Source: Thermoanaerobaculia bacterium (GTDB taxonomy: Bacteria; Acidobacteriota; Thermoanaerobaculia; Multivoradales; J023). From it: a stretch of 64,000 bases of DNA. Every line of letters begins with the position of its first letter. The first letter of the stretch is position 1. Below are positions 1 to 64,000 of the stretch, one piece after another. The notes under the pieces were generated by a model. That model was not told the DNA's origin, ran no database searches, and worked only from the letters and a program-made list of their open reading frames with translations. The stretch is taken from assembly GCA_030431255.1 (NCBI GenBank), contig JAUIJL010000001.1, positions 1 to 64,000 of the forward strand. The letters are read 5' to 3'. The translations under genes were made by a program, and so were the position numbers.

Positions 1-450
1 GCTTTGGTGAAGGCAGTCGGTCCGGTGGCCTTGCTGACCGTCCTGGTGCCGTCCGTGCCGGAATCGAAGCTCGGGGGCGATGGTGGGTCGGTCGGTCCGC
101 CGGGACTTGGACGGCGAAGACCGTGGACGCGAGGGCTGCCGGAATGGGTGCCAGGTGTTTGGACGGGGTCAGGCGTGTCGACGGAGCCTCCGTTTTGGAC
201 GAGTGAGCTGGTGCCGGGTGTTTCGACGGGCCGCCGTCGACGACGACCCAATCAGATCGTCCAGATGCTCGGCGATCTGACGCTCGATCCTCTTTTGCTC
301 CCGCGTCTTCTCGTCGGCCACGGCTTGCAGACGGTCCTCGATAGCTTGACGCTCGCCGGCGATTTCCTGAAGAGCGAAGACCGGCGGACCGTACAGGCCC
401 ATCCACAGGCAGAAGAGCTGCACAGCGAAACGTTTAAGGCAACTTCCCAT
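1..450 (-). pseudogene. Exported coiled-coil protein, apparently frameshifted, running off the window start
   Basis: On the minus strand an ATG at 450 opens a 93-residue frame. It has a plausible signal peptide (residues 1-27, hydrophobic core VQLFCLWMGLYGPPVFA) and a charged, probably coiled-coil stretch at about 28-65 rich in Glu, Gln and Arg. The frame stops at 169-171. Another minus-strand frame stays open from about 280 down to position 1 and reads as a Pro/Ala/Thr-rich peptide. This suggests one gene broken by a single-base shift near 230-290, either a real lesion or a sequence error. The family is not recognised. A short exported protein that truly ends at 169 is also possible. Confidence 0.35.
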
Positions 451-610
451 TAGACTGGTTGTTTCTGATCATGGATCATAGATGTCCCCCGAAGGCCGTG
501 ATTCTATGAGATAGGCGAAGCACGTGGATTCGCGCTTCCTAGGTGTTGCAGCCATCACCTGGCTTGCGGTCTCGGATGAGCCTAAAGGTCGAAGGCTCTG
601 CTTGCATCCG

Positions 611-2068
611 CTAGGCCTGATGCGACTTGCCGGGTGTCGGCGACCTCGAGCCGGAGGCCATCAAGGCACGCACCGCGCCGCTGATCACGATTTGCCCGTG
701 GTCGGCTCGGTCGGCCAGGGCGGATGCCTCTTCCAGCAAATCGTCGAGCTCGATGCCGTCGCTGGGGCGGCGATGGCGATGCACGACCGCTTGGCCGGCG
801 TGGACGACCGCGCATAAGATCCGCTGCTTTTCCGGATCCGTGGTCTCCCGCAGCCAGCGGAGACCGAGCTCGACCGCCCTCAGAGCGTCGTCTTCATGGG
901 CCACCAAGGAACCGAAGGCCACCACCAGACGCCGATTGGATGCCCTGACCAATAAGCCGCCGTTGTGTCGGCACCATTGGATCACCCGGCTCCTCAGCCG
1001 GGGCAGCTCGCCGACCGCGTCGGGCATCTCGAGGCCTCGAATTTCACAGCTGAGCAGTGTGATGTGCCGAGCCTCCCCGCCCTGGCTCAAGCGCAGGGTG
1101 TGCTCGAGCTGGAAGCTGTCGGCAATGCGAGTGCCGCCCACGGTGGAGATCGATCGAAGGTCGGCCCAGGGGTCGCGGGGGGGCTTGCTGCCGGCGGCGT
1201 TTTGCGGTTTGCCGACGGCTCGATCCGTACCGGCAATTTCGGCCAGCCGATCGGCGACGAATTGGGCGCTCGGTGGGCGATGCTGTGGATCTTTTTGTAG
1301 CAGGTCGTCGATCAGCCGGCAGAGCTGGGAAGGGGTCGACGGCGCGTATTGCTCGATGGGCACGGGTTGGCGGGCACAGACGTTCTGTAGGGTGGCTAGC
1401 AGCGTGTCCCCGGTAAACGGCGAGGTACCCGAAAGGCTTTCGTAGAGCAGAACGCCGAGGGAGAAGAGGTCGGATCGGGGATCGAGGGGCTCGCCGCGGG
1501 CTTGCTCCGGCGACATGCTGCGGGGAGTGCCGAGGATCTCGCCGTTGCTCGAAAGGGAGGTGCAGGGGTCTTCCGTCATGGCTTCGAAGTTTTTGGCCAG
1601 GCCGAAGTCGAGCAGCTTCACGCCACCCCTCCGAACCAACAGCACGTTTTCGGCTTTGAGATCTCGATGCAAGATGCCGATGCTGTGGGAAGCCGCCAAG
1701 CCTTCGGCCACCGATTTGGCCATGGTCACCACTTGGCGCCAGGGCATGGGGGCCTGACCCAGGGCCTCGCGCAAGCTCTGGCCCTCCACCAGCTCCATGA
1801 CGATCCAATCATCACCTTGGAATTCGAGGAAATCGTAGACCTGAACGATGGACGGGTGATTGAGCCTGGCCACGGTTTGGGCCTCGAATAGGAGCCGACG
1901 TCTTGCCACCGCACCGACGTCTTTCTTTCGATGGATGCGTTTGAGCGCTACAGGTCGTCTCAGCAGCTGGTGAAAACCCCTAAAAACATCACCCATCCCA
2001 CCGCGTCCGAGGAGGCCGCTGAGCCGATACGGGCCGATTTGATTCGGGCAGTGGAGCATGGATCTCAT
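611..2068 (-). CDS. Cytosolic Ser/Thr protein kinase with degenerate class III cyclase-like C-terminus
   Basis: This 485-residue Hanks-type kinase has a glycine-rich loop GRGGMGDV (21-28), Lys43 in VALK, HRDLK at 134-138 and DFG at 154-156. The SPEQARGE sequence in the activation segment and RSDLFSLGVLL are typical of bacterial PknB-like kinases. No membrane segment is visible, so it is probably cytosolic. Residues about 330-470 resemble class III nucleotide cyclase homology domains: HITLLSCEIRGLE at the first metal motif, then LVVAFGSLVAHEDDALRAVELGL, then a DRADHGQIVISG ending. The first metal-binding Asp is Glu, and the GDG motif before the VVAFG strand reads SNR, so catalysis is doubtful and a regulatory role is more likely. 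Kinase confidence is high; the cyclase-like assignment is moderate. Confidence 0.9.
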   Translation of the reverse strand: MRSMLHCPNQIGPYRLSGLLGRGGMGDVFRGFHQLLRRPVALKRIHRKKDVGAVARRRLLFEAQTVARLNHPSIVQVYDFLEFQGDDWIVMELVEGQSLREALGQAPMPWRQVVTMAKSVAEGLAASHSIGILHRDLKAENVLLVRRGGVKLLDFGLAKNFEAMTEDPCTSLSSNGEILGTPRSMSPEQARGEPLDPRSDLFSLGVLLYESLSGTSPFTGDTLLATLQNVCARQPVPIEQYAPSTPSQLCRLIDDLLQKDPQHRPPSAQFVADRLAEIAGTDRAVGKPQNAAGSKPPRDPWADLRSISTVGGTRIADSFQLEHTLRLSQGGEARHITLLSCEIRGLEMPDAVGELPRLRSRVIQWCRHNGGLLVRASNRRLVVAFGSLVAHEDDALRAVELGLRWLRETTDPEKQRILCAVVHAGQAVVHRHRRPSDGIELDDLLEEASALADRADHGQIVISGAVRALMASGSRSPTPGKSHQA

Positions 2069-2315
2069 CCCAGCATATGCAAAGCAAGCTGATCGATCCG
2101 TGGTCGACGGACCTTTCAGAGATACCGCGTCGGCGTCCAGCCATCCCTGAGCCGGTACGAGCAGCCGTGCGGTAACTGACTAGAACGCGAGAACCGGCCA
2201 CGAAACGGACCACTGGAGCGAGGAAAAACTCGCAATCCTCCGAAACTGGCGCGGGCGGACTGCCCTCGGGCCCAGCGGCTCGGTCGGAGAGGGTGGTCGC
2301 GCCAGGGCGAGGCCG

Positions 2316-3452
2316 CTACCGACTCATCAGCTCGCCCAAGGGTTTGAGCCGCTCGCTGTGGTCGCAGACGATTTTGAGCGAAAGCAGGATCGGAATCGCC
2401 AATAGGGCGCCGGCGATGCCCCACAGCCAACCCCAAAAGAAGAGGGAAAGGAAGATCATCGCAGGGCTGAGAGACAATCGTTTACCGAGCAGCATCGGTG
2501 TGATGAAGCTGCCCTCGATGGCGGTCAGGGCGAGGTAGGTCAGGGGCACGGCGACAGCGGTCAGCAGGCTGTCGAAGGTGATGAATGAAGCCCCGCCGAG
2601 AATCAAGACGCCGGTGACGGCGCCCAAATACGGCACGAAATTGAGCAGGGTGGCCATGGCGCCCCACAACAGAGGGTTGGGCATTTCGAAGAGGTGGCAG
2701 GCGAGGGCCACCGCTCCACCCAAGGCCAGATTGATCAGGGTGATGGTCAGGAGATGGGCGGAGAGATCTCCTTGCACCTGACGGGCGATGGCGTTGGCCC
2801 GGCGCTTGTCCCGTGCGCTCGGGAGCAGCTGGGTCATCTTGTCCCAGAGCCGATCTCCGGACGACAGCAGGAAGTGGGTGAGGATCATGACCACCCCGAG
2901 GCCGAAGAGAAGATCCTGGGTGCCGTCGAAAAGGCTTTGGTCGAGGGACGGCTCGCTACGGACCTCGAGGGGTTTGTCGCCGGAGCCGCCGGTTTGGGTC
3001 AGCTCCTCCACTTGACGGGCGGCCTGGGTGACATCTGCCACCGGTTTCATCAACCGACGGACTTTGACCTGGATTTGTCGCAGGCTTCGCGGCGAGTTGT
3101 CGATCCACTTTTTGGCCGGCTCTAAAGTCTGGTGCAGGCCCAGACCCAGAAAGCCGAGGAACGCCATCAGCAGCAGAGCCGACGCCGAGGATCGCGGCAA
3201 GCCGATGGACTGTAGGCTCCGGACGACCGGGTCGAGCAGGAATCCCAGCAGCGCCGAGATAATGATCGGCAAGAATAGGCTCTTGGCGCTGTAGAGGGTG
3301 AAGAAGAAGGTGATCGTGAAAAGACCGACCAATGAGGCGGTCTTCAAGCCCACTGGTGCCGATGAGCCTTCGGCGGACCTGGGCCGCTCGGGGCCTGCTC
3401 CGAGAGCCTGTGCCGTGGGCGAGGCGGGGCTCTCGTCCTGTGGATTCGCCAT
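2316..3452 (-). CDS. AI-2E/PerM-family multi-spanning membrane protein
   Basis: This 378-residue integral membrane protein has the AI-2E transporter family layout. After a polar Pro/Ser-rich tail of about 35 residues come two N-terminal helices (LVGLFTITFFFTLYSAKSLF, then IIISALLGFLLDPVV) and a third at about 90-110. A long soluble loop (about 110-190) precedes the C-terminal bundle with the family pattern NPLLWGAMATLLNFVPYLGAV and the ending PAMIFLSLFFWGWLWGIAGALLAIPIL. Family members export small molecules or act as Na+/H+ antiporters, and the substrate cannot be read here. It lies 247 bp upstream of the kinase start on the same strand, probably as a separate unit. Confidence 0.88.
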   Translation of the reverse strand: MANPQDESPASPTAQALGAGPERPRSAEGSSAPVGLKTASLVGLFTITFFFTLYSAKSLFLPIIISALLGFLLDPVVRSLQSIGLPRSSASALLLMAFLGFLGLGLHQTLEPAKKWIDNSPRSLRQIQVKVRRLMKPVADVTQAARQVEELTQTGGSGDKPLEVRSEPSLDQSLFDGTQDLLFGLGVVMILTHFLLSSGDRLWDKMTQLLPSARDKRRANAIARQVQGDLSAHLLTITLINLALGGAVALACHLFEMPNPLLWGAMATLLNFVPYLGAVTGVLILGGASFITFDSLLTAVAVPLTYLALTAIEGSFITPMLLGKRLSLSPAMIFLSLFFWGWLWGIAGALLAIPILLSLKIVCDHSERLKPLGELMSR

Positions 3453-3637
3453 GCAGTCGTTCCTCGTCGAAGGGTTGAAATTTACGACGTCGCGATGCTC
3501 TGCGGCCTCGGCCGGCTTCGGTGGGATCGTCGCGGGGCTCAGTCTAGCCCGGATTCTCCATGAGACACCGAGCCGTCCTGAGATTTCTGCTCGAAGGCTC
3601 CGAGCCTTGACCTGAAATGGAAATCCTCAGAGGATCA

Positions 3638-3649
3638 TTCTTCGAAGAA
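3638..3649. promoter_or_regulatory. 12-bp palindrome TTCTTCGAAGAA, candidate operator
   Basis: A perfect palindrome TTCTTCGAAGAA lies inside a larger region bounded by GATC on both sides. It is 31 bp upstream of a small reading frame and 178 bp upstream of the kinase-sigma operon. A TTGACC hexamer sits about 30 bp before it. A binding role is inference from position and symmetry only. Confidence 0.25.
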
Positions 3650-3679
3650 CGTGAACGATCCGGATGATTTGATGAGGAG

Positions 3680-3808
3680 ATGATTTTGGACGAGCTGATG
3701 TTGGACCTTCAGATCTCTAGAAAGTTGAAATCCTACGCCCAGGATCCCCAACAGCCCGAGGATCCGGAGCCGCCGGATCCCGGTGATACGTTGCCGCCTC
3801 CGAGCTGA
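3680..3808 (+). CDS. Small acidic proline-rich peptide (42 aa) upstream of kinase
   Basis: An ATG at 3680 is preceded by GATGAGGAG, a good ribosome-binding sequence. It opens a 42-codon frame ending with TGA at 3806-3808, 18 bp before the GTG of the kinase gene. The peptide starts MILDELMLDLQISRKLKSYA, has a basic patch, then an acidic Pro-rich tail (QQPEDPEPPDPGDTLPPPS). It has no signal peptide or membrane segment. It is probably co-transcribed with the kinase and sigma factor, so a regulatory peptide or anti-sigma-like partner is imaginable but not shown. No family is recognised. Confidence 0.45.
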   Translation: MILDELMLDLQISRKLKSYAQDPQQPEDPEPPDPGDTLPPPS

Positions 3809-3826
3809 GAGTCAGACCGGCTAGCG

Positions 3827-6800
3827 GTGGACGACTCCAGGCGTCAGCGAGCCGAAGATGTCTTCCTGGCGGCAGTGGATCTCGAGCCGGAAGCACAGGC
3901 CGCTCTTTTGACGACGGCCTGTGCCGACGACGAAGAGCTCCGCCGAGAGGTCGAGAACCTGCTGGCGGCGGATGCGCAGGCCGCAAGTCTGCTACCCACG
4001 GAAGTGGCCGGCGCCGTGCCCCGGGCATGGATCGATCGGGCGCTGGCGGATGCGACGCCGTCCCAGGTCGGTGAGGAACGCGGAATTCCAACCGGCACCC
4101 TGCTCGCCGGACGCTTTCGCGTGGGCAGATTTATCGCCGCCGGCGGCATGGGTGAGGTCTACGAGGCCGAGGACACCGTGCTCGACGAGCAGGTAGCGCT
4201 CAAGATCATCGCACCGGCCATAGCGGACTCGCCCCGTGCCATGGCGCGATTCCGTCGCGAGGTCCACCTCGCTCGCAAGGTGACCCACGCTTCCGTTTGC
4301 AGGATCTACGACCTATTCAGCCACGATCTAGGCTCCGCTCCGGGCTCGGAGAAGCGCCCCGGCCGATTGGACTTCCTGAGCATGGAGCTGTTGCAGGGGG
4401 AGACCCTGCAGGCTCGCATCCAGCGTTTGGGTCGCCTGCGACCGGAAGACGCCCTGGATATCGTCGGCCGGCTCATTGAGGGGCTGGATGCCGCCCACCG
4501 CTCCGGCATCGTGCACCGGGACCTCAAGGGCGCCAATGTGATGTTGGTGCCCGACGGATCCGGGGAAAGGGTGGTGATCACCGACTTCGGATTGGCTCGT
4601 CGAGCGACCCCGGGAGATGCCCAGGGAAGCCCAGACGCCTCGGATCGCGGGCTGACCCAAACGGGATGGATGTTGGGGACGCCCGCCACCATGGCGCCGG
4701 AGCAAATTACCGGCGATCCGATCACCACCGCCACGGATATCTATGCCCTGGGCGTTTTGATGTACGAGATGGTGACGGGCAGGCTGCCGTTCGAGGCGGG
4801 AAGCCGCCAGGAAGCCATCTACCTGCGTTTGCACGCGGATCCCACCCCACCTCGGGCCTTTGCGCCGGAGCTCGATCGACCATGGCAGAAGGTGATCCTC
4901 AAATGCCTGGAGCGTCGGCCCCAGGATCGTTTCGCCACGGTGCGCGACATTTCGGCGGAGCTCGGAGCAGACTGCTCAGATGCCTGGAGGGCGATTTCGA
5001 GCCGGGGACGGCGTGTCAGCGTGTGGGTCGGGGTGTCGATGCTGTGTGCTCTGCTGGCGGTTCTAGGGGCCGTCCTTTGGGGCTGGCCTCGGTCCTCGCC
5101 GAATTCGAGCCCGCTCGATGCATCGGAGGCCACCCGCACCGAGGTTCCATCGGCGGCGGCCGAGCCCGACACGACCGCTGCGCCCTCTCGGCGCGCCGTG
5201 GCGGTGATCGGCTTCGAGGGTTTGAATCAAGCCGAGGACCTGGAGTGGTTGTCGACGGCCCTTTCCGAGATGTTGTCCATGGAGCTGGCCCGTGGGCAAA
5301 AGCTGCGGGTCGTGCCAGGTGAGACCGTGGCCCGCATGCGAATGGATTTGAAGATACCGCCCACGGCTTCGCCGGCGGCCGATACCTTGTCCCGGGTGCG
5401 TGCCTACCTCGGAGCGGATTGGGTGGTGCTCGGCTCCTATTTCTTGGCCCGCTCGTCGTCCGCAGCCGGACCGTCCTATCCGGCGGATGACGGCGTCCTA
5501 CGGCTTGATTTGCGCTTGCAGGACGTGGCGTCGGGTCGGACGCTGGTGGCCTTGACCGAAAGCGGTGAGATCGGTGATCTGCTGGAGCTGGTGGACCGAG
5601 TGGGGCGCCGTCTGCGGCAGGGCTTGGGGGACGACGAGCCCGGGCAGCCGGCCGTTGCATCGCCGGCCGTCGCCAAACCCGCGACCCGGTTGTATGCTGA
5701 GGGTTTGGCTAAGCTGCGGGGTTTTGAAGAGGCCGGAGCGCGGGACGTGCTGCTGGAAGCGGCTCGCCTCGATCCGTCCTCGCCGATGATCCAATCCGCT
5801 CTAGCCGAGGCATTCATGGCGCTCGGCATGGAAGCCCAGGCGGCGGAATCCGCGGAAGAGGCGCTGGCGCTGTCGACAGACTTGCCGCGTGAGCATCGGT
5901 TGCGCATTGAAGGACAGGCCTTCGAGGCGCGAAAGGCGTGGTCGGAGGCCATCGACACCTATCGGGTGCTCTTTGGTTTCTTCCCGGATCACCTCGAGGA
6001 CGGCCTGCGCTTGGCCTCCGCTCAAATTGCCGGTGGTCGAGCTGCGGAGGCTTTGGAGACTCTGTCGAGCTTGAAAGACCTGCCCCAGCCCTCGGGCTCG
6101 GATCCAAGGATCGATTTGGAAGAGGCGTCGGCAGCCATGGCCCTGGCCGACTATCCACATGCCCTCGAGGCGGCCGGCCGTGCCTTGGAGCGCGGCCGCG
6201 AGCTGGGGGCCAGGCGTCTCGTGGCCCGCTCCTACTACTTGGAAGGCAACGCGCTCCTGCGGCGGCGCGAATATGGGGCAGCGGTGGACCGGGCGGTGAA
6301 AGCCGCCGAGATTTATGGACCCCTCGGAGATCAAAAAGGTTTTGCGGATACCCTCAATCTGAGGGCCAATGTGGCGTATTTCGAGCGTCGATACGACGAC
6401 GCCGAGGCGCTCTACCGGGAAGCTCTCGAGGTGCATCGGCGTCTTGGATTCAGAGCCGGCGTGATGACCCTGACCAGCAATTTGGCGAATCTGCGCTGGG
6501 TGGCCGGCGACTGGGACGGAGCCGGAGAGCTCTACGAGCGATCCTTGGCCATGGCGCGTGAGATCTCCCACGCAGAAGGAGAAGCCAGAGGTCTCTACAG
6601 CTTGGGTTTGTTGGCTTGGCGTCGCCACGACCTGAGCGGAGCGCGGGACTTCTATCGCCAAGCTCTGGAAATCACCCGCCGAACCGGTGATCGGCGGAGG
6701 ATGGCGCAGAGCTTGAACAATTTGGGCCTGGTGTTGCGACACTTGGGGGATCTCGACGGTGCGGAGCAGGCCTATGAAGAATCCTTGCAGCTCGCCCGGC

Positions 6801-7603
6801 AGAGTGGCGACCCCATCGCCATCGCCCGTCGCCTCGGAAATTTGGGCTTTCTGCGCCTCTATCGCGGACAGGTTGATGATGCCGGTAAGGATTTCGAGCA
6901 GGCTTGGCAGGCGTTGGAAGGCGAGCAGCATCCCTCCGTTCGGGGCACGATTGCCCACGGTCGCGGAGAGGTGGCCATGGCACGGGGGCAGCTCGACTCG
7001 GCCGCGGCGCATTTGCAGACGGCCTTAGAGCAGGAGCAGGAGAGCGAGGACCCAGCCGGTGTGATGGTGTTGCGCAACGCCTTGGCCCGTCTCGACTTAC
7101 AGGCCGGGCGATTGGTCGCGGCGCGATCCGCCGCGCGCCGAATCGCCGCGGATGCCGCCCTGGCCGAGCTTCCTGATCAGGAGCTGGGCGCTCGGATCAT
7201 CATCGCCGAGGCGGCCATGGCGGAAGGGGACATGACCTCTGCCGACGCGGCTTTGGATCGAGCCTCGGAGCTCGCGGCCACCAGTGAGGACAAGGAGCTG
7301 ATCTATCGAGTCGCGCTTGGACGCAGCCGTCTGGCGCGTCGAGCCGGGGATCTTGCCGGTGCTCGGCGTCATCTCGAAAAAGAGCTGATCCTGGCTCAGC
7401 GGGCGGGTCTCGGCAGCTTTGGTTTCGAAGGACATTTGGAGATGTTGTTGATCGAGCAAGGAATGGGTATCGATGTTCGGGAACGGTTGTTGCGATCGGC
7501 GGAGAAGGCTGAGTCACTCGGTCTGCGGCATGTGGCCGCGTCAGCTCGGGCGGCGGCGCGCAAAGATGCGATCGGCATCGACACCCCGGGGAGGAATGGG
7601 TAA
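3827..7603 (+). CDS. Receptor-type Ser/Thr protein kinase with TolB-like and TPR extracytoplasmic region
   Basis: This 1258-residue protein starts at GTG 3827. Residues 1-90 resemble the short helical leader common in acidobacterial kinases. The kinase domain (about 95-375) has GGMGEV (106-111), Lys126, HRDLK (230-234) and DFG (253-255), and APEQITGDPITTATDIYALG follows the activation loop. One membrane helix lies at about 399-420. The outer part begins with a TolB/FlgO-like segment (about 452-620, starting AVAVIGFEGL) and continues with at least nine TPR-like repeats to about 1200 (for example LNNLGLVLRHLGDLDGAEQAYEESL). It overlaps the sigma factor gene by one base (TAATG), which suggests translational coupling. 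The likely role is an envelope sensor that phosphorylates or otherwise controls the sigma factor. Confidence 0.93.
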   Translation: MDDSRRQRAEDVFLAAVDLEPEAQAALLTTACADDEELRREVENLLAADAQAASLLPTEVAGAVPRAWIDRALADATPSQVGEERGIPTGTLLAGRFRVGRFIAAGGMGEVYEAEDTVLDEQVALKIIAPAIADSPRAMARFRREVHLARKVTHASVCRIYDLFSHDLGSAPGSEKRPGRLDFLSMELLQGETLQARIQRLGRLRPEDALDIVGRLIEGLDAAHRSGIVHRDLKGANVMLVPDGSGERVVITDFGLARRATPGDAQGSPDASDRGLTQTGWMLGTPATMAPEQITGDPITTATDIYALGVLMYEMVTGRLPFEAGSRQEAIYLRLHADPTPPRAFAPELDRPWQKVILKCLERRPQDRFATVRDISAELGADCSDAWRAISSRGRRVSVWVGVSMLCALLAVLGAVLWGWPRSSPNSSPLDASEATRTEVPSAAAEPDTTAAPSRRAVAVIGFEGLNQAEDLEWLSTALSEMLSMELARGQKLRVVPGETVARMRMDLKIPPTASPAADTLSRVRAYLGADWVVLGSYFLARSSSAAGPSYPADDGVLRLDLRLQDVASGRTLVALTESGEIGDLLELVDRVGRRLRQGLGDDEPGQPAVASPAVAKPATRLYAEGLAKLRGFEEAGARDVLLEAARLDPSSPMIQSALAEAFMALGMEAQAAESAEEALALSTDLPREHRLRIEGQAFEARKAWSEAIDTYRVLFGFFPDHLEDGLRLASAQIAGGRAAEALETLSSLKDLPQPSGSDPRIDLEEASAAMALADYPHALEAAGRALERGRELGARRLVARSYYLEGNALLRRREYGAAVDRAVKAAEIYGPLGDQKGFADTLNLRANVAYFERRYDDAEALYREALEVHRRLGFRAGVMTLTSNLANLRWVAGDWDGAGELYERSLAMAREISHAEGEARGLYSLGLLAWRRHDLSGARDFYRQALEITRRTGDRRRMAQSLNNLGLVLRHLGDLDGAEQAYEESLQLARQSGDPIAIARRLGNLGFLRLYRGQVDDAGKDFEQAWQALEGEQHPSVRGTIAHGRGEVAMARGQLDSAAAHLQTALEQEQESEDPAGVMVLRNALARLDLQAGRLVAARSAARRIAADAALAELPDQELGARIIIAEAAMAEGDMTSADAALDRASELAATSEDKELIYRVALGRSRLARRAGDLAGARRHLEKELILAQRAGLGSFGFEGHLEMLLIEQGMGIDVRERLLRSAEKAESLGLRHVAASARAAARKDAIGIDTPGRNG

Positions 7604-8247
7604 TGGCAGAAGATCTCGAGTCGTCCGGCCACGCGGACGAAGATGGACGTGAAGGGGACGGGTTGGATGAAGCAACCGGGGCGGGCGCGATGCCGGCCGA
7701 TCCGGTGACGCAGCTGCTGGCGCGGTGGGGAGACGGCGATGCCGGGGCCATGGAGCAATTGCTGCCTTTGGTCTACGAGGAGCTGCGCAAATTGGCGCGG
7801 GGTTATTTGCGCAGAGAACGCCCCGGTCACACGTTGGAGTCCGGGGCGTTGGTCCATGAGGCCTACGTACGCTTGATCGGGCAGCGGAACGTCCACTGGC
7901 AGAACCGATCCCACTTCTACGGCATTGCCGCCCAAGCCATGAGGCGTCTTCTGGTGGACCACGCGCGGCGTCACCGATTCCAAAAGCGGGGCGGAGGAGC
8001 CCGTGCCGTGACCCTCGACGACGCCCTCGGGCTGGGGGTTGAAAAAGACCTCGATGTGCTGGAGCTGGACGATGCCCTGAAGCGCTTGGCGGAAACCGAT
8101 CCGGACAAGAGCCGGCTGGTGGAGCTACGTTTCTTCGGTGGCTTGAGCCACCCGGAAATCGCGGAGGTCATGGGCGTGTCCCTCTCCACCGTCGAGCGCC
8201 AATGGCGTCTCGCCCGGGCTCGTCTCTACCAAGCGCTCAAGGCCTAG
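7603..8247 (+). CDS. ECF-type RNA polymerase sigma factor, acidobacterial/planctomycetal subfamily
   Basis: This 214-residue sigma-70 family protein has about 40 residues of polar leader. Region 2 follows, with the sequence ELRKLARGYLRRERPGHTLE then ALVHEAYVRLIGQ and FYGIAAQAMRRLLVDHAR, which is characteristic of the subfamily annotated as TIGR02999/Sig-70_X6. Region 4 is LVELRFFGGLSHPEIAEVMGVSLSTVERQWRLARARL, with a clear helix-turn-helix. The ATG overlaps the kinase stop by one base. In many Acidobacteriota the sigma gene precedes its kinase; here it follows. No anti-sigma factor is adjacent, so control by the kinase is the simplest reading. It converges with the next gene, and their stop codons overlap in CTAG. 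Confidence 0.93.
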   Translation: MAEDLESSGHADEDGREGDGLDEATGAGAMPADPVTQLLARWGDGDAGAMEQLLPLVYEELRKLARGYLRRERPGHTLESGALVHEAYVRLIGQRNVHWQNRSHFYGIAAQAMRRLLVDHARRHRFQKRGGGARAVTLDDALGLGVEKDLDVLELDDALKRLAETDPDKSRLVELRFFGGLSHPEIAEVMGVSLSTVERQWRLARARLYQALKA

Positions 8248-9815
8248 GGCGTCCAGCTACATTGGCCGGGAGCGGAGGCGTTGCCGCGCAGGGATTCCAC
8301 CCACTCGCGAACCGTCTTGGTTTCCTCTTGGCCGTTGGGCGTGTCCTTGCCCGTGAGCACTTCATCGTAGCGGGCGGGAAAGAGATAGGTCACCCATTGC
8401 CGGTTGAATCCCGGGTGTAGGTCGAAGCGGCTGGTCGGTGTCAAATGGCCCCAGCCTTCGGAGTCGGCCGCGTAAGCCTTGAAGCCACCGATTTCGTCGT
8501 CGAACGTCGCCACGGTCAAGCAGCGTCCGGGATTGGTGGTCCCGGAGGCGCCGTCCCAAGCAGCACCGGCGGCGTCACACACGGAGATCCAATGCTCGGT
8601 CATGCAGCCCGTGGGGTTGTAGGCGCCCGAGCCCGTGGGATAGCCCTCGCCGCCGACGCCTACCTGGGAACGCTGAAAGAAGAGCTTGGTGGCGTTGGGG
8701 TCATTCTCTCCCGGCACGTGTTTGGCCGTCACCTGCCCGTGGCTGTAGGGATCTGTGCCCGAGTAGTAGAAGTAGGTGTGATTCATTTGGAATGCGGGAA
8801 AGATCGCCGGGACTTCTTGGTCGAGAACCCAAAAATTCTTCGGCGCGATCTCGTCGGGGTCGAGCTCATGGGGCTCGGGCGGGTAATAGGTCACATGGTG
8901 AGTGAGCTGGACGTAAACCGGTTGGGCCGGCGGATTCACCGCCACATGCTGTTCCATCAGCAAGCCGCGAATCCGTTGGTTGCCGCGGCTGAATTGCCAA
9001 GGATCGTTGTGTTTCACGTGGGAGACGGTGCTATTCGCTTGGCCCCAATCCACATCGTTGCTGCTCCCGGTCCAGCCGCAGTGGGAAGCCTGGGCCTGGA
9101 TCGGATTGAAAGCCGGGTTGATTCCCCACTCCGAGACACATTGGTCACCGCTGGGAATCGGAGCCTGATCTTGGGTTTTGCCCCAAATGCTGAGCTGCAT
9201 GGCGGCACCACCGTGCTCGTAGAGGAGGTTGCGGCTATGGTCCTTGCCGTAGAGCTCGAAAATGGTGCCGCCGAGGGATCGGTTGATACCGACCCGAAGG
9301 TTCGTCCCGTACAGATAGTCAGTGACGGCGGCCCTTTCGGAGTAGTATTCGAGATTCGTGCACCAACCGGCGTTGGGATCCGCCATGGGGGTGCCGGACG
9401 CGAAGGCGCAGGCGTTGGATTCGTTCCAAGTCGAGGCGCCCGGCAGGAGTGGGTTGGAGTGGGTGGGATCGCCGGCGCCGTTGCGGTCGATCACGAAAAC
9501 TTGGACTTGGTGGGTGCCTGGACCCATAAAAGGCGGTGTCCAATGAAAAGCGTGGGAGCCGACGTCGGATCGGTATTGGTCCGCGAGCATCTCATGGGCA
9601 ACCTTGCCGTTGATGTAAATGGCGACGAGGCTGGGTTGTGAGCCGAGATCGCCGTCCTTGGCCCAACCGGCGATAGCGCTTTGGTGGGCCACGTCCAAGT
9701 GGCCGGAAATATTTCCGCTCAAGGCGAAAACCGCGCTCGCCGGTAGCAGCGCGCAGGTCCAAATCAAGCATAAAATCAGATGACGGCGGTAATTCGAATC
9801 ACAGGTTCGCATCAT
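8244..9815 (-). CDS. Large exported protein of unknown function
   Basis: This 523-residue protein has an N-terminal signal peptide (residues about 10-32, RHLILCLIWTCALLPASAVFA). Residues about 33-115 form a small beta domain with GNISGHLDVAHQSAIAGWAK, VAIYINGKV, RSDVGSHAFHW and GTHQVQVFVID, a pattern seen repeatedly in secreted bacterial proteins and probably an Ig-like or ligand-binding module. The remainder (about 140-520) is rich in Trp, His, Asn and Cys and is not recognised; the conserved-looking clusters AVNPPAQPVYVQLTHHVTYY and FDLHPGFNRQWVTYLFPARY may mark an enzymatic or sugar-binding fold. It is probably periplasmic or secreted. It converges on the sigma factor gene with a 4-bp overlap. 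Confidence 0.8.
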   Translation of the reverse strand: MMRTCDSNYRRHLILCLIWTCALLPASAVFALSGNISGHLDVAHQSAIAGWAKDGDLGSQPSLVAIYINGKVAHEMLADQYRSDVGSHAFHWTPPFMGPGTHQVQVFVIDRNGAGDPTHSNPLLPGASTWNESNACAFASGTPMADPNAGWCTNLEYYSERAAVTDYLYGTNLRVGINRSLGGTIFELYGKDHSRNLLYEHGGAAMQLSIWGKTQDQAPIPSGDQCVSEWGINPAFNPIQAQASHCGWTGSSNDVDWGQANSTVSHVKHNDPWQFSRGNQRIRGLLMEQHVAVNPPAQPVYVQLTHHVTYYPPEPHELDPDEIAPKNFWVLDQEVPAIFPAFQMNHTYFYYSGTDPYSHGQVTAKHVPGENDPNATKLFFQRSQVGVGGEGYPTGSGAYNPTGCMTEHWISVCDAAGAAWDGASGTTNPGRCLTVATFDDEIGGFKAYAADSEGWGHLTPTSRFDLHPGFNRQWVTYLFPARYDEVLTGKDTPNGQEETKTVREWVESLRGNASAPGQCSWTP

Positions 9816-9981
9816 GGGCTCCTGAAAACCGACCTATCGGCGGCCGAGGGTCGTCCGAGGGGTCGAGGTATTAAAGATCGGCCGGTCGGCCGATCGCTTC
9901 GGTTCAGGAATCCACGCGCCATCGAGCGACCAAGCCCTTCAGAAATCTTCTGAGGAAAATTTGAAGTTGATGAGAGCCTAG

Positions 9982-10890
9982 ATGCAGCGCATCCTCGAAG
10001 AGATCCAAGACGAAGTGCGGCCCTTGCTCCACCGGGGCAAGGTGGCGTCTTATATTCCCCAGCTGGCCGACGTGCCCCGAGAGCATTTTGGGATGGCCGT
10101 CCACACTGTGGGCGGGGAGGTCTTCCAAGTGGGAGACGCGGATCACCGTTTCTCCATCCAAAGCATCTCCAAGGCCTTTACCTTGACCCTGGCCATGCAG
10201 CTGGAAGGGGACGAGCTGTGGCGTCGGGTGGGCAGGGAGCCCTCGGGCACGGCGTTCAATTCCTTGGTGCAGCTGGAGCACGAGAACGGCATTCCACGCA
10301 ATCCGTTCATCAATGCCGGCGCCCTCGTAGTAACCGACGTGGTCCTGAGCCATTTGGCGGAAGCGAAAAAGACTGTGCTCGAATTCGTCGATTCCCTGGT
10401 CGCGGGCGAGCCCGTGTCCTATGACCTGGAGGTGGCACGCTCCGAAGCGGAGAGCGGGCATCGCAATCGGGCATTGGCTCACTTTCTCAAAAGCTTCGGC
10501 AATCTCCACAACGATACCGACGCGGTGCTCGACGCCTATTTTCACCATTGCTCGATCGCCATGAGCTGCAGCGAGCTGGCGGAAGCCTTCCTCTTCTTAG
10601 TGTGTGGGGGCCACGTGCCCGGGCGGGATCAACCCTTGATTCGAGCCAATCAAGCGAAATACGTCGGCTCGCTGATGCTGACTTGTGGCACTTACGACAG
10701 TGCCGGTGATTTCGCTTACCGGGTGGGTCTGCCGGGTAAGAGCGGGGTGGGCGGCGGCATCGTGGCGATCATGCCGGGCCACTTTACCGTCGCGGTCTGG
10801 TCGCCTGGCCTAGATCCCAGCGGCAATTCCTTGGCCGGCACCAAGGCCCTCGAGTTGCTGACCACCAAGACCGGAATCTCCATTTTTTAG
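9982..10890 (+). CDS. glsA: Glutaminase
   Basis: This 302-residue protein matches the serine-dependent beta-lactamase-fold glutaminase family (E. coli YbaS/YneH type), which hydrolyses L-glutamine to glutamate and ammonia in the cytoplasm. The catalytic S-I-S-K motif is at 61-64. Other family blocks are ENGIPRNPFINAGALV, the SCSELAEAFLFL region and the C-terminal KSGVGGGIVAIMPG. Length is normal and no signal peptide is present. It stands alone, with 166 bp before it and 193 bp after it. It may contribute to acid resistance or nitrogen metabolism, but the context gives no specific link. Confidence 0.96.
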   Translation: MQRILEEIQDEVRPLLHRGKVASYIPQLADVPREHFGMAVHTVGGEVFQVGDADHRFSIQSISKAFTLTLAMQLEGDELWRRVGREPSGTAFNSLVQLEHENGIPRNPFINAGALVVTDVVLSHLAEAKKTVLEFVDSLVAGEPVSYDLEVARSEAESGHRNRALAHFLKSFGNLHNDTDAVLDAYFHHCSIAMSCSELAEAFLFLVCGGHVPGRDQPLIRANQAKYVGSLMLTCGTYDSAGDFAYRVGLPGKSGVGGGIVAIMPGHFTVAVWSPGLDPSGNSLAGTKALELLTTKTGISIF

Positions 10891-11083
10891 ACCTTCGAGA
10901 CGTGGAGCCATGTCGGTCTCGAGCCCCGTCGGGCGGGCGAGCGGAGTCGCTGATCGTTGACGAAAAGTCGACCGCTCGCTATTCTGATTGGTAGCGAATC
11001 GAATGGGGCGAGCCGAGTGGAGCCGCAGGAATCGAGTGAAGGCCGAATGATCGAGGGGCCACAGCCAGTGAAAGGCCACAGCG

Positions 11084-11833
11084 ATGGCGTTGAGCCGATC
11101 TGGGGTGAGTGATGTTCGGGTGTTGGTCGTCGACGACGATCCGAGCATGGTCGCCACCCTCAAGGATATCTTGGACACTACCGGATTCATGGTGGAGGTC
11201 GCCCATTCCGGTCAAGAGGCTCTCGGCAAGGCCCGGGAGCGCCTTCCCGATTGCATCTTGATGGATGTGAGGATGCCGGGCCTGGACGGGGTCGAAACCT
11301 TTCGAGAGCTGAAGGGAATCGCGCCTCAATGCAAGGTGATCTTCATGACCGCCTTTGCTTCGTCCGATCTCGTGAATCAGGCCCACAGTGAAGGCGCGGT
11401 GGAAGTTTTTCCCAAACCCCTCGACCTGGAGCGGGTGATTCACCTGATCGAGGTCAGCACGGCCAAAGTTTCGGTCCTGGTGATCGGCGATGCGGCTTCC
11501 TCGGAGGAAGTGCTCGGGGAGTGCGTCTCGGCCTCGCAGCTCGACGTCCGCTACGCCCATTGTGTGGACGACGCGGTGTTGCTTTTCGGCCAACAGCCCT
11601 GGCAGGCGGTTGTCGTCGACATGGTTTACGGCGCTCGAATCGGTGCTGACGGCTTGCGGGTCATCCGGGATTTGAATCCCCACGCCGCCATGATCCTGCT
11701 GTCGGGTTTTGAGGACACCGATCCGGCGGTTCGCAAGGACCTGGAGAGCATTGCCACCAGCTACTTCTCGCGTCCGTCTACCCTGGATGACGTGTTGAAT
11801 CGAGTCCGCAAGGCCTCCGGCCTCCGGCCTTAG
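11084..11833 (+). CDS. Tandem receiver-domain response regulator without output domain
   Basis: This 249-residue protein consists of two receiver domains. The first (about 10-130) is canonical: VLVVDDDPS acidic pair, phosphoacceptor Asp in CILMDVRMPGLDG, Thr in IFMTAF and Lys in VFPKPL. The second (about 132-245) keeps an Asp in VVVDMVYG and a Ser in ILLSGF, but the acidic pair is reduced to GDAAS and the Lys position reads FSRPS, so phosphorylation is doubtful. There is no DNA-binding or enzymatic output, so it probably works as a phosphate relay or protein-binding regulator. No histidine kinase lies next to it, making it an orphan within this window. Confidence 0.88.
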   Translation: MALSRSGVSDVRVLVVDDDPSMVATLKDILDTTGFMVEVAHSGQEALGKARERLPDCILMDVRMPGLDGVETFRELKGIAPQCKVIFMTAFASSDLVNQAHSEGAVEVFPKPLDLERVIHLIEVSTAKVSVLVIGDAASSEEVLGECVSASQLDVRYAHCVDDAVLLFGQQPWQAVVVDMVYGARIGADGLRVIRDLNPHAAMILLSGFEDTDPAVRKDLESIATSYFSRPSTLDDVLNRVRKASGLRP

Positions 11834-11953
11834 GGATTTGGCGCTTTGTTTTCCAGCGCTTCATTTTCAATAGTGTAAAAACTTGCGTCGATTCCCGAGT
11901 TGGGCGGCCCTGAGCACCTTTGTATCAGCCGTGTTTCGATAAGATGGCCGAGA

Positions 11954-11970
11954 CCCCGGTGCCTCCGGGG
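11954..11970 (+). other. GC-rich hairpin upstream of the DMT-like gene
   Basis: CCCCGG, a five-base loop, then CCGGGG form a compact hairpin about 120 bp before the ATG at 12089. No T-run follows, so it is not an obvious terminator. It may be a leader structure. Confidence 0.25.
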
Positions 11971-12088
11971 CCGTACCTCTCTACAGGAATCGCCTCAGAC
12001 CCGGGATGCGATGCCGAGGCTCGCTCCCTGGCTACCCGGCTTTGACGAAGCTTTCTCAACCACCCCAAGACCACGGGATCGACACACT

Positions 12089-12607
12089 ATGAATTGGCTT
12101 GTGTACTCTTTGATGACCGCCTTCTTTTTCGGCTGCTACGGTGTGGCCCTGCACTCCGGCTCCATGGGCATGAGCGACCCGCAGAACGGCCGCTGGAAAG
12201 CCTTCCTCTTTGTCGGCATCGCCTATTTCGTGATCGCGGTCGTCGTGCCGGTGATCATTCTCAAAATGGCCGGAGCGAGCTTCGAGTTTCCGACCAAGGG
12301 CTGGAGCTGGTCGTTGATCGCCGGTTTCGCCGGTGCTTTGGGCGCGTTTTGCATTCTCCTGGCATTTGGAGCCAAAGGCTCCCCGGCTGCGGTGATGTCG
12401 ATCGTGTTCGCCGGCGCGCCGATCATCAACGCCTTCGTGTCGATGGCGATGCATCCGCCCAAAGGTGGATGGACGGGCATCCCCATTCCGTTTCTGATCG
12501 GTATCGTATTGGCGGCCACAGGCGGTTGCTTGGTGGCACTTTACAAGCCGGCTCCGGCCGTGGCTCACGACGCTCCGCCGGCGGCCGTGGCGCAGGCGGC
12601 GGACTGA
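12089..12607 (+). CDS. Small EamA/DMT-like membrane protein
   Basis: This 172-residue protein has about five transmembrane helices: LVYSLMTAFFFGCYGVAL, LFVGIAYFVIAVVVPVIIL, WSLIAGFAGALGAFCILLAF, AVMSIVFAGAPIINAFVSMAM and FLIGIVLAATGGCLVALY. It resembles half-size drug/metabolite-transporter proteins of Planctomycetes and Acidobacteriota, and the conserved GSPAAVMSIVFAGAPIINA is the EamA-like core. Half-size members usually dimerise. The ATG at 12089 is chosen because the membrane part begins immediately after it; the upstream in-frame ATG at 11900 would add 63 polar residues with no membrane logic. Substrate is unknown. Confidence 0.82.
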   Translation: MNWLVYSLMTAFFFGCYGVALHSGSMGMSDPQNGRWKAFLFVGIAYFVIAVVVPVIILKMAGASFEFPTKGWSWSLIAGFAGALGAFCILLAFGAKGSPAAVMSIVFAGAPIINAFVSMAMHPPKGGWTGIPIPFLIGIVLAATGGCLVALYKPAPAVAHDAPPAAVAQAAD

Positions 12608-12681
12608 GCTCGGCCTGCACCCGCCGTCGGTAGGGCGGTGGGTCGTCGGGACCGATGTCGCCCGACCGGCAAGTCGCGGAA

Positions 12682-13215
12682 TCAACCCCCTTGCTTTCCC
12701 CGGCCGCGAGGCAAGAGCCCGCTACGGGGCGTCACGGAACGGATCCACATACGTGAAAGCAGCTTCGGGTAGCGGGATGCGAGCCCCGCGCGCTGCTCGG
12801 GGGTCAGCAGATCGACGACCTCGATCATCAGGTCGACCTGTCGCCTCAGGGGAGACGACATGGCGTCAGTGAGCGCTTTCGATCGCTGCTCGACAACACT
12901 CTCGTCGTCCCCGGTCAGGACCGCGCCGAATTTTGAGAAAGCCTCTCGCTGCACCTCGAGGTCTTGCTCCCGGTGCTCGAGATAGGCGAGGAGCAGGTCG
13001 TCCATTTTCGACCGCTGTGTGTCGCTGAGCTGCAGCTCGCTCACCTTCTTCGGCTGATTCCACCAAATTCTCGCGATGAGCTTCTCGTGTTTGGAGGGCT
13101 CCGACGGAGCTTCGGGATCGGGCTCGGGCCCTTGAGCGGCCAGAGCCAAGGGCGAGGTGCAGACAAGGGCGATAGCCAGCATGAGCACGACCGGCTTTTT
13201 GAGCTCAAGATGCAT
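12682..13215 (-). CDS. Spy/CpxP-like exported helical protein
   Basis: Starting at ATG 13215 this is 177 residues. A good signal peptide (MHLELKKPVVLMLAIALVCT to about residue 28, ending LALAAQ) is followed by a mainly helical charged domain. It contains VSELQLSDTQRSKMDDLLL and DLLTPEQRAGLA, the LTxxQ-type motifs of the CpxP/Spy/heavy-metal-resistance family of periplasmic ATP-independent chaperones. A GGAG sequence lies upstream of this ATG, which supports it over the in-frame start at 13305. It is transcribed divergently from the sulfatase-like gene, so the two promoters must share or overlap the short region around 13216-13258. Confidence 0.75.
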   Translation of the reverse strand: MHLELKKPVVLMLAIALVCTSPLALAAQGPEPDPEAPSEPSKHEKLIARIWWNQPKKVSELQLSDTQRSKMDDLLLAYLEHREQDLEVQREAFSKFGAVLTGDDESVVEQRSKALTDAMSSPLRRQVDLMIEVVDLLTPEQRAGLASRYPKLLSRMWIRSVTPRSGLLPRGRGKQGG

Positions 13216-13258
13216 CGAGCAGGGCTCCGGAGGGTTGGGGTGTCGTGGTGTGATCGCT

Positions 13259-16093
13259 ATGATAGCGCTCTCTGGCAACCCCTGCACCCACGGAGACTGC
13301 CCCATTCGTTCCCGAAATATCCTGGTTTTCCTAGTGGTGATCGGTCTTCTGTCGGTGGGCGCTTACCTCGCCCTGCGGAAGACTTCCGGCGGCGAGCATC
13401 AGTCCGCGACCCCGAGCCGATCCGGGGTGGTGCGCGAGCAGCGCTCGGTGATCCTAATCACCGTCGACACCACCCGTCCCGATCGTCTCGAGCCGTACGG
13501 TGCCGAGCACGTTTCGACTCCGACCCTCAGCCGACTGGCCTCACGGGGTATTGTTTTCGAGCGAGCGTGGGCGGTGGCGCCGATCACCCTGGTGGCCCAC
13601 ACCAGCATTCTTTCCGGTCGGTATCCCTTCGACCATGGAGTGCGCAACAACGGCACCCAATACGTCTCACCATCGGTCACGACCCTCGCGGAGAAGCTCC
13701 AGGCTGAAGGTTATAAAACCGCCGCCTTCGTCTCCGCTGCCGTCTTGGATAAACGCTACGGATTGGACCAAGGATTCGACGTCTATGACGATGATCTTTC
13801 GAGCCGTCGCAATCTGAGCCCGCGGATGGTTGCGGATCGTCCGGCGGAGGTCACCGTGGAAGCGACCACGAGGTGGCTCGACACCCTCGGAACCGGCGAG
13901 AAATTCTTTACCTGGGTCCATTTCTACGACCCCCACGCCGGCTACTCGCCGCCGGCTCCTTTTCGCGACGTTTATCGGGACCGGCTCTACGATGGCGAGA
14001 TCGCCTACATGGATGAGCAAATAGGTCGTTTGTTGGCCCATCCTCGCTTGCTCGGCGCCGAAGACGACGAGCCCTTGGTGATGGTGATCGGCGACCACGG
14101 CGAAAGCTTGGGAGAGCACGGCGAGCGTACCCACGCGATCTTGGCCTACGACTCGACCCTGCACGTTCCGTGGATCACCTACCTGCCCGGTGGGCCTTCA
14201 GGGGTGAGGATCGGGGAGCCGGTGGGGCAGGTGGACCTGATGCCGACCGTGCTCGGCATGTTGGGCATGGAGCAGGAGAAGGTGGGCTCTGAGGAGCGCT
14301 CGGAGATGGCCGGCCGGGACCTGACGCCGATCATCGAAGGCCGCGCGCGGCAAACAGCGCATCCCTACTATTCGGAAACCTATTTGCCGTTTTATACCTA
14401 CGGTTGGGCCAAGCTGAAGGTCATGCATCGGGGGCGTTGGAAGCTGATCGACGCGCCGACACCGGAGCTCTACGACCGGATCCGTGATCCCCGGGAGCTG
14501 ACCGACCTGCACGGGACCCAAACCGACGTCGCCCACGATCTGAAGCGGGATCTCGACGAATGGCTGTCGCAATTTGACGCCGATCAAGAGGCCAGTCTCT
14601 CCCTCGACAGCGAGGCGCTCGCCAAGCTGCGCAGCTTGGGGTACCTATCGGTGGGAAGCGGTCGCCGAGAGGAGGGCCGGGAGCGCCCGAATCCCATGGA
14701 CATGATCGACCAGCACGTGGGATTGGAGCGGGCACGCATGTTCTTGGCCGACAAGCTGTACAGCCAAGCGCAACGGCAGCTGGAAGGGGTGCTGCGACGA
14801 GATCCACAGAATCTAGCGGCCCTGATCGACTTGGTGCGGGCCCATGAAGGCCAGGATCAGATCGGAGAGGCGCTGAAGCTTGCGGAGCGGGCCTTGGAGC
14901 TGGATCCTGAGTACACCCAAACCTACATGATGCTGGCCCGGCTCGAAGCCCAGCGCAATGACTTCAATCGGGCCTTGGAGCTGGTGGATTTGGCCGCCGA
15001 GCGAGATCCGGGTAATCCGGATGTGCGGATTCAAAAGGCCGGTTTTTTGCAACGCTCAGGCCGCTTGGAGGACTCCGGCGAGGTCCTGGCCCAGCTGTTG
15101 ACCGACCACCCTGACCATCCCAGGGCCAACGCGTTTTATGCCCATTTCGTGGAAGCGAGGACGGGGCAGGTGGAGGAGGCCGAGAAGCGCTTGCTCCAGG
15201 TCGTAGATTGGGATCCCTATCTCGACCAAGCATGGCTCTTCTTGGGCCGAGCACAAGAGCGGCTCGGCCGCACGGACGCCGCTGAGTCGAGCTATCGCAA
15301 AGGTTTGACCAGCCGCCCGGACGACGCGGATTTGCACGGTGCGTTGGGGCACCTGCTGGCGCGATCCGGCCGTCATGGGGAGGCGGTCTCCCAGCTGCAG
15401 GAAGCGATCCGCCTAACTCCGAGGGAGCGCACGGAGCTGCATGTCAGCTTGGGCTCGGTGTTGGCCGAGATGGGGCGGGCGGAGGAGGCGCAACGGCAAT
15501 ACGACAAAGTGCTGGAAACGAATCCGCGCCACCCCGGCGCGAGGAATAATGCGGCGATCGCCCTTTATCGCTCGGGCCGAGCAGAGGAGGCCAAGGCGGC
15601 CCTCGAGCAAGTCGTGGTGGACTTTCCCCGGCACGCGGACGCCCTCAACAATTTGGCGGCGATCGCCGTCGACCAAGAGGAGTGGAGAGAGGCCGTCGAC
15701 TATAGCCGCAAGACCCTGGACCTGGCTCCCGAGCTGGTGGAGGCCTGGAATAATCTGGCCATTGGGCTAGAAGGAATCGGCGAGCTCGTTGAGGCGAGGT
15801 CCGCCTATGAAAAGACCTTGGCCTTGGACCCTGAGTATTGGCCGGGATACTTCAATTTGGGTCTTTTGTTCAAGAAGACCGAGCAGCCTGCCGAAGCCGT
15901 GGCGGCTTTTGATCAGGTGCTGACAAGGATTCCCAACCACGCCGAGACCCATCTGGAGCTCGGCGAGCTCTATGCCGACCCCGGCGGTGAAGCCGACGTT
16001 GCCAAGGCCAAAGCCCATTGGAACGCCTTTTTGCGGCACGCTCCGGCTCATCCCAGACGGGAAGAGATCCTTCGCAAGCTGAGCCGGCTCTAG
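13259..16093 (+). CDS. Membrane-anchored sulfatase-like (alkaline phosphatase superfamily) protein with TPR domain
   Basis: This is 944 residues from ATG 13259. A membrane anchor at about 20-38 is followed by an alkaline-phosphatase-superfamily domain (about 62-440): VILITVDTTRPDRL with metal ligand Asp70, ITLVAHTSILSGRYPFDHGV, and VIGDHGESLGEHGE. At the position of the sulfatase nucleophile motif C-x-P-x-R it reads T-L-V-A-H (Thr110), so formylglycine cannot form; such Thr-type members are more like phospho-transferases or phosphodiesterases. Residues about 500-940 are 11 or more TPRs (for example AWNNLAIGLEGIGELVEARS). The fusion is common in Acidobacteriota. It is probably extracytoplasmic. 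Upstream in-frame starts exist at 13157, but they would lie inside the divergent gene. Confidence 0.9.
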   Translation: MIALSGNPCTHGDCPIRSRNILVFLVVIGLLSVGAYLALRKTSGGEHQSATPSRSGVVREQRSVILITVDTTRPDRLEPYGAEHVSTPTLSRLASRGIVFERAWAVAPITLVAHTSILSGRYPFDHGVRNNGTQYVSPSVTTLAEKLQAEGYKTAAFVSAAVLDKRYGLDQGFDVYDDDLSSRRNLSPRMVADRPAEVTVEATTRWLDTLGTGEKFFTWVHFYDPHAGYSPPAPFRDVYRDRLYDGEIAYMDEQIGRLLAHPRLLGAEDDEPLVMVIGDHGESLGEHGERTHAILAYDSTLHVPWITYLPGGPSGVRIGEPVGQVDLMPTVLGMLGMEQEKVGSEERSEMAGRDLTPIIEGRARQTAHPYYSETYLPFYTYGWAKLKVMHRGRWKLIDAPTPELYDRIRDPRELTDLHGTQTDVAHDLKRDLDEWLSQFDADQEASLSLDSEALAKLRSLGYLSVGSGRREEGRERPNPMDMIDQHVGLERARMFLADKLYSQAQRQLEGVLRRDPQNLAALIDLVRAHEGQDQIGEALKLAERALELDPEYTQTYMMLARLEAQRNDFNRALELVDLAAERDPGNPDVRIQKAGFLQRSGRLEDSGEVLAQLLTDHPDHPRANAFYAHFVEARTGQVEEAEKRLLQVVDWDPYLDQAWLFLGRAQERLGRTDAAESSYRKGLTSRPDDADLHGALGHLLARSGRHGEAVSQLQEAIRLTPRERTELHVSLGSVLAEMGRAEEAQRQYDKVLETNPRHPGARNNAAIALYRSGRAEEAKAALEQVVVDFPRHADALNNLAAIAVDQEEWREAVDYSRKTLDLAPELVEAWNNLAIGLEGIGELVEARSAYEKTLALDPEYWPGYFNLGLLFKKTEQPAEAVAAFDQVLTRIPNHAETHLELGELYADPGGEADVAKAKAHWNAFLRHAPAHPRREEILRKLSRL

Positions 16094-16268
16094 CCCAGCT
16101 CGAAGCAGTGGCGACGAGACTGCTGCATTTCTGGTGATCCTCGGCCCCTCCGGCTTTCGCGGTTGCCAGGCCCTCAGCAGTCGGTTAGGCTCCGAGGTCT
16201 AGACCGGAAATTTCACTTGGTGCCCAGCCGTCATGCTCCCACAGCGTGATTGGAAGGAGATTGTGCTG

Positions 16269-18020
16269 ATGCTGAACCTCTTTTTGAGAGGGTTGGTCCT
16301 GACGGTATTGTTGCTCACATGGATACCCCATGAGGCGGCCGGTCAGATCTCCGGTATCCGCCTCACACAGACGGGCAATACCGGCTTGATGATCAACGTG
16401 GACGTCTCGGCCTTTTATACGACGGGCTCCACCGAGACCACGGCATATTTGGGTACCTACTACAATCAAGTCCCGGCGATCGATTGGGGTGACGGCTCAA
16501 CGACCCCTCGCTATGGATACGGACCGTCCACGGGCATTCCTTTGGTGGCCACGAGCACCGTGGTCAACGGAATTCCGGCTCGGGCTTATCGCGGTAGCTT
16601 CTCTCACTCCTATGGATCCGCCGGCAGCTACACCATCTCGGCGAATACCAGATGCTGTCCGATCGCGACGCCGACGAATACCTTGGTCTCAGGAACCATC
16701 GTCACCACCACGATCACGACCTCCGGTCCGTTCGGCCCGACCACCTTCACCACTTCCTTCGTGCAAAACACCTTGGCGGTCAACGCGGTGGCACCGGGCT
16801 TCGGCAAGGCCTTTGCGCCGAGCTCCGTCGGCATCGGCGCGCCGAGCACCCTGACCTTCACCATCGACAACACCGCCGGCACCCTCGACGACAACAACTT
16901 GGCATTCGTCGACAACTTACCCGCGGGTTTGCTGGTCGCGTCGCCGGCCAACGTTGCCACTTCCTGTACCGGCGGCACCGTGACCGCCACTTCCGGAACA
17001 GGCACGATCAGCTACAGCGGTGGAACGGTGGCCGCCGGGGCCGGCTGCACGCTCAGTGTGGACGTCTCCGCCGATCTGCCCGGTGCCTACGCCAACACCA
17101 CCGGTGACCTGACTTCCGCCTTCGGCAACAGTGGCACTGCTAGCGACACCTTGACCGTGACCGCGGTGCCCGTGGGTTTCACCAAATCTTTCAATCCGGA
17201 CAACACCGGCATCGACGTGCCGAGCACCCTGACCTTCAGCATCGACAACGCGGCCAACGCGGCGACCGTTTCGTCGTTGGATTTCACCGACAACCTGCCG
17301 GCGGGCATGACGATCTCCAACCCTGCGAACGTGGTCAATTCCTGCACCGGTGGAACCTTGACCGCGACCTCCGGCGCGGCGGTGATTTCCTACACCGGCG
17401 GCAGCGTGGGCGCGGCGGGTAGCTGCGCGATCAGCGTCGACGTGCAAGCCGATTCGATTGGAGCATTCGTCAACACCACCGGTGACCTGACGTCGACCTC
17501 GGGCAATAGCGGAACCGCTTCCGACACCTTGAATGTGGGAGCCGCGCCACTCTTCACCAAGGCCTTCTCGCCGGACGCGATTTCCATCGGTGAGGTCAGC
17601 ACCCTGACGTTTACCATCGACAATTCCGCGGGCATTGCCGACGCCACCGGCCTGGCATTCGTCGACAACCTACCGGCGGGCGTGGAAGTGGCGAGCCCTG
17701 AAAACATCGCGGAGTCCTGCACCGGCGGCACGGTGACGGCGGTGGCGGGCACCAGTGTCATCACCTACTCCGGTGGCTCCGTGTCCATGGGTGCGACTTG
17801 CATGATCAGCGTCGACGTCACGGTCACGGATTCGGGCCAATTCGTCAACGTGGCCGATCCGCTGTCGTCCTCGTTGGGCACGAGCCCGGCCGGCTCTGCC
17901 ACCGCACCCCTCTCGGGAGGAACCGTGTTGGATGTGCCGACGGCTTCAACCCGAGGTCTCTTGGGATTCACGGCGTTGTTGGCCCTGTTCGCAGTTCTGG
18001 CGATGCGTCGGAAGCTTTGA
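16269..18020 (+). CDS. Exported repeat protein with three DUF11/DUF7933-like domains and IPTL-CTERM-like sorting signal
   Basis: From ATG 16269 (AAGGAG at 16253-16260) this is 583 residues. It has a signal peptide of about 25 residues, a unique region to about 175 with aspartate and PKD-like features (IDWGDGSTTPRYG), then three tandem beta domains of about 125 residues. These start at DNA positions near 16800, 17178 and 17553, each opening F-x-K-x-F then STLTF-IDN, with DNLPAG and SCTGGT in the middle. The C-terminus is a sorting-type tail: VPTASTRG, a hydrophobic helix and the basic end RRKL, like IPTL-CTERM. It is probably a surface adhesin or cell-envelope protein processed by an exosortase-type system, which is not present in this window. 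The low-complexity repeats use G/S/T/N-rich codons. Confidence 0.82.
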   Translation: MLNLFLRGLVLTVLLLTWIPHEAAGQISGIRLTQTGNTGLMINVDVSAFYTTGSTETTAYLGTYYNQVPAIDWGDGSTTPRYGYGPSTGIPLVATSTVVNGIPARAYRGSFSHSYGSAGSYTISANTRCCPIATPTNTLVSGTIVTTTITTSGPFGPTTFTTSFVQNTLAVNAVAPGFGKAFAPSSVGIGAPSTLTFTIDNTAGTLDDNNLAFVDNLPAGLLVASPANVATSCTGGTVTATSGTGTISYSGGTVAAGAGCTLSVDVSADLPGAYANTTGDLTSAFGNSGTASDTLTVTAVPVGFTKSFNPDNTGIDVPSTLTFSIDNAANAATVSSLDFTDNLPAGMTISNPANVVNSCTGGTLTATSGAAVISYTGGSVGAAGSCAISVDVQADSIGAFVNTTGDLTSTSGNSGTASDTLNVGAAPLFTKAFSPDAISIGEVSTLTFTIDNSAGIADATGLAFVDNLPAGVEVASPENIAESCTGGTVTAVAGTSVITYSGGSVSMGATCMISVDVTVTDSGQFVNVADPLSSSLGTSPAGSATAPLSGGTVLDVPTASTRGLLGFTALLALFAVLAMRRKL

Positions 18021-18042
18021 TCGGATTCCAGGAACGCACACT

Positions 18043-19794
18043 ATGACGATGCCTCGAAAAATGCGGCGCCTTCTCGGCGCCGCTTCCTTTAGGTTCGACA
18101 GGATCATTTCGAAACTGCTTCCTCTGGCCGTCTCCCTGGGAGCCTTAGCTTGGCCTTCTCTCTTAGCGGCCCAGGTCTCTCTGGTGGAGATTTCCGACGC
18201 CAGTGGCCTGGGGCAAGGCTACGAGGTTCCCCAGGCGGGCTTCGGCTCCGGGGCCGCCCTCGGTGATTTCGATGCCGACGGCTTCGTGGACGTCTTCGTC
18301 CCCACCTCCGGCGGTGTCGGGCATCAGCTCTATCGCAATCTAGGCAACGGGCAATTCGAGGAAGTGGCAGCCGAGGCCGGGGTGGCCAGTCTCGAAAGGG
18401 GGCGGGCAGGGCTTTGGCTCGACTATGACGGCGACCACCGTTTAGATTTGTTGGTCCACAACGATTGTTATCAAGGCACATGCGCCGCCGGCTCATTTCT
18501 GCAGCTATTTCGGCAGACCAGCACCGGTGTATTCGAGGAACGCACCGTGGAAGCCGGTCTTTTCGACAACAGCCATGACGAAGAGCAGCACAGCAGCGGC
18601 ATGGCGGCGGCGGACGTCAATCACGACGGATTCCTGGATTTTGTGGCCGGCTTCTGGGAGGGGGCGCTGCGTCTCTACCTCAATCAAGGGGACGGCACCT
18701 TCTCCGATGTCTCCTCGGCGGTGGGTTTGGACAACGCGGTCCTGGGGTATCACCAGCCCGTGATGCAGGACTTCAACGGCGACGGCTTGGTGGATATCTA
18801 CGCGGCGGTGGATTTCACGGAGAATCGTCTGTGGCTCCATCAAGGGACCAGCCGAGGCATGCCCTCCTTCGTGGAATCGGCCGGCGCCTCCGGCTGCGAC
18901 AACGCCATGAACGACATGGGCGTTGCCCTCGGCGACTTCGACGACGACGGGCTGATCGATCTCTATGTGACGAATATTTTTCGAGACGGTCGCCACAACA
19001 TCCTGCTGCACAACCAGCTCGAAAACGGCTCGTTGAGCTTCTCAGAAACGTCTCAATCCCTTGGGGTCGATGAAGGGGGATGGGGATGGGGCACGACGTT
19101 CTTGGACGTCGACAACGACGGCGACCTGGATCTAGCGGAAACCAATGGCTGGCGCACCAATACCTGGGAATCGCCCCCCAGATTCTTCATTCACCAAGGG
19201 GGGCAGCCCGCCTCCTTTGTCGACCAAGCGGCGGCCATGGGGTTGACCGATGCATCCTGGGGCTCCAGCTTGCTCGCCTTTGATTTTGATCGCGATGGGG
19301 ATTTGGACCTGTTGGAAACGGTCCCTGAGGTGGTCGGTGCGCCGAATCAGGAAGAGGTCCGATTGTATGAGAACCAGCTTCACGGCCCGACCCCTCGCGT
19401 CCAAGCTGGTGGAAAGACGGCCGGTGGAAAAACAGCCGGCGGAGAGACGGCGGTCGGCGGTGCTGCGAGCCGCTACCTGGTGGTCAAACCCAGGATGGCA
19501 GGTGCCAACCATCTCAGCATCGGCGCCAAGATCAGTGCTGATCTGGGTGAAAAAATCTTGTGGCGTTGGATCGGCGCCGGAGGAAGCTATTTGGGCCAAG
19601 AGCCCGCGGAGGCGTTTTTCGGGCTGGGAACGTCGGACAGCGCCGAGCGGGTAGAGATTCACTGGCCCGACGGCAAGCGGACGAAGCTGCTGGACATCGC
19701 CGCGGATCAGATGCTGACGGTGACCGACGATCTGCTCTTCAGCTCCGGATTCGAGCGGGGCGATTTATCGGCTTGGTCCGAAGCGTCGCCCTAA
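18043..19794 (+). CDS. Secreted VCBS/FG-GAP repeat protein with ASPIC/UnbV domain (paralog 1)
   Basis: From ATG 18043 this is 583 residues. A signal peptide ending near LLAAQ (residue about 45) is followed by repeated Ca-binding-like blade motifs of the form GDFDADGFVDVFV, DVNHDGFLDFV, DFNGDGLVDIY, DFDDDGLIDLYV, DVDNDGDLDLAE and DFDRDGDLDLLE, which mark a beta-propeller. The ASPIC/UnbV domain covers about 480-560 (HLSIGAKI, FFGLG, VEIHWPDGK). A short Gly/Lys/Thr repeat (GGKTAGGKTAGGETAVGG) links the two. The extreme C-terminus is FSSGFERGDLSAWSEASP, a motif shared with two other proteins here. The next gene starts 2 bp after its stop, so they form an operon. Ligand is unknown; an adhesion or surface role is likely. 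Confidence 0.87.
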   Translation: MTMPRKMRRLLGAASFRFDRIISKLLPLAVSLGALAWPSLLAAQVSLVEISDASGLGQGYEVPQAGFGSGAALGDFDADGFVDVFVPTSGGVGHQLYRNLGNGQFEEVAAEAGVASLERGRAGLWLDYDGDHRLDLLVHNDCYQGTCAAGSFLQLFRQTSTGVFEERTVEAGLFDNSHDEEQHSSGMAAADVNHDGFLDFVAGFWEGALRLYLNQGDGTFSDVSSAVGLDNAVLGYHQPVMQDFNGDGLVDIYAAVDFTENRLWLHQGTSRGMPSFVESAGASGCDNAMNDMGVALGDFDDDGLIDLYVTNIFRDGRHNILLHNQLENGSLSFSETSQSLGVDEGGWGWGTTFLDVDNDGDLDLAETNGWRTNTWESPPRFFIHQGGQPASFVDQAAAMGLTDASWGSSLLAFDFDRDGDLDLLETVPEVVGAPNQEEVRLYENQLHGPTPRVQAGGKTAGGKTAGGETAVGGAASRYLVVKPRMAGANHLSIGAKISADLGEKILWRWIGAGGSYLGQEPAEAFFGLGTSDSAERVEIHWPDGKRTKLLDIAADQMLTVTDDLLFSSGFERGDLSAWSEASP

Positions 19795-19796
19795 CC

Positions 19797-21569
19797 ATGG
19801 TTGCCATGGGATATCGAGGTTGGGTGATCCTCTGGGGTTTGTGTCTCAGCAGCTCGCTGGGTGCGCAGATTCAATTCTCCGACGTCACCGAGGCGGCCGG
19901 CTTGGCGAACGAGACCTATTTTTCGCCCACCAACCACAGCCTGGGCATCAATTGGATCGACTTCAACGACGACGGCTGGCCGGACCTCTTCATGGTAGGA
20001 GGCGGACCGGGTCGCCCGCCGCACCTCTTCCGAAACGAGCAGGACGGCACGTTCAGTCGGGTGGGCGCGTTGTTGCCGACCCTGCCCGATGTGGAGATGA
20101 CCGGAGCTCGATTCGCGGATTTCGATCGCGACGGCGACCAAGATCTCTTCATCTACACCGACAACCACGATTGGTGCACCCATTGTGAAGACAACGAGCC
20201 GGACGGGCCACCGAATCTATTGTTGAAGAATTTGTGGGCCGAGAACGGCTCCCAGACCATTGAGGGACAGCCCCTCTTCCAGGAAGTGGCCGCCGCCGCC
20301 GGCATCGACGACCTCGCGCCGTCCCCTTTCGGCACCCTGCCCGCCTATCGATCGAAAACGGCGGCTTGGTTGGACTACGATCGAGACGGCTGCATCGACC
20401 TCTTCGTCGGCCACATGGTGATCAACTCCGGGGGCAGCGAGGCCAACAAAGATCGACTTTTCCGAAATCGTTGCGACGGCACCTTCGAGGACGCCACCGT
20501 CGCAAGCGGATTGAATCCCGGGAGCGATCCCCAGACCTTTAGGGCGGCGTTGGCCTCCGGCGGCTTCCATCTCAACGACGATCTTTGGCCGGATCTCTAC
20601 GTGGTGAATGCCTCCTTCCGAGAAGAAATCTTCCATGCGGACTTCGTGTTCACCAATCAAGGTCGCGGGGAAGAAGGCGTGACCTTCGTCGAAACCACGG
20701 GTGTGAATATCGGTAACGACAGCCAGGGGGGCATGGGCGTCGACGTTGCCGACATCGATTTGGACGGCGATTGGGATCTCTACATCACCGATGTGATCGA
20801 TTCGACCCTCGATCAAGAGCCCCTGGGAAATGTGCTCTACCTCAACGACGGCGCCGGCGGATTCCTCGACAATACGGCCCCCGAGGCGGGGGTCCAGGGA
20901 CACAACAGCTGGGGGGCCAACTTCTTCGATGCGGATCGAGACGGATGGGAGGATCTGTTCATTTCGACCATCATCAACGCCGGCACGGACTTTCTTTTTC
21001 ACAATCAAGGACCGGGTATCGACGGCAGGGTGAGCTTTACCAACGTGGCCCAGAGCGCGGGTATCGAGACCCTGGACAGCCGGGGCAGCGCGGCCGCGGA
21101 CTTTGATCGCGATGGTGATGTCGATATTGCGGTGGTGAACCAGAACGGTCCGATGCAGCTCTTTCGCAACGACACGGTCGCCGGCGGTTGTTGGTTGGTG
21201 CTCGAGCTGAAGGGAACCTTGAGCAATCTCGACGCCATCGGCACCATTGTCGAGGTCACCACCGGTGAAACGGTCCGTCGACGACAAGTCAAGGGCGGTT
21301 CGAGCGCCCATTCCCAAGACGCCTTAGCGGTCCATTTCGGCCTGGCGGATGTTTCTGTGGCAGATGAGGTGAGAGTCCGGTGGCCGAGTGGTCTAGAGAC
21401 GATCCTGGAACAGGTGGCTTGCAACCGATATCAGCGGATCATCGAGCCTTGGATCTTCGGCGACGGATTCGAGTCCGGGGACCTTTCCGCATGGTCTTCC
21501 TCTTCGTCCTTTGAGCAAGTGGAAGATGGGCTCCATTCGCTCGTCGACCGCGGTCAGCTCGAGCGCTGA
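19797..21569 (+). CDS. Secreted VCBS/FG-GAP repeat protein with ASPIC/UnbV domain (paralog 2)
   Basis: This 590-residue paralog of the preceding protein starts at ATG 19797, or possibly 19806, 2 bp after its stop. The signal peptide ends near SSLGAQ (residue about 24). Blade motifs include DFNDDGWPDLFMV, DFDRDGDQDLFIY, DYDRDGCIDLFVG, DIDLDGDWDLYIT, DADRDGWEDLFIS and DFDRDGDVDIAVV. The ASPIC/UnbV region near the end has VKGGSSAHSQDALAVHFGLA and VRWPSG. The GFESGDLSAWS motif lies about 40 residues before the stop and is followed by a polar tail. It is probably secreted together with paralog 1. Enzymatic activity is not indicated. Confidence 0.87.
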   Translation: MVAMGYRGWVILWGLCLSSSLGAQIQFSDVTEAAGLANETYFSPTNHSLGINWIDFNDDGWPDLFMVGGGPGRPPHLFRNEQDGTFSRVGALLPTLPDVEMTGARFADFDRDGDQDLFIYTDNHDWCTHCEDNEPDGPPNLLLKNLWAENGSQTIEGQPLFQEVAAAAGIDDLAPSPFGTLPAYRSKTAAWLDYDRDGCIDLFVGHMVINSGGSEANKDRLFRNRCDGTFEDATVASGLNPGSDPQTFRAALASGGFHLNDDLWPDLYVVNASFREEIFHADFVFTNQGRGEEGVTFVETTGVNIGNDSQGGMGVDVADIDLDGDWDLYITDVIDSTLDQEPLGNVLYLNDGAGGFLDNTAPEAGVQGHNSWGANFFDADRDGWEDLFISTIINAGTDFLFHNQGPGIDGRVSFTNVAQSAGIETLDSRGSAAADFDRDGDVDIAVVNQNGPMQLFRNDTVAGGCWLVLELKGTLSNLDAIGTIVEVTTGETVRRRQVKGGSSAHSQDALAVHFGLADVSVADEVRVRWPSGLETILEQVACNRYQRIIEPWIFGDGFESGDLSAWSSSSSFEQVEDGLHSLVDRGQLER

Positions 21570-21578
21570 GGCGCGTCC

Positions 21579-23162
21579 CTACCAAGTATCGACGAACCGA
21601 CGGCCGGCGGGCGGCGAGGGCCGCCGGCGGGTGGGCGAGCCGAGGGCCGATAGGATCACCTCGCGGGTGTCGGCAGGATCGATGACGGCGTCGATTTCCA
21701 GGTAGGAGGCGGCTTCCGTGGCCCGCCCTTGGCGGTAAAGCCGGGTGACCAGCTCGTTGAAGAGCTGTTCCCGAGCCTGGGGATCCGGCGCCGATTCCAG
21801 CTCGCGCTTGAAACCCAGCCGGACCGCTCCTTCGAGACCCATGGCTCCGAATTCCCCCTGTGGCCAGGACACCGTGTAGTCCGGACGTCGGAGGCTACCT
21901 CCGGCCATAGCCATGGCGCCCAAGCCGTAACCTTTGCGCAGGAAGACGCAAATCCAAGGCGCGCGAACCTGGGCTCCGACCACGAAGAGTCGGCTCATGC
22001 GACGCACAGCCGCTTCTTTTTCGCTCTCGGGGCCGACCATGAAGCCGGGGGTGTCACAGAGGGATAGCACGGGAATGTTGAAGACGTCCAAGAGCTGAAG
22101 AAATCGAGCGGCTTTTTCAGCGGCGGTGGCGTCGATAGCGCCACCCAAGACCCGGGTGTCGTTGGCCAAAACGCCCATGGGCCGACCTCCGATGCGCACC
22201 AACGCGGTGATCATGCTGCTGCCGTAGCCCCGGCGCAGCTCGACGAAAGAATCGTCGTCCACCAGGGTTTCGATCAGGGGTCGGGCCTTGTAGCTGAATC
22301 GACGATCCGCGGGCAGGGCTTCGCGCAGGGGAGTCTGATCCCCTGCGCTCCACTCGGCGTGATCGCCCTGGAAATAGCCGAGAACCTTCTTGGCGAGAGC
22401 GGTCGCTTCCGCCTCGTCCTCCGCCACCACGTCCACCACACCATTGCTCGATTGGACCTCGATCGGCCCGATCTCCTTGGGGCTGAAGATGCCCAAGCCA
22501 CCGCCTTCGATCATCGCCGGTCCGGCCATGCCGATCCATGAGCCACGGGTTGCGATGGTGACGTCGGCGCTGCCGAAGAGCGCCGCGTTGCCGGCGAAGC
22601 AATATCCATGATTGACGGCGATGCGCGGCACTTTGCCGCTCAGGCCGGCCCAGGATGCGAAGCTCGGCACGGTGAGGCCGGAGCTGGAGGTGAGCACATC
22701 CACGTCTCCGGGGCGACCGCCTCCACCTTCGGTAAACATCACGGTGGGCAGCCGCAAGCGGTCGATGACATCGAAGATGCGGTCGAGCTTGAGGTGGTGG
22801 AAATAACCTTGGGTGCCGGCCAACACCGTATAGTCGTTGACGATCACCGCTGTGCGGGCGGCCTGCGCTCCGAAAAGGGCGCTGTTGACCGTGCCGATGC
22901 CGGTGATCACACCGTCGGCGGGGGTCTCCCGGCGCAGCTCGTCGAGATCCCGTCGGCTGCGCTGGGCGGCGACCGCCAGCCGGCCGTACTCCACGAACGA
23001 GCCGTCGTCGCAGAGGTCGGTGAGATTGGCGCGAGCCGTGCGAGAGCCCTTCGACTCTCGCCGTGCCACCGCGTCCGGCCGTGCCGAATCCAGGGTTTGG
23101 TCGAGCCGGGATCTCAGCTCGTCCAAAGGGTCGGCCGGGTCGTCTTCAGATCGCTGGGGCAT
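21579..23162 (-). CDS. Acyl-CoA carboxylase carboxyltransferase subunit (PccB/AccD5-like)
   Basis: This 527-residue carboxyltransferase has duplicated crotonase-like halves. The N-terminal half contains VIVNDYTVLAGTQGYFHHLK and FTEGGGGRPGDVD; the C-terminal half contains the family blocks LSLCDTPGFMVGPESE, ICVFLRKGYGLGAMAMAGG and WPQGEFGAMGLEGAV. It transfers carboxyl from carboxybiotin to an acyl-CoA (propionyl-, methylcrotonyl- or acetyl-type); the substrate cannot be assigned. No biotin carboxylase or biotin carrier gene is in the window. It begins 17 bp before the end of the upstream exported-protein gene, so the two are probably co-transcribed, although no functional link is apparent. 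Confidence 0.93.
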   Translation of the reverse strand: MPQRSEDDPADPLDELRSRLDQTLDSARPDAVARRESKGSRTARANLTDLCDDGSFVEYGRLAVAAQRSRRDLDELRRETPADGVITGIGTVNSALFGAQAARTAVIVNDYTVLAGTQGYFHHLKLDRIFDVIDRLRLPTVMFTEGGGGRPGDVDVLTSSSGLTVPSFASWAGLSGKVPRIAVNHGYCFAGNAALFGSADVTIATRGSWIGMAGPAMIEGGGLGIFSPKEIGPIEVQSSNGVVDVVAEDEAEATALAKKVLGYFQGDHAEWSAGDQTPLREALPADRRFSYKARPLIETLVDDDSFVELRRGYGSSMITALVRIGGRPMGVLANDTRVLGGAIDATAAEKAARFLQLLDVFNIPVLSLCDTPGFMVGPESEKEAAVRRMSRLFVVGAQVRAPWICVFLRKGYGLGAMAMAGGSLRRPDYTVSWPQGEFGAMGLEGAVRLGFKRELESAPDPQAREQLFNELVTRLYRQGRATEAASYLEIDAVIDPADTREVILSALGSPTRRRPSPPAGRRFVDTW

Positions 23163-24063
23163 CGAGGCAGAAGCCCTTCAAGCCGACGGAGAAGATGCCC
23201 GATGCGTCGTGAGATACCGACGCCGCTCCTCCGCTGAATCCATTGTCGATATTCTCGAATCGGATATCCAAGGAGCCGAAATTGGTGCCCGCGTTGACCA
23301 AGGCCGAAGCGTTGAGCTGGAAGGAGAAGTCGTCGGTCCAAATGCTGAAATTGTTGATCATATTGCCATTCTCGTCATAGACCGTGCCGGTGACCGAGGG
23401 TGGGTCGATGGTCGAGTTGCCGCCGAGGGGTAAGTCGAGCATGAAGGTGATCACCGTGCCTCCGGAAAAACCGCCGCCGATCAGGAAACGCACCTTATAC
23501 ATCTCGCAGAACTCGCCGGCGTCGATATCGATCGGAAGCTCTCCGAAGGCGAAGGCGTCGGAGGGGGTGGCCTGGAAATAGTCGACGCTGGTGGGGTCGT
23601 TGGACAAAACCCGTGCCCATCCTCGAATAAATCCGTCGACATCGGCGGCTTGGCCGCTGAGGGCGTCACGAAGGTTGATGGTCCACACTTCCTTGGGGTC
23701 CAAGTTGCGGGTTTGGGTCGTGAGGCTCGACAAGCTGTCGGTGGGCAAATATTGAATCGACACATCTTGGGCGGTGTTGTGCTCGTTGCGAATACCGAGC
23801 AAGGTGGTGTCGCCGCCCGGATCCAAAGTGTCGACCAAGAAGTGGGGAACGATATAAAACGTGCTCGGCGCCTCGACCTTGGCTCCCGCGAGCTCTCCGG
23901 TCAGTGCAGAGGCCCGTGGCGAGCTCTGGGCGGCTTTCGGGGTGTCCGGATTGAAGGTGACGGCCTTGGACGGGGGGTGGATTTGAACCACGGTCTCGGC
24001 CGCGGCAAGAGAAGATGACATGAGGACGAGGAAGGCGAGTGCCAGGATGATTCTGTGATGCAT
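23146..24063 (-). CDS. Exported protein of unknown function
   Basis: From ATG 24063, preceded by GAAGGAA, this is 305 residues. The signal peptide (about 1-22) is clear. The mature part is predicted to be mostly beta. It begins with a Pro-rich linker, then FYIVPHFLVDTLDPGGDTTLLGIRNEH, a phrase typical of envelope proteins resembling fibronectin/CARDB-like domains, with DVDGFIRGWARVLS and a second half rich in Gly, Asn and Phe (FENIDNGFSGGAASVSHDAS). Two or three cysteines are present. No catalytic motif is recognised. A longer in-frame extension to 24501 would read through the His/Ser/Pro tandem repeat and is rejected. It overlaps the carboxyltransferase start by 17 bp. Confidence 0.75.
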   Translation of the reverse strand: MHHRIILALAFLVLMSSSLAAAETVVQIHPPSKAVTFNPDTPKAAQSSPRASALTGELAGAKVEAPSTFYIVPHFLVDTLDPGGDTTLLGIRNEHNTAQDVSIQYLPTDSLSSLTTQTRNLDPKEVWTINLRDALSGQAADVDGFIRGWARVLSNDPTSVDYFQATPSDAFAFGELPIDIDAGEFCEMYKVRFLIGGGFSGGTVITFMLDLPLGGNSTIDPPSVTGTVYDENGNMINNFSIWTDDFSFQLNASALVNAGTNFGSLDIRFENIDNGFSGGAASVSHDASGIFSVGLKGFCLDAPAI

Positions 24064-24371
24064 GGAAGTGTTCCTTCTCGAGTGATGGTGCAACTTAGTG
24101 GGGACCCGTTGCTTGAGAATATCGAAGGCCAAACCCTTTTGGCAGGTATATGTGTTTTGAGGGTGATTTAGATCGGTTTGATGGTCTCTCACCCGATACC
24201 CATTTATCTCAATCGAAACGGTCGCGCGGGGGCCGGCATATACTGGTCGATAGCCGAGAAAGCTCGTTGTGGACGAGCGAGCGTCTGTTGTCGGGTTCCG
24301 AATTTGCGGGGTCACCTGGGTGACGGAATCCATTGACGAAAGGGGAGAGGGTGCAAGAGATCGCGACGTGG

Positions 24372-24461
24372 ATGGGCTGTGACACTCTGGGCTATGACGT
24401 TGTGGGCTGTGACACTCTGGGCTATGACGTTGTGGGCTGTGACGCGGCCGGGGAGTCGTGA
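24372..24461 (+). CDS. Possible 29-aa leader peptide encoded by the tandem repeat
   Basis: An ATG at 24372 reads through the repeat in frame: the decapeptide GCDTLGYDVV occurs twice, then GCDAAGES and TGA at 24459-24461, just before the kinase start at 24465. The purine-rich AGGGGAGAGG at 24341-24350 is about 21 bp upstream, too far for a standard ribosome site; a GTG at 24351 would be too close to it. The minus strand is also open here, so coding potential may be incidental to a 30-bp repeat. Expression is unproven. Confidence 0.25.
   Translation: MGCDTLGYDVVGCDTLGYDVVGCDAAGES
24374..24448 (+). repeat. 15-bp direct repeat, five copies (30-bp higher-order unit)
   Basis: The units GGGCTGTGACACTCT and GGGCTATGACGTTGT alternate: copies begin at 24374, 24389, 24404, 24419 and 24434, and the last diverges after GGGCTGTGAC. 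The array ends 16 bp before the GTG start of the kinase, where it could act as a stacked operator or as part of a leader peptide. Copies of each type are identical, which suggests recent expansion. Confidence 0.85.
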
Positions 24462-24464
24462 GCC

Positions 24465-27218
24465 GTGTCGTCTTCGGAGAAACCTTGGGATCGAGCGGCA
24501 CGGCTCTTTGATCAGTTGGCGGATCTCGGGCCGGACGAGCAAGAGCGGCGCTTGGCGGAGCTGGGCCTCGACTCGGAGACCGAAGTGGAGCTGCGCGGTC
24601 TGTTGGCCGCCGATCGCCATGACGGCGGGCTGCTGGACACCCCGGCCCGCATGCTCGACAACGTCAAACACGACAGTGGGCCCGCGGAGCCGTCAGAGGC
24701 CGACGATACCCTGGTATCCAGCGCCGCGCCTTGGTCGAGGCGCGGTGACGAAGGGGCGGATAGCCTCGACTCACCTTTCATCGGTCGTCAAATCGGTAGC
24801 TGGGTCTTGGTGGAGGAGATCGCCCGCGGTGGATCGGCGATCGTGTTCCGGGCCCGTCGAATCGAGGAGGGGTTCGACCAGCTGGCCGCCTTGAAGCTCT
24901 TGACCCTCGGCGCCCTCGGTACCGATCACTCTCGCTATTTTATGCGCGAGCGGGATCTCCTTTCGCGGCTCAAACATCCCCACATTGCCACCTTGCTCGA
25001 CGGCGGCGTTGCGGAAGACGGCACGCCCTATTTGGTGACCGAGCTGGTGGACGGTGAGCCCTTGGATCGCTACTGCGAGTCCCGGAATCTCGGGCTCGAA
25101 GAGCGCCTGGACCTCTTTCTGCAGGTTTGTGATGCCGTGGCTTACGCCCACCGCCAGCTGATCGTGCACCGGGACCTCAAGCCGTCGAATATTCTCGCCG
25201 ATGACGAAGGTGGAGCCCGGCTGCTCGACTTCGGCATTGCCAAATGGTTGGAGCAGGGGGATTCGACCCGATCCGTGCCTTCCTTCACCCCTGCCTATGC
25301 TTCGCCGGAGCAATGGGCGGGAGAGATCGCCTCGACGGCCACGGACGTCTACGGTCTCGGATTGGTGCTGCACCTGCTGTTGACGGGGCATCAGCCTCCG
25401 CCGCTCCAGCGTCTGAGAGAGCCGACCGGGCAGCGTCTGCCGGCGCCTTCGAAGATCAGCACCGACCGACGGATCGACCGGGATCTTGACGCGATCATCG
25501 CCCACGCGACCCGGGAGAGCGCCGCAGATCGCTATCCGGACGCGCGCGCCCTGGCCGACGACCTAAAGCGCTGGCGCGCGGGCCATCCAACAGTGGCGCG
25601 CCCGGCCGGGCCTTTGGAGCGGAGCATGAAGTTCGTGCGGCGCCACATCATCGTGGTGGCCGCATCGGCCTTGGCGGTGCTGTCGTTGATGACCCTGGCG
25701 GGGGTCAGCCTGTGGCAGCAACAACAGACGGCCCAGGAGCGGGATCGCGCCCAAAGAGAATCGAAAACAGCTCGCGCCACGGTCGCCCTCTTGCGCGATT
25801 TTCTGAGCTCGGCAGATCCCACCGAAGGGGAACGCGATCTGACGGTGCTCAAGCTTCTGGACGCCTTCAAGCCGCGGCTCAAAGCGATTGAAGATGAGGA
25901 AATTCGGGCCAATCTGCTGTTCACCTATGCCAGCACCTATCGCAGCTTGGGATTGCTCGATGAGGCCTTCGAATTCCTGCAGCAGGCGCTCGTCTTGCAG
26001 CGGAGAATTCTAGGGCCCCACCATGCGGATACCCTCCTGTCGACCACCGACATGGCCTTGGTGGAGATGGAGCGCGGTCACCTGGACGCCGCCGAGAAGG
26101 CGGGGCGCGAGGCCCTGGAGGCGGCAATGGAGAACCTTGAGCCGGAACATCCGGTGGGCCTGGATGCCCGCGACAATCTGGCTGTGGTGCTCATGCAGCA
26201 AGGGCGATTCGACGAGGCCGAGCTGCTTCTACGGCAAGTGCTGGAGTCCAGAGCCCGTATCCACGGGCCGGACGATTCGCGCACCGTGACGTCGAAGAAC
26301 GGGCTGGCCATGGCCCTGCTGAACCAAGGGCGGTTGGACGAAGCCGAGGTGCTTTTCAAGGAAGCCTTGGAGCAGATTCGGAAGTTGCGGGGAGAAGACC
26401 ACTTCCACACCCTGACCTCGATCAACAATTTGGCGTATATCCGGGTGATGAAAGCGGATTTCGAAACCGCGGTGCCGATGTTTCGAGACTTGGCGGAGCG
26501 TTTAGGCCGAGCTTTGGGCCCGGATCACCCCAGGGTGCTGGCTTCGCGATCCAATCTGGCCGCGGTCCTAGGGCGTTCCGGTCGTCATGAAGAGGCCGAG
26601 GCATCGCTCAGGGAGCTCGAGGAAGACAGGTTGCGGATTTTGGGCCCCGACCATCCGGACATCCTGGCGGGACAAGCGCTCCGATGCAGGGAGCTGACCC
26701 AGCTGGGACGCCTCGGGGAGGCGGAGGCCTTGGGTCGCCAGGTGCTCGCCAAACGCCGCGAGATCTCGGGTCCCGAGCATCCGTCTACCCTCAGCTCCAT
26801 GGCGCTCTTGGGGGCGATCCTCCAGGAGCGTGGCGAGCTGAACGAAGCGGAGCGGCTTTTTCGCGGGGTGTGCGATCTCCGTGGCCGTGCGCTTGGAGAA
26901 AACCATCGGGACACACTCACGAGTCGGCGCCAGCTCGCCTCGGTCTTTCGGGCTTTGGGTCGAACGGACGACGCTCTGGCTGAAGCCCGTGACTCCTTTG
27001 CAACCGCCGAGCAGGAGCTGGGCAAGACGGACGTCGCAACTCTCGAGCACCGTCTAGAGCTGAGCCGAGCCCTGATCGCCGCCGGGGATCGCGAAGGAGC
27101 TCTCGGACACCTGCGGGCCGGGCTGGAAATCCTCGCTGCCGAGGGCCGGCCGAAGACCCATCCCTTGGTCCTCGACTTTGAGAAGACCCTCACAGGCTTG
27201 GAAGCCGGCGACGGCTAG
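24465..27218 (+). CDS. Receptor-type Ser/Thr protein kinase with C-terminal TPR domain
   Basis: This 917-residue protein starts at GTG 24465 with GGGGAG about 10 bp upstream. After a helical leader of about 100 residues, the kinase domain (about 105-375) has RGGSAIV at the glycine loop, Lys144 in AALK, HRDLKPSN (235-242) and DFG (255-257), with YASPEQWAGE in the activation segment. A membrane helix lies at about 393-414 (IIVVAASALAVLSLMTLAGVSL). The outer region carries about nine TPRs of the NB-ARC/kinesin-light-chain style (for example DARDNLAVVLMQQGRFDEAE and TLTSINNLAYIRV). Such kinases are usually paired with an ECF sigma gene, but none is adjacent. It may act through the first sigma factor or another target. 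Confidence 0.93.
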   Translation: MSSSEKPWDRAARLFDQLADLGPDEQERRLAELGLDSETEVELRGLLAADRHDGGLLDTPARMLDNVKHDSGPAEPSEADDTLVSSAAPWSRRGDEGADSLDSPFIGRQIGSWVLVEEIARGGSAIVFRARRIEEGFDQLAALKLLTLGALGTDHSRYFMRERDLLSRLKHPHIATLLDGGVAEDGTPYLVTELVDGEPLDRYCESRNLGLEERLDLFLQVCDAVAYAHRQLIVHRDLKPSNILADDEGGARLLDFGIAKWLEQGDSTRSVPSFTPAYASPEQWAGEIASTATDVYGLGLVLHLLLTGHQPPPLQRLREPTGQRLPAPSKISTDRRIDRDLDAIIAHATRESAADRYPDARALADDLKRWRAGHPTVARPAGPLERSMKFVRRHIIVVAASALAVLSLMTLAGVSLWQQQQTAQERDRAQRESKTARATVALLRDFLSSADPTEGERDLTVLKLLDAFKPRLKAIEDEEIRANLLFTYASTYRSLGLLDEAFEFLQQALVLQRRILGPHHADTLLSTTDMALVEMERGHLDAAEKAGREALEAAMENLEPEHPVGLDARDNLAVVLMQQGRFDEAELLLRQVLESRARIHGPDDSRTVTSKNGLAMALLNQGRLDEAEVLFKEALEQIRKLRGEDHFHTLTSINNLAYIRVMKADFETAVPMFRDLAERLGRALGPDHPRVLASRSNLAAVLGRSGRHEEAEASLRELEEDRLRILGPDHPDILAGQALRCRELTQLGRLGEAEALGRQVLAKRREISGPEHPSTLSSMALLGAILQERGELNEAERLFRGVCDLRGRALGENHRDTLTSRRQLASVFRALGRTDDALAEARDSFATAEQELGKTDVATLEHRLELSRALIAAGDREGALGHLRAGLEILAAEGRPKTHPLVLDFEKTLTGLEAGDG

Positions 27219-27343
27219 CTCGTAGACCTACCCCCGCGGATAGGGCGGGGCCACCTATTCGCGGGGCGCCCTAGGGGCTTTGGGCGGGTAAAAATGGGCA
27301 TAAGCCTTAACCCGTCCGTTCACTCCGCTAAAAGGAGAGCCCA

Positions 27344-27766
27344 ATGCCCCAGGAGCCGAAGAAACTCTGGTTTTCACGTGTACATTGGCTGGTTCTATGT
27401 TTGATCTGGCTAGCTCCTCAGACCCTGTGGGCACAAGATCCGGGCAAGTCGGTGCTGGGTAAACATACCTATCGCTCGTATTGTGCGACCTGCCATGGCG
27501 CAACCGGACAAGGGGACGGCAGCATTGCAGATATGTTGAACGTCAAACCCAGTGACCTCACGGTGCTGGCCAAGAACAACAACGGTGAGTTTCCCGCGGA
27601 GCGGACTCGCAAAATTATCGATGGTCGAGAGAAAGTCAAAGGGCATGGTACCGGCGAGATGCCGGCTTGGGGCGACGCCTTCCAAGCGATCTCGGACGAC
27701 GAAGAAGCGGTTGCCGAAAAAATCGATCAGCTGGTGCATTTCCTGGAATCGATCCAGGTCGAGTGA
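27344..27766 (+). CDS. Exported c-type cytochrome (class I, mono-heme)
   Basis: This 140-residue protein has AAAGGAG before its ATG. The signal peptide runs to about residue 30 (LVLCLIWLAPQTLWA). The heme site is C47-A-T-C-H51, and the likely distal ligand is Met106 in GEMPAWG. The pattern G-K-x-x-Y-x-S-Y-C-A-T-C-H-G followed by GQGDG fits small periplasmic cytochromes of the cbb3-subunit or cytochrome c553 type that carry electrons. It stands alone and is followed by a strong bidirectional terminator, so its partner oxidase or reductase lies elsewhere. Confidence 0.93.
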   Translation: MPQEPKKLWFSRVHWLVLCLIWLAPQTLWAQDPGKSVLGKHTYRSYCATCHGATGQGDGSIADMLNVKPSDLTVLAKNNNGEFPAERTRKIIDGREKVKGHGTGEMPAWGDAFQAISDDEEAVAEKIDQLVHFLESIQVE

Positions 27767-27802
27767 GCGGCCGCTGAAAAGCCGAGAGCTAGAAAACCGT
27801 GA

Positions 27803-27840
27803 CACCAAAAAGACCGGGCAGAAGCCCGGTCTTTTTGGTG
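27803..27840. terminator. Strong bidirectional Rho-independent terminator
   Basis: A perfect 17-bp stem (CACCAAAAAGACCGGGC paired with GCCCGGTCTTTTTGGTG) encloses a 4-base loop AGAA. A-tracts and T-tracts within the arms give a U-run in both directions. It separates the cytochrome gene (plus) from the BON gene (minus), whose stop is at 27895. Confidence 0.95.
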
Positions 27841-27894
27841 TCTGGGGAGCCGGAAGGCTCGACCCTGGATGACCTTATCGGTCAGGGTGTGGGA

Positions 27895-28491
27895 TTAGGA
27901 GGCGACGGTCAGCAAGTCGACGACTTCCTCGACTCCCTTACAAGACTCGACCGTTTTCAGGGCGAGACTGCGGTGGTCGGCGTTCTTGAGCTCGCCTCGC
28001 AAGCTCACACGACCATCGGTAGCTTCCACCTCGATATCGAAGGCGTTCAATCCAAGCTCGGTGATCAGCTCTGTTTTCACGCGGCTCTCGAGCACTGCGT
28101 CTTTGACCTCGAGCTCAGCGTCGGCAACGGCTGCTCCTACCGGAGCTTCAGTGCTTTTCTTTTCGATGTTCAGCTTATTGTCGACCTTCTCGACACCATT
28201 GACCGCCAGGGTGACCTCTTTGGCCAGCTCTTGATTGGCTCGATTGTCCGCCGTGCCCATGAGCACCACTTGGCCTTGCTCAGCCTCGACGTCCACTGTC
28301 AGCATGTCCCAGCCGATGTGCTCCAAGAGGGCGGTTTTGACTTTCAGCTCCAGGGCCGCGTCAGCGATTTCAGATTCGATGTCGGTGGTGTTGGTCGCCA
28401 GAGCGGGCATGGCGGTGAGCAAGAGAGTGGCGGTGACCATGAAAAAAACGGTGACTTTGCTATTGCGGTATTTGCGGGTTTGATTTCGCAT
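27895..28491 (-). CDS. Periplasmic protein with two BON domains
   Basis: This 198-residue protein has a signal peptide (about 1-33, ending MPALATN). Two BON domains follow at about 40-110 and 130-196. Each has the signature in which a helical segment (LKVKTALLEH, ESRVKTELITE) precedes a beta-strand and a conserved Gly (GQVVLMGTADN and GRVSLRGELKN), then a helix and GV-x-x-V-x-(D/N). This is the OsmY-like arrangement, linked to osmotic and envelope stress and lipid binding. It sits 81 bp downstream of the PA2169-like gene on the same strand and is probably co-transcribed from the sigma-54 promoter upstream of that gene. Confidence 0.93.
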   Translation of the reverse strand: MRNQTRKYRNSKVTVFFMVTATLLLTAMPALATNTTDIESEIADAALELKVKTALLEHIGWDMLTVDVEAEQGQVVLMGTADNRANQELAKEVTLAVNGVEKVDNKLNIEKKSTEAPVGAAVADAELEVKDAVLESRVKTELITELGLNAFDIEVEATDGRVSLRGELKNADHRSLALKTVESCKGVEEVVDLLTVAS

Positions 28492-28572
28492 AAAACCTCC
28501 AGGGGTCGTTTAGGGGAGACGGGGGCGGAATCCCGTCCGTGTATGTGAATCTTGAGAGAGCTCAACTCGGCC

Positions 28573-29028
28573 TTACGCGGCGTTGCGCAGCTCCCGAATC
28601 AAGTCGTGATGTTTCTTGACTTGGCGGAATTGGCCCATCAAGACATCGTTCATGGCGGAGCCGGCGGTGTCGATCAAGAGGGTTTCGTAAGTGTCTTTGA
28701 TCTTGCTTTCGGCTCTTTCAGCCTCGATGAGGACGACTCTGGGGTCACCGGAGTTGATCGCGGATCGGAGAGCGATCCAATGTCGATGGGCTTGGCTCGT
28801 CAGGCTGCTGTCCTCGGTGGGTGTTTCATCGTTCACTCGGAGGTAGCTCTTCAGCTCCCGAGCGTGAGCGGTGCGAGTGGCTGCGACACCGCGGAACACA
28901 TTCTCCACCGCGGCATGCTCGACCTTGTCGGCAGCCTCGCGAAGAGTATCGGCACTGTCGGAGTTGGCTTCCACCAACTGCTGTAGCGCGTCGATTGTTT
29001 TTGGCTCAAGGGACAGCTTGGTTTCCAT
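28573..29028 (-). CDS. PA2169/DUF2383-family four-helix-bundle protein
   Basis: This 151-residue all-helical protein has the PA2169-type layout: IDALQQLVEANSDSADTLRE at the start, a central FRGVAATRTAHARELKSYL, then the block SQAHRHWIALRSAINSGD and a C-terminal helix FRQVKKHHDLIRELRNAA. His, Glu and Asp residues are spread as in ferritin-like bundles. Members are associated with general stress responses, often next to BON, CsbD or other stress genes, as here. There is no signal peptide. A sigma-54 promoter match ends about 90 bp upstream of the ATG. Confidence 0.88.
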   Translation of the reverse strand: METKLSLEPKTIDALQQLVEANSDSADTLREAADKVEHAAVENVFRGVAATRTAHARELKSYLRVNDETPTEDSSLTSQAHRHWIALRSAINSGDPRVVLIEAERAESKIKDTYETLLIDTAGSAMNDVLMGQFRQVKKHHDLIRELRNAA

Positions 29029-29118
29029 CGAAATATCCTTCCTCGAAGTGTTAAATCAGTGATGTTGGGTGTTGAGCCGGCTGGCTTTGCCGGTGTCCTG
29101 CCGGACGCCAAATATAAA

Positions 29119-29137
29119 ATGCAAGGTCGATGCCAAG
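29119..29137 (-). promoter_or_regulatory. Sigma-54 (RpoN) promoter, minus strand
   Basis: Reading the minus strand, TTGGCATCGACCTTGCAT matches the -24/-12 consensus (TGGCAy then TTGCA/T): the invariant GG (29134-29133) and GC (29122-29121) are separated by exactly 10 nt. Transcription would start near 29109 and read the PA2169-like and BON genes. It lies in the same locus as a sigma-54 activator gene. Confidence 0.75.
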
Positions 29138-29336
29138 AATGGGATATTCGGCTTCCGGGATGAGGAAGTTGTATGTCAAGTGATTGATTTTAAATGGCTT
29201 ATATATATTTTCTGGGACACGGCTCTACTTTTTTGAGAGCGTGGAAATGGACGCAAAGCGCCCACCGGCAGCGCCGGTTCGGAAAGATTTACAAATACCT
29301 TGAAATAGCTACAGCGAAATAGAAGCAGCAGAAGTC

Positions 29337-29356
29337 TCACGCGCCCGCGCGCGTGA
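29337..29356. promoter_or_regulatory. 20-bp inverted repeat, candidate activator binding site
   Basis: TCACGCGC and GCGCGTGA form perfect half-sites around a 4-bp centre. The position upstream of a sigma-54 promoter and next to an NtrC-like gene suggests an upstream activating sequence; this is inferred from symmetry and distance only. Confidence 0.35.
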
Positions 29357-29402
29357 TTAGATATGTGGGCGTGGATGAAGCCGCTTCAAAGGAGCCGTCG
29401 AA

Positions 29403-30752
29403 TCACTCCGCTTCGTCTTGATAGGCGCGCAGGCGGTTGTAGAGGGTCTTGAGACTGATTCCCAGTTGCTCGGCGGCGGCGGGTTTGTCACCGTCGTTGG
29501 CTTCGAGGGTGAGCTCGATCAGAATCTTCTCGGCCTCGGCAATCGACATTCCGGCGTGCAGCTCCAGGGCTCCGCCGACTCGATGGCCGGCCCCGCCGGT
29601 GATCTCTTGGGGCAAGGACTCGATATCCAACACATCGTCGGCGATGATGAACGCCCGTTGGACCGCGTTGCGCAGCTCGCGCACATTGCCCGGCCAAGGG
29701 AAAGCACGGATCGCCCGCAAGGCGTCGGGATGAAAAGTCTTTTCGATCCCCGCCTCCTTTGCCTGCCCTGCCAAGAAGTGCTCGGCGAGCAGCTCGATAT
29801 CGCCGTGGCGCTCCCTCAGCGGGGGTAGGTCGACGGGAAAGACCCGCAGCCGATAGAGCAGATCTTCCCTCAGCACACCCTCTTCGACTGCTTGGAAGGG
29901 GTCGCGGTTGGTGGCCGAGACGATCCGCACGTCCACATCCATCAATCGGCTTCCGCCCACTCGGGTCAGCTTGCCGGTTTCCAACACCCGCAGCAGCTTC
30001 ACCTGAAGCTCGAGAGGCATCTCCGTCACCTCGTCTAAGAATAAGGTGCCGCCGTTCGCCTGCTCAAATAGACCGGTGCGCTGAGAGTCGGCGCCGGTAA
30101 AGGCCCCGCGCTCATGACCGAAGAGCTCGCTTTCGATCAGGGTCGGCGACACCGCACCGCAATTCACCGCCACAAAGGGCTCGTTGCGTCGTTTGCTCAG
30201 GGCGTGCACGGTTTGGGCGGCCAGCTCCTTGCCGGTGCCGCTTTCGCCGACCAAGAAGACGGTGGCTTCGGTGGGGGCTACCTTCTCCAACAGCTGGTAG
30301 AGCCTCTGCATGGGTTTCGAGGTGCCGACCATCTTGCCGAAGCGACCCATGGATCGCAGCTCCCCGCGTAGCTCGGAGATCTCGTTCTTCAGCTCGCGGG
30401 TCCGTTTCACCCCCGCGAGCAGGGTTTTGAGCCGCGCCTCATCCACCGGTTTGGTCAGGTAATCGTAGGCTCCCAGACGCAGGGCCTCGACGGCCGTTTC
30501 GAGCGAGGCTTCGCCGGTGATCAAAATAATCTCGACCGACCCGTCCTCTTGAATCAGCTTGAGGATCTCCGTACCCCGGCCGTCGGGCAGCATCAAATCA
30601 CTGAGGATCACCTGGGGTTGAAAGGCCTCGAGCACCCCTCGGGCTTCAGCCACGGTCTGGGCGGTTCGCACCTCGAAACCTTCCAGCTCGACCAAGGTGG
30701 CGAGGGCGTTCAGAGTGTTGCGGTCGTCTTCGAGCACCAGGGCCTGGGTCAT
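29403..30752 (-). CDS. NtrC-family sigma-54-dependent response regulator
   Basis: From ATG 30752 this is 449 residues with the three standard domains. The receiver (1-120) has LEDD, phosphoacceptor Asp52 in [10 protein letters not shown] and Lys in LTKPVD. The AAA+ domain (about 145-375) has Walker A GESGTGKE, the sigma-54 contact loop GAFTGA, TLFLDEV and the arginine-finger region [10 protein letters not shown]. The C-terminal Fis-type helix-turn-helix is [19 protein letters not shown]. It activates sigma-54 promoters after phosphorylation. The start at 30752 overlaps by 4 bp the stop of a histidine-kinase-like fragment gene. The longer in-frame ORF to 31091 is rejected because its extension is the other gene in another frame. 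Confidence 0.95.
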
Positions 30753-31048
30753 GATTTCGGGGTCCTCGGGTCGGTTGCTGAAGCCTCGGCTGCCTTTTCG
30801 ATGAGATCCTGCAGTCGAGTCACTTCCTCGGAAATCGCTTGTACCCATCCTTGGTTCCGCTCCTTGAGACCATTCAAGTGGTCGAGCTCTCCCGCCGTGC
30901 TCCGCCTCAACAGGGTGAGATTGAGCTGAATACCGTTGAGGCAACCCCGGGCATCGTGAAAGAGCTGTGCCTGAAGCTCTCCGGTCCGGTTTTCTTTGCG
31001 GGTGGTCAGGGGGGAGGGTGATGCTTGAGGGGGGCGGTGCGGTTCCAC
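30749..31048 (-). CDS. Stand-alone HisKA/DHp-like peptide coupled to the NtrC-like regulator
   Basis: This 99-residue protein starts at GTG 31048. The segment ELQAQLFHDARGCLNGIQLN (His31) matches a histidine-kinase H-box (compare H-E-L-R-N-P-L-N-A-I). A second helix, EEVTRLQDLIEKAAEA, completes a dimerisation/phosphotransfer hairpin. No ATP-binding domain follows: the frame ends in ATGA, overlapping the regulator start. It could be a phosphotransfer protein, a phosphatase-like partner of the regulator's receiver domain, or the remnant of a larger kinase. Translational coupling to the regulator argues for a conserved functional pair. Confidence 0.6.
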   Translation of the reverse strand: MEPHRPPQASPSPLTTRKENRTGELQAQLFHDARGCLNGIQLNLTLLRRSTAGELDHLNGLKERNQGWVQAISEEVTRLQDLIEKAAEASATDPRTPKS

Positions 31049-31526
31049 AGGGCTCGGTCTCTAAGGTAGTTGCTCGGAAGGTTGCGATCACTCACAACCG
31101 CAGAGGAGGGCTCCACCCGCCCGTCGGGATACGGGCTCGGTACGGAGGGGGCTCCTCGATCAGCGAAGCTCGATGTTACCTCGCCGGCTTGCAACTTCTT
31201 CGAACGATTGTGCAAGATTTTCAATTTTTCTCTTGTGACCGCTGGTCGGGTCTCACTTGTGATGTTTTCTTGGATGAGTTAAGTCATTTTATGTCAATAA
31301 TTTACGATACTTTCAGCACGCTCGGTCGGAAATTGGCACGGGCTGTGCTCTTTTAAATACACGGCTACATACACGACGGTTGAATACGACCGCCAGAGAT
31401 GACGTCGGAGGTGGCGTCACGAAGGAACGCCGAGCGTCGGCGCAGCGGGAATTCCCGCGGCCGGTCCGCGAGGTGCTTCAGTGGAATCAAAGAGGTAGGG
31501 CTTCCGCTTTGCCGGAAAGGGTATAG
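31049..31526. other. 478-bp intergenic region between regulator operon and mscS
   Basis: This AT-richer spacer holds divergent promoters: one for the DHp/NtrC pair (minus, not assigned) and the sigma-54 promoter for the MscS gene (plus). It contains TCACTTGTGA at about 31251-31260, a TCAC/GTGA arrangement like the one at 29337-29356. The transcript leader of the MscS gene would be about 165 nt. Confidence 0.5.
31332..31350 (+). promoter_or_regulatory. Sigma-54 (RpoN) promoter upstream of MscS channel
   Basis: ATTGGCACGGGCTGTGCTC matches the -24/-12 consensus: GG at 31335-31336 and GC at 31347-31348 are spaced by exactly 10 nt, with TGGCACG around the -24. The start site would be near 31360, upstream of the channel gene and next to the NtrC-like gene. 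Confidence 0.75.
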
Positions 31527-32522
31527 ATGAGGGCATCATTCAATGAGCCGATTGAGGGGGTTTACAGCTCTCTGGAAATCGTGCAGGGGAAATTGGTCGA
31601 TTGGTGGGAAGCGGCCATCAGCCTGCTACCCAATCTGGTGGTTGCGATCCTGGTGATCGTCGCCTTCGGCTTGGCCAGCCGCCTCGTGCGGAACCTGATG
31701 TTGCGCTTCCTGCTCAAAATGACCAGCAGCAAGTCGATCGCCCGGCTGCTGTCGACCCTGGCCGGTATTGCGGTCGTGGTCATCGGCCTGTTCATCGCTC
31801 TAGGAGTGCTGCAGCTCGAGAAAACGGTGACCTCCCTGCTGGCGGGCGCCGGTGTGGTGGGTATCGCCTTGGCTTTCGCGTTTCAGGATTTGGCGGCGAA
31901 TTTGATCGCCGGTGTGTACTTGTCGTTCCAACGGCCATTTGTCATCGGCGACTTGATCGAATCCCAAGACATATTTGGAATTGTCGATGCGGTAGATCTG
32001 CGGAACACGCGCATTCGTACCATGGACGGGCAGATCGTGTTGATCCCGAATAAAGAGGTTTTCGAGAACAAGCTGATCAACTTCTCGAAAACGGGTGTTC
32101 GGCGGGTCACACTCTCGGTCGGCGTGTCCTACGCCGAAGACCTCGAGGCCGTGCGCAAGATTGCCACGGAAGCGATCTCTGCCCTCGAGCTGCGCAGGAC
32201 CGAGCAGGACGTAGAATTCTTCTACGAGAGCTTCGGCTCCAGCTCCATCGACTTCATCGTACGCTTTTGGATCGATCACCAGCGCCAGTCCCAGTATCGG
32301 GCTGCGTTGAGTGAGGCGATCATCGCGATCAAGAAGGCTTTCGACGCCGAAGACATTATGATTCCGTTCCCGATTCGGACCCTCGACTTCGGGATCAAGG
32401 GCGGCGAGTCGCTGGCCCAGGCCTTGCCGGTTCCGGATCAAGGCCGAATCACGATGGATATGGCCCCTGGATCCCGGGAGATGAGCTCCCGTCCGGTGGC
32501 CACGTCCGACAGCGTTTTCTGA
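31527..32522 (+). CDS. mscS: MscS-family mechanosensitive channel (small)
   Basis: This 331-residue protein has the minimal MscS architecture: three helices (about 28-50, 70-92 and 100-125) with the pore-lining GAGVVGIALAFAFQDLAANLIAG of the Gly/Ala-rich TM3. The beta domain follows (RPFVIGDLIE, TRIRTMDGQIVLIPNKEVFEN), then a C-terminal alpha/beta domain with a polar tail of about 40 residues. It opens on hypo-osmotic shock to release solutes. The upstream sigma-54 promoter and the BON/PA2169-like genes point to an osmotic or envelope-stress unit. It precedes the stressosome operon by 215 bp, on the same strand. Confidence 0.95.
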   Translation: MRASFNEPIEGVYSSLEIVQGKLVDWWEAAISLLPNLVVAILVIVAFGLASRLVRNLMLRFLLKMTSSKSIARLLSTLAGIAVVVIGLFIALGVLQLEKTVTSLLAGAGVVGIALAFAFQDLAANLIAGVYLSFQRPFVIGDLIESQDIFGIVDAVDLRNTRIRTMDGQIVLIPNKEVFENKLINFSKTGVRRVTLSVGVSYAEDLEAVRKIATEAISALELRRTEQDVEFFYESFGSSSIDFIVRFWIDHQRQSQYRAALSEAIIAIKKAFDAEDIMIPFPIRTLDFGIKGGESLAQALPVPDQGRITMDMAPGSREMSSRPVATSDSVF

Positions 32523-32737
32523 CCGTAGCGAAATGTTCCCTTTTTCGCCGGTCGCACGCTCCGCCGGTGAAAAAAGTGGAGCGTATGACCACAGTTTCTT
32601 CTGGCTCCAAGCCGGTTGAGCCGGGCTCGGAATCTCTCCGTGCCTTCGGTATCCGAGCGTGGGGCGAGTGGAGACTCACTGCTACACTGCCTTCCGAGCG
32701 TAAACGCCTGGACGGCTATCTATATAGGAGCTAGAAC

Positions 32738-33601
32738 ATGCCAAGTGAATCCAAACGTATTCCCGCCTCGCTGACGGTGATGATCCGGTCGAGCGGGCAG
32801 GAAATTCTTCAAGAGTGGCTGAGCGAGCAATTGAGCGCGGACACCCTTCGGTTGGATTTGATCGACGAGAAGACCTTGGAGGTCGAGTCGCAGGAGTTCC
32901 TCGCGGTGCTCTCGTCGGCTTTGGGCTCTGAGGAGCTCGTCGACTTCGAGCGGCCGGCCTGGCAGCCGGTGCTGTCGTTCCTCGACGAGCTTTCGCGGGC
33001 GCGGGACCACGCGGGTTTCGGCCCGATCGAAACCGCTTCGTTCGTTTTATCCCTGAAGCAGCCTCTATTTGCCCGGAGCCTGGAAAATCCGGAAAAACAG
33101 AGCTCGAAGGAGGAAATTTGGTGCGTGAACCAGGTCTTGGATCATCTGGCGCTCTACACCACGGATCTATTCCGGGAACGTCGAGAGGCGACCATTCTCC
33201 GCCAGCAAGAGGAGATGGAAGAGCTCTCGACCCCGGTGGTCAAGGTGTGGGACGGCATCCTGGCACTGCCCTTGGTGGGCACCCTGGACACCCGCCGCAG
33301 CCAAATGGTGACGGAGAGCTTATTGGAGGCCATCGCCGCCACGGGCTCAGAAATCGCCATCCTGGACATGACCGGCGTTCCCGCTATCGATACCCGAATG
33401 GCGCAGCATCTGATGCGCACCGTGGCCGCCACCCGATTGATGGGAGCGGACTGTATTCTGAGCGGCATCCGTCCTCAGATTGCTCAAACCATTGTGCACC
33501 TCAAGATTCAGCTCGGTGACATCAAAACCGAGTCGACGCTGGCAGCCGCTTTGAAATCCGCCTTCCGCCAATCCGGGCTGAAGGTACAGGCAGAGGGTTG
33601 A
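32738..33601 (+). CDS. rsbR: RsbR-type stressosome scaffold protein
   Basis: This 287-residue protein has AGGAGC before its ATG. The N-terminal sensor region (about 10-155) is helical and resembles RsbRD_N rather than the globin-like domain of B. subtilis RsbRA. The STAS domain follows (about 165-280). Both phosphorylatable threonines of RsbR are present at the expected places: Thr185 in GTLDT-RRSQ and Thr219 in VPAIDTRMAQHL. The protein would co-assemble with RsbS and be phosphorylated by RsbT. It begins the rsbRST operon; its stop TGA at 33599-33601 lies 2 bp before the ATG of rsbS. Confidence 0.92.
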   Translation: MPSESKRIPASLTVMIRSSGQEILQEWLSEQLSADTLRLDLIDEKTLEVESQEFLAVLSSALGSEELVDFERPAWQPVLSFLDELSRARDHAGFGPIETASFVLSLKQPLFARSLENPEKQSSKEEIWCVNQVLDHLALYTTDLFRERREATILRQQEEMEELSTPVVKVWDGILALPLVGTLDTRRSQMVTESLLEAIAATGSEIAILDMTGVPAIDTRMAQHLMRTVAATRLMGADCILSGIRPQIAQTIVHLKIQLGDIKTESTLAAALKSAFRQSGLKVQAEG

Positions 33602-33603
33602 CC

Positions 33604-33957
33604 ATGGACAGAATTCCTATCGCGAAAATCGGATCCTGCCTCTTCGCGACGATCCAAGTGGATATGCACGACCGTTTGGCGCTCGCTCTACGCGAGGACC
33701 TGGGTAGTGAGCTCCTGCGCACTCAAGCGAAAGGAGTCTTGTTGGATATCACCAGCCTGGACACCCTGGACACGTTTATCGCCCGTTTGCTCGCCGGTAT
33801 CGGCGCGATGGCCCAATTGCTGGGCGCTCGCACCGTGCTCGTGGGCATGCGGCCGGCGGTCGCCATGACTTTAGTAGAGCTGGGATTGACGCTCGAAGGG
33901 GTGCAGACCGCGCTCAATGTCGAGCGGGGCATGGCCCTATTAGAGGCCACTCGTTAA
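33604..33957 (+). CDS. rsbS: RsbS-type STAS antagonist
   Basis: This 117-residue single-STAS protein matches RsbS over its whole length (IPIAKIGSCLFATIQVDMHD, GVLLDIT, LVGMRPAVAMTLVELGLTL). The regulatory serine of RsbS (Ser59 in B. subtilis, in DSF) is Thr57 here (DTF), so the switch residue is conservatively replaced. ATG 33604 is chosen because it gives the canonical length; the TTG at 33598 overlaps the previous stop. Role: sequesters RsbT until phosphorylated. Confidence 0.93.
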   Translation: MDRIPIAKIGSCLFATIQVDMHDRLALALREDLGSELLRTQAKGVLLDITSLDTLDTFIARLLAGIGAMAQLLGARTVLVGMRPAVAMTLVELGLTLEGVQTALNVERGMALLEATR

Positions 33958-34044
33958 TCAACCACTATTCACTCAGCTGGAAGACAGCTGAAACGCTTGA
34001 TCAACCTGAAACCAAATACAACCTGTCATCAGATACATTCATTG

Positions 34045-34455
34045 ATGAATATTCCTCTTGAGCTGGTCTCGGTGCAGACGGATGACGACCTATCGCGGGT
34101 GCGAAAGGCCGTTTCCACATGCGCATCGAGTCTGAGCTTCGATGTCATGTCGCGGACTCGATTGGTGACAGCTGCCAGCGAGCTGGCCCGCAACATGTTG
34201 AAGTACGGAGGCGGAGGCGTTGTGCAGATCGAAAAATTACGAGAAAGCTCGAGGGTGGGCCTGCGAGCCACCTTCGAAGATCAAGGGCCGGGCATGGCCG
34301 ATACGGAGAAAGCCCTCACGGACGGATTTTCGTCGGGACGAGGTTTAGGTCTCGGGTTGGGCGGTGCCCGCCGTTTGGTGGACGAATTCCTTCTGGACTC
34401 ACAACCCGGGCGGGGCACCAAGGTTTCCATCGCAACGTGGGTGCGGAACCGATGA
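34045..34455 (+). CDS. rsbT: RsbT-type switch protein kinase
   Basis: From ATG 34045 this is 136 residues and aligns across the RsbT family: SVQTDDDLSRVRKAVS at the start, the N-box ELARNMLKYGGGG, EDQGPGMADTEKALTDGFS with the G1 box, and GLGLGLGGARRLVDEF. RsbT phosphorylates RsbR and RsbS and then activates a downstream partner, in Bacillus the phosphatase RsbU. Here the partner is not RsbU-like; the next genes are candidates. Its TGA overlaps the next ATG (ATGA). Confidence 0.94.
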   Translation: MNIPLELVSVQTDDDLSRVRKAVSTCASSLSFDVMSRTRLVTAASELARNMLKYGGGGVVQIEKLRESSRVGLRATFEDQGPGMADTEKALTDGFSSGRGLGLGLGGARRLVDEFLLDSQPGRGTKVSIATWVRNR

Positions 34456-35495
34456 CGGGAATTCGCAAACCGAGGTTGTTGCGAGCGCGGTTTATCGCCG
34501 CCATTCCGATGGAAGAGCGGAGCCGAGTGGCCGCCGCTCGCCGGCAGGCTCAGACCATGGCCTTGAAGCTGGAATTCAATGAGGAACAATTAGGACGGCT
34601 CTCATTGGTGGTGACCGAAGCGGCGACCAATGCCTTGATTCATGGACAGGATGGCGAGATGGTGATCTCGGCCATGGAGCACGGCGCCGCGCGTTGGGTG
34701 GAAATGGTCGCTGTCGATCAGGGGCCGGGCATTGCCAAGCTGGGCCGCGCCCTCGCCGGTGGCGCATCGACCAAAGGTAGCCTGGGGCAAGGTCTCGGGG
34801 CGATCCGCAGGCTTTCCGACACTTTCGAAATCTTCGCTCCACCGACCCTGGGCACCGCGATCGTCAGCCGAATCTACGGCTCCGGTCCCCAAGATACTGA
34901 GGCCGACGGTCCGGTTCTGGGTGCGGTGTGTCGAGCCAAACGGCGGCTTCAGGAATGTGGTGACGGCTGGGGTTTTCGCGCAAGCCGTGGGAATTCAAGC
35001 GACGGGTTTTTGTTGGTGGTCGATGGAGTGGGTCACGGTAAGGAGGCCGAGAAAGCCGCGACGGAAGCCATCAAGCTGCTGGCCGACTCCCGTGCCGGAT
35101 CTCCCCGGGAGCTGATCGGTGAGCTGCATGTGGGTCTGGACGGCACAAGAGGCGCCGCGGCGGCCGCGGTGAGCTTCGACACTGAGCAAGAGGAGGTCAT
35201 ATTCTGCGGAGTCGGAAATATAAGCGCTTGCCTCCGGACCTCGGAAGGTCGGCAAGGGCTGACCAGCCTCAACGGTGCCCTCGGTCACGGCACAGTCGAA
35301 TTACAAGAGTTTCGATATCCCTGGCCCCGGAGATCCCTGCTGATTCTGCATTCCGACGGTATTTCGAGCCGCTGGTCTCTGGACGATTATCCTGGCCTGC
35401 GTTTGCGCCACCCATCACTGATTTCAGCCGTTCTCTACCGAGACTTCAACTACGACCATGACGACGCCACGGTGGTCACGGTCGCCCGTCGCTGA
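34452..35495 (+). CDS. ATPase-PP2C fusion (RsbX/SpoIIE-like phosphatase)
   Basis: From ATG 34452 this is 347 residues. The N-terminal half (about 1-140) is an anti-sigma-type HATPase domain with VVTEAATNALIHGQDG (N-box), VDQGPGIAKLGRAL and SLGQGLGAIRRL. The C-terminal half (about 160-347) is a PP2C/SpoIIE-type phosphatase, with metal motifs VVDGVGHGKEAEKAA, a GVGNISA core and the final YDHDDATVVTVARR. It takes the place of RsbX, the phosphatase that resets RsbR/RsbS, with an extra kinase-like module. It overlaps rsbT by 4 bp. Whether the ATPase half is an active kinase or a binding module is not known. Confidence 0.92.
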   Translation: MTGIRKPRLLRARFIAAIPMEERSRVAAARRQAQTMALKLEFNEEQLGRLSLVVTEAATNALIHGQDGEMVISAMEHGAARWVEMVAVDQGPGIAKLGRALAGGASTKGSLGQGLGAIRRLSDTFEIFAPPTLGTAIVSRIYGSGPQDTEADGPVLGAVCRAKRRLQECGDGWGFRASRGNSSDGFLLVVDGVGHGKEAEKAATEAIKLLADSRAGSPRELIGELHVGLDGTRGAAAAAVSFDTEQEEVIFCGVGNISACLRTSEGRQGLTSLNGALGHGTVELQEFRYPWPRRSLLILHSDGISSRWSLDDYPGLRLRHPSLISAVLYRDFNYDHDDATVVTVARR

Positions 35496-35523
35496 AGAAC
35501 GCCTCTTATTCGAGAATCACACC

Positions 35524-37155
35524 ATGCGCATTACCATCCTGACTATAGCCATCCAAGCCGAGCATGACCTAGTGTTGGTGCGTCAGCGATGCCGCCAGCT
35601 TGCGGAGCAGCTGGGGCTCGACACCAACCGTCAAACCCGTTTGGCCACGGCCGTGTCGGAAATCTCTCGCAACGCCTTTCAATACGCCGGCGGCGGCAAA
35701 GTCGAGCTGATCGTCGACCGGGATGGGGCGCAGCTCATGGTGAGAGTGTCCGACTCGGGACCGGGCATCGGCAACCTGCAGAAAATCCTCTCCGGCAATT
35801 ATCGTTCCGAGACGGGTCTTGGTCTTGGGCTGGTGGGGGCCCGACGTTTGGTGGACGGGTTTGAGATTCAGTCCTCACCCGGCGCGGGCACCACCGTGAT
35901 CTTGAAAGCCCGGATTGCCGGTGAGGTACCCGAGGAAAGTGAGCTGCTGAGCCACGTGGACGAGCTGACGCGAACCCCGTCGGGAGACCCTTTTCGCGAG
36001 GTGTTACAGCAGAACCAAGAGCTGATGCGGGCACAGAATGCCTTGGCCGAGGCCAATCGAGATCTCGAGCACTCCCAGCAGGCCAAAGATCGCTTTCTGG
36101 CTATGTTGGCCCACGAGCTACGCAACCTGCTCAATGCCCTGCGTAGCTCGATGGAGGTCCTCAAGCGGCGGCCGGATGAGGACCTTCGAGATCGCATGGA
36201 GCAAATCGCCGATCTGCAAGTGGAGCATCTCGGGCGGTTGGTCAACGATCTTCTGGACGTTTCGCGGATCATCCGTGGCACCCTCGAGCTGCGTCCCGTT
36301 CCGGTGGACGCGGGAGAGGAGATCCGCCGCACGGCGGTCGCTTGGGGGGAACGCATTACCGGCTGCGGCCGTAAGCTCACCACAGAGATCCCAGAGGGTC
36401 CGATATGGGTCACGGCGGATCCCACGCGTCTGGCCCAGATCATCGGCAATTTGCTTTCCAACGCGCGAAAATTTACCGACGTCGGCGGTAAGATCCATTT
36501 GGCGATCGAGTCTGGGCCCGGGCGAGCGTGTATCCGGGTCATCGACGACGGCTGCGGGATGGAAAAGGATCAGCTCGACGAGGTCTTCGGCGCTTTTGCC
36601 CAAACCTCTCAAGCCAAAGAGCGCATGACCGGTGGCTTGGGTTTGGGCCTGGCGATTACCCGGGCCCTGGCCGAAGCCCATGGCGGCTCGTTGACGGCCG
36701 AGAGCGCGGGCCCCGGACTGGGGACCACGATGGTCCTCGAGCTGCCCCTCGGCCGGCCGCCCGTGGAAGAGCGGGATGCCCCGGTTAAGGAGACGAGCTC
36801 GTTGGTGCGGCGAATCCTTCTGGTGGACGACCACCGGCCTTCGATCCAAGGCCTTTCCGAGCTGCTGAGGTTGGAAGGCCACGAGGTGGAGCTGGCCGCG
36901 GATGGTCCCCAAGCCCTCGATCTGGTTCAGGAATTCGAGCCGGACGTGGTGCTCTGTGACCTGGGCTTGCCGGGCATGACCGGCCATGAGGTCGCGCGAA
37001 AGCTTCGTGAATCCCAAACCGCGGCCCGCCTTTTAGCCCTGACCGGTTTCGTCGACGTGGCTTCGAGGAAAGAGGCGCTGGAAGCCGGTTTCGAAGCGGT
37101 TCTGGCCAAACCCATCGACCTCCAGCTGCTCAATCGCCATCTCTTGACCCACTGA
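35524..37155 (+). CDS. RsbT-like/histidine kinase/receiver fusion, probable stressosome output
   Basis: From ATG 35524 this 543-residue protein has four parts. Residues 1-130 are an RsbT-like HATPase (VSEISRNAFQYAGGG, GLGLGLVGARRLV). Residues about 155-195 form a coiled-coil linker. Residues 190-410 are a complete histidine kinase: H-box AMLAHELRNLLN (His197), N-box NLLSNARKFT, G-boxes DDGCGM and GGLGLGLAI. Residues 430-543 form a receiver with phosphoacceptor Asp479 in LCDLGLPG. The alternative upstream ATG at 35458 would overlap the preceding gene. The layout suggests that switch-protein input is converted directly into phosphorelay output. A comparable stressosome/two-component linkage is known in Vibrio, but the fusion of all modules in one chain is notable. 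Confidence 0.93.
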   Translation: MRITILTIAIQAEHDLVLVRQRCRQLAEQLGLDTNRQTRLATAVSEISRNAFQYAGGGKVELIVDRDGAQLMVRVSDSGPGIGNLQKILSGNYRSETGLGLGLVGARRLVDGFEIQSSPGAGTTVILKARIAGEVPEESELLSHVDELTRTPSGDPFREVLQQNQELMRAQNALAEANRDLEHSQQAKDRFLAMLAHELRNLLNALRSSMEVLKRRPDEDLRDRMEQIADLQVEHLGRLVNDLLDVSRIIRGTLELRPVPVDAGEEIRRTAVAWGERITGCGRKLTTEIPEGPIWVTADPTRLAQIIGNLLSNARKFTDVGGKIHLAIESGPGRACIRVIDDGCGMEKDQLDEVFGAFAQTSQAKERMTGGLGLGLAITRALAEAHGGSLTAESAGPGLGTTMVLELPLGRPPVEERDAPVKETSSLVRRILLVDDHRPSIQGLSELLRLEGHEVELAADGPQALDLVQEFEPDVVLCDLGLPGMTGHEVARKLRESQTAARLLALTGFVDVASRKEALEAGFEAVLAKPIDLQLLNRHLLTH

Positions 37156-37227
37156 AGCGGCGATGAGCCGCGCCGAGCATCGCCGGCCGAGCATCAAGGG
37201 CTCCGTTGGCCCAAGGCTCGGTCCGAA

Positions 37228-38250
37228 TCAGATGCCGGTCCGGATTAGATGCCGGGCAATAGTCTCGGCCGCCAATCGGTTGCCGGCCCGATTCCAATGG
37301 GTGTCGCGGGGTTTGTAAAGGCGCTCTCGCCGCCCGGCTTCGATGAAAGCCGGGAGCAGGTCGAGCACGGGGATGCCCGCGTTCTCGAGCGCCTGGGCCA
37401 GCTCGATATTGGGCTTCTCCCAGGGGATGTGCCCCTCGAAGCCGATCCTGGCGGTGATCCGTTCCTGTAGATCCCGGTCGACTTGCAGCTCATCGGGCAG
37501 AAGGGTCACCAAGAAGCGGCAGCCCCGCCGTTGAGTGGCCGCCTGCATCTCACCGAAGATCGACACGATTGCCGACAGATTCTGTTCCACCATTCGGCTC
37601 GACGGCAGGAATTGCTGGGCCGCACCGGCTCGTAGCTCCAAAAAAACCTCTTCCAAGAAAGTCGGTTGGCTGTCGTGGTAATCCGTGGGGTGAAAACCCA
37701 CCCGCTGCTTCGGCAGGATCACGAAGAGGTAGCGGAAAAAGTCGGCCACCAGCCAACGGCGCCTGGACGTGTTTCGTGGCCGGATGTGGAAGTCGTTGCC
37801 GACGAAGAAGCCGACCACCACGAGATCCGGCTCCAAGGCCAGCGCTTCTTCCACCAGCACCTGCTGGTAGTCCTTTGCATCCAACCGTGGAATGCCCATG
37901 TTGACGACCTCGACCGAAACCGTCTCGGTGTCGAGCAAATCGTCGAGCAGGGTCAGATAGTTGGAGTCGTAGGGCACCACTCCGTACGCAAAAGAATCCC
38001 CCAGGGCCACAATCCGTGGACCGTCATGGCTCGGATCCGGCTCCAGGTCCTTGAATCCGAGGGAATTGAGCCGGAATCCGTAATCCTTGGAGAACGGTGG
38101 CGGTCTGAATTGTTGGTAGGAGTCGGAGGAGAAGATAAAGCTGGGGCGGAACTGGTGAAAGATCCGAAACGCCCCCTCGGTCAAGAGCAGAGTGATCCAT
38201 AAGATCACAAGTCCTTGGCCTAGGAGGCGCGCATAGCGAAGAAGGGTCAC
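37228..38250 (-). CDS. Membrane-anchored SGNH/GDSL-type hydrolase
   Basis: This 340-residue protein has an N-terminal membrane anchor (about 10-30). The SGNH blocks follow: block I is VALGDSFAYG (nucleophile Ser), block III is VGFFVGND, and block V is DTHWN near the C-terminus. It probably deacylates or transfers acyl groups on envelope polymers, as in AlgX/AlgJ-like or peptidoglycan/polysaccharide O-acetyl-modifying proteins. No polysaccharide cluster surrounds it. It overlaps nothing and lies 22 bp downstream of the exported deiminase-like gene, in the same orientation, so co-transcription is possible. Confidence 0.85.
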   Translation of the reverse strand: MTLLRYARLLGQGLVILWITLLLTEGAFRIFHQFRPSFIFSSDSYQQFRPPPFSKDYGFRLNSLGFKDLEPDPSHDGPRIVALGDSFAYGVVPYDSNYLTLLDDLLDTETVSVEVVNMGIPRLDAKDYQQVLVEEALALEPDLVVVGFFVGNDFHIRPRNTSRRRWLVADFFRYLFVILPKQRVGFHPTDYHDSQPTFLEEVFLELRAGAAQQFLPSSRMVEQNLSAIVSIFGEMQAATQRRGCRFLVTLLPDELQVDRDLQERITARIGFEGHIPWEKPNIELAQALENAGIPVLDLLPAFIEAGRRERLYKPRDTHWNRAGNRLAAETIARHLIRTGI

Positions 38251-38272
38251 GGAATGGGAATTCCCCGTCGAT

Positions 38273-39676
38273 TCAGCTGGGTTGTCTTTTCAAGACCTGG
38301 GTGGTGCAGTGGGCCGCGCCGTATCCCCGCTTGAGATGGTCGAGGTCGATCAGCTCGACGATTGTACCCGTTTCTCGCAGCCTTCGAAGGTAGCCTTCGC
38401 TGATGCCCTTCACCGCGCAAATGCGTTTGTCTTCAATGGTTAAGAAATTGGTTCCGTAGGCCTCCTGGTCGGCGGTGGAGACCGGCACGATGGTCTGCCG
38501 GCTGGACCTCAGGAAAGTGGAGAAGTCGACGTCCCGGGCGATCTGCCGGTAGCCGCCGTTCTGCTGCCGTTGGTACACGTCGACAGCCGGGCATTTTTCG
38601 CAAGATCCGCTGGATTTGATCCGATCCTCGGTCAACACCACCAGCTGCGGGCCGATGATGTTGAAGTAAGTGTCGAGGTGCATTTCCTGCTGGGTCTGCT
38701 TGGGGTCTTTGACCACGGCGACGAATCGCGAGCCGAAAACGTCCGCGGCCATCAGCTGTCGAATCGCCTCCATGTTGGTGCGATCTCCCTGTCCGATGTA
38801 CACCACGTCGCCGGCGGGCAGGAAGTCCCCACCCTCCAGGGTTCCGGGCGCTCGGACCGCGGCGAGGATCGGCACCCCCAAGGCCTCGAGCGCGATCTTC
38901 AAGATTTCGACCTCTGGCTGTCGCACGTCTCGCTTCGGCCGGGTGAGCACGACCCCTTTGCCGGTGGTGATCATTTGATCGCGGGTGAAATAGAGGTTCA
39001 TCAACGGCTGGGTCAGATATTCGGCTTTGAGGTCGTAGCCCCCGCGATCACCGCAGGACGACTCGGAGAATAGGAACGGGCTCGGTGAGCGTGGAAGCTC
39101 CGTGGAGCCCGGGTCGAGACTGACGAAGATCTTCATGTTTTGGATCGCGGCGTTGATCAATACCGGGCGCAGCTCCGTGGTCGTGGCCAGACGCCTCTTC
39201 AAATCCTTCGCCCGATTTTCCTCACACTCGCGTCGGGTCTCATTTCTGATGGCTTTGAAGTCATAGGTCACGAATCGGTCGGCCAATGCCAACATCTGCT
39301 CGGTGGAGGCCCGCCGGGTCAGCACATCCACTAAGTTGTGGATTTGCACCTCCGGTCGATTGAAGAGGCCACAGCCTTTGGCCATGGCTTCGACCATGTC
39401 GTCGTGCTCCTTGGCCGCCTGATGGGGGTCGAAGGGGTGCTCGAAGAGCGCCGACCACGGATGGGCGACGCCGGCCCAAAGCTCCGGGCCAGGCGTGTGC
39501 ACGAGAATGGTCTGTGCGCGGTGCCACTCGGCTCGTGCCCCCCAGCCGGAGGAGCTGTCCGCCGGCTCCTCGGATTTCGCGGTGGTGGCGATGCTGAGAA
39601 GGCAAATCAAAACGAATACCGGCTGAAAGAGGGACCCGGCAACGAACTTTGACGCGGTTCTGAAAGAGAAACCCAT
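38273..39676 (-). CDS. Exported arginine/agmatine deiminase-like enzyme (GME fold)
   Basis: From ATG 39676 this is 467 residues. A signal peptide (about 15-36, PVFVLICLLSIATTAKSEEP) is followed by a guanidino-modifying enzyme domain. Recognised motifs are LYFTRDQMITTGKGVVLTRP, LEGGDFLPAG, MHLDTYFNIIG and the C-terminal catalytic cysteine in GAAHCTTQV. These fit the arginine deiminase subgroup (hydrolysis of arginine to citrulline and ammonia) more than agmatine deiminase. Export is unusual, since ADI is normally cytoplasmic; the secreted form might act on peptidyl or free arginine outside. There are no neighbouring carbamate kinase or ornithine transferase genes. Confidence 0.86.
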   Translation of the reverse strand: MGFSFRTASKFVAGSLFQPVFVLICLLSIATTAKSEEPADSSSGWGARAEWHRAQTILVHTPGPELWAGVAHPWSALFEHPFDPHQAAKEHDDMVEAMAKGCGLFNRPEVQIHNLVDVLTRRASTEQMLALADRFVTYDFKAIRNETRRECEENRAKDLKRRLATTTELRPVLINAAIQNMKIFVSLDPGSTELPRSPSPFLFSESSCGDRGGYDLKAEYLTQPLMNLYFTRDQMITTGKGVVLTRPKRDVRQPEVEILKIALEALGVPILAAVRAPGTLEGGDFLPAGDVVYIGQGDRTNMEAIRQLMAADVFGSRFVAVVKDPKQTQQEMHLDTYFNIIGPQLVVLTEDRIKSSGSCEKCPAVDVYQRQQNGGYRQIARDVDFSTFLRSSRQTIVPVSTADQEAYGTNFLTIEDKRICAVKGISEGYLRRLRETGTIVELIDLDHLKRGYGAAHCTTQVLKRQPS

Positions 39677-40003
39677 GGCTCGACTCCTAGGTGCGTCGCG
39701 GCTTCCCGGGCCGCGCCCTCTGCTCAGAAGGCGGCCGGCGATGCCGGACTGGATGATCAGCCCGTGCGGAGTCGGTAGCCACATCGTCACCCACTCCGAG
39801 TTCGCGGTGTCGGTCGATGGGGTCGAAGCGAGCAACATCGGACCGACGAAGCGTTCGAGCTGTGGGTCTAGTGCAGGGTCCGCGTCAAAGGTCCCACTGA
39901 ATTTCTGGGAAAAGTGGAGCCGACATAAAAAAAGCACGGACGACTCGTGTCGTTCGTGCTTTTTGCTTCGGCTCGCAGGCCGAATCGAGCGGGTCTGGCG
40001 GGA
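39677..40003. other. 327-bp region without a long gene, containing a terminator
   Basis: Between the deiminase-like start and the small membrane-peptide gene there is no convincing coding frame on either strand; the long frames here lack membrane or domain logic. The right part holds the bidirectional terminator listed next. Confidence 0.5.
39929..39964. terminator. Bidirectional Rho-independent terminator
   Basis: AAAAAGCACG and CGTGCTTTTT form the outer stem, and GAC/GTC extends it towards the loop TCGT. T-runs follow in both directions. On the minus strand it terminates the small membrane-peptide gene 40 bp after its stop codon. Confidence 0.85.
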
Positions 40004-40102
40004 TCAGAACAGGTAGGTGTAGACCAACGCGACGAAGGATCCCAAAGCCCACATCGCTAGCTCAATCTTGTTGCGGGTGTGGTTGGTTTGGGGATTTGCC
40101 AT
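40004..40102 (-). CDS. 32-residue single-span membrane peptide
   Basis: An ATG at 40102, preceded by AGGAG at a good distance, opens a frame of 33 codons ending at TGA (40004-40006). The peptide starts MANPQTNHTRNKIELAMW, and the span ALGSFVALVYTYLF completes a single membrane helix with a basic N-terminal flank. It is followed 40 bp later by a strong terminator, so it looks like a genuine independent small gene. No family is recognised; such peptides often associate with a larger membrane complex. Conservation in relatives would be decisive. Confidence 0.65.
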   Translation of the reverse strand: MANPQTNHTRNKIELAMWALGSFVALVYTYLF

Positions 40103-40180
40103 GATTTGTGCGCTCCTGAGGGCTTCTTTTATTCGATGATGAAAGGATACCCACGGAGCATTACGATCGGCATTACAGCC

Positions 40181-41764
40181 TCAGCGTCCGCCTTGGGAGG
40201 ACGACCATTCGAGCAGCCCGCCGGACTCGAAGCCGTCGGAGAAGAGATCGATGGTGGGCAAAATTTCGTGCACGTCGAGCATGGTGTAGGCCGCTCGATA
40301 GAATTTGTCACCGATAAAGATTCCGTGACGGGGGATGAAGAAGCTCAGGCCGTAGGAGTTCGAAGGGTAATAGTCTCCCCAATAGTCGACCTCGGCGGAG
40401 GCGCAAGGCGATGAGTTGGGGTAGGTCTGTCCGCCGTCGGTTATCTCGGAGAGCTGTGCGGCACCGGCTGTGGCGGCTTCGGCGAGATCGATCGTGGCGA
40501 GTGGGGTGAGGTCCAGCAGGTATTCGAATTTGGTGCCGAAAAGGCCGGGGCTGGTCATGAAACCGTAATATCCCCAAACACGTCCGTCGGAGCTGGTGGA
40601 GATGTCGAAGAATTCGTAGATTTTGTTGATGTCCTGGACATCTTGGGAAGCGATCGGCGGACCCAGGTTGCCGCAGGGGCTGGGACCGGGCTGATCCAAG
40701 CAGTCGTCGATGTTGTAGATTCTCAACGCCTTGGAATCCTCGACGAGGCCCAGGAAGTAGCGCTCGGTGGGGCCGGGCAATGAAAATAGAGCCACCCCGC
40801 GGGTGTTGGTATCGAAGCCGGAATAGAGGAGCCGAGCTTGGGTCGGGCTTTCCGGGGTGACCTCAAAAAGCTTCAATGCCAAAGGCGCGGCCAGGGTCAG
40901 ATTGCCGTCCGCCACAGCCACCAGCAGACGATTATTTCGTTCAATCAATGAGACGTAGTTGCCGCTGTCCACGGGGGTACCCGCTGTGCCCAGCTTTCCT
41001 TCCAGGGCACAAGATCCACCGCCGAGGGACGAGGAGAGGTCGAAAACGTAGGTGCCGTCGCCTGCCGCCACAAAGGCGTATTTTCGGCCGCCGGATTGGA
41101 CCAGCTCCACCTGACGGGCGACGATCTCTGAGAATTGGCAGTGTTGGACGAGGGTGCTCGGCGGCAGGAATTCCCAGAATGAGAAACCGTGGCCGTTTCG
41201 TCCGGCCAAACCCACCCATATCTCGTCGTCACCGGATTGGATGGCGTCGATGGACTCGACGTAAGTTTCCACTTTGGTGGAAACGGGGAATTCTAGAAAA
41301 TGACCCAGCCACCCGTCGCGGTACGCGACTTTGAGGGGATTGGCCGGATCAAACCGCAGGTCCCAAACCTGAAAACCCACGTTGTAGGCGACAAACAACC
41401 AATCGTCGTTGCCCTCGATGCGCGCTACATCGTTGAACAGCTCCAAACCGAACTCAGCGCTCGGCACCTGGCCACCGTTGGCTCGGTAAACCGTGCTGTC
41501 TCGGTCGCCGGGAATCGGAAAAGGGACACCCGCGAAATTGGCAGCGGGCCTGAACGTAAATTGTCCGGCGGCGTTGCGAGGCCACAAAAAATCGTCCGGG
41601 CCCATTTCCGCGCGGGTCGCCGGCACCGGACGGCCGCCGCTTAAACCGCCGCATTGCTCACCGAGGTTGAGAGCCGTCCCGCTAGGGGCCCAGGCTGAGG
41701 CGAAGAGGAGCGCGGCAACCCAGACGCAAGCCGCCCTAGAGAAGAGGGGATGATGATGAGCCAT
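40181..41764 (-). CDS. Secreted beta-propeller-like protein with C-terminal GFESG motif
   Basis: From ATG 41764 (GGAGAG upstream) this is 527 residues. The signal peptide (about 8-30) ends near PSGTALN. The middle has repeated beta-blade-like segments with WDLRFDP, IWVGLAGR, YVFDLSSSL, LKLFEV and YNIDDC, consistent with an atypical propeller. It has several Cys, and a Tyr/Ser/Pro-rich C-terminal third. It ends with LFSDGFESGGLLEWSSSQGG, the motif also at the ends of the two VCBS proteins. Function is not recognised; it is probably secreted or surface-attached. The in-frame extension to 41923 is rejected because it has no ribosome site and adds a non-signal stretch. Confidence 0.78.
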   Translation of the reverse strand: MAHHHPLFSRAACVWVAALLFASAWAPSGTALNLGEQCGGLSGGRPVPATRAEMGPDDFLWPRNAAGQFTFRPAANFAGVPFPIPGDRDSTVYRANGGQVPSAEFGLELFNDVARIEGNDDWLFVAYNVGFQVWDLRFDPANPLKVAYRDGWLGHFLEFPVSTKVETYVESIDAIQSGDDEIWVGLAGRNGHGFSFWEFLPPSTLVQHCQFSEIVARQVELVQSGGRKYAFVAAGDGTYVFDLSSSLGGGSCALEGKLGTAGTPVDSGNYVSLIERNNRLLVAVADGNLTLAAPLALKLFEVTPESPTQARLLYSGFDTNTRGVALFSLPGPTERYFLGLVEDSKALRIYNIDDCLDQPGPSPCGNLGPPIASQDVQDINKIYEFFDISTSSDGRVWGYYGFMTSPGLFGTKFEYLLDLTPLATIDLAEAATAGAAQLSEITDGGQTYPNSSPCASAEVDYWGDYYPSNSYGLSFFIPRHGIFIGDKFYRAAYTMLDVHEILPTIDLFSDGFESGGLLEWSSSQGGR

Positions 41765-41949
41765 TGAGATCTCTCCAGCAAGAAATGAAGTCTTGACTCG
41801 GGGCAACCCGAAGTTCACTGTTATGAAAAGCGAAGCTATAGTAGCATATTTTGAATGCTTCTGAGTCATTTCTTGCGATAGAGCAAGTGCCGTCTCAGTT
41901 GGATATCTCACCGAGGTTGACAAGTCTTGAAAAAGCTCGATTCAAATGC

Positions 41950-43176
41950 TCAGGGATCGTGCTGGAAGTAGCGGTCCTTCAAGGCTTTAAGAGCTGCGCG
42001 CCGGTCGGCGGGGATGTCGGGATCCTCGGCCGGCTCGTAGATATCGCTGATCAACGGATAGGCGGGGCCCTCGAGCTCCGGATGTCGATCGATCGAGCGG
42101 TGGATGGCCCGGACGGTGGCTTCGTCTTCCCACCAGGGGTGGCGGAGCATGGGGCTTTCCAGCTCGCGCATCACTTTTTGCAGGTAGAGCTCTTCCACCC
42201 AAAGGGGAGCGTCGAGGCGGCTCGCCGCGTCGAGCACGAGCCAGGCGGTGGGGGTGGTTTTGTCCGGCCAGAAATTCGGCCTCGGATTGAAGTGGGGAGG
42301 AAAGTCGTTTCTGGGGTGAGCCTTTAACAACTGAACGGCTTGGTCGACGGAGCCTGCCGCTAGGGCATCGTCTACTTTTCGGGCCAGGCGCTGCTCGCTT
42401 TGTGTCCACGGCAGGATTGGGATCCACATGGCAACGGCCAGCACGGCCGGCAGGAGCCGGGCTCGGAGTGAGGTCGGGCTCGCTTCTGCTCCCAAGGCGG
42501 GTTGCCAGGTCGCCTCCGCCTTCCAGGTGACGACCACCGAGCCGATCAACCACACGACGAGGGACACCGTCGCGAGGTAAAACACGTAGAAGGTCACGTC
42601 GATGAGCAACTGGTCCTCGGGGGTGTGCATGAGACCACCCATCAACGCCAGGATCGGTTTAGGGCTGGCGGCGGCCATGCCGAGGGCGACTCCGTCGCTG
42701 AAGAGCATGGTCAGCCAGAAACCGGTGGAAAAGCGAAGGCCGAGCACCACCGAAACGATTCTCGAGTAGAGCAAGACCCGCCAGGTCGCCACGATCAGCA
42801 GGAACCACAGATTTACCACCGTCGCTTCGTACGCCGGCAGAAATCGTTCTACGGGCACGGCATAGAGCCAGGCCAGGGGGGCCGTCAGCCAAAACAAAGC
42901 CAAGAAAGTCCGGTAGGCGTCCGCGGCCCGGGGGCGAGGCTCCGCTCTGCGGATCAGGGTCAACCAGAGGATGACGAAAAGCACCGAGGCGTTAAACCAA
43001 GAGACCACCAGCGGCATCAAAAGGTGAAAAGGCTGCGCCAGGAGATCCACCCGATCGTAGCGTCGGGCAAGGGCGGCACCGAGCACCCAGATCAAACCGA
43101 TCCACCAGCTGCGGCGATCACGGGCAAAGTCGAGGATCGCTTCACGTCGTCCGCAAAGGAATCGGATCATTTGCAT
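41950..43176 (-). CDS. Multi-spanning membrane protein with soluble C-terminal domain
   Basis: From ATG 43176 (GGAGG at a good distance) this is 408 residues. About six or seven helices lie in the first 270 residues (for example LVVSWFNASVLFVILWLTLI, VNLWFLLIVATWRVLLYSRI and LLIDVTFYVFYLATVSLVVWL). The remainder (about 285-408) is soluble and helical, with a Trp- and Pro-rich stretch and DTYP-like acidic segments (SDIYEPAEDPDIPADRRA). No transport or enzyme motif is recognised. It stands alone between the secreted protein and the divergent permease gene. Similar-sized membrane proteins of unknown function are common in Acidobacteriota. Confidence 0.72.
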   Translation of the reverse strand: MQMIRFLCGRREAILDFARDRRSWWIGLIWVLGAALARRYDRVDLLAQPFHLLMPLVVSWFNASVLFVILWLTLIRRAEPRPRAADAYRTFLALFWLTAPLAWLYAVPVERFLPAYEATVVNLWFLLIVATWRVLLYSRIVSVVLGLRFSTGFWLTMLFSDGVALGMAAASPKPILALMGGLMHTPEDQLLIDVTFYVFYLATVSLVVWLIGSVVVTWKAEATWQPALGAEASPTSLRARLLPAVLAVAMWIPILPWTQSEQRLARKVDDALAAGSVDQAVQLLKAHPRNDFPPHFNPRPNFWPDKTTPTAWLVLDAASRLDAPLWVEELYLQKVMRELESPMLRHPWWEDEATVRAIHRSIDRHPELEGPAYPLISDIYEPAEDPDIPADRRAALKALKDRYFQHDP

Positions 43177-43439
43177 CGTCGCCTCCGCGTTGATTCGGCC
43201 GGTGGTTCTTGAGGAGTGTAAGCCCAAGGCAGCCTATGGGACCCCTCCTGGGTGGTCAACCGACGACCCGGTCGATTCGGCTCCAGGCCGTTGAAAGCGA
43301 GGCGCCGAGCCGGGGCCTTGCAAAGACCTTTGCGGAACCTTAGGGCGAGCCGTTCGTTTAAGGAGTGGATGCCCGCTCAAAATAGTCGTTTCCCAGCGCG
43401 GATCGGAAGCCGGCGACAAACCCACGGAGAAAAGCCCCG

Positions 43440-45848
43440 ATGAGAGAATTTAGGAATGCCCTTCGCTCCTTACGCCGTTCACCGGGTTTTGCCGTGGTGG
43501 CGATCGGCATTCTCGGTTTGGCCATCGGAGTCAACGCCGGCATTTTCAGCGTTGTCGACACGGTCTTGCTCAACCCGCTGCCGTTTGAGGATTCCGACCG
43601 TTTGGTGTACATCGCCGCTTCGGCGCCGGGCTCGGACTTTCCCGAGGAATTCGGTGTTGCCGACGAGTTTTACCTCCAATATCGAGAGCAATCGGAGCTG
43701 TTGGAAGAGGTATCTACCTTCAATTCCTTCACCAGCACCTTGCGCACTGAAGATCGGGTCGAGCGAATCCGCATGTCGGCTCCCACCATCACTCTCTTCG
43801 ACACCCTCGGTGTCGGGCCTCTGCTGGGACGGCTGCCGATGCCGGAGGATGAGGACAACGTAGTCGTGATCAGCCACGCCCTGTGGACCTCGTGGTTCGG
43901 CGGTGACCAAGAGATCTTGGGCAAGAGCTATTACGTTTCGGGCAAGGATCGAACGGTCATCGGGGTGATGCCGAAAGATTTCTGGTTCCCGACCGACGAT
44001 ACCCTGCTGTGGTATCCGAACGTCATTCGTGCGGAAGGTCTCGAGCCCGGCCGTTTCGGACGCAGGCTCGTGGCGCGTCTGGCCCCTGGTGCGGAGCCGG
44101 CGGCTTTGGCCACGGAGCTCACCGTGTTGGCCAAGCGATTGCCGGAGCGATTCGGCGGCTCGGCCAACTATCAGCGGTTTATCGAGCAACATCGGCCGGT
44201 GATTCGACCCTTGGAAGAGCAGCTGTTGGGAGATGTCGCCACACCTCTGTGGATTCTGTTGGGCTCCATGGCCGTAGTCTTGTTGATTGCCTGTGCCAAT
44301 GTGGCCAACCTCTTCATGGTGCGGGCGGAGCGTCGACAGCCGGATCAAGCGATCCGCCGGGCGCTCGGCGCGGCGCGGTCGAGGCTGATTCGCTCCCAAA
44401 TGGCCGAAGCGGCGGGGGTGGCCCTAATGTCCGGTTTGCTCGCCGTCGCGCTTGCTTGGGCAGCGGTACCCCTGTTGGTGAGCGCCGCACCGGGCAATAT
44501 CCCCCGTCTGGGAGACGTGGCAATCAGCCCCATGACCTTGTTGTTCACCTTCGGGATGTGTGTGATCACCGCGTTGTTGTGCGGTCTGGCACCGGCCCTG
44601 CGTTTTTCGTCCCCGAATCTGATGACGATTCGTGAGGGTGGGCGGGGATCCACCGGTCGACGGAATATCGGCAGAAATCTCCTGGTGGTGGCCCAAACCG
44701 CCCTGGCGTTGGTGTTGTTGATCGGCTCTGCCCTCTTAGCTCAAAGCTTCAACAAGCTGCGCAACGTGGATCCGGGTTACGACACCGCGGACGTCTTTAC
44801 ATTCCAAATCGCTCCGGAAGGCGCGCACTTGGACAGCGCAGAATCCTACGCGCGCTTCCACTTGGGTTTCATGGACCAGCTGAAGGCCCTGCCGGGGGTG
44901 GAATCCGTGGGCATCGTCGAGAACGTGCCGTTGAACGAAGGTTTGGCCACTCGACGTTTCGTGGCCGAGGGCAAACCCACCGAGGAAGGCGGCGGCACGT
45001 TGTTGAGCTTCACCTGGGCCGCCGGGGACTATTTCGGGCTCATGGGCATCGACGTCTTCCAGGGCCGTACCTTCACCTCGGATGAGCATTTGAAAAATCC
45101 CGGCCATATTCTCATCAGCCGCTCAGCCGCCGACCTGATGTGGCCCGGCCGAGATCCCATCGGTCGACGTTTGCAGATGCAGGAGCAGGAAAGCTGGGAC
45201 ACGGTCGTGGGCGTGGTGGACGACGTCATGCAATACGGATTCCGTCAGCCGGCGGAGCCGATGATTTACTACCCACTGATCGGTCAGGATCCGGAGAATA
45301 GTCGCACCATCTCGTCTCCGGCCTATGTGGTGAAAACTCCCCGTGCCGAGGAAATCGGCCCCGACATCAGGGCTTTGGTGACGACCGCGGCTCCGGGCGC
45401 CCCCATGTACCGCACCTACACCATGGAAGGGCTTGCGGCCGATTCCATGGGCGAGCTCACGTTCACCATGCTGACCATCGGCATAGCGGCCTTGCTCGCG
45501 CTCTTCTTGGGAGTCGTCGGGCTCTACGGCGTGTTGTCCTACGCCGTCGCCGAACGGACCCGGGAAATTGGTCTGCGCATGGCCCTGGGGGCGGAGGCGA
45601 GCCGGGTGTCGAGGATGATCGTCGGTCAAGGTGCCCGTGCCTTGGGCGCGGGCATCCTGGCCGGAGCCTTGATCGCGGTGGCCGCCTCTCGGACTCTGGG
45701 AGGTCTGTTGTTTGAAACTCAGGCCTTCGATCTGCCTATCTACCTGGGCATCTCGGCCCTCACCCTATGCGTTGGGCTGCTGGCCAGCTACGTGCCGGCC
45801 CGCCGGGCCTCGAAAGTGGATCCCATGGAGTCGCTCCGAGCTGAGTAG
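43440..45848 (+). CDS. MacB/FtsX-family permease of the acidobacterial duplicated-orphan (ADOP) type
   Basis: This 802-residue protein has GGAGAAA before its ATG. It opens with REFRNALRSLRRSPGFAVVAI, the hallmark of ADOP proteins: a first membrane helix, a MacB-like periplasmic core (about 45-260), an FtsX domain (about 270-390), then a second periplasmic core and a second FtsX domain (about 680-800, ending YVPARRASKVDPMESLRAE). There is no ATPase domain and no ATPase gene next to it, as usual for these orphan permeases. The role is probably export of a small molecule or signalling across the envelope, with the ATPase encoded elsewhere. Confidence 0.95.
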   Translation: MREFRNALRSLRRSPGFAVVAIGILGLAIGVNAGIFSVVDTVLLNPLPFEDSDRLVYIAASAPGSDFPEEFGVADEFYLQYREQSELLEEVSTFNSFTSTLRTEDRVERIRMSAPTITLFDTLGVGPLLGRLPMPEDEDNVVVISHALWTSWFGGDQEILGKSYYVSGKDRTVIGVMPKDFWFPTDDTLLWYPNVIRAEGLEPGRFGRRLVARLAPGAEPAALATELTVLAKRLPERFGGSANYQRFIEQHRPVIRPLEEQLLGDVATPLWILLGSMAVVLLIACANVANLFMVRAERRQPDQAIRRALGAARSRLIRSQMAEAAGVALMSGLLAVALAWAAVPLLVSAAPGNIPRLGDVAISPMTLLFTFGMCVITALLCGLAPALRFSSPNLMTIREGGRGSTGRRNIGRNLLVVAQTALALVLLIGSALLAQSFNKLRNVDPGYDTADVFTFQIAPEGAHLDSAESYARFHLGFMDQLKALPGVESVGIVENVPLNEGLATRRFVAEGKPTEEGGGTLLSFTWAAGDYFGLMGIDVFQGRTFTSDEHLKNPGHILISRSAADLMWPGRDPIGRRLQMQEQESWDTVVGVVDDVMQYGFRQPAEPMIYYPLIGQDPENSRTISSPAYVVKTPRAEEIGPDIRALVTTAAPGAPMYRTYTMEGLAADSMGELTFTMLTIGIAALLALFLGVVGLYGVLSYAVAERTREIGLRMALGAEASRVSRMIVGQGARALGAGILAGALIAVAASRTLGGLLFETQAFDLPIYLGISALTLCVGLLASYVPARRASKVDPMESLRAE

Positions 45849-45857
45849 CGAGCGGGC

Positions 45858-48218
45858 TCACGGCAGATCGTCACTGGCCCACAGTAGGTATTTGGCGCGG
45901 CCCCGGGCTGTGCCCCGTTGGGGTGGTTGGTCGTAGCGCCAAAGGTCGAAATCGATCCGGCACTCCCGATCGCGCTCAAAGGTTAGGCGGGCCTGGATTT
46001 GGCGGTCGTTCGGATGTTGTGCCGCCAACCGTTCCAAATAGGGCAGGGTGGTCTTCAGGCCGCATTTCGGTTTTAGGAAATGGTGGCTCAGCTCCTCGAA
46101 AGCCTTTTCTTGTTTGGCCGTCATGGGTTTGTCGGCGGTGGCCTTTTGGCGCCATTGCAGGTAGCTCTCGAGCCGTGGCCAGTCGCCGGAGCCGATCAGA
46201 TGCAACATGAATCCGAAGTCACAGGCCGTGTATCCCTGAGGACATTCGTCATGCTCGAAGAGGGCTTTGAAGAAAGACTCAAGGTGCCGGGTCGCGTCTT
46301 CCCACCGTCCCTCGTAGACGTCGATGCGCCCGAGCAGGAAGCGAGCCTCGGCCCGTTGCCGCACGCTCGCCGACGGATTCTCTCGGACGCCCTCGGCCAA
46401 GTGTCGCGCTTTTTCGAGATCTCGCTCACCCTCGTTGGGCCAGAGATGCTCGAAGCCGGCGCGCAGGGCGAGCTTGGCATGGCTCGGAAACTTCTGCGCA
46501 AAGGCCCAGAGGGATTCGCGGAAGAAGGCCGGTTGTCTGTAGGCCATTTTTTGTAGCCACTCGCGGGCTGATTCGGGCCCGGCGACGCGTTCCAAATATC
46601 GAACCTTCTGCGAGCGCAGGCGTGCGAGATCTCCTGTCTTGAGCAATAAGTCGGCCAGGGTCAGCTCCAGAGCGTCGCGGACGTCGTTTTCCAAAACGAT
46701 CGACGGATCTTCCAAACGCCGCTCGATTTCAGCGATTTTGCCCTGCGGCTCGGCTTCCACCGCGTTGAGAGGCCAAGGGTCGAGCTGCGGCAGGTGGGCG
46801 GCGACGTCGACCAGCAGATTGGCCACTTGGGTAGAGAGCTCGCATTGCTTCAGGGTCTCGACCATATTCCCGACCCGGCCTGGACACACCGCAGCCGCCT
46901 GGACCACCCTTTGGTGGAAGAGATCGGTTTCCGCGGTTTGGGCGAGACGTTGACACAGGCCTTGCCGAAGCTCTTTGGCATTAGGCTTCTCCCTCAGAGC
47001 AGCGTCCGATGGCTGATCTTTGATGTGTTTCAGATCGGTGAGGGTCTTCTGCCAAGACTTCACGTATCCGTAGTCCGGCCCGCGGGTGAGCAGCGTTTCC
47101 AGCAGCGCCTGATCGCGCTGCTCGACGGCGTCTTGGATGAGGCGCATCCGCATCTGGTGCCGGAGATCGTCCCACCAATCCATTCGATCTCCAGCGTCGA
47201 CGACGGCTTGCAGCTCGATGTCGAGGTGAAGTCCGGCTCCGACCGCGCGATCATCGAAAGCTGCCCAGCAAGTCTTGCCCGCCAAGGACTTCGTGGGGAA
47301 GCGATGACACAGCTCCGCGAGGCTTTCGAATGACAGCTCGCCGTCGGCGATGTCCTGAAATCGCTGCTCGACGGAAGGATCCCGCGCTTCTTCGGGCAGG
47401 TGCTCAGAGAGATCGATCCACCGAAGCAAAGCCGTCGGATGATCCGGATGCTCTTGATCAAATCGTCGTAGGACATCGACGGCGGCAGCGAAGTCCTTGG
47501 ATCTAATGTGGCTTCGATAGATCTGTTCCGTGTCCTGGGGCAAGAAGTTATGGACGGGCTGTGGATGTTTGGAGGTCGACTTTGGTTGGACCTTCAGGCT
47601 TTCGCCCTGCCGTTGAAACCTGAGCTCGTCGGCGCGCTCCAGCTGGCCGGCTTCCACCAGAGTGTGAATCAATACTTGCCGGGCCCCAGGATTCGTGGGG
47701 TCGGCCACCAGAGCCGATTCCAGCTCGGCGACGGCCTGGTCGATGCGTCCCTTGGCGATCATCTTGCGGGCCCACCAAGACCATGCCATTTCGCTTTGGG
47801 GGTACGCGTTGCGCCATAGATCCAGCCAATGCAAGAGGTCGCCGGGATGGCGATCGAAGGCCCCCTCCGGCGGCTCTTGCCAATGCACGCGCCGATATCC
47901 GATCTCCACTTGCCGGCGACGATCGGCGGCCGTCTCCATCAGACCCACCATGCGGATCCACTTGCCCTCCGAGTCTTGGGGATTGAGCAACAGCTCGGAC
48001 TGGAGCCTAAATAGGGTTTCTTCTTGTTCGAGCAGATCCTCGGTGGTGACGATTTCGGCGCCCGAGCAGAAATAGTTGGATTTCATGCAGCGGATGCCGG
48101 GCATGGTTTTCAGCGGGCTGGATTCGATCTCGGGATTGGCCCCGGCTGAGGGGCTGGAAACCGTCAAATAGGCTGTGAGGGCTGTGAGCCCGACACTGAT
48201 TCTTTTTTGAGTCCTCAA
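45858..48218 (-). CDS. Large exported TPR/SEL1-like solenoid protein
   Basis: This is about 786 residues if it starts at TTG 48218, just after GGGAGG; the in-frame ATG upstream at 48290 lacks a ribosome site. A signal-like start (TALTAYLTVSSPSAGAN) is followed by about 15 degenerate helical repeats over residues 70-760 (for example AELESALVADPTNPGARQVLIHTLVE). A few Cys pairs are present. It is probably periplasmic and mediates protein-protein contacts. The absence of a kinase or other output domain distinguishes it from the receptor kinases in this window. It converges with the permease gene, 9 bp between stops. No specific family is recognised. Confidence 0.75.
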   Translation of the reverse strand: MRTQKRISVGLTALTAYLTVSSPSAGANPEIESSPLKTMPGIRCMKSNYFCSGAEIVTTEDLLEQEETLFRLQSELLLNPQDSEGKWIRMVGLMETAADRRRQVEIGYRRVHWQEPPEGAFDRHPGDLLHWLDLWRNAYPQSEMAWSWWARKMIAKGRIDQAVAELESALVADPTNPGARQVLIHTLVEAGQLERADELRFQRQGESLKVQPKSTSKHPQPVHNFLPQDTEQIYRSHIRSKDFAAAVDVLRRFDQEHPDHPTALLRWIDLSEHLPEEARDPSVEQRFQDIADGELSFESLAELCHRFPTKSLAGKTCWAAFDDRAVGAGLHLDIELQAVVDAGDRMDWWDDLRHQMRMRLIQDAVEQRDQALLETLLTRGPDYGYVKSWQKTLTDLKHIKDQPSDAALREKPNAKELRQGLCQRLAQTAETDLFHQRVVQAAAVCPGRVGNMVETLKQCELSTQVANLLVDVAAHLPQLDPWPLNAVEAEPQGKIAEIERRLEDPSIVLENDVRDALELTLADLLLKTGDLARLRSQKVRYLERVAGPESAREWLQKMAYRQPAFFRESLWAFAQKFPSHAKLALRAGFEHLWPNEGERDLEKARHLAEGVRENPSASVRQRAEARFLLGRIDVYEGRWEDATRHLESFFKALFEHDECPQGYTACDFGFMLHLIGSGDWPRLESYLQWRQKATADKPMTAKQEKAFEELSHHFLKPKCGLKTTLPYLERLAAQHPNDRQIQARLTFERDRECRIDFDLWRYDQPPQRGTARGRAKYLLWASDDLP

Positions 48219-48396
48219 ATGACCTCCCTTTGAGTCCCTGAATCTCGGGACGACAGCTTCCCTTCTAGAGCTGGGGAGGATTTGACACAAGCCGATTTGG
48301 GTGGACGGCGCAGTTCCTGGGGCGAATGGGCTAGGCCGGGTTTCGATGCATCGCGTTCGTTGCGGGTGGCTCGTGGGGTGGCACTTGGGAGGACAA

Positions 48397-49371
48397 TTAG
48401 GGCGCGCGGAACGCCGAGCGATAGGCCCTGGGGGTCGTGCCCAGGTGACGAGCCATGTGCTTGCGCAGATTGGCAGCGGTGCTCAACCCGGTTTGGGAAG
48501 CGATCAGCTCCACGCTGTGGCTCGACGATTCCAACATCTCGCGGGCCTTGGCGACCCGCTGCTGCACCAACCATTGGTGGGGGCTCAGGCCGGTAATGTC
48601 TCTGAAGCGACGTTGGAAAGTTCGCAGGGAATAACCGAATCGACTCGCCACTTCCTGCATGGCCACGGGCTGCTCCAGGTGCTCGACCATCCAATCGAGC
48701 ACCGGCCCGAAGCTGTCGTTTTCGGCCACCCCCGCCGGCGACTCGGCGTATTGGGATTGCCCACCGTCGCGATGGGCTGGGGCCACCATGCGACGCGCGA
48801 CGGCGTTGGCGACGCTCAAGCCGAAGTCGTCACGGACCATGGCCAAGCACAGGTCCAACCCAGCCGCGCAACCCGCGGACGTGGAGATCTGACCGGGGCC
48901 GGAGGTGTCGTGCAGATAGAGGGCATCGGGCTCGAAGCGGACGTTCGGAAACCTCTGGGCCATAACCTCCGAGTGCAACCAATGGGTGGTCACCCGCTTG
49001 CCGTCGAGCAGACCGGCGTGAGCCAGGGCAAAAGTACCGGTGCAAATCGCCATCAAACGTGCTCCCCGTCGGTGGGCAGCTCGGAGGGCATCGAGCACAT
49101 CTCCATTCGGTGGCTCCAGGGGGTCGCGCCAGCCGGCGATCAAAATGGTCTGCGCATCTTCGAGGTCTTTGAGGGTGCCCTCGGGGCAAATCTCCAAGCC
49201 ATGGCTCGAATAGAGGCGTCCGGGCTCGGCTCGACAGGCCAGAAATCGATACCAATTAGGCACCATCTCGGTCCGGTCACGGCCCAAGATCTCCCGGGCA
49301 ATGCTGTATTCAAAGGCCCTCAAGCCATCATAAATCACGGCCGCGATCAGGTGAGGTGTGGTGGACGTCAT
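48397..49371 (-). CDS. GlxA-type AraC transcriptional regulator with DJ-1/PfpI domain
   Basis: This 324-residue protein has an N-terminal DJ-1/PfpI-like domain (about 1-180) with the nucleophile-elbow sequence MAICTGTFALAHAGLLDGK and ISTSAGCAAGLDLCLAMV. The C-terminal AraC domain (about 215-320) has two helix-turn-helix motifs: MQEVASRFGYSLRTFQRRFR and IASQTGLSTAANLRKHMARH. Such regulators respond to small metabolites or reactive carbonyl signals. It begins 20 bp after the DMT exporter gene on the same strand, so the pair probably forms an operon in which the regulator controls export. Confidence 0.94.
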   Translation of the reverse strand: MTSTTPHLIAAVIYDGLRAFEYSIAREILGRDRTEMVPNWYRFLACRAEPGRLYSSHGLEICPEGTLKDLEDAQTILIAGWRDPLEPPNGDVLDALRAAHRRGARLMAICTGTFALAHAGLLDGKRVTTHWLHSEVMAQRFPNVRFEPDALYLHDTSGPGQISTSAGCAAGLDLCLAMVRDDFGLSVANAVARRMVAPAHRDGGQSQYAESPAGVAENDSFGPVLDWMVEHLEQPVAMQEVASRFGYSLRTFQRRFRDITGLSPHQWLVQQRVAKAREMLESSSHSVELIASQTGLSTAANLRKHMARHLGTTPRAYRSAFRAP

Positions 49372-49391
49372 GGCGGAATTCTATCCAATGG

Positions 49392-50381
49392 TCATGATGT
49401 GGCCATGTTCGTGCCGTCCGGGGTGGCCTTGTCCAAAATGCCGGCATCTTGATCGACGGCCTCCGGATCGGTGGCGGCTTTGTTGCGGCTCGAGACGATC
49501 AGCATCACGGCGATCACCACCGCCGCGGTCGCGAGGAAAATTCGCGGTCCCAGCGTTTCGTCCGCAAGGGCCCAGCCGAGCATCACGGCCACCACCGGAT
49601 TGATATAGGCGTAGGTCGAGACTTTGGCGGGGGTCGAGACCTTGAGCAGCCACACATAGGCCGAGTAGCTGACCACCCCTCCGATGATCGCCAGGTAGGC
49701 CAGCGCCCAGCCGGATCGCGCGGAGATCTGGCTGAGCTCGATGCGTTCTCCCAAGGTGAAGCCGGCGGCCAGCAAGACCGTCCCGCCGAGCAACATCTGC
49801 ATGCCGACATTCTGCAGGGTCGAAGGGCTCTGTTCCGCGCTGCGGGAATAGATCGAGCCGAGGGCCCATGAAAAGGCGGCGAACGCGATCACCAACGTGC
49901 CCACCAGGTCGACCCGGCCTTCGCCGAGACTGCTCGGCCCGACCAGAATGCCGATACCCGCCGTGCCGAGCAACAATCCGAAGATCACCGACGGCCCGGG
50001 GCGAGATCCCCCGGGTCGTAGGGCGTCGAGCATCACCATCCACATCGGCACCGTCGCCACGATCAACGCCGCCACCCCCGACGGCACGAATTGCTCGGCC
50101 CACGTCAGCAGGCCATTGCCGAGCACCAACAGACACATGCCGACGACAAAGGCCGATCGCCAATGGACGGCCTTAGGCCACTCGACCCCCTGCAAGCGCA
50201 CCAAGACGAATAACACCACGCCGGCGATCAAAAAACGGACACCGGCCATGGAAAACGGCGGGATCGTTTCGATGGCGAATCGAATACCTAAGTAGGTAGA
50301 GCCCCAGATGAAGTAGACGGCGGCGAATGCCGTCAGCAAGCTGGGCAGGGAAGGCTTTGGAGATTGGAGGTGTGTTGCCAT
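49392..50381 (-). CDS. DMT-superfamily (EamA) exporter, YedA/RhaT-like
   Basis: From ATG 50381 this is 329 residues with ten predicted helices in two EamA halves: FAAVYFIWGSTYLGIRFAIETIPP at the start and YAYINPVVAVMLGWALADE in the second half are family signatures. It likely exports amino acids, nucleosides or related metabolites; substrate cannot be assigned. A longer ATG at 50432 is possible but adds a membrane-incompatible leader. It is followed 20 bp later by the GlxA-type regulator, with a possible shared transcript. Confidence 0.92.
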   Translation of the reverse strand: MATHLQSPKPSLPSLLTAFAAVYFIWGSTYLGIRFAIETIPPFSMAGVRFLIAGVVLFVLVRLQGVEWPKAVHWRSAFVVGMCLLVLGNGLLTWAEQFVPSGVAALIVATVPMWMVMLDALRPGGSRPGPSVIFGLLLGTAGIGILVGPSSLGEGRVDLVGTLVIAFAAFSWALGSIYSRSAEQSPSTLQNVGMQMLLGGTVLLAAGFTLGERIELSQISARSGWALAYLAIIGGVVSYSAYVWLLKVSTPAKVSTYAYINPVVAVMLGWALADETLGPRIFLATAAVVIAVMLIVSSRNKAATDPEAVDQDAGILDKATPDGTNMATS

Positions 50382-50652
50382 GGGGAGAGCATGACAAAGC
50401 CGCCATGGGAGAAAAAGTGGCATTATCGTCATTGTCGGTCACGATCGCGTCATCCTGGGTGCGCGACGATGTCTGAACCTGGGAGCTTTAAGGCGACGGG
50501 TTGTAACGATTTCCGCGCTGAAGCGTAGATTCGGCTCAACTGTCTCCCACCCCTATTCCGATTCAGGAGAGCCCCCAACATGCAGAATAGAGCTCAGCCC
50601 GTCCGAGGTTCCATCTTCCATAGTCGGCCCAGTGGCCAGGGAGCGGTCTGAA

Positions 50653-52503
50653 ATGTCGGCCGCTGAATTGAGCTCCCAGGCTGGCCGCAAGCCCCTCCGG
50701 ATTTGGCCGGGCATCGCCATTGTGGTGCTACAGTGGCTAGCCCGATTCGTCATGCCGGTGGTGGCACCGGACACCATGCAATACGGCGTGATCGCCGGCC
50801 TGCTCGGCGGAGTCGCCGTTGTTTCTTGGTGGCTGTTCTTCAGCCGTGCACCTTGGTCGGAACGCTTGGGCGGTTTGGCCTTGATGGCCGTCGCTCTGGT
50901 GACCGGCTCCATGCTGATCCACGAGTCCGTGGCCACGGGCATGATGGGCATGATGTTTCCTCTCTATGCCATCCCGGTGCTGAGTCTGGCCTTTGTGGCA
51001 TGGGCAGTGCTGGGTCGCGAGCTGACCGGCGGCACCCGTTGGCTGGCCATGGCGGTGGCGATTCTTGCGGCGTGCTGGGGATGGGCCTTGGTCAAAACCG
51101 GTGGTTTTACCGCCGACCTCGATCACGACTTCGCGTGGCGCTGGTCGAGGACCGCTGAGGATCGTCTGTTGGCGGAGGCCGCCGACGAGCCGGTGGCGTC
51201 ATCGGAGGCGGTTGTCGAGGGGCACGTTGGATCCGCGCCGGTTTGGTCCGGCTTCCGTGGACCCAAGCGCGACGGCGTGGTGCCCGGCGTGCGCATCGCC
51301 ACGGATTGGTCGACCCAGCCTCCCGAGGAGCTGTGGCGTCGACCGATCGGTCCCGGTTGGTCGTCCTTCGCCGTCGACGGCTCTTGGATCTACACCCAGG
51401 AGCAGCGGGGAGAGGAGGAGGTGGTGTCTTGCTACCACGCCGAAACCGGTGAGCCCGTTTGGATGCACCGAGACGAGGCCCGCTTTTGGGAGTCGAACGG
51501 CGGCGCCGGTCCGCGGTCGACGCCAACCCTGCACAAAGGTCGGGTCTACACCTTGGGCGGCACGGGCATCTTGAACGCCCTGGACGCCCGGGACGGCTCG
51601 GTGATCTGGTCGCGCAACGCCGCTGAGGATACGGCCATGCCCGTGCCCATGTGGGGCTTCTCGGGCTCGCCCCTGATTTTCGACCCGCCGACCGAAGCCC
51701 CTGAGGTCGATGGCCCTGCCTCGGACGAGGCTGCTGCCGACCAAGGCGCGGATGGCGAATTCGCAGATTTTGAATCTCCAGGGGACGAATCTGCAGGGGG
51801 CGGTCTGGTGATCGTCGCCGCCTCCGGGGCCTTGGTGGCCTACGACCTGGACACCGGAGAGCAGCGTTGGGTCGGACCGAGCGCCGGGGAAGGCTATAGC
51901 TCACCCCACTTGGTGGAGATCGACGGGATCACCCAAGTCTTGCAGCTCAACGGAGACGGTTTGGTCAGCGTCTCGCCGATCGATGGAGAGCTGCTCTGGC
52001 AACACGATCAATCGGGATATCCCATCGTCCAGCCGGCCATGACCCCGGACGGAGACGTTTTGATCAGCGTCGACGATCGAGGTGGGCTGCACCGGATCTC
52101 GCCACAATTAGGCAGCGACGGTTGGACCGTGGAAAAAGGCTGGACCACCATCGGCTTGAAACCCTATTCCAGTGATTTCGTGGTGCACAAAGGCCATGCC
52201 TATGGTTTTGACGGCAACATCATGTCCTGTGTCGACCTCAAGGACGGTGAGCGCAAGTGGAAAGGCGGCCGTTACGGATTGGGCCAGCTGGTGCTTTTGC
52301 CGGATCAGGACCTGATGGTGGTGGTGACGGAAAAAGGCAAGCTGACCCTGGTTCGCGCGACCCCCGATTCCTTTGACGAGGTGGCCTCTATCGACCTCTT
52401 CAAGGGCAAGACCTGGAACCATCCCGTCTTGGTCGACGACCTGCTGTTGATTCGCAACGGCGAGCAGATGGTCGCCTTCCGACTTGCCCTCAAAGGTAAC
52501 TGA
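50653..52503 (+). CDS. Membrane-anchored PQQ-like beta-propeller protein
   Basis: From ATG 50653 this is 616 residues. Four or five N-terminal membrane helices (about 17-150) are followed by an outer domain: a linker at about 150-205, then a PQQ-dependent-dehydrogenase-like propeller. Blade-like repeats include YHAETGEPVWMH, LDARDGSVIWSRN, YDLDTGEQRWVG, SPIDGELLWQHD and VDLKDGERKWKGG. These W-docking motifs mark PQQ/BamB-like propellers. Catalytic PQQ residues cannot be confirmed, so it may be a structural or scaffold propeller rather than a dehydrogenase. An acidic insert (TEAPEVDGPASDEAAADQGA) interrupts one blade. It has no obvious operon partner. Confidence 0.85.
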   Translation: MSAAELSSQAGRKPLRIWPGIAIVVLQWLARFVMPVVAPDTMQYGVIAGLLGGVAVVSWWLFFSRAPWSERLGGLALMAVALVTGSMLIHESVATGMMGMMFPLYAIPVLSLAFVAWAVLGRELTGGTRWLAMAVAILAACWGWALVKTGGFTADLDHDFAWRWSRTAEDRLLAEAADEPVASSEAVVEGHVGSAPVWSGFRGPKRDGVVPGVRIATDWSTQPPEELWRRPIGPGWSSFAVDGSWIYTQEQRGEEEVVSCYHAETGEPVWMHRDEARFWESNGGAGPRSTPTLHKGRVYTLGGTGILNALDARDGSVIWSRNAAEDTAMPVPMWGFSGSPLIFDPPTEAPEVDGPASDEAAADQGADGEFADFESPGDESAGGGLVIVAASGALVAYDLDTGEQRWVGPSAGEGYSSPHLVEIDGITQVLQLNGDGLVSVSPIDGELLWQHDQSGYPIVQPAMTPDGDVLISVDDRGGLHRISPQLGSDGWTVEKGWTTIGLKPYSSDFVVHKGHAYGFDGNIMSCVDLKDGERKWKGGRYGLGQLVLLPDQDLMVVVTEKGKLTLVRATPDSFDEVASIDLFKGKTWNHPVLVDDLLLIRNGEQMVAFRLALKGN

Positions 52504-52534
52504 TCGGCTCACTGTGTAGTTTTCGCCTGTGCAG

Positions 52535-52602
52535 GGGCGAATCTTGTATTCGCCCATTTCGGGGCAGCCCTGCAATTTTGTCCAAGATGGGCGGGGCTGC
52601 CC
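52535..52602. repeat. Two adjacent inverted repeats between genes
   Basis: GGGCGAAT and ATTCGCCC (52535-52542 and 52548-52555) form a hairpin. A second pair, GGGCAGCCC at 52562-52570 and GGGCTGCCC at 52594-52602, forms a longer one. The left unit resembles dispersed intergenic hairpins seen in many genomes and could also serve as a Rho-independent-like end for the propeller gene, although a T-run is lacking. Confidence 0.5.
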
Positions 52603-52619
52603 TGGGCGAGGATGGGGGC

Positions 52620-54149
52620 ATGAAAGAGACAAGCCCACTTCCCGACCCTTTTTCGAATAGCTTTCATCCCAACCCGTTGGCCCAGCCGGCAAGCCTTGCC
52701 ACGGACCGCGATATGTCGATCGACGAGCTCCGGGCAGAGGCGACCCGGGCAGTTGATTGGGTCGCCGACTATCTGAGCGGCCTAGAGTCACAGCCGGTGA
52801 TTCCGCCGGTGGCTCCCGGCGACATCCGTCGATCCTTGCCTGAAAGCGCGCCGGAGCACGGCGAATCCATGGACGCCATTTTCAGCGACCTGGAGTCGAG
52901 GATCGCCCCCGGTCTGACCCATTGGAATCATCCCTCGTTCTTCGCCTACTTCAACGCGTCGAGCAGCGGTCCGGGCATGATCGCCGAGCTGATCGCGGCG
53001 GCGATCAACAGCAATTCCATGATTTGGCAGACCTGCCCGGCGGCCCACGAGCTGGAAGAGCTGACGGCGGGTTGGTTGCGTCGATGGATGGGTTTGCCGG
53101 AGTCCTTCCGCGGTCTCTTCACCGATGGTGGCTCCGCCAGCACCTTCCACGCCCTGGCCGCCGCGCGACAAACCGTGACCGAGGTGGATTGGCGACAAAA
53201 CGGAGGTCGTGGCGCGCCCGAGCTACGTCTCTACGTCACCGAGCACACCCATTCCTCGATCCACAAAGCGATGCTCGCCCTGGGGTTGGGATTGTCCTGC
53301 ATCCGAGAAGTCGCCTGCGACGACCGGATGCGCATGTCCGCGGATGGGCTGCGCGAGGCCATCGAAGCCGACCTACAAGCCGGACGCAGACCGTTCGCCG
53401 TGGTCGCCACCCTGGGCACCACCTCGGTCACCAGTGTCGATCCGGTGGCGGACATCGCGGAGGTCTGTCGTCAATTCGAGCTGTGGCTGCATGTCGACGC
53501 GGCCCATGGCGGTGCGGCCGCTCTATTGCCGGAGCAAAGACATCTCTTTGACGGCTGGCAGCACGCCGATTCGATCGTGGTCAATCCCCACAAATGGTTG
53601 ATGGTGCCCCTCGACCTGAGCGTCCTCTACACCCGCCATCCGGACGTGCTGCGGGATGCCTTCAGTCTGGTGCCGGCCTACCTGCAAACCACGACGGATT
53701 TGCCCGCGTCGGAGCCGGACAGCTTGGGCAATATGATGGACTATGGGCTCAGCCTAGGTCGTCGATTTCGGGCCCTCAAGCTGTGGTTCGTGTTGCGATA
53801 TTTCGGTCGCCAAGGTTTGATCGATCGACTCCGAGGTCATCTGGAATCGGCCCGATGGCTGGCGCAGCAAATCGATCTCCATCCGAAGATCGAACGGGTG
53901 GCGCCGGTGCCCCTGAGCACGGTGTGCTTTCGGGCCGTGCCGCCCCGCGACAGCGAGGACGGCAACGCCTTCAACCGGCGCTGGTTGCAGGCGATCCACC
54001 GCACAGGAGAGATCTACCTGTCGCCGACGGAGCTCGGCGGCCGTTTCGTGCTGCGATTCGTGGTCTCTGGCCTGCGGACCGAGCGTCGGCATGTGGAAGC
54101 GGCTTGGTCGCTCCTATGCCACAGGCTCGACGAGCTATACTCCGATTAG
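52620..54149 (+). CDS. PLP-dependent aromatic-amino-acid-type decarboxylase
   Basis: From ATG 52620 this is 509 residues. It matches group II pyridoxal-dependent decarboxylases: FTDGGSASTFHALAAAR, AVVATLGTTSVTSVDPV, HVDAAHGGAA and the PLP lysine in VVNPHKWLMVPLD. The N-terminus has the family motif VDWVADYLSGLESQPV, and the HWNHPSFFAYFNASSSGPGMIAEL block is that of aromatic-L-amino-acid or tyrosine/DOPA/tryptophan decarboxylases. The reaction would remove carboxyl from an amino acid to give the amine. The AraC regulator starts 21 bp after its stop, which suggests that expression is controlled by the substrate or product. Confidence 0.94.
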   Translation: MKETSPLPDPFSNSFHPNPLAQPASLATDRDMSIDELRAEATRAVDWVADYLSGLESQPVIPPVAPGDIRRSLPESAPEHGESMDAIFSDLESRIAPGLTHWNHPSFFAYFNASSSGPGMIAELIAAAINSNSMIWQTCPAAHELEELTAGWLRRWMGLPESFRGLFTDGGSASTFHALAAARQTVTEVDWRQNGGRGAPELRLYVTEHTHSSIHKAMLALGLGLSCIREVACDDRMRMSADGLREAIEADLQAGRRPFAVVATLGTTSVTSVDPVADIAEVCRQFELWLHVDAAHGGAAALLPEQRHLFDGWQHADSIVVNPHKWLMVPLDLSVLYTRHPDVLRDAFSLVPAYLQTTTDLPASEPDSLGNMMDYGLSLGRRFRALKLWFVLRYFGRQGLIDRLRGHLESARWLAQQIDLHPKIERVAPVPLSTVCFRAVPPRDSEDGNAFNRRWLQAIHRTGEIYLSPTELGGRFVLRFVVSGLRTERRHVEAAWSLLCHRLDELYSD

Positions 54150-54170
54150 GTCTTCAGAGCCCGTTTTGCC

Positions 54171-55034
54171 ATGAAATCGAAAGCAGCTCAACACCAAACC
54201 CATCGACGGACAAGCCCCCGGGGCTGGAGCCGTTATTGGGTCGCCGAGGATGTCGGTGGCATCGAGCTGCTGCATGCTCGATTTTTGAAGCAACGCTTCG
54301 TGCCCCACATCCATGACACCTTTACCATCGGGGTGATCCTCGAAGGCGCGTTGGGATTCGACCACGAGCGTCGGGAGGGGGTGGCACCGGCCGGCCAGGT
54401 GAGCGTGGTCAATCCCGGCGAGCTCCACACCGGCTTCGGGGCCGGTGGGGCGGGGTGGACCTATCGGAACTTTTTCCTGCCCACCTCCTTGATGCGCGGC
54501 ATCGCGGAGGACTTGGGCATTTCGGGTCTGCCCTTCTTTTCCAAGACCGTAATCGAGGATCGGCGGACCGCGCAGTCCTTGTTGGAGCTGCACCGGGTGT
54601 TGGACACCTCGGAGATGGTGTTGGAAAGAGAATCGCGGACCGTCCAGGTGCTCGGGGATTTGATCACCCAGCACGCCACGAGGGTCCGCCCATCGATCGA
54701 AGCGGGGGCGACGCCGGACACCATTCGGCGATCCGTCGAGCGCATGCACGACGACTTCAGCCGGCCTTTGAGCCTCGAGGATCTGGCCCAAGAGGTGGGC
54801 CTCAGCCGCTTCCAATTCCTCCGCCACTTCCGCCGAAGCATGGGCCTGACCCCCCACGCCTACTTGCTTCAAATCCGTGCCCATCGAGCCAAAGACCAGC
54901 TGTTGGAGGGACGTCCGATCGCGGACGTCGCTGTGGACTGTGGATTCTTCGATCAAAGCCACCTCAATCGGCGGTGCAAAGAAGTCTTCGGTGTCACCCC
55001 GGGTGTCCTGGCTCAGGGAAGTCCTCAACGCTGA
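54171..55034 (+). CDS. AraC-family transcriptional regulator with cupin-like sensor
   Basis: This 287-residue regulator has an N-terminal cupin-like ligand domain (about 20-140) with HARFLKQRFVPHIHDTFTIG and VVNPGELHTGFGAG. A C-terminal AraC DNA-binding domain (about 185-280) has LEDLAQEVGLSRFQFLRHFR and IADVAVDCGFFDQSHLNRRC. It is transcribed just after the decarboxylase gene and probably controls it. The cupin sequence is like those of amine- or amino-acid-responsive regulators. Confidence 0.94.
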   Translation: MKSKAAQHQTHRRTSPRGWSRYWVAEDVGGIELLHARFLKQRFVPHIHDTFTIGVILEGALGFDHERREGVAPAGQVSVVNPGELHTGFGAGGAGWTYRNFFLPTSLMRGIAEDLGISGLPFFSKTVIEDRRTAQSLLELHRVLDTSEMVLERESRTVQVLGDLITQHATRVRPSIEAGATPDTIRRSVERMHDDFSRPLSLEDLAQEVGLSRFQFLRHFRRSMGLTPHAYLLQIRAHRAKDQLLEGRPIADVAVDCGFFDQSHLNRRCKEVFGVTPGVLAQGSPQR

Positions 55035-55067
55035 AATCTGCCAATGGGTCGAGTGGATGGGTGCCGG

Positions 55068-57002
55068 CTATCCACCGGCCGCGGCTACCTCCGGGCAGCT
55101 CGAGGCCGGCTCGCCTTCGGGGCGATTTCCGTCGGGACCACGGTGCTCAGGGCCTTCGTCGGATTTGGCCCCGGCGGCCGTAGCGCTCCGAGGGTCAGAA
55201 GCGGTGGCCGAAATTCGCCTGCGCGGTAGGTAGCTTCCATCTTCGAAGTCTTGCAACCAGCGCATGATTTTTTCGCGACAGCGGCAGATCAGTGACCAAG
55301 CCCGGCTCGGGTTGGCGGCGCCACAGGTCAGCCTGACGGTCATGGTCTCGTCGTTGAATTCGGTGACCAACACCTTAGGCTCGTCTCGACCCTCCAGCCA
55401 GTCCTCATCTTCTTTGGCGATTTCGATGAATTTCTGCCGAATCTTGTCCACGTCGGCTCTATAGTCCAGCTTCAAATAGATGGCCTGGATCAGATACGGA
55501 TCATTCTTGGACCAATTTTCAAACCAATTGGAGCTGAAATAACCCACCGGGAACACCAGCCGCCGATGGTCCCACGTTCTGATGATCACGTCCACGTAGG
55601 TGATGTCTTCAATTTGCCCCCAATTGCCCTCGACGTAAACCGTGTCGCCGATCCGAAAGGGTTGGGCCAGGGCGATCTGTAGGCCGGCGATCAGATTGCC
55701 CAACACCGCCCGGCCGGCGATGCTCAAGATCACGGCGAGCGCGCCGGCGGAGGTGAGCATGGTGACCCCGATCGTATGGAAGATATCGAGCTGCAGCAGG
55801 ATGACCGCGATGCCCAACAGGGCCAACACCAAAAGGATGACATGACGAACCACCGCGACCCGGGTGAGCAGCCGGCCGCGGCTGACGGTCTCCTCGTCGT
55901 GATGGTGACGGATTTGTGTTTTCAGCACACGGTCGATAAAGAAGGTGATCATCCGCATCACCAACCACACCATGGCCGAAACGAAGAGAATCAGCGCCAG
56001 TGGCTCCAGCACCGTGGCCACCTCGCTCGGAAGCCCCAACACCCAGCTGAGGACGAGCCAGATCATCAGAGAGGATAGGGTCATGGTGACCGGCCACTTC
56101 AGTGTGGCGCAGAGATGAGCGACCGCCGGCGAGTAGCGTTGGTCGCACCAACGGCTCGCCAAGGTGCCGAACCCATAACCGACGACCGGTGCCAACACGA
56201 GCGTCAGCAGCAAACCGATCCACTGCCAAGCCGGCAATCGCATATACCCGCGCTCCCTGGCCCAAGAAGGCATTTGCCGAGCCAGCCAGCTCGGCCCGTG
56301 GGCTGACCAGAGGGCGTCGATATTGTCGACGGTTTGGGCTGAAAATCGCCAGACAGGGGGATGGTCGTCCGAAGGTCGGAGCCGATGGACACTGATCGGA
56401 ATCGGCCGATCGCCCGCGCTGATCGAGCCCAGGCGGATGCCGCGTCGAGGGGTGCCGATCATGGGGCTCTCTCGGCCCAGTGAGGGATCCGCGATCAATC
56501 CGTCGGCTCGATCGGGAACCCGATCCCAATCTATCCAAAGCTCCTGGTTGAGCACGTAGAAGAATCGTCTTGCCAGCTCCTCTTTTCGGGCCTCATCGAG
56601 GTTGCCCGACAGGCGAAAGTCGAGGGCCACCGCCGCGTCCTGCCAGAGCCCTTGGCGAGCGGACAGAATAAAGTGCTCCACACAGGCCTGTGGAGTTTCC
56701 AGGTTGACGCCGTCGACGAGCTCAACACCCGACGGCTCTGTGGGAATTGAGAAGGTGGGCTCGCCGCTGCTGGAATCTTGGGTTTTGGCGGGATCTTGTG
56801 CCCGGCTCAGACCCCCGCCGGCCAGCAAGCCGAGGAACAAGCAAGCAAAGCGCAAGATCCAGCGGGTGGATGGCCCACAAGCTGCGGATCGAGCCGGGGC
56901 GTGTGGCAAGCTACCCTCGACGGGCGAGAGTGCCGACGTAGTGCGGAAGTGGGGAGAGGCGTAGGCAGGGTTGGGGCTGCACGGAATATCGTCGACGAGC
57001 AT
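55068..57002 (-). CDS. MscS-family mechanosensitive channel with large N-terminal domain
   Basis: This 644-residue protein starts at ATG 57002. After a signal or anchor region (about 48-68) comes an extracytoplasmic domain (about 70-240), then membrane helices at about 250-400. The MscS core follows (about 405-640): TM3 with LTSAGALAVILSIAGRAVLGNLIAG, the beta domain FRIGDTVYVEGNWGQIEDIT and a C-terminal alpha/beta portion. The last about 40 residues are Gly/Pro/Ala-rich. This is the larger, multi-domain MscS type; the small MscS at 31527 is a second, distinct member. The upstream part of the frame (SLPHAPARSAACGPST) may not be translated, and a later non-ATG start is possible. Confidence 0.9.
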   Translation of the reverse strand: MLVDDIPCSPNPAYASPHFRTTSALSPVEGSLPHAPARSAACGPSTRWILRFACLFLGLLAGGGLSRAQDPAKTQDSSSGEPTFSIPTEPSGVELVDGVNLETPQACVEHFILSARQGLWQDAAVALDFRLSGNLDEARKEELARRFFYVLNQELWIDWDRVPDRADGLIADPSLGRESPMIGTPRRGIRLGSISAGDRPIPISVHRLRPSDDHPPVWRFSAQTVDNIDALWSAHGPSWLARQMPSWARERGYMRLPAWQWIGLLLTLVLAPVVGYGFGTLASRWCDQRYSPAVAHLCATLKWPVTMTLSSLMIWLVLSWVLGLPSEVATVLEPLALILFVSAMVWLVMRMITFFIDRVLKTQIRHHHDEETVSRGRLLTRVAVVRHVILLVLALLGIAVILLQLDIFHTIGVTMLTSAGALAVILSIAGRAVLGNLIAGLQIALAQPFRIGDTVYVEGNWGQIEDITYVDVIIRTWDHRRLVFPVGYFSSNWFENWSKNDPYLIQAIYLKLDYRADVDKIRQKFIEIAKEDEDWLEGRDEPKVLVTEFNDETMTVRLTCGAANPSRAWSLICRCREKIMRWLQDFEDGSYLPRRRISATASDPRSATAAGAKSDEGPEHRGPDGNRPEGEPASSCPEVAAAGG

Positions 57003-57503
57003 AGGCTCCTCATGGGCAATTCAATGGCGTGCTCACCTATCCATGTCTGGGCGGTAGGCTGGCGTGAGCGAATAGAGATCGAAAAACGAGCGCGGAAAAC
57101 GCCCTCGGATCGGCGAGATTCGGACGAGCCATGAAGCTCGATAATAGCGAGCGCCCAGAGGCTTGAGGCCTTGCTGCGGTGCTCCGAGCTGAGGAGGATG
57201 GTCCCCAACCCCTGGGCTCTCGCATGGTTATAGTTAAAGCAAGAAGCAGGCCAGGGGCTGTTGAAGCGCAGATGGACGCGGATTTGCCCAGAAATCCTTG
57301 CTGAAGACGCGAAAAAGAGGATGGTGGGGGCGAGGCTCAGCTGGAGATCACGGAGTCTTTTGAAAGAAATACATCCATCTTGTGGTTCTTACACGCTCCC
57401 GTGGTTCTTGCGCGGTGGGATGGCTCGGGACCGGCGTTGACGGCACCGGAACACAAAGCCCGAGCTTCGGGTCAAAGGGCAGGAAACCCAATAGAGGAAC
57501 CTG
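57003..57503. other. 501-bp region without a convincing gene
   Basis: No frame here has a start, composition or family match that I would defend. The only structure noted is a short direct repeat GTGGTTCTT-(acac/gcgc) at about 57382-57413. Divergent promoters for the channel (minus) and the ChaN-like gene (plus) presumably lie here. Confidence 0.5.
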
Positions 57504-58568
57504 ATGGTGGTGTGTGTGACAAGTCGGGGCAAAAGAGACTCTGAGTTTCTAGGCGTGTGGCGTTTAGGTGCCGGCGCCTGGGTGTTTTTGGTGATCGTCG
57601 GAATCGGGTGCGCTTGCTCGAATCCGAGCCCCGGCGAGCCGGATCTCCGCCGGCAGGATCTCCGTGAGCCGGCTGGGGCCGGTTCAGAATCGGTGGAGCC
57701 GGATTGGACCGCCCTGGTGGAAGGGATTTTGGAGCTTTGGCAGGGGGCCGATTTGATTTGCCTGGGTGAAACCCACGGCAGTCTTTTGGACAGCGCTTTG
57801 CGACATGAGCTGGTGCGCCATCCCCGTTTTGCCGAGGTTGTGGACGTCATCGTGGTGGAATTCGCCAATCCGCGATTTCAAGACCGCCTGGATCGGTGGA
57901 TCCTCGATGGCGAGCGCCTACCTTTCGACCAGCTCCGTTCGATTTGGTTGGACGCCGGCCTAGGGGAAATGTGGGACCTGGAGATCTACCGCTCCTTCTT
58001 GGCGGCGGTCGCGGACCTGAACGCTGCGTTGCCGGAATCCGAGCGAATTCCGGTGATCGGCGCGGCACAACCCATCGATTGGCCGTCGGTAAAGCGAGCC
58101 GAAGATTTGCGGGACTTTCAAGATCGCATCGGGCATTTCGAAGGCGTGTTGCGTCGCGAGGTGTTGGATCCCGATCTCAAGGCTTTGGCGATCTTCGGTG
58201 TCGGACATTGCGAGCGGCGGACGCCGAGCCTGTTGTCTCGACTGGTTGCCTGGGATCCCGAGCGAGTGTCGGCGGTGTTCGCCTTCGAGGGCGAAAGAGG
58301 AAGAGCCGCGGGGCACCGAGCTCTAGGGCTCGATCATCCAAAACCACAGCTCATCAAGGTGAGCGGCACCGAGCTGGAGAAGCTGCCCGCCGGCGATATG
58401 TTCTTCGAAGGTCACGGTATCGCGGGAGTCGAGATAGGGGAGCTGGTCGACGCCATCGTCGACTACGGGATACAAGAGGACACCGTTTTGGCTCCCTATA
58501 TTCAAGAACCGGAGATCCGCGAGCAGCTCGATCGCCGGGCGGGTTGGATGTCCGCGGCTGGGAGCTGA
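57504..58568 (+). CDS. ChaN-like/erythromycin-esterase-like exported protein
   Basis: This 354-residue protein has GAGGAA before its ATG. A hydrophobic N-terminus (about 25-40, VFLVIVGIGCACS) may be a signal or lipoprotein anchor, though the cysteine context is not a perfect lipobox. The domain (about 70-345) has ADLICLGETHGSLLDSALRHEL and VIVVEFANPRFQDRLD, then VIGAAQPIDWPSV and FGVGHCERRTPSLLSRL. These match the ChaN/TraB/erythromycin-esterase superfamily, in which GETH and later His residues form a putative metal or heme site. Function is uncertain: heme binding or peptide hydrolysis are both suggested for relatives. Confidence 0.83.
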   Translation: MVVCVTSRGKRDSEFLGVWRLGAGAWVFLVIVGIGCACSNPSPGEPDLRRQDLREPAGAGSESVEPDWTALVEGILELWQGADLICLGETHGSLLDSALRHELVRHPRFAEVVDVIVVEFANPRFQDRLDRWILDGERLPFDQLRSIWLDAGLGEMWDLEIYRSFLAAVADLNAALPESERIPVIGAAQPIDWPSVKRAEDLRDFQDRIGHFEGVLRREVLDPDLKALAIFGVGHCERRTPSLLSRLVAWDPERVSAVFAFEGERGRAAGHRALGLDHPKPQLIKVSGTELEKLPAGDMFFEGHGIAGVEIGELVDAIVDYGIQEDTVLAPYIQEPEIREQLDRRAGWMSAAGS

Positions 58569-58591
58569 GCACACTCCGGGCAGGCGCGGTC

Positions 58592-58910
58592 GGGGGCAAG
58601 CCCGATAGGCGCTAACCTAAGAGGTTTTCACCTGCCGCACAACTCAAACTGAACAACCCTCACCCCCCTACCCCCCTCTCCCGGGACGGGAGAGGGGGGA
58701 ATGATTGCTTGCGCTTCGCGCTCGCATTTAAAGGCGGCCTTGAGCCGTCTGGGCGTAGAAAAATCTCCCACTAAACCGAGCAAGTTGGGCGGGCTTTCCA
58801 GCTCCCCCTCTCCCGTCTGCGGGCGGCCCGCGTAGGGAGAGGGGGCTGGGGGGTGAGGGCGCAAGATAGGGCTATCAGCAGTCTAAGTTAGCGCCTATGG
58901 GGGCAAGCCC
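58592..58910. mobile_element. MITE-like non-autonomous element (about 294 bp) with terminal inverted repeats and flanking 12-bp repeats
   Basis: The ends at 58605-58621 (ATAGGCGCTAACCTAAG) and 58883-58898 (CTAAGTTAGCGCCTAT) are inverted copies sharing a 12-nt core GTTAGCGCCTAT. Immediately outside both lies the same 12-mer, GGGGGCAAGCCC, at 58592-58603 and 58899-58910 in direct orientation, which could be a target duplication. Inside, a second inverted pair, a CCCTCACCCCCCT-type end near 58657 and an AGGGGGCTGGGGGGTGAGGG-type end near 58840, folds into a long hairpin with CTCTCCC/GGGAGAG arms. No coding frame is inside. Such elements are usually present in many copies per genome. Confidence 0.6.
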
Positions 58911-58995
58911 CGACCCTACGTCCGGAAGTGCAATCTCGCCGGTTGAGGCCGAAGGCTTCGACAGCCTAGGAAAGGGCTCGCGGGTGGGATCGAGT

Positions 58996-59607
58996 CTAAG
59001 TCGTGCGTGGCATGGCGCCCGCGGTTTTCACCAAGCGCTCCAACATCTCGTAGGGTTGGGCACCGACCACCGCCAGCCCTTCGGCGACGAAGGTGGGCAC
59101 GCCGGTGACTCCTGCCTCCCTCGACGCCCGCCAATGCTCGTCCACGGCCCCCTCGAATCGACGCTCCGTGATCACCGACCTTGCCGTCTCGGCGGGAAGA
59201 CCCACCGACGCCGCGACCCCCACCAGAACGTCGATGTCGTGAAGATTCGAGCCGTCGACGAAATAGGCGCGGAAGAGGGCGTCGTGGATATCGGATCCGG
59301 GAAATTCGGTGTCGGCCCACAGGGCGAGCTCTTGGGCCAACCGCGAGTTGTAGGTGTGGGTGCGATCCCCCCAGGGAAGGCCTTGGCTTTCGGCCACTTG
59401 CCGAAGACGGGCCAGCATGCCCTCGAGATCGAAGTTTCTTCCGGCAAAGAGCTCGGCCAAGCTCTTGCCTTCCGGCGGTGTTTCTGGATGCAGGGGGAAG
59501 TGGATCCATTCCACCTCGAGCTCATATGCGCTGACCAATCGCTCAATACGCACGGTACTGAGATAACACCAGGGTCAGACGAAGTCGGAGAAGATCTGTA
59601 GCTTCAT
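58996..59607 (-). CDS. DsbA/FrnE-family thiol oxidoreductase, probable selenoprotein (UPWC active site)
   Basis: From ATG 59607 the frame reads MKLQIFSDFV, then TGA at 59577-59575, then PWCYLSTVRIERLV and onward to the stop at 58996, 203 codons including the TGA. The family motif here is DFVCPWCYLS; the TGA sits exactly at the first catalytic cysteine, so UPWC is predicted. The body has the DsbA helical insertion (PLHPETPPEG, FRAYFVDGSNLHDIDVLVGVA) and ends with the cis-Pro segment GVTGVPTFVAEG. A hairpin follows the TGA with SECIS-like spacing. A GTG at 59553 would give a truncated protein missing the first strand and the active site. Sequencing error in the TGA (a C-to-A change from TGC) is the main alternative. 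It would act on protein or small thiols in the cytoplasm. Confidence 0.8.
59542..59562 (-). promoter_or_regulatory. Candidate bacterial SECIS hairpin downstream of UGA
   Basis: Twelve nt after the UGA, CUCAGUAC pairs with GUAUUGAG (8 bp with one G-U) around the loop CGUGC, which has a G in its second position. The loop begins 21 nt after the UGA, inside the range known for bacterial SECIS elements. The hairpin lies within codons for YLSTVRIE, so the coding sequence is constrained by both roles. Confidence 0.6.
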
Positions 59608-59709
59608 GGCGCCCTTGTTTTCGTCGTTCGACGTTTCCGTGAATCTGTCGTGGGTGGAAACTTTAACAGGCTATTCCCCATCCCGTGGTTGACAGGGTCG
59701 GATCATAGG

Positions 59710-59762
59710 TGTTAAAAAATTGGCATACTGTTAATTAATTAGCACTTGCCGATTAATTGGCA
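59710..59762. promoter_or_regulatory. Three tandem BlaI-type operators upstream of blaI
   Basis: Three 16-bp palindrome-like sites, TGTTAA-aaaa-TTGGCA (59710-59725), TGTTAA-ttaa-TTAGCA (59729-59744) and TGCCGA-ttaa-TTGGCA (59747-59762), fit TGYYRA-N4-TTRRCA. They are spaced 19 and 18 bp apart and end 35 bp before the blaI start. A perfect member of the same family lies upstream of the HEAT gene. BlaI-type repressors bind such dyads as dimers, so autoregulation is the natural reading. Confidence 0.75.
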
Positions 59763-59797
59763 CTTGGACCTCGGAAGATCCGAACCGGAGAGAGACT

Positions 59798-60190
59798 ATG
59801 CCAGAGCTCGAGCATCAATTGAGCCGCAGAGAACGCCAGATCATGGACATCCTATTCAAGCGGGGCCAGGCCACCGCCGCTGAAATTCGAGAGGGTATGC
59901 CCGAAGCACCGAGCTATTCGGCGGTGCGCACCCAATTGAGGATCCTGGTGGAGAAGGGGCACATCCGTCATGAGCAGGACGGCCCCCGATATCTCTACAA
60001 ACCAACAGTCGAAAAGGAACAGGCCAAGCAGTCGGCGTTGAAGCGGGTGGTGACCACTTTCTTCGACGGCTCGGCGGAAAAAGCCATGGCGGCGTTATTG
60101 GATAGCTCCAACCAGAAGCTGTCGAGCGCAGAGCTCGACCGGTTGGAAGGTCTGATCCAAGCGGCCCGAGCACGGGAGGACGCGAGATGA
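59798..60190 (+). CDS. blaI: BlaI/MecI/CopY-family transcriptional repressor
   Basis: This 130-residue protein has GGAGAGAG before its ATG. The winged-helix N-terminus is typical of the family: LSRRERQIMDILFKRGQATAAEI, SYSAVRTQLRILVEKGHIRHE and RYLYKPTVEKEQAKQ. The C-terminal dimerisation part has SALKRVVTTFFDGSAEKAMAALLD, as in penicillinase repressors. The proteolytic switch normally involves cleavage by the BlaR1-type partner, which is encoded immediately downstream with an ATGA overlap. Three operators lie in its promoter region. Confidence 0.95.
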   Translation: MPELEHQLSRRERQIMDILFKRGQATAAEIREGMPEAPSYSAVRTQLRILVEKGHIRHEQDGPRYLYKPTVEKEQAKQSALKRVVTTFFDGSAEKAMAALLDSSNQKLSSAELDRLEGLIQAARAREDAR

Positions 60191-62058
60191 GCGCTCTTAT
60201 GGATGTGCAGATCCTCGAGGATGTCCAGGCTGTGATTCGCGAAGGCGCGATCCACGTGGCTCTTTTCGACCAAATCGCCAGAGCGACCGTCGTGTTGTTG
60301 CTGGCTTGGATCGTGTCCCGGCTGCTGCGCCGTGCCTCCGCTTCCGTCCGGCACCAAGTGTGGACGGTGGCTCTGATCGGCGTCGCGCTCCTGCCCTTGC
60401 TCTCACTCACCCTACCTACTTGGCAGCTTCCCCTCTTGACTTCCGTCACGGAGTCTCTCCTCGAGCCCTCCGATCGCTATGAGATGGTCAAGATAGAGAG
60501 GGAGCTGACCCCGATGCCGACCTCCCAGGGGGCTCTGAGCCAACCCCCCTCGAGCCCCCAGACGTGGGCTATGGGCGGCTCGGCCAGTCGGCCCGTGGGC
60601 CTTTGGCAGAGACTCGATCTTTCGACTTGGTGCGTCTTGTTGTGGGCCCTCGGGACCGCATTCTTCTTGACCCGGCTGCTGGTGTCCTACGTCGCAGCCT
60701 GGAAGGTGTCCCGTGACGCCGTCCCGGTGACGGATGAGCATCTGCTGAACGAAGTCGCAGCTCTTCGACGGCAATTGGGTATTCGGTCCAAGGTTCTGTT
60801 GGTCGAGCACGCCGGGATCACCATGCCCATGGCCTGGGGATTGGCTCGCCAGACGATCTTGTTGCCGACCGCGGCCCGTGATTGGAATCCGGAGCGTCGA
60901 CGGGTGGTGCTGCTGCACGAGCTGGCCCACCTCAAACGTTGGGATTGTCGGACGGTGCTACCCGCGAGGCTGGTCAGGGCCCTCCATTGGTTCAATCCCT
61001 TGGCTTGGATCGCCATGTCGCGTTTGCAGGCAGAGCGGGAATTCGCCTGTGACGACCTGGTTTTGACCGCCGGCACCCCGGGTCCGGATTACGCCCAACA
61101 CCTGCTCGACATCGCCCGAGCCATGCAGCCCTCCCGTTCCCCTAATCTGGCGATGGTGGCCATGGCCAGACCGTCGGAGCTGGAGGGACGGTTGTTGGCG
61201 ATCTTGGATCCGAGCCAGGAACGGGGAGGCAAGGGACGTCCGGCCCGGGTCGCGGCGTGTTTGGCGGTCGGGCTTTTGGTGTTGCCCTTGGCGTCGCTGC
61301 AGCTGAGCGCCGAAGGTGCGGCGGATCCAGGGGACGACCCGGTTGGGCATGGAGCCATGGTGAGCGACGGTGGAGACGAGCCCTTGGACCCGGCCACCCG
61401 AGCCCGGGTGCTCAAGGCCTACCATGCGGCTTTGGAAGATGAGGACTCGGACATGCGGACCCAAGCCGCCCATGCCCTCGGAACGATTGAGGATTCCGAA
61501 TCCGTCGGTCGGCTGGGTGAGGCGCTTCGGGATGAGGAGGCGACGGTTCGCGAGCAAGCGGCTTGGGCGCTGGGCATGATCGAGGATGCGTCGGCGGTGC
61601 CGATGTTGGCCTCCGTCTTGGAGGACCCCTCTTCCGGGGTCCGGACCCAAGCGGTTTGGGCACTGGGCATGATCGAAAGCGAAGCGGCGGTGGCCGACTT
61701 GATCCGGATCGCGAACGATGCCAGCCCCGAGGTCCGTCAACAGCTGGCTTGGGCCCTGGGCATGATCGAAAGCGACGCGGCGGTCGCCACCCTGGAGCGT
61801 ACCCTCGGTGACGAGGAAGCACAGGTTCGTGAGCAGGCGGCCTGGGCGCTGGGCATGATCGAAAGCCCATCCGCGGTCGGAGCCCTCAGCTCAGCGCTGG
61901 CGGACGATCCGTCGTCGGCTGTGCGACGCCAAGCGGCTTGGGCGTTGGGCATGATCGGTCACGATTCGGCTTTGGATACGTTGCTCAACGCTATGTCCGA
62001 CACAGACAAAGAAGTCCAGAAACAAGCTTTTTGGGCGGTCGGCCGCATCGCCGACTGA
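60187..62058 (+). CDS. M56 (BlaR1-like) membrane metalloprotease with HEAT-repeat sensor
   Basis: This 623-residue protein starts by ATGA overlap with blaI. Membrane helices lie at about 30-45, 58-78, 148-170 and 355-375. The M56 zinc site HELAHLKRWD (244-253), LVRALHWFNPLAWIAMSRLQ and REFACDDLVL are classical BlaR1 features. The usual penicillin-binding sensor domain is absent: after the last helix (about 375) come seven HEAT repeats (about 410-623) with the motif AWALGMIE in most copies. The HEAT array is predicted to be periplasmic, so the signal is probably a protein or peptide rather than a beta-lactam. Cleavage of BlaI would then derepress the operon and the downstream HEAT gene. Confidence 0.93.
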   Translation: MSALMDVQILEDVQAVIREGAIHVALFDQIARATVVLLLAWIVSRLLRRASASVRHQVWTVALIGVALLPLLSLTLPTWQLPLLTSVTESLLEPSDRYEMVKIERELTPMPTSQGALSQPPSSPQTWAMGGSASRPVGLWQRLDLSTWCVLLWALGTAFFLTRLLVSYVAAWKVSRDAVPVTDEHLLNEVAALRRQLGIRSKVLLVEHAGITMPMAWGLARQTILLPTAARDWNPERRRVVLLHELAHLKRWDCRTVLPARLVRALHWFNPLAWIAMSRLQAEREFACDDLVLTAGTPGPDYAQHLLDIARAMQPSRSPNLAMVAMARPSELEGRLLAILDPSQERGGKGRPARVAACLAVGLLVLPLASLQLSAEGAADPGDDPVGHGAMVSDGGDEPLDPATRARVLKAYHAALEDEDSDMRTQAAHALGTIEDSESVGRLGEALRDEEATVREQAAWALGMIEDASAVPMLASVLEDPSSGVRTQAVWALGMIESEAAVADLIRIANDASPEVRQQLAWALGMIESDAAVATLERTLGDEEAQVREQAAWALGMIESPSAVGALSSALADDPSSAVRRQAAWALGMIGHDSALDTLLNAMSDTDKEVQKQAFWAVGRIAD

Positions 62059-62071
62059 ATCATCCGAGGTG

Positions 62072-62100
62072 AAGGGCCGGGGAGACACCGGCCTTTTCTT
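62072..62100 (+). terminator. Rho-independent terminator after the M56 protease gene
   Basis: GGCCGG-ggagaca-CCGGCC, extended by AAG/TTT pairs, is followed by TTTTCTTT. It begins 13 bp after the stop codon and ends before the operator of the next gene, separating the two transcripts. Confidence 0.85.
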
Positions 62101-62111
62101 TGGCTTGTAAG

Positions 62112-62127
62112 TGTTAATTTTTTAACA
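62112..62127. promoter_or_regulatory. Perfect 16-bp palindromic operator (BlaI-type) upstream of the HEAT gene
   Basis: TGTTAA-TTTT-TTAACA is a perfect dyad, the same consensus as the three sites upstream of blaI. It lies 66 bp before the ATG at 62194. A short 15-bp direct repeat (AACAGCA-x-GTCGTT) follows at 62124-62152. Confidence 0.75.
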
Positions 62128-62193
62128 GCATGTCGTTCAACAGCAGGTCGTTTTGCTCCCACGAAGCGTCCGCTCCCATAGAAAGGAAATTCC

Positions 62194-63519
62194 ATGACCA
62201 CTCCCTCGACCCATCCCATGAGCCGATATTTTGAGCTTTCCATTGCGGGCCTGATCGCCGTCGCTTTGGTTTCGCTCTTCCTTGCCGTCACGTCCACGGC
62301 GAGCCCGCCCAGGAATCTGGAGCAGCTGATCGTCCAGCTGACCTCGGTGGATGCCCACGACCGAGCCATGGCCGCTTGCGAGATCGGTCAGTTGGAAGGT
62401 GTGGATATCAGCAAGGCGGCTCCCACGCTGCTCGCCATGCTCGGCGACGATATTGAGGTAGAAGGCCGTCTTTGCCGGAATTGGAAGAGCTCGGGGAATT
62501 GGCAGCCCGAGCCGAGCTCGCCGGGTCGGGAGGCGGCTATCGCCCTCGACTCCATCGGTGAGCCGGTGGTCGATCCCTTGATCGAGACCCTGCGCTCGGC
62601 AAAGCCGGCGGCCCGTGAGCACGCCGCCTTCGCCCTGGGTTTGATCGAAAGCGGCCGTGCGGTTCAGCCGTTGATCGCGGTGCTGAATGACACCGTGGCC
62701 GCCGTGCGCGCCCGGAGCTCTTGGTCTTTGGGCATGATCGAAGACCCCGCGGCGGTCCAGGCCCTGTCTCGGATCGTCCAAGGGGACGATGACGAAGAAA
62801 CCCGGGAGCAGTCGGCCTGGGCGTTGGGCATGATCGAGCATGCCGACGCCGTTCCCGCCTTGACCCGAGCCGCCGACGACCGGTCGGTGGCCGTACGTCA
62901 ACAAGTGGCTTGGGCATTGGGCATGATCGAGCACAAAGATGCGGTGCCCGCGTTGAGCCGTTTGATCGAAGACAGCGCCGCCGAGGTCCGGGAGCAGTCG
63001 GCTTGGGCATTGGGCATGATCGAGGATCCGAGCGCGGTTCCCGCCTTGGCCGAGGCGATCGAGGATTCTTCGGAAGTGGTACGCGAGCAGTCGGCTTGGG
63101 CCCTGGGCATGATCGAGGACGCCGATGCCGTGGATCCGCTGGTCAACGCCCTACAAGACGACCATTCGGGGGTTCGCAAACAGGCGGCCTGGGCGTTGGG
63201 CATGATCGAAAGCCCGTCGGCCCTGGCCGGTTTGATGCGGTCTCTCCAGGATTCGGATTCGGGCGTCCGTGAGCAGTCGGCCTGGGCGCTGGGCATGATC
63301 GAAAGTGGGCGAGCCGCCGAAGCCCTGACCGAAGCCCTCAACGATCCGGACGCCGGAGTGCGCAAACAGGCGCTCTGGGCCTTGACCCGTTGTGTCGACG
63401 GTGACGACGCCGACGTAGATTATTCGGCGATCGCCGATCAGATTCGTAAGTCCATTCGGGTCGACAAAGAGGTGTCGGTGGAGGTGAGGAAGGCGGTGCA
63501 GGAGAGGGTCGAGCCTTGA
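62194..63519 (+). CDS. Membrane-anchored periplasmic HEAT-repeat protein
   Basis: This 441-residue protein has AAAGGAA before its ATG. One hydrophobic segment (about 15-36) is a signal anchor or uncleaved signal; the rest is predicted to be outside the cytoplasm. Nine HEAT repeats of about 31 residues (about 125-400) carry the core (A/S)AWALGMIE seven or so times with little variation; the same core recurs in the C-terminus of the M56 protease. An N-terminal helical part includes the linker QPEPSSPGREAA. It is probably co-regulated with blaI through the operator at 62112. It may titrate or bind the sensor array of the protease, or form a separate scaffold. Confidence 0.9.
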   Translation: MTTPSTHPMSRYFELSIAGLIAVALVSLFLAVTSTASPPRNLEQLIVQLTSVDAHDRAMAACEIGQLEGVDISKAAPTLLAMLGDDIEVEGRLCRNWKSSGNWQPEPSSPGREAAIALDSIGEPVVDPLIETLRSAKPAAREHAAFALGLIESGRAVQPLIAVLNDTVAAVRARSSWSLGMIEDPAAVQALSRIVQGDDDEETREQSAWALGMIEHADAVPALTRAADDRSVAVRQQVAWALGMIEHKDAVPALSRLIEDSAAEVREQSAWALGMIEDPSAVPALAEAIEDSSEVVREQSAWALGMIEDADAVDPLVNALQDDHSGVRKQAAWALGMIESPSALAGLMRSLQDSDSGVREQSAWALGMIESGRAAEALTEALNDPDAGVRKQALWALTRCVDGDDADVDYSAIADQIRKSIRVDKEVSVEVRKAVQERVEP

Positions 63520-63558
63520 GCCGGGTCCCCGCCGAGCTTCCGCGACGATGGCGCTCGC

Positions 63559-63680
63559 GCAGACCCTATATAGATGCAGACCCTCTAGATGCAGACCCTG
63601 TTAGATACAGACCCTGTTAGATACAGACCCTGTTAGATACAGACCCTGTTAGATTCAGACCCTGTTAGATTCAGAAAATG
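63559..63680 (+). repeat. 16-bp tandem repeat array (about 7 copies)
   Basis: The unit TTAGATACAGACCCTG occurs exactly three times in a row from 63601 to 63648, then TTAGATTCAGACCCTG and a diverging last copy. Upstream variants TAGATGCAGACCCT are spaced 15-16 bp apart. It begins 40 bp after the HEAT gene stop. No gene is encoded; as a VNTR it may vary among strains. Confidence 0.9.
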
Positions 63681-63729
63681 GCGGGAGCCCATTGGGGCTG
63701 CCGCCTCTGCCCGATCTTCACCCGAAGAC

Positions 63730-64000
63730 CTAGTTGATGGCATAGGTCTCGGATTTCGAAAAACAAGTCGTGGAAATCCACGGCCCCCAATCGTAACCCG
63801 GCAGCTTCTTCCGCCAGCAGGGACGCCCACACGGCAGATTCGACCACGCCTGGCCTTTGGTGAGATCTCGCTGACCGACCAGATCGCGGTCGGTGCAGGA
63901 GGCTTCGCTGCCCTCGCGAACCTCAACGGAAACGCGGTCCCAATGCAAGTTTACTAAGGTGAGCTTGTGCTCCGCAGCCACGACCCCGAGGGCTGCCAGC
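63730..64000 (-). CDS. C-terminal part of an exported protein, truncated by the window end
   Basis: The minus-strand frame is open from position 64000 down to the stop at 63730 (about 89 codons visible). The first visible residues read LAALGVVAAEHKLTLVNLHW, which looks like the end of a signal peptide, so most of the gene is probably inside the window and its start lies just beyond 64000. The mature part contains VSVEVREGSEASC and a Cys/Pro/Trp-rich end (LPCGRPCWRKKLPGYDWGPW), with four or five Cys that could form disulfides. The family is not recognised. Confidence 0.6.
   Translation of the reverse strand, partial: LAALGVVAAEHKLTLVNLHWDRVSVEVREGSEASCTDRDLVGQRDLTKGQAWSNLPCGRPCWRKKLPGYDWGPWISTTCFSKSETYAIN

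Follow-up and report, generated by a model that had tools for sequence, protein, structure and literature searches.

DsbA-like selenoproteins with a UxxC active site were introduced in 2005 as a new family of the Sargasso Sea selenoproteome, represented by 9 sequences of COG2761 (PMC1088965), and a survey from 2006 placed members in, for example, Anaeromyxobacter dehalogenans and Desulfovibrio desulfuricans (PMC1794560). DsbA-like selenoproteins recur in reviews of 2022 (PMC9312934) and 2026 (PMC13188914), and a "DsbA-like protein form 1," corresponding to PF01323, is named among the selenoprotein families (PMC1088965, PMC13188914, PMC9312934). FrnE, a thiol oxidoreductase of the DsbA family, is predicted to be located in the cytoplasm; many members carry a C-terminal CX4C motif that has been proposed to aid the regeneration of the active site, and the deletion of frnE is among those that raise the susceptibility to oxidative treatments (PMC8945050). 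Within the portions of text drawn on here, the word "FrnE" is absent from PMC1088965, PMC13188914, PMC1794560, PMC9312934 and PMC12013277; two papers on selenoproteins of plants and animals do contain a word that starts with "frne". Among the Acidobacteriota, Occallatibacter riparius uses selenocysteine (Sec) and has three known selenoprotein genes (PMC12013277).

The gene considered here is located in the window, by which we mean the whole stretch of 64,000 nucleotides that was analyzed, from a Thermoanaerobaculia bacterium of the Acidobacteriota (Table 1). Translation of the minus strand from 59607 to 58999 with TGA read as U yields MKLQIFSDFV-U-PWCYLSTV..., which at the level of the DNA is MKLQIFSDFV, the UGA codon and PWCYLSTVRIERL... 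up to a TAG after 203 codons. The retranslation thus agrees with the original prediction of a UGA-interrupted frame upstream of the obvious one. Likewise, the obvious frame was said to lack the active site, and the standard-code list of open reading frames indeed contains only 185 residues in this frame, starting at GTG 59553, with the active site missing. Comparative evidence indicates that this is a real selenoprotein gene, in which the UGA at 59577-59575 is very probably read as Sec.

Table 1. Coordinates of the selenoprotein gene and its elements in the window.
Feature	Coordinates	Strand	Details and basis
Coding sequence of the putative DsbA/FrnE-type selenoprotein	58999..59607	(-)	203 codons, then TAG; ATG at 59607-59605; translation with TGA=U
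In-frame UGA, very probable Sec codon; residue 11, first of the UPWC active site	59575..59577	(-)	Comparison of codons in homologs
Codon of Cys14, presumed resolving Cys of UPWC and the only Cys of the protein	59566..59568	(-)	Translation, alignment
GVPTF motif, Pro is residue 171	59089..59103	(-)	V170 and P171 do not vary among 35 aligned homologs
Bacterial SECIS stem-loop, as judged by comparison	59542..59562	(-)	Arms 59562-59555 and 59549-59542, 8 bp; comparative evidence
SECIS loop CGUGC	59554-59550	(-)	G at 59553 invariant (86 rows)

The Pfam DSBA domain was matched with 122.7 bits when Cys was substituted at the UGA and with 114.6 bits when the DNA was read through with one TGA inside, so that the product combines a PF01323 domain with UxxC, as in the DsbA-like UxxC selenoproteins. 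Residues S7, D8, U11, P12, W13 and C14 are invariant in the four rows of the family, and D8, C/U11, P12 and C14 are invariant in 35 aligned homologs; P171 of the GVPTF motif is presumably the cis-proline that faces the active site in the thioredoxin fold. In NCBIfam, no model exceeded its cut-off for the selenoprotein (NF041057 alone was listed, with 37.4 against a cut-off of 190), and no sigma-70-like promoter was found in a search of 58700-59850. The UGA could also be a true stop, followed by a re-start at GTG 59553 that yields a short product lacking the active site; this is exactly the frame that the standard-code list displays. However, conservation at the protein level extends before and across the UGA, both in the four family rows and in the 35 homologs, and the UGA itself has been retained across phyla. 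We rejected the re-start on these grounds and consider it extremely improbable.

The strongest evidence comes from the homologs, which were retrieved with queries of the Sec form. The 113 loci (L020-L132) correspond to 110 distinct ones, since L108 repeats L022, L042 repeats L026 and L050 repeats L029; the window gene (L020) is counted among the 110. The codon at the first active-site position is UGA in 95 of the distinct loci and TGC or TGT in 14, while L048 also has Cys here; 109 of the 113 loci were called by a script (94 TGA, 12 TGC and 3 TGT) and L035, L036, L048 and L051 by eye. Thus, the UGA aligns with the TGC and TGT codons of the Cys homologs, and a Cys is present at this position where Sec is not. 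The proposal that Sec replaces the first Cys of CPWC gains support from this alignment, from the Sec machinery of the genome and from a conserved hairpin, both of which are described below.

The same UGA is present in other assemblies. A match at 1e-10 was obtained for 10 of the 72 genomes of the order, including the genome studied here. Three members of the same family, with 60, 59 and 55% identity (G003, G004 and G005), have a UGA at the identical codon; G042 has a distant UGA form, and the remaining matches in the order have TGC or TGT. Across the phylum, 24 of 396 genomes, again with the own genome included, gave a match at 1e-12. A scan of contigs from named genomes identified 560 relatives, and the best 80 of the 560 comprise 79 with UGA and 1 with TGC; the record titles of these 80 refer to the Pseudomonadota, Acidobacteriota, SAR324, Planctomycetota and Rokuibacteriota. 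Two records from metagenome-assembled genomes (L095 and L128), titled Rhizobium sp. and Bordetella parapertussis, were placed in the tree among uncultured Pseudomonadota, and these titles may be misassigned.

In a single genome, the same appearance would arise from a nonsense mutation, or from a TGC that was misread, in a gene that is either dead or of the normal Cys type, and stops of this kind do exist: L048 in G085 has Cys first and a UGA at the second active-site Cys. But here the same UGA recurs in 95 of 110 loci and is followed by at least 179 open codons in 93 of the 95 (93 were counted, and the count ended at 200), with conserved residues on either side and a conserved hairpin. The homologs refute a pseudogene or sequencing error, which we regard as having next to no probability. 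As for L048 itself, neither SelA nor tRNA-Sec was found in G085 at the thresholds used, and this locus probably reflects a decayed gene or an error; failing that, it is puzzling.

The phylum also contains DsbA-type UGA forms that do not belong to the main clade (L028, L040, L041, L044, L045, L046 and L049), with the motifs UPWCWV, UPFCWLGEPAV, UPYCFLAEFPL and UPFCLLGQVAL and with different downstream sequences. The trees, one with 55 of 107 rows, thinned by hand to every third of the best-80 set plus L056, and one with 87 rows, placed L056 from the Betaproteobacteria inside the Sec clade. L056 has TGC and is the only Cys form in the best 80 of 560. The conserved hairpin is gone from its DNA, although another hairpin, rich in GC, can form there, and the simplest reading is that L056 represents a reversion from Sec to Cys. 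The 55-row tree requires 3 changes between Cys and Sec, a number that is uncertain because of the long branches of L028 and of several Cys rows.

Bacterial SECIS elements are described as a hairpin directly 3' of the UGA, with a small apical loop that contains a G (PMC1088965). The 8-bp stem and 5-nt loop of the original prediction were recovered, with a shift in position: counted from the UGA, nucleotide 13 (59562) is the first of the stem, and nucleotide 21, which had been given as the start of the stem, is the first of the loop. The alignment contained 86 of the 87 UGA rows (85 distinct), with L108 omitted and the columns numbered from the U of the UGA, and the hairpin pairs columns 16-23 with 29-36. 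RNAalifold, uninstructed, returned the same hairpin with 7 bp. Both sides had changed in 19 cells, distributed over three pairs, as compared to 4.3 expected (sd 1.5), and none of 500 shuffles reached as high a value; stems that were slid along the alignment gave 0 to 4 such cells. Two of the five measures of covariation were not clearly above the shuffles, since as many pairs with a double change (3) were obtained in 91 of 500 and as many further pair types (5) in 49 of 500. The covariation score was 0.090 for the true stem vs 0.079 for a slide of +3.

The pair at columns 21-31 is U-A in 73 of the 86 rows and C-G in 13, without a single half-changed row. On a protein tree in which the residues encoded by the stem were masked, this swap required 8 changes, of which at least 4 are forced by well-supported branches; one side of the swap is silent (AGT/AGC) and the other replaces Ile with Val. 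In 3 rows, A19-U33 is swapped to U19-A33, which changes Ser to Cys on one side and is silent (ATT to ATA) on the other. Because the side that is silent and the side that changes differ between the swaps, it would seem to be the pairing of the RNA, rather than the protein, that links them. Pairing is lost at 19-33 in 6 rows, and it fails at 16-36, the outermost pair of the stem, in 63 of 85. Furthermore, codons +5 to +9 vary little synonymously, with an entropy of 0.00, 0.60, 0.27, 0.23 and 0.00 bits, as compared to 1.93, 2.14, 1.64, 1.69 and 1.97 bits for the same residues downstream, and codon +13, which is mostly Leu, is synonymously free (1.91 vs 1.95 bits).

A hairpin of this type in a single sequence would prove little. 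The fold of 61 nt gave a z-score of -0.49, with 61 of 200 shuffles as good, and that of 44 nt a z-score of 0.06, with 97 of 200; only the 26 nt cut to the stem, the ends of which favor the stem, gave -2.89 (3 of 200). No SECIS family from Rfam was matched, either at the gathering cut-off over the window or with E-values up to 5 over 161 bases, so that the Infernal search proposed at the outset gave no family, while the hairpin proved to be conserved with compensatory changes. Some Cys homologs can form other hairpins, equal or stronger, at the same place. Moreover, a loose scan of frames with one UGA found 67 contexts in the window with some redox-like motif; seven of these 67 were translated and inspected by eye, and none resembled a known redox protein. 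For all these reasons, the motif and the hairpin would not suffice by themselves, and it is the recurrence of the UGA at one and the same position in 95 of 110 loci, together with the covariation of the hairpin, that takes the finding beyond chance. With its stem of 7-8 bp, its loop of 5 nt, the invariant G and the compensatory changes, the hairpin at 59562-59542 is, on comparative grounds, a SECIS element.

The original prediction had suggested a search for selA, selB, selC and selD, and all four were identified in the genome (10,192,622 bases in 54 contigs). SelA was matched with 381.2 bits (429.8 bits for TIGR00474) and SelB with 358.7 bits over model positions 1-578 of 581; SelD was matched with 359.6 bits and has an in-frame UGA of its own at CG-U-AAK. 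Among 14 known genomes used as controls, the SelA search was positive in 2, and SelB and SelD exceeded their cut-offs in 2 each. The tRNA-Sec family was matched with 72.7 bits, vs 46.4 bits for the next match (a tRNA-Ser according to ARAGORN), and ARAGORN identified the top match as a tRNA-SeC with anticodon tca. It folds into one cloverleaf with an 8-bp acceptor stem, a 5-bp T stem, a long variable arm, G73 and CCA. The tRNA-Sec model exceeded its cut-off in 5 of the 14 control genomes, for which reason matches near 47 bits mean little; the 72.7 bits are far above this level.

These data also bear on whether another amino acid is inserted at the UGA, either Cys, delivered by a selC*-type tRNA-Cys whose anticodon is UCA, or Trp, if the genetic code is altered. 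Some bacteria have selC* tRNA-Cys with UCA, allo-tRNAs occur in the Acidobacteria, and selC* is characterized by U73 and an 8/4 form (PMC7609411). The existence of Cys homologs at this codon would fit such an insertion of Cys. However, the tRNA of this genome has G73, 8/5 arms and a long variable arm, and we rejected Cys insertion on this difference. SelA and SelD, neither of which would be needed for the insertion of Cys at UGA, are both present. A changed code is contradicted by the frames of SelA and SelB, which terminate in UGA, from which it follows that UGA is still a stop in this genome, and by W13, next to the Sec, which is encoded by TGG. Altogether, the insertion of an amino acid other than Sec is very improbable, and we retain Sec as the reading of the codon.

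The association between SelA and the UGA gene across genomes is modest, because the Sec trait is common anyway. SelA (at 1e-100 or better) was found in all 17 whole genomes with a UGA at the first position, but also in 9 of the 12 genomes with the Cys form only, where G337 gave a weak match of 29.7 bits and G260 and G223 gave none. Family members in which no homolog was detected at the threshold used, namely G006 from the same genus and G001 and G002, have the Sec machinery (SelA in 3 of 3), and G085 has no SelA. A tRNA-Sec of at least 65 bits was identified in 14 of the 17 UGA genomes and a weak one of 48.8 bits in G390; in G242 and G293, tRNA-Sec was not found at 1e-8. G242, G293 and G390 are drafts, and SelA is present in all three.

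Further likely selenoprotein genes were observed in the genome studied here (L137, L142, L151, L155 and L018; matches start at 1501). Three AhpC-TSA matches (102.7, 62.4 and 42.4 bits) contain an in-frame UGA in the UxxC contexts GTWUPFC, GYWUPFC and HFGUMFC, and a CMD-domain protein has CxxU (CHYU; 32.5 bits). The genome may thus encode six or more selenoproteins, of which four, along with SelD, are putative assignments by motif and family match only.

As for its function, the protein has no signal peptide, as judged by eye from MKLQIFSD..., and its AlphaFold model has a mean pLDDT of 95.0. The top matches in the PDB by E-value are the Deinococcus FrnE structures 5cnw, 5co3 and 5cp1 (query TM 0.87-0.88), with 5cnw at 3.2e-15, TM 0.87 and 31% identity, and a profile search identified FrnE at 2.6e-32. 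We conclude from sequence and fold comparison that the product is almost certainly a Sec enzyme of the FrnE type in the DsbA family, probably cytoplasmic, with the UGA decoded via the SECIS. By analogy, the enzyme probably reduces or isomerizes disulfides, and would likely be a cytoplasmic disulfide reductase. In the mechanism that we propose, SelB with Sec-tRNA(Sec) would be held at the UGA by the hairpin in the coding sequence, and Sec would be inserted in place of release, as the machinery, the codon and the hairpin together suggest. The selenolate of Sec11 would attack the disulfide of the substrate, Cys14 would resolve the mixed bond to form an Se-S bond, and thioredoxin or glutathione might restore the Sec11/Cys14 couple. 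Since the protein has no Cys besides Cys14, there would be no CX4C relay of the Deinococcus FrnE type.

Alternatively, the selenoprotein might not be a general disulfide reductase but belong to a catabolic pathway, as a glutathione-dependent isomerase or a relative of the kappa-class GSTs. The next structural neighbors include 2-hydroxychromene-2-carboxylate isomerase (2imd) and kappa GSTs, and within 3 kb of the relatives there are groups of CoA-transferase III (13 of 88 loci) and luciferase-like monooxygenases (7 of 88); a second look made this alternative slightly more likely than it had first seemed. However, UPWC with its second Cys is a redox motif. Isomerases of this fold would carry Ser in place of Cys. 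FrnE is also nearer by E-value (31% identity, TM 0.87) than 2imd (22%, TM 0.78), the window gene has neither a CoA-transferase III nor a luciferase-like neighbor, and the neighbor counts are raw ones. We therefore consider an isomerase or GST relative unlikely and favor a disulfide reductase.

The survey of gene neighborhoods covered 88 loci, the best 80 of 560 and eight others, and identified 89 neighbor groups with at least 3 loci each, of which 20 were listed and are covered by the statements made here. Groups of 78, 51 and 25 loci were set aside, as by their positions they are apparently other reading frames of the selenoprotein gene, and a group of 36 loci is a mixture of such alternative frames and others. 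Ten neighbors were assigned with Pfam, giving 5 CoA-transferase III, 1 luciferase-like protein, 1 patatin and 3 without a match; five members of the CoA-transferase III group were named in this way, as was the single luciferase-like member scanned. The 13 loci of the CoA-transferase III group include L093, L101, L107 and L132; in four of the 13, the gene is on the same strand, directly upstream, and ends about 90-110 bases before the UGA. We treat these raw counts as no more than a lead and derive no function from them.

No substrate is suggested by the neighbors in the window. At a distance of 190 bases, and in divergent orientation to the selenoprotein gene, lie the genes for a BlaI-type repressor and, after it, for a BlaR1/M56 peptidase fused to HEAT repeats (59798-62058, plus strand). 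Farther along, a HEAT-like repeat protein, a family assigned by eye, has strikingly uniform 'REQSAWALGMIE' units (62194-63519, plus strand). Downstream of the selenoprotein gene, the intergenic region 58660-58860, with its long inverted stretches rich in C/T and in G (ccccctctccc ... gggagagggggg), has the appearance of a palindrome or a dispersed repeat, and on its other side a convergent gene for a possible lipoprotein (57504-58568, plus strand) has a ChaN-like PF04187 match of 23.6 bits, below the cut-off of 27.7.

A broader hypothesis, which we put forward tentatively and consider rather doubtful, is that the clade represents a nearly Sec-obligate FrnE lineage that has spread among the Pseudomonadota, Acidobacteriota, Planctomycetota and others along with a SECIS that hardly varies, and that a reversion to Cys is rare in this lineage and costs the hairpin; the rarity of reversion is based on 1 of the best 80 of 560 relatives. 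If the clade is nearly Sec-obligate, the enzyme may serve a task in which Cys would replace Sec only poorly, the fast reduction of disulfides in the cytoplasm being one example, and selenium would then substitute for the CX4C relay that other FrnE proteins have.

The use of Sec, which probably extends to several genes, is documented here for a large genome (10.2 Mb) of the Acidobacteriota. A standard call of open reading frames shortens the gene and loses the active site, and an annotation that is blind to Sec would thus miss the true enzyme. The SECIS, with its clear covariation, could also serve as a training example for programs that search for selenoproteins.

Compared with the known systems, SCO1869, a probable DsbA oxidoreductase (3gl5), has the same fold, with a TM of 0.89 that is slightly above that of FrnE, but a weaker E-value of 1.1e-12 and 29% identity to the window protein. 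The FrnE protein of Deinococcus radiodurans (DR_0659; 5cnw) is the best match in sequence and structure by E-value, and its CPWC aligns with the UPWC of the window protein. The Deinococcus protein is likewise predicted to be cytoplasmic (PMC8945050); the window protein differs in having Sec for the first Cys and in the missing C-terminal CX4C, which is also missing from some FrnE proteins (PMC8945050). With the DsbA-like UxxC family, in turn, the window gene has in common the Sec at the first Cys, the PF01323 domain, a SECIS after the UGA and the existence of Cys homologs, as far as that family is described in the portions of the sources drawn on here. No difference in kind was found, the nine Sargasso Sea sequences having been compared by description only. 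The window gene is thus a well supported further member of the known DsbA-like UxxC family, and not a new class.
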